10,150 nt of DNA from Rhodospirillaceae bacterium (GTDB lineage Bacteria; Pseudomonadota; Alphaproteobacteria; JABSOH01), in contig JAHDDM010000025.1 of the NCBI GenBank assembly GCA_020629355.1, positions 1 through 10,150 on the forward strand, written 5' to 3'. The position numbers were made by a program, and so were the translations under genes. The notes below the pieces were generated by a model that was given only the letters and a program-made list of their open reading frames with translations, ran no database searches and was not told the origin of the DNA. This document shows positions 1-10,150 of the stretch, piece by piece (within the stretch, counting starts at the first letter, position 1; each line of letters starts with the position of its first letter).

Positions 1-2
1 GG

Positions 3-1295
3 TTATGCTCTGCTAGAGAACTCTGGATAGGCTTCAAGGCCGCATTCTGAAAGATCAAGCCCATCATATTCGTCTTCTGCTTCAGCCCGTAGTCCGATGC
101 TGTATTTTAGGCCGTACCAGATAATTGTAGAGCAGACGATCACAAATGCACCAACTGAGACCACACCTAGAAGCTGGCCTGTGAAGGTTGCGTCTGCATT
201 AGAGAATAATACCGCAAACGTTCCCCAGATACCTGCAACAAGGTGAACAGGCACAGCACCAACAACGTCATCGATTTTCATCTTGTCCAGTAAAGGCACG
301 GTAATGACCACCAAAGCTGCCCCAACCGAGCCGATCAATACCGCCAGCATGGGTGTGGGTGATAGGGGTTCGGCGGTAATCGCGACCAATCCGCCTAATG
401 CGCCGTTTAAGGTCATGGTTAAATCAATCTTGCGATACAGGGCTTTGGTCAAAACGAGTGCCAGTACTGCCCCTGCTGAGGCTGCCAAAGTGGAATTGTT
501 ATAGATAGTGCTGATGGCGATGATATTGGCGGCACTGTCCATGGCCAGTTGCGAGCCGCCATTGAAACCAAACCAGCCGAACCAAAGCAGGAAAGTTCCG
601 ATGGTTGCCATGGGCAAATTCGAGCCAGGCATGGGTTTCACCCCGCCACTTGCGGGATATTTGCCCTTACGTGCGCCGAGAATAATAACACCTGTTAAGG
701 CTGCCCAGCCGCCGACGGAATGCACAATAGTCGAGCCGGCAAAATCGACAAAACCAGCCTGTGCAAGGAAACCGCCACCCCAAGACCATGCGCCTTGGAT
801 GGGATAGACCAAAGCCGTGAATATTGCGCTAAAGATCAGAAAAGCGGGTAATTTAATCCGCTCTGCCACCGCACCAGAGACAATCGAGGCAACCTTGCCC
901 ACAAACAACATCTGAAAGAACCAGTCTGAACCCACGCTATAGCTATTGCCTTCGATAAATACACCATCAACAACAGCGGGGTCTTCAGCAGACCACAGGC
1001 CGAGGCTGCCCATGAAACTGGTGACATCCTGATACATCAGATTATAGCCCACCAGCCAGTAGGTTAAAGTCGCAATGGCAAACAGGCCGATATTTTTGGT
1101 GCATTGTACGGTGACATTTTTTGTCCGCACTAGGCCAGCCTCAAGCAAGCAAAATCCAGCTGCCATGATCATCACCAGAAACCCATGCATGAGAAAGGAC
1201 AGGCTGTTGAGAATAAAGGCGGTTTCGGCGTCTGGCGCTGCCAGCGCGAGTTGCGGTGTGATCAAAAACAAGGTGGCAATTAAAACGGCAGGCAT
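3..1295 (-). CDS. amt: Ammonium transporter, Amt/MEP/Rh family
   Basis: This inner-membrane channel protein takes up ammonium/ammonia as a trimer and is normally gated by a PII protein (GlnK/GlnB). The 430-residue product begins with a signal-peptide-like segment (MPAVLIATLFLITPQLALAA), as in many Amt proteins, followed by about eleven hydrophobic segments. The twin pore histidines are visible at H192 (GSTIVHSVGG) and H351 (VPVHLVAGIWGT), matching AmtB H168 and H318 by family knowledge. The cytoplasmic tail ends in the usual EYDGLDLSECGLEAYPEF-type block that contacts PII. I chose the ATG at 1295 because GAGGG lies about 10 bases upstream and the signal peptide starts cleanly there; an in-frame TTG at 1322 would add nine unlikely residues. 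Its usual partner glnK is not adjacent: a divergent LysR-type gene occupies the upstream side. Family assignment is very secure; control by nitrogen status is inferred from the family. Confidence 0.96.
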   Translation of the reverse strand: MPAVLIATLFLITPQLALAAPDAETAFILNSLSFLMHGFLVMIMAAGFCLLEAGLVRTKNVTVQCTKNIGLFAIATLTYWLVGYNLMYQDVTSFMGSLGLWSAEDPAVVDGVFIEGNSYSVGSDWFFQMLFVGKVASIVSGAVAERIKLPAFLIFSAIFTALVYPIQGAWSWGGGFLAQAGFVDFAGSTIVHSVGGWAALTGVIILGARKGKYPASGGVKPMPGSNLPMATIGTFLLWFGWFGFNGGSQLAMDSAANIIAISTIYNNSTLAASAGAVLALVLTKALYRKIDLTMTLNGALGGLVAITAEPLSPTPMLAVLIGSVGAALVVITVPLLDKMKIDDVVGAVPVHLVAGIWGTFAVLFSNADATFTGQLLGVVSVGAFVIVCSTIIWYGLKYSIGLRAEAEDEYDGLDLSECGLEAYPEFSSRA

Positions 1296-1325
1296 GGCAG
1301 AATATCCCTCAAAAATTATCAATGC

Positions 1326-1339
1326 AGCTTTATAAAGCT
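1326..1339. promoter_or_regulatory. Perfect 14-bp palindrome AGCTTTATAAAGCT, possible operator over an amt -10 box
   Basis: AGCTTTATAAAGCT reads identically on both strands. It contains a TATAAA hexamer in either orientation and lies about 30 bases upstream of the chosen amt start, where a -10 box could be. No good -35 hexamer is seen at the right distance. It may be a regulator site overlapping the amt promoter, or simply an AT-rich chance palindrome. Confidence 0.35.
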
Positions 1340-1371
1340 TTTAGCGTAGCCTGAATTGTGCTAATTTTGCA

Positions 1372-1397
1372 TTGATGTGCTGCATTTTTTGCATCAA
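1372..1397. promoter_or_regulatory. Inverted repeat TTGATG-N14-CATCAA, candidate LysR-type binding site
   Basis: The outer arms TTGATG (1372-1377) and CATCAA (1392-1397) match perfectly across a 14-base spacer, and the spacer itself contains TGC-T-GCA. LysR-type regulators usually bind a dyad with a T-N11-A core upstream of their own or a divergent gene, and this element lies between the LysR-type gene and divergent amt. The sequence shows the dyad; assigning it to this regulator is inference. Confidence 0.35.
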
Positions 1398-1490
1398 GAG
1401 GCGAGGGGCGGTTCTACCGCGACAGGGAAAAATATTCTTTGTCGTGAGGGATAACGAGAAAACCGTGAACAATAAGAAAAAACAAAAACC

Positions 1491-2384
1491 ATGCGTTTCT
1501 TAAACAGTTTTGATTATCTTGAAGTTGTGGTGCGGGAGGGCTCGATCCGTAAAGCCGCCGAGGGTCTTGCCATTACGGCGACCGCGTTGAATCGCCGTAT
1601 CCTTGCCCTTGAGGCTGAAATTGGCACACCTTTATTCGAGCGATTGCCCAGCGGTGTACGTTTGAATGCGGCGGGGGAATTGTTTTTGCACCATATTCGC
1701 GCTCAAGGCAGTGACTTGACGCGAGTTCTGGCGCAAATTGCAGATTTATCGGGTTTACGCCGAGGCCAAATACGCTTGAGCCTGTGCTCTGAAATACAGA
1801 ATGGTATGATCATGCAGGCCATAGCAGAGTATCGCCGAGATTATCCAGGGGTCAGCTTTGCGTTGTTTGACGATGATGCGGAAGCCACTTTAGAGCAGCT
1901 AGAAACTTTTAAGGTCGATATTGCGGTCTCTTTTGATGCCTTGCCGCCAACCCGCGTCCACTTGATCAGCAGTATTCCGCAAACCATCGAGGTTGCTATG
2001 CGCACCCAGCATCCTCTGGCAGCAAAGTCTTGTATTCGTTTGCATGAATGCCGTGATTATCCGATAATTTTGCCCGCAGAGAATACCTTGCGCACCAGTA
2101 TTGATGTCGGATTGATGCAGCAGAGTCTGAATATGTCGCCGATTGTGGTCTGTAATACTGCTGTCAGCACCCATGAGTATCTTGAATACGAGAACGCTCT
2201 AGGCTTTCATTTTGCACTTGCGCGCCCAAGAGTGCCGCATATTCACAGTGTACCTGTGCATTCAAAAGACCTTGGTTTAGCGCATTTGAAGCTCTATAAA
2301 ATCAAGGGTAGGGTATTGCCTGTACCGTCTGCAAAATTTCTTGATCACATGATGCGACATTTCAATGAACTCTACGCTACCTAA
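1491..2384 (+). CDS. LysR-type transcriptional regulator
   Basis: This 297-residue protein has the standard LysR-type length and layout. An N-terminal winged helix-turn-helix covers about residues 5-65: GSIRKAAEGLAITATALNRR, then ALEAEIGTPLFERL, then VRLNAAGE. A linker helix and a two-lobed periplasmic-binding-like effector domain follow from about residue 92 (GQIRLSLCSEIQ) to 290. The ATG at 1491 gives the usual N terminus (MRFLNSFDYLEVVV), although no strong ribosome site precedes it. It is divergent from amt, but it also heads a rightward cluster, overlapping the next gene by 20 bases, so it may control either or both. Its effector is unknown; a substrate of the downstream PLP/thiamine-diphosphate enzymes is a reasonable guess only. 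Confidence 0.93.
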   Translation: MRFLNSFDYLEVVVREGSIRKAAEGLAITATALNRRILALEAEIGTPLFERLPSGVRLNAAGELFLHHIRAQGSDLTRVLAQIADLSGLRRGQIRLSLCSEIQNGMIMQAIAEYRRDYPGVSFALFDDDAEATLEQLETFKVDIAVSFDALPPTRVHLISSIPQTIEVAMRTQHPLAAKSCIRLHECRDYPIILPAENTLRTSIDVGLMQQSLNMSPIVVCNTAVSTHEYLEYENALGFHFALARPRVPHIHSVPVHSKDLGLAHLKLYKIKGRVLPVPSAKFLDHMMRHFNELYAT

Positions 2385-2955
2385 CGCAGAATTTTTAGAC
2401 GAGATTCGATCATGCACGCTGTGTACGGACTTGCCTCTTGGGGCAAAACCTATTGTGCAATTTCATCCCTCTGCCAAGTGCTTGATTGCTGGACAGGCAC
2501 CAGGGCGGATCACTCATGCTCAAGGCAGGCCGTTTGATGATCCTTCTGGCAATCGCTTGCGGGCATGGTTGGGGATTGATCAGGAAATCTTTTATGATCC
2601 ACAAAAAATCGCGATTGTGCCGATGGGCTTTTGTTATCCAGGAACGGGTAAGGGCGGTGACTTGCCGCCGCGTCCTGAATGTGCTGCAAAATGGCGCAAG
2701 CCAATATTGGCGACTCTGGAGAATATCGAATTGACGTTGCTTATCGGGCGGTATGCGTTGGATTGGCATCTTCCAGCACAGAAAAAGACTTCTGTGACGG
2801 AGATAGTGCGGAATTGGCAAGAATACTGGCCGACAGTCCTGCCTTTGCCGCATCCGAGTCCGCGCAATAATCGCTGGCTGCAAAAGAATCCGTGGTTCGA
2901 GGCCGAAATTGTGCCAGAACTACAGGCAAGGGTTCGTTTGCTGTTGAAAGGATAA
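2365..2955 (+). CDS. Uracil-DNA glycosylase superfamily protein, probable Fe-S type
   Basis: Members of this fold remove uracil or damaged bases from DNA. The 196-residue chain has a motif-A-like GQAPGR at residues 43-48 (GEAPG in family 4 enzymes) and the motif-B-like HPSPRNN at 163-169, which resembles the HPSPRN block of SMUG1. Four cysteines, C17-X2-C20, C90 and C106 (15 residues apart), are arranged like the 4Fe-4S ligands of family 4/5 glycosylases. The wording suggests the little-studied HI_0220.2-like branch; that subfamily name is from memory. The start at 2365 lies inside the end of the LysR-type gene (20-base overlap), so the two are probably translationally coupled; no strong ribosome site is visible. 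The next gene starts 3 bases after its stop. Activity on uracil is not proven by these motifs. Confidence 0.85.
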   Translation: MNSTLPNAEFLDEIRSCTLCTDLPLGAKPIVQFHPSAKCLIAGQAPGRITHAQGRPFDDPSGNRLRAWLGIDQEIFYDPQKIAIVPMGFCYPGTGKGGDLPPRPECAAKWRKPILATLENIELTLLIGRYALDWHLPAQKKTSVTEIVRNWQEYWPTVLPLPHPSPRNNRWLQKNPWFEAEIVPELQARVRLLLKG

Positions 2956-2958
2956 ATC

Positions 2959-4206
2959 GTGCTTGCTGATCATTTAGAGGAAATTCGTGCGCAATTTGCC
3001 CATGTCGATACCTGCCCAATCAGTGGCACGCGGGCATTTTTTGAAAATGCTGGCGGGGCATTGACACTAAAATCGGTCTTGGAGACCAGCGCTTTCTATG
3101 CTGCAATACCAGACAATCAAGGCCGCGCGAATCCGACCTCAGAGGCTCTGGTGCAGACGATTGCCACTGCCAAAGAGGATATACGGCTTTGGTTCAATGC
3201 ACCAGATGGTGAAGTTTTTATCGGTGAAAGCGGTACAGAGCTGTTGTTTCGTTTGATTCGCACGGCTGTTTGTGCTGTAGGCCATAACAAGAATACCGTG
3301 ATATTGGGCAGCACCCTAGAACATCCCGCCACCTTCAGCGCGGCAGGACATTGGGCGAAAATCCATGGTCTTCAGCATATGATGATTGCCCATAATACGA
3401 CCACGGGCTGCATCACTGCCGAAGATTATGCCGAACATATTACGCCAGAGACGCGGGTGGCGACCATCATCCATACCTCGCCAGCAACAGGGATTGGTGT
3501 TGATGTTGCTGCCATTGCGGCGGTCATTCGCCAACGCGCGCCAGAATGTTTGATTATTGTCGATGGGATTCAACATGCCAGCCATGGCGCGATGGATATT
3601 GTAGGTTATGACATCGATGGTTATGTGCTTTCAGGCTATAAAGTCTTCTCGCGTCATGGTTACGGCATTGCCTGGGCATCAGAACGCTTGATGAAGGCGG
3701 GAATCGAGCAGCTCAAGGATGGGCCTGTCCGAAATTGGGAATTTGGCACGCGCGATACTGGTGCTTACGCCAGCACAACAGACGTTGTGGCCTATCTTGA
3801 TTGGTTGGGAGGGCTTTTGCAACCGAAGGCTGTAACTCGTCGCGCGCGTCTTGAAGCTGCTGCAGATGGGATTCAAGGACACGAAAATAGTCTGTGCCAG
3901 GTCTTGCTTCACGGTATCGAGCATCATGCTGGTCTTGCAGATATGGCGGGGATACAGATTTTGGGCGGTGTGGATAATCCAGCACGAGAAGGTCTGGTTT
4001 GTTTTGCACATAAAGACATTCCAGCTGTGAAAATAGTTGCGCATCTGAATGCGCATGGTGTGTGTACCCATACCCGCAAGGCGGATCATTACTCTGGTAC
4101 GATATTGCGTCCGTTGAGATTGGAAAGCGCGGTGCGGGTCTCGATGTGCCACTATAATAGCGTAGCTGAGGTTATACGCCTGCTCGAAGCCTTACGGAGA
4201 CTATAA
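2959..4206 (+). CDS. PLP-dependent class V aminotransferase / NifS-fold enzyme, no obvious desulfurase cysteine
   Basis: This 415-residue fold-type I PLP enzyme is related to cysteine desulfurases, selenocysteine lyases and isopenicillin-N epimerase-like proteins. Visible landmarks are EHPATF with H122 (PLP-stacking histidine), VDGIQHASH with D202 (pyridine nitrogen) and Q205, the Schiff-base lysine K228 in SGYKVF, and R393 in VRVSMCHYN (substrate carboxylate). The loop that should carry the SufS-type catalytic cysteine (RTGHHCA) reads HTRKADHYSG here, with no cysteine in place. C369 and C397 lie elsewhere and do not align. The overall wording resembles the uncharacterised VC1184 subfamily (from memory). 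The start is GTG at 2959, preceded by AAAGGA at good spacing and 3 bases after the glycosylase stop. The E1 gene follows 3 bases after its stop. Fold and cofactor are secure; reaction and substrate are unknown. Confidence 0.88.
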   Translation: MLADHLEEIRAQFAHVDTCPISGTRAFFENAGGALTLKSVLETSAFYAAIPDNQGRANPTSEALVQTIATAKEDIRLWFNAPDGEVFIGESGTELLFRLIRTAVCAVGHNKNTVILGSTLEHPATFSAAGHWAKIHGLQHMMIAHNTTTGCITAEDYAEHITPETRVATIIHTSPATGIGVDVAAIAAVIRQRAPECLIIVDGIQHASHGAMDIVGYDIDGYVLSGYKVFSRHGYGIAWASERLMKAGIEQLKDGPVRNWEFGTRDTGAYASTTDVVAYLDWLGGLLQPKAVTRRARLEAAADGIQGHENSLCQVLLHGIEHHAGLADMAGIQILGGVDNPAREGLVCFAHKDIPAVKIVAHLNAHGVCTHTRKADHYSGTILRPLRLESAVRVSMCHYNSVAEVIRLLEALRRL

Positions 4207-4209
4207 GCC

Positions 4210-6354
4210 ATGGATAGAGTGCGTATCGTTCACGATAATCTATGCACGAGATTGCAGTCTGGCGATTACCCTGAAGGTGCGGCTCCTGCCTCTGGTCTTG
4301 ATGCAGCACGAGAGATTTTCCGCGCACAATGTCTGAGCCGCGCACTTGATCGTACCAGCCGTGTTCTGCAAAGTCAGGGACAGGGCTTTTACACGATTGG
4401 CTCTTCTGGCCATGAAGGCATGGCGGCAGTCGCACAGGCAACACGTACCAGCGATATGGCATTCCTGCATTATCGTGATGCCGCCTTTCAGCTGATGCGT
4501 GCGCAACAGGCAGGGATGGATAGTGCGGTATGGGATATGCTGCTGTCGTTTGCCTGTGCTAAGGCTGATCCTATCTCTGGTGGACGGCATAAGGTCTTGG
4601 GATCAAAAGCACTGAATATCCCACCACAGACCTCAACAATAGCCAGCCATTTACCGAAAGCTGTCGGGGCGGCATTTTCCATTGGGCTGGCAAAACGCCA
4701 GCCGCCAGAACATCGTGTGCTGGATGATGATAGTATCGTTCTTTGCAGTTTTGGTGATGCCTCGTTGAATCATTCGACGGCACAGGGTGCAATCAATACG
4801 GCTTGCTGGACAGCCTATCAATCGATGCCTCTGCCTCTGCTGTTTGTGTGCGAAGATAATGGTATCGGTATTTCAGTCAAAACTCCAAAGGGTTGGGTTG
4901 CGGCTAATATGGCCAACCGTGCTGGCTTGCGGTATTTCGCTGCCAATGGTTGCGATATGTATCAGACCTATGCCGCAGCTCAAGCCGCCAGTGACTATGT
5001 TCGCCAGACACGAAAGCCTGCCTTTCTGCATTTGTCTCTGGTGCGATTATATGGTCATGCTGGCGCAGATATTGCCGCAAGTTATCTATCGCCGCAAGAG
5101 ATAGAAGCCGCAGAGAATAACGATCCTTTATTGCATTCGGCACGGTTGCTTGTAGCAGCAGGTGTGATGAATACACAAGAAGCCTTAGAAATGTATCTGA
5201 ATATTTGCGCTGAGGTCACGGCTCTGGCGGAGCATATCCCCGCCGAACCGCGCTTGAGAAATGCCGCCGAGGTCATGGCTTCCCTGATCCCAAGGCCAAG
5301 ACAATGTGCGATTACCACAGTGACCCCGCTTGAAAATCCATCGAAAAGCCCGATGAGCCTCAGTAAAGGCCTGAATCTGGCTTTACGCGAGGCCATGCAG
5401 TCCTATCCTGAAACTGTATTGATGGGTGAAGATATAGGCCGTAAAGGCGGCGTGTACGGTGTCACGCAAAAGCTACAGGAGAAGTTTGGCAATAGTCGTG
5501 TTGTGGATACCTTGCTCGACGAGCAATCCATCCTTGGGCTGGCAATGGGGCTGGCGCATAATGGTTTTACGCCGATTCCCGAAATTCAATTTCTGGCCTA
5601 TCTACACAATGCCGAAGACCAATTACGCGGCGAGGCCGCAACCTTATCGTTTTTCTCAGATGGGCAATTTACCAACCCGATGCTGTTGCGTATTGCGGGG
5701 TTGGGCTATCAAAAAGGCTTTGGCGGGCATTTCCATAATGACAATTCACTGGCAGTATTGCGCGATATTCCAGGTCTGATTGTTGCCTGTCCGAATCGCG
5801 CCTCCGAGGCCATATTGATGTTCCGCGAGGCACTACGTTTAGTACGGCAAGAACAGCGTCTTGTGGTGTTTCTTGAACCGATTGCGCTGTACGCGACAAA
5901 GGACCTCTACGAAACAGGGGATAACGGCTGGCTGGATGGGTATCCTGATACAGAAGAAACCGTAGATTTTGGCACCGTACAGGTGATCGGAGACGGCACG
6001 GATGTTGCCTTGATCAGCTATGGCAATGGTGCGTATCTGTGCCAACAGGCGGCAAAAGAGCTTGCAGAAAAACACGGCATTTCAGCACGTGTCATCAATA
6101 TACGCTGGCTTGTGCCGTTACCAGAACAGAGCATACATGCAGCGATACAGGGCTGTACAAAAATACTGATTGTCGATGAATGCCGCCGTTCAGGCAATAT
6201 CGCCGAAGGATTACTGAGAATCTTACACGGCTATCCGAATGTTGAGTATCTTGCAGCAGAGGATTCCTTTATTGCCACTGGCCCTGCTTTTGCGGCAACC
6301 ATGCCGAGCCGTGATACTATTGTTGCGCATATATACCAAACTGCCCCATGTTAA
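4210..6354 (+). CDS. Fused E1 alpha-beta thiamine-diphosphate 2-oxo acid dehydrogenase component
   Basis: E1 subunits decarboxylate 2-oxo acids with thiamine diphosphate and pass the acyl group to lipoyl-E2. This 714-residue chain fuses both subunits. The alpha part (about 35-345) has HYRD (87-90), a thiamine-diphosphate motif starting SFGDASLN (180-187) and ending EDNGIGIS (215-222), and YGHAGAD near 281. A proline-rich linker (about 358-382) leads to the beta part (about 383-710), with MGEDIG (405), the activating glutamate E437 in DTLLDEQS, the histidine-rich GGHFHNDNS (505-513), and a transketolase C-terminal domain. GDA replaces the usual GDG, a mild deviation. The beta wording is closest to pyruvate/branched-chain E1. 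No E2 or E3 gene is nearby, so it may borrow a housekeeping E2 or act as a stand-alone decarboxylase/ligase. GGAG precedes the ATG at 4210. The substrate is unknown. Confidence 0.9.
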   Translation: MDRVRIVHDNLCTRLQSGDYPEGAAPASGLDAAREIFRAQCLSRALDRTSRVLQSQGQGFYTIGSSGHEGMAAVAQATRTSDMAFLHYRDAAFQLMRAQQAGMDSAVWDMLLSFACAKADPISGGRHKVLGSKALNIPPQTSTIASHLPKAVGAAFSIGLAKRQPPEHRVLDDDSIVLCSFGDASLNHSTAQGAINTACWTAYQSMPLPLLFVCEDNGIGISVKTPKGWVAANMANRAGLRYFAANGCDMYQTYAAAQAASDYVRQTRKPAFLHLSLVRLYGHAGADIAASYLSPQEIEAAENNDPLLHSARLLVAAGVMNTQEALEMYLNICAEVTALAEHIPAEPRLRNAAEVMASLIPRPRQCAITTVTPLENPSKSPMSLSKGLNLALREAMQSYPETVLMGEDIGRKGGVYGVTQKLQEKFGNSRVVDTLLDEQSILGLAMGLAHNGFTPIPEIQFLAYLHNAEDQLRGEAATLSFFSDGQFTNPMLLRIAGLGYQKGFGGHFHNDNSLAVLRDIPGLIVACPNRASEAILMFREALRLVRQEQRLVVFLEPIALYATKDLYETGDNGWLDGYPDTEETVDFGTVQVIGDGTDVALISYGNGAYLCQQAAKELAEKHGISARVINIRWLVPLPEQSIHAAIQGCTKILIVDECRRSGNIAEGLLRILHGYPNVEYLAAEDSFIATGPAFAATMPSRDTIVAHIYQTAPC

Positions 6355-6355
6355 G

Positions 6356-6390
6356 GCCAGTCTCATTCAATCAATTTATATGAGACTGGC
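6356..6390. terminator. Perfect 11-bp inverted repeat between convergent genes, probable bidirectional terminator
   Basis: GCCAGTCTCAT (6356-6366) is exactly complementary to ATGAGACTGGC (6380-6390), with a 13-base AT-rich loop. It starts 2 bases after the E1 stop and lies between convergent transcripts, where a shared terminator is expected. No T-run follows on either strand, so it is not a textbook Rho-independent terminator. It may protect 3' ends or pause polymerase. Confidence 0.5.
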
Positions 6391-6407
6391 TATATAAGGC
6401 TTGTACA

Positions 6408-6432
6408 GCGCGTCTCTTGTAAGAAACTGCGC
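6408..6432. terminator. Imperfect hairpin just past the mnmC stop
   Basis: GCGCGTCTC (6408-6416) can pair with GAAACTGCGC (6423-6432) with one mismatch and one bulge, around a 6-base loop. It lies about 10 bases beyond the mnmC stop on the minus strand. It has no T-tract, so a role in mnmC transcript ending is only suggested. Confidence 0.25.
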
Positions 6433-6441
6433 AAGGCTCAT

Positions 6442-8109
6442 CTAAATCTGAAGGGCAATATCGCTGGCAAGCAGAGGCATCAACGTATAGCCATGACCGC
6501 CCGCACCTGCAAGGACATATAATCCTTCCTGTCCTGCAACAGCACCGCACAGAGGCCAGTGTCCTCGAATGCTGAGTTTCTCTGCATGCCAGTCTTGTTG
6601 TGCATCACCCTGAATATTCCAATGCGCCAAAATATTTTCAGCGTTTTTAGGCTTTCCTAACCAGAAACCAGAATTACCTGGTAGCAAATGGCTGCCCCAA
6701 CCGCCTAAGGCTATTTTTGGTGCTGTTGCCGATTGGTAATATTGAATTTCGCCAGTTTTAATCTGTGTCGTTGCGGCAAGTTCTGGCATCAGACTACGGA
6801 TACCTGCACCAGCCGCGATAATGACAGCATCAAAGCCAGAATATACTTTGCCTTCAGCATCAGATAGCTGCCAGCCTGAATTATTATACAAAAAAGACGT
6901 AATATTCGCGTTTATTCTTTCGGCGCCCTGTAATAATATCGCTAATAGTTTTGCAGTATCCAGACTTAATGCAGAGGGCAAATATTGCACTTCGGTATCC
7001 ATTATGACCCCTGAAAGGGTGCGTGCTTGATCAGGGGAGCACATCCTCGCAGCATGGTCACCTAAGCCGTTCCAGCCTGTACAGGCAGAGCGTAATCGTT
7101 CCAGAGAAAAAGCCGCTGAGGGAACTTTTAATGCGCCCACAGAAATAATCGCTTCAGGATATTGTTGATAATACGGCACGGCATAGGCAAAACAACGGGC
7201 AATGTCGCGGCCTCGTGGGGTTGGATTCGCGCTCAACCTTGGGGCAACGGCAGCTATCGGCACTTCGGAGGCATAGTTTGCAGAAGCTGAAAATACACTC
7301 ACCCGATGGCCTAATCTTAGGCTCTGTTCCGCACAGCTTGCCCCCGCAATACCCGCGCCAATAATGGCGATATTTTGTTTTGCCTGTTTGCTGAAATAGG
7401 TTTTTTGCGGATTGTATCGCGCCTGTAAGCACTGTCCCTTACGCCCAAACCCTGGAACTTTCGCGACCTCGAATCCGACTTCGGCTAAATTTCGCCGCAC
7501 CATGCCCGCAACACTAAAAGTTGCAACACGGGCATTCGGTACGCTTAATCGTGCGAGATGTTGGCATATTTCAGCATTAAACATCTCAGGGTTTGTTTTG
7601 GGTGAAAACCCATCCAAATACCAAGCATCAATAGCATTATTGAGCTGAGGCAAGACCTCGGCAACATCACCGAACCAGACATCCAACAGAATATTTCTGG
7701 CAAACCAGACGCGCTGCAATCCTGATAAACGAGTCGATAAGCACTTGCTTAACCTTATCGATAAATCGGCAATTTGCGGAAATTTTTGATGCGCCCGCTG
7801 CATATCTGCAACTGAAAGTGGATATTTCTCAATACTGATATAGTGCAAGACAGGCGCATCAGGACAAGACAGCCATTGTTGCGCTGTGGCCAGAAAATTT
7901 AGTCCTGCACCAAAGCCTAATTCACCGATTCGTACCAGAGAGCCCTTACGTTCTGCTAATTCTGCCAGATTGATCCCATCGAGATAAACATGGCGCGATT
8001 CTTCTAGTCCATTTTCAGTGCTATAATACACATCTTCATAATCGGTATTATACGGAATTTCATCGCGCCATGTGATGCGATTATCGGACACCCTGAAGTC
8101 TTTCGGCAT
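6442..8109 (-). CDS. mnmC: Bifunctional tRNA mnm5s2U biosynthesis enzyme MnmC (MnmD methyltransferase + FAD oxidase)
   Basis: MnmC finishes the wobble-uridine modification of tRNAs for split codon boxes: the C-terminal FAD domain converts cmnm5s2U to nm5s2U, and the N-terminal SAM domain methylates it to mnm5s2U. The methyltransferase part shows DVYYSTENGLEESRHVYL (27-44), the SAM loop IGELGFGAGLNFL (61-73) and YLDGFSPKTNPEMF (164-177). The oxidase part begins with the dinucleotide fold AIIGAGIAGASCAEQ (248-262) and ends with a GAGGHGYTLMPLLA block (534-547). I chose the ATG at 8109 because the N-terminal length then matches E. coli MnmC residue for residue up to the DVYFS block; an in-frame ATG at 8325 would run deep through fghA. 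At 555 residues it is shorter than the 668-residue E. coli protein. Its start overlaps the fghA end by 29 bases, implying co-transcription. No strong ribosome site is visible. Confidence 0.92.
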   Translation of the reverse strand: MPKDFRVSDNRITWRDEIPYNTDYEDVYYSTENGLEESRHVYLDGINLAELAERKGSLVRIGELGFGAGLNFLATAQQWLSCPDAPVLHYISIEKYPLSVADMQRAHQKFPQIADLSIRLSKCLSTRLSGLQRVWFARNILLDVWFGDVAEVLPQLNNAIDAWYLDGFSPKTNPEMFNAEICQHLARLSVPNARVATFSVAGMVRRNLAEVGFEVAKVPGFGRKGQCLQARYNPQKTYFSKQAKQNIAIIGAGIAGASCAEQSLRLGHRVSVFSASANYASEVPIAAVAPRLSANPTPRGRDIARCFAYAVPYYQQYPEAIISVGALKVPSAAFSLERLRSACTGWNGLGDHAARMCSPDQARTLSGVIMDTEVQYLPSALSLDTAKLLAILLQGAERINANITSFLYNNSGWQLSDAEGKVYSGFDAVIIAAGAGIRSLMPELAATTQIKTGEIQYYQSATAPKIALGGWGSHLLPGNSGFWLGKPKNAENILAHWNIQGDAQQDWHAEKLSIRGHWPLCGAVAGQEGLYVLAGAGGHGYTLMPLLASDIALQI

Positions 8110-8932
8110 GTAACGCAACATGTTCACCAATGACGCTGGCGACAAAGTAAAAACTATGATCATAGCCTTCCAGAATCCGCAAATGCAGCTCTTGCCCTGC
8201 TTCTGAACAGGCTTGCTCCAGTACATGAGGCTGTAGCTGTTCCTGTAAAAACTCATCTGCGCTGCCTTGATCGACATGCAGTGTCGATTGTCGCGCGCCT
8301 TGCTGCAAAAGCGCAATGGTATCATAGGATGACCATGATGTCTGATCTGCGCCTAAATAGTGATTATACGCATTTTGCCCCCAAGGACACTGGCTTGGGG
8401 CACAAATCGGCGCAAGAGCAGAAACGCTACGATACAGTTCAGGATTCCGCAAACCCAAAACCAATGCGCCATGTCCACCCATGGAAAAGCCAGTGATGGC
8501 CTGTTTTTGCGCATCGACAGGGAAGTTTTCGACAATCAGCTGCTGTAATTCTTGCGTGATATAGCTGTACATACGATAATGTTTTGCCCACGGTTCTTCT
8601 GTCGCATCAACATAAAATCCCGCCCCAGTACCCAAAGCATAGTCTTCATCCTCGCCAGGGGTATTCGTCCCACGCGGTGAGGTATCTGGTGAAATTACCA
8701 CCATATTATGCTCGGCAGCATAACGCTGAACACCAGATTTTATAATGAAGTTTTCCTCGGTACAGGTCAAGCCAGATAAAAACCACAGCACGGGACAATC
8801 GACAAGTTCTGCATTCGGCGGCAAATAGACCGCAAAGTTCATGGTACAGCCAAGTTCTTGCGATTCGTGCTGGCAAAAAAGTTGCTTGCCGCCGTAACAC
8901 TGGTGCTGTTTGGTGACAGAATATTCACTCAT
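8081..8932 (-). CDS. fghA: S-formylglutathione hydrolase
   Basis: This cytosolic alpha/beta-hydrolase (esterase D family) splits S-formylglutathione to formate and glutathione, the last step of glutathione-dependent formaldehyde detoxification. The 283-residue length is standard. The catalytic triad is visible: S150 in GFSMGGHGAL, D226 in DQGSADEFL and H259 in GYDHSFYF. Other family blocks include FLSGLTCTEENFI (51-63), SPDTSPRG (81-88) and GAGFYVDAT (103-111). GGAG lies 8 bases before the ATG at 8932. The usual partner, a class III alcohol dehydrogenase (S-hydroxymethylglutathione dehydrogenase), is not in the window. It is the first gene of a leftward pair with mnmC and diverges from the HTH-pheA gene; the two share an 82-base intergenic region. 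Confidence 0.96.
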   Translation of the reverse strand: MSEYSVTKQHQCYGGKQLFCQHESQELGCTMNFAVYLPPNAELVDCPVLWFLSGLTCTEENFIIKSGVQRYAAEHNMVVISPDTSPRGTNTPGEDEDYALGTGAGFYVDATEEPWAKHYRMYSYITQELQQLIVENFPVDAQKQAITGFSMGGHGALVLGLRNPELYRSVSALAPICAPSQCPWGQNAYNHYLGADQTSWSSYDTIALLQQGARQSTLHVDQGSADEFLQEQLQPHVLEQACSEAGQELHLRILEGYDHSFYFVASVIGEHVALHAERLQGVR

Positions 8933-8952
8933 AGGTTTTGCTCCATTATATA

Positions 8953-8979
8953 TTGCACTGTTATACCATACGTGATAAT
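8953..8979 (+). promoter_or_regulatory. Candidate promoter for the HTH-prephenate dehydratase gene
   Basis: TTGCAC (8953-8958) and GATAAT (8974-8979) resemble -35 and -10 boxes, but the 15-base spacer is short. A TAATTT at 8976 would give a 17-base spacer with a poorer -10. It lies 36 bases before the start codon, which has AGGA at 9002-9005. The assignment is tentative. Confidence 0.35.
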
Positions 8980-8995
8980 TTTATTGTTATATCAT
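8959..8995. repeat. Two 11-bp direct repeats TGTTATAYCAT, candidate operator
   Basis: TGTTATACCAT (8959-8969) and TGTTATATCAT (8985-8995) differ by one base and start 26 bases apart. They flank the candidate -10 box of the HTH-pheA gene and also lie in the upstream region of divergent fghA. Tandem sites near a -10 box are typical of repressor operators. The natural candidate binder is the XRE-type domain encoded immediately downstream, but that is inference; the region is AT-rich, so chance similarity is possible. Confidence 0.4.
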
Positions 8996-9014
8996 CAAAA
9001 CAGGAAATTATTCC

Positions 9015-10150
9015 ATGAATTTTGCTCAGTTTCTTGCTCAAGGCCGAAAAAAGGCTGGATTGTCTCAAATTGATTTTGCCAAGGCCGCCAAAGTCTCCCA
9101 ACCCACAGTACATCACTGGGAAAAAGGCAATCGCACCCCTGATGCCAGTAAATTGAATATCATTGCCGATATTCTGGATATACCCATAGCTGAGTTACAA
9201 AGCAAGATAGGTTCGGATATTGGTTTTGCACAAGTTGCTGAAGTGCCAAAAACGGTGATCGAAGTCAAAGAGGCCGCGCCTTTACCGATCATGCCACAGA
9301 GGCCTGAAAGCCCGCAAGCAGCCAATGGTTTTGAAGAATTGCATATTTCGCCAGAATTGCGCGGGGCGCGGCAGGTGGCTTTTCAGGGGATGCTTGGGGC
9401 TTACTCGCATCAGGCGGTGATGGATTGTTTCCCGAATGCCAAGGTACGCGCCTGTGAGAGTTTCGAGCGCGCGCTTGCGGCTGTTGAGGACAAGGATAAT
9501 CACGCCGATCTCGCCATGATCCCGATTGAAAACTCACAGTTCGGTCGTGTTTCTGATATTCATCAATTATTACCTGATTCCTCGTTATATATTGTCGGCG
9601 AATATTTTTTACCTGTTAAGCATATGCTACTCGGTACACAAGAGGCTGAACTGGAAGATTTGCGCACCGCTATTTCGCATCCGCAAGCATTGGGACAAAC
9701 ACGCAACACGTTGAATACCTTGGGCATTAAGCGCGAACGTTGGCATGATACGGCTGCTGCTGCCCACGAGGTGGCGACACGCGGTGATAAACATCTATGC
9801 GCGGTGGCCTCAGAAGTCTCAGCTTCAGTCTATGGCTTGAAAATATTACGCCGTCGTATCGAAGACCATTTGGATAATGTTACCCGCTTTGTTATTATGT
9901 CGCCACGGCGTATTGATCCCCCGCGCGAAACAGCCCACACCATCACCAGCCTATTTTTCTCTCTGCGGTCTATCCCTGCTGCTTTGTATAAATGCCTTGG
10001 CGGCTTTGCTACCCAAGGCGTGAATATTCGTAAGCTTGAAAGCTATGTTCATTTTACGGATCATAGCCGTGCCAGCTTCTATTGCGAAATAGAGGGCAAC
10101 CCGCGCGACAGCAATGTCTATCAGGCTATGGGCGAATTAGAGTACTATAC
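9015..10150 (+). CDS. pheA: XRE-type helix-turn-helix domain fused to prephenate dehydratase with ACT domain (3' end cut by window)
   Basis: Prephenate dehydratase converts prephenate to phenylpyruvate, the committed step to phenylalanine. One open frame without stops runs from the ATG at 9015 to the window edge (378 codons). Residues 4-62 form an XRE/Cro-type HTH: LSQIDFAKAAKVSQPTVHHW, then EKGNRTPDASKL. Residues about 63-115 are a Pro/Glu/Gln-rich linker. The catalytic domain begins at about 119, with VAFQGMLGAYSHQA (121-134), IPIENSQFGRVSDIHQLLP from 169, and DNVTRF with the TRF catalytic signature at 290-292. The phenylalanine-sensing ACT domain starts near 303, with PAALYKCLGGFATQGVNIRK followed by LESY. 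These blocks match alphaproteobacterial PheA, which normally lacks the roughly 115-residue N-terminal extension. AGGA lies 9 bases before the start. No internal start with a ribosome site would release a PheA-only form. Both domain identities are strong; a regulatory role for the fusion is inferred. Confidence 0.93.
   Translation, partial: MNFAQFLAQGRKKAGLSQIDFAKAAKVSQPTVHHWEKGNRTPDASKLNIIADILDIPIAELQSKIGSDIGFAQVAEVPKTVIEVKEAAPLPIMPQRPESPQAANGFEELHISPELRGARQVAFQGMLGAYSHQAVMDCFPNAKVRACESFERALAAVEDKDNHADLAMIPIENSQFGRVSDIHQLLPDSSLYIVGEYFLPVKHMLLGTQEAELEDLRTAISHPQALGQTRNTLNTLGIKRERWHDTAAAAHEVATRGDKHLCAVASEVSASVYGLKILRRRIEDHLDNVTRFVIMSPRRIDPPRETAHTITSLFFSLRSIPAALYKCLGGFATQGVNIRKLESYVHFTDHSRASFYCEIEGNPRDSNVYQAMGELEYY

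Follow-up and report, generated by a model that had tools for sequence, protein, structure and literature searches.

Can an enzyme of phenylalanine biosynthesis that shares its polypeptide with a DNA-binding domain control its own production? The question is raised by a gene at the end of contig JAHDDM010000025.1 of a Rhodospirillaceae bacterium, the whole of which, exactly 10,150 bases long, was analysed here and is called the window. The gene encodes a prephenate dehydratase (PDT), the enzyme of the phenylalanine-specific step, placed between an N-terminal XRE-type helix-turn-helix (HTH) and an ACT domain. Few known enzymes carry a DNA-binding domain of their own while retaining catalysis. 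As suggested by our sequence comparisons, the fusion is likely to be a trigger enzyme, at once the sole PDT detected in its lineages and an autoregulator with a single target, reached through a putative operator.

The fusion gene (9015..10148, forward strand) comprises 378 open codons and is cut by the contig end; judged by its homologues P0002-P0005, about 18 C-terminal residues are absent from the window. Below, P0001 denotes the protein of the window, G000 its genome and G001 the genome of a congener, which also encodes a homologue. The initial annotation had read an uninterrupted XRE-linker-PDT-ACT frame, and this reading was borne out by Pfam matches to HTH_3 and PDT, by the predicted ACT fold and by recurrence of the fusion. 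The ribosome-binding site, described there as good, is present as a Shine-Dalgarno (SD)-like AGGAAAT (9002..9008, forward strand), but its strength is only moderate (-4.3 kcal/mol to the anti-SD). The structure predicted by AlphaFold2 from a 20-row alignment (mean pLDDT 80.6, pTM 0.61) consists of an HTH, a disordered linker, and PDT and ACT folds. The XRE/Cro HTH (residues 1-62, 9015..9200, forward strand) matches HTH_3 (PF01381) at residues 7-61 with 48.3 bits against a Pfam cut-off of 23; five helices are predicted at residues 3-68, and block-mean pLDDT is 89-94 over residues 1-60. The poorly conserved linker (residues 63-117, 9201..9365, forward strand) is predicted to be largely disordered, with pLDDT below 50 at residues 68-107.

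The PDT domain (residues 118-297, 9366..9905, forward strand) matches PF00800 at residues 121-297 with 175 bits against a cut-off of 25.2, covering profile positions 1-178 of 181. It is followed by an incomplete ACT domain (residues 298-378, 9906..10148, forward strand), assigned by predicted fold and structural alignment; the Pfam scan gave no match to its ACT model in the protein of the window, and residues 310-377 are predicted to form strands and helices ordered as in ACT. The best matches of the model in the PDB, found by Foldseek at 43-44% identity, were the prephenate dehydratase 6vh5, a structure of four chains with bound phenylalanine, and GqqA (7am0); the alignment of 6vh5, a PDT-ACT structure, with residues 118-378 is continuous. 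Effector domains of LysR regulators appeared among the lower-ranked matches; the PDT fold is similar to periplasmic-binding-protein folds. The Pfam scan of the fusion returned one PDT and four HTH families and no shikimate kinase domain. Enzyme and DNA-binding domain thus sit in a single chain, as judged by Pfam and the predicted fold.

A frameshift or assembly artefact is a very unlikely source of this architecture, because the congener's genome encodes the fusion too, with 78% identity to that of the window (76.5% by BLASTP), and four database proteins match the latter at 82-91%. Recurrence across genomes also speaks against a stop or frameshift between residues of about 62 and 118, which the initial annotation had named as a possible refutation, and sequencing or assembly error was rejected on the same ground. 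The database search scored 8000 proteins, 6381 of them above threshold; among the 120 best matches, 36 combine HTH families with PDT in the precomputed Pfam column. A sample of the class gave matches to the fusion profile somewhere in 363 of 385 genomes, and among the matches listed eight span the profile from its start (531-629 bits; two genomes in family f1, four in f105 and two in f65), the others listed reaching at most 490 bits and starting at model position 46 or later. As this sample lists best matches, weaker fusions could escape it and eight is a lower bound. Family f105, which includes Hwanghaeella, Marivibrio and Curvivirga (NCBI family Aestuariispiraceae), carries the fusion in 14/14 genomes of seven genera. 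It is likewise found in both genomes of a second family (in the order of G184) and in both of the window's genus. A scan of named genomes, with 80 loci kept of 583, yielded at least six fusion loci: in Hwanghaeella grinnelliae, another Hwanghaeella, Curvivirga aplysinae, Marivibrio halodurans and two metagenome-assembled genomes. In f65 the fusion gene, as read from the sequence, sits after a KdsB-like gene.

In the genomes of these lineages the fusion is the only PDT detected, with one exception. PF00800 has a single match in G000 (64.8% complete) and a single one in G001 (95% complete), each being the fusion, and no second, plain pheA, for which the initial annotation had proposed to look, was identified in the incomplete G000. 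The fusion profile finds one full-length match per genome in all 14 genomes of f105 and both of the G184 order, the remaining matches listed in these 16 being short and confined to the HTH end; the six genomes behind loci L036-L041, counted within the 16, have one PF00800 match apiece. The exception is G300, with two PF00800 matches, where the fusion profile gives one long match and the second PF00800 match may be a weak one. Elsewhere plain PheA is usual: a PDT frame was recognised by motif in 111 of 126 other loci scanned (some genomes counted twice). Fifteen of these frames stay open for more than 70 residues before the core; the extra stretch looks out-of-frame by eye, and inspection by eye found no HTH before the core in any of the 15.

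Evidence for a regulatory function comes from the promoters. The sequence upstream of the fusion gene was compared in 18 loci, and a palindrome, GTGCA-N5-TGCAC, precedes the start in three of them (L186, L189 and L190, from genomes G210, G300 and G391 of three genera). Four exact copies of GTGCAWWWWWTGCAC (GTGCA-W5-TGCAC) exist in about 12.8 Mb, where 0.1-0.5 would be expected by composition; G210 has two, G300 and G391 have one apiece, and each copy stands just before the fusion gene. The looser GTGCAN5TGCAC adds eight places in the three genomes, all of them inside frames of 309-670 codons, past the start codon; these eight are at chance level, since a reversed control pattern gives 1, 1 and 10 places. 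A dyad of 5+5 bases with an equal gap, common to the three promoters, was reached in 0/2000 dinucleotide shuffles. L186 has its two sites beginning at -93 and -55, and L189 at -95 and -57, the last of these with one mismatch. The spacing is 38 bp in either locus and, as the predicted -35 boxes fall at -35 and -37, the distance to the promoter is equal too. L190, with only 109 bases of upstream sequence, has a single site at -46. The palindrome was first noticed in these very promoters, and the argument for a putative operator is its recurrence, its spacing and the lack of other extragenic copies, not motif discovery. With no extragenic copy in the three genomes other than those before the fusion gene, it is probable that the enzyme regulates its own synthesis.

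Support from the other groups is uneven. The shuffle test found no dyad common beyond chance in the window's genus, the L187/L188 pair, L183-L185 or f65. In genus g105, TGAGAAA-N8-TTTCTCA (at most one mismatch) marks the fusion promoters of three of six genomes and three sites elsewhere, two inside genes and a third (L215) perhaps outside one, because it precedes the first ATG of its frame; it lends weak support to autoregulation. Another dyad (TTTAT, gap 5) is common to four of the six g105 promoters, reached in 0/2000 shuffles when their close kinship is ignored. Shared dyads and genome-wide scans are more telling than a palindrome test on single sequences, which was weak for most of the 18 loci, although none of 60 shuffles reached the score in L192-L195, where L195 had a different palindrome as its best. 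The promoters of L187 and L188 preserve the block TATTGGCATNTTTATG at two positions which, counted from the start, differ by 10 bp, about one helical turn.

In the window, 82 bases (8933..9014) separate the fusion start from that of a divergent esterase gene (8081..8932, reverse strand; Pfam Esterase, 218 bits), which we take to be S-formylglutathione-hydrolase-like; an esterase-like ORF is also divergent from the fusion in G001. This intergenic region holds an 11-bp direct repeat, TGTTATAYCAT, as TGTTATACCAT (8959..8969, forward strand) and, 26 bp downstream, TGTTATATCAT (8985..8995, forward strand). Both places that match in the 1.25 Mb of G000 are these, against a chance expectation of about 1.3, and the repeat is a candidate operator only. 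G001 has no copy, although its recognition helix is identical; there the nearest upstream match, some 150 bases ahead of the start, has three mismatches, and its locus contains 17 three-mismatch matches against 25 expected by chance. No operator common to the genus was found, the promoters of the window and G001 having no dyad in common and the repeat matches being at chance level. A consensus promoter scan of 8933-9014 found nothing; a TTGCAC/TAATTT pair (8953-8958, 8976-8981) was spotted by eye, and a weight scan favoured other boxes. Further from the fusion, a single ORF at 4210-6354 unites an E1 dehydrogenase part with transketolase-type (E1 beta-like) parts, and another (6442-8325, reverse strand), presumably MnmC-like, carries Methyltransf_30 and FAD oxidoreductase domains. 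The called start of the latter overlaps the esterase ORF, so that its true start probably lies further in.

The HTH might be vestigial or structural, serving oligomerisation or localisation in an otherwise ordinary PheA. Some HTH domains do function without DNA, and the window's genus and three other groups lack a common operator. The pattern of conservation and the palindromes make this reading unlikely. Identity of the window's protein to P0002-P0005 is 82-87% in the HTH, 30-63% in the linker, 95-98% in PDT and 85-98% in ACT; to the G001 protein it is 65, 41, 89 and 93%, respectively. Identity by region was used because saturation of synonymous sites in three regions out of four made dN/dS between the window and G001 unusable. 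The HTH is thus retained and far more constrained than the linker, yet faster-changing than the enzyme. Its recognition helix is kept, and the HTH segment SQPTVHHWEKGNR is identical in P0001, P0003, P0005, P0007 and G001, with a single V-to-I change in P0002, P0004 and P0006. The promoter palindromes of three genera, with no other extragenic copy in those genomes, likewise argue against a domain that has lost its role on DNA.

It is hardly probable, too, that the palindromes serve another regulator, such as a stand-alone XRE protein, or terminate transcription of the gene upstream. Candidates for both roles exist: among the 18 loci, six have a called gene for a stand-alone XRE protein (cluster cl6), and in 13 the fusion is preceded by a gene on the same strand (cluster cl1). 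GTGCAW5TGCAC, however, is present in only two (L186 and L189) of the six cl6 loci, the contig of L190 ending before the place of cl6. As for termination, the palindrome is short and AT-centred, with no run of T after it, and its distance to the predicted -35 box is constant in L186 and L189, which speaks against either role. The cl6 gene itself lies about 0.8-1.8 kb upstream of the fusion in the Aestuariispiraceae loci L183, L185, L186, L189, L191 and L192, divergent from a gene that by eye is J-domain-like and precedes the fusion.

The enzyme half could in turn have become a pure ligand sensor, another enzyme making phenylpyruvate. The initial annotation had described the TRF signature and catalytic residues as intact, and our alignment agrees: the TRF motif and N173, S221, Q228, T290 and R291, which we take to be catalytic PDT positions, are present and invariant across the 20 fusion rows. 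The bit scores are less uniform. The cut-off of the NCBI PheA equivalog is 359 bits; P0001, which lacks its C-terminal end, reaches 320.8, and the complete proteins of the window's clade P0002 and P0004 reach 349.3 and 340.8. As these two score under the cut-off, the PDT of this clade seems somewhat divergent, and the clade (with P0006 and P0007) stands on a long branch (0.71). Both points would suit a repurposed enzyme, as would the precedent of BzdR, such a case according to PMC3602430. This course is nevertheless very doubtful for the fusion: all invariant PDT positions are retained, P0007, P0016 and P0036 pass the cut-off (370.6, 418.4 and 375 bits), and no second PDT homologue was found by the fusion profile in the f105 and G184-order genomes or by PF00800 in the two of the window's genus, one of them 95% complete.

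The initial annotation had left room for control of the gene itself or of other aromatic amino acid genes, and the first of these is favoured. That the fusion governs further aromatic genes as well has little probability: the ligands of a PDT-ACT protein would suit such a role, but the other GTGCAN5TGCAC matches of the three genomes, for that pattern, are all intragenic, none of their eight host genes reads by eye as an aromatic biosynthesis enzyme, and no other target emerged there. The suggestion of a trigger enzyme is strengthened by the intact signature, by the single identified PDT and by the putative operator in three relatives, while its DNA binding is deduced from sequence.

The mechanism that we propose for the trigger enzyme is as follows. 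A PDT would have gained an N-terminal XRE domain on a flexible linker, so as to make phenylpyruvate and also bind operator DNA in its own promoter, tuning its own synthesis. The HTH would recognise a palindrome of the GTGCA-N5-TGCAC type. PDT-ACT enzymes oligomerise and respond to phenylalanine; hence paired HTHs on flexible linkers could hold paired sites, such as those spaced alike in two genera. Phenylalanine bound in ACT, or prephenate in the active site, might alter the oligomer and with it DNA binding. In our judgement the sign is somewhat more likely to be negative, i.e., autorepression by the end product. Activation is also conceivable, because the sites stand just upstream of the predicted -35 box; lambda CI, for one, activates the promoter of its own leaderless mRNA.

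Leaderless transcripts may play a part here as well. In 9 of the 18 loci (L186-L189, L191-L194 and L196) the -35 box of the best sigma-70-like promoter falls exactly 35 or 37 bases upstream of the ATG, so that transcription would begin at or beside that codon, which suggests leaderless mRNAs. All nine belong to a group of 12, among the 16 loci outside the window's genus, in which 9-20 codons separate the best ATG of the linker (one to three in-frame ATGs compared per linker) from the PDT core downstream and its SD reaches -5.4 kcal/mol or better. The six loci without such an internal start show no -35 box so placed (Fisher p 0.009), and the SD energies at the full start also differ between the two groups (Mann-Whitney p 0.028), significance being overstated in both tests through the relatedness of these loci. 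Ten of the 12 internal ATGs have an SD of -6 kcal/mol or better, against 9.5% of 199 background ATGs. Since plain PheA begins similarly near the core (median 10 residues before it in 80 proteins), the internal ATG may be the ancestral start.

The initial annotation had named an internal start giving only the PheA part as a possible refutation; such a start is possible in some relatives, and no SD-led internal ATG near the PDT core was seen in the linkers of the window and G001. The window has an ATG at codon 93 lacking an SD, and G001 only one at codon 65, beside the HTH. An internal start as a general rule is unsupported. The stretch from about residue 63 to the PDT core contains no Met in 19 of 35 homologous fusions (P0001 excluded; P0032, missed by the pattern, and P0114, with no listed HTH family, left out), and in synonymous shuffles of 13 loci the SD-like stretches were not unusual given the amino acids (Fisher p 0.51), standing out against background ATGs only. 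At least one public annotation nonetheless begins inside the ORF: PheA of Marivibrio halodurans (P0025, 285 aa; loci L041 and L187) is the C-terminal part of the fusion from Met 92, and this start conceals the DNA-binding half. As a tentative extension, possible rather than probable, a leaderless transcript would in some relatives yield the XRE-PDT autoregulator and the SD-led internal ATG a plain PDT; the subunits would mix, and at its own promoter the fusion would convey the condition of the enzyme pool.

The history of the fusion was approached by a quick tree with 29 rows for fusions and 60 for plain PDT-ACT proteins, thinned from 237 (fusions at 90% and plain proteins at 80% identity, the plain rows nearest the fusions kept first). 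The fusion label requires six changes on this tree, and a single clade of all fusions is not rejected (p-AU 0.251); one origin followed by losses and several origins are both possible. Because the lineages differ in operator, in promoter type and in whether an internal start is possible, experiments could trace how an enzyme became one that regulates itself.

No description of an XRE-PDT-ACT fusion was found among the titles and opening lines of abstracts of the literature searched, which left most subscription papers outside its scope. Trigger enzymes as a kind are known, five having been counted in E. coli K-12 according to PMC8249747. Within the literature searched, three things are new: this enzyme in such a role, the XRE domain as its partner, and a sole biosynthetic enzyme of the phenylalanine branch that apparently controls itself as a single target. 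If this reading is true, that branch joins the list of trigger enzymes with a compact, testable feedback unit.

Among known systems, plain alphaproteobacterial PheA (the PRK11899 family; 6vh5 and 7am0) resembles the fusion in its PDT-ACT part and differs from it in beginning at the catalytic domain, with no HTH. Of the regulators to be compared, PutA differs from the fusion in its DNA-binding fold, a ribbon-helix-helix; NadR and BirA each have an N-terminal HTH, and the DNA-binding domain of BzdR/BoxR is of the XRE type. BoxR/BzdR, which the initial annotation had put forward as the closest precedent, has an N-terminal DNA-binding domain, a linker and a domain related to shikimate kinase, which lost its enzyme activity on becoming a sensor, as stated in PMC3602430. 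The fusion shares this layout, in which a linker joins the DNA-binding domain to a relative of an enzyme from an aromatic pathway, but keeps the PDT signature residues and is the sole PDT identified. PutA, NadR and BirA appear to be closer precedents, because they keep catalysis. NadR and BirA are named as trigger enzymes and classed as multi-target in PMC8249747; they combine catalysis with an action on transcription, as the fusion would, and differ from it in having several targets and belonging to other pathways and other enzyme folds. The only DNA bound by PutA of E. coli is the spacer that separates its gene from putP (PMC8249747). As the fusion appears to do, PutA unites metabolic catalysis and a DNA-binding domain in one protein, and its control of itself as a single target is what the operator scans suggest for the fusion; PutA, however, is a catabolic, membrane-associated proline dehydrogenase, and the fusion a biosynthetic PDT-ACT protein joined to an XRE domain.
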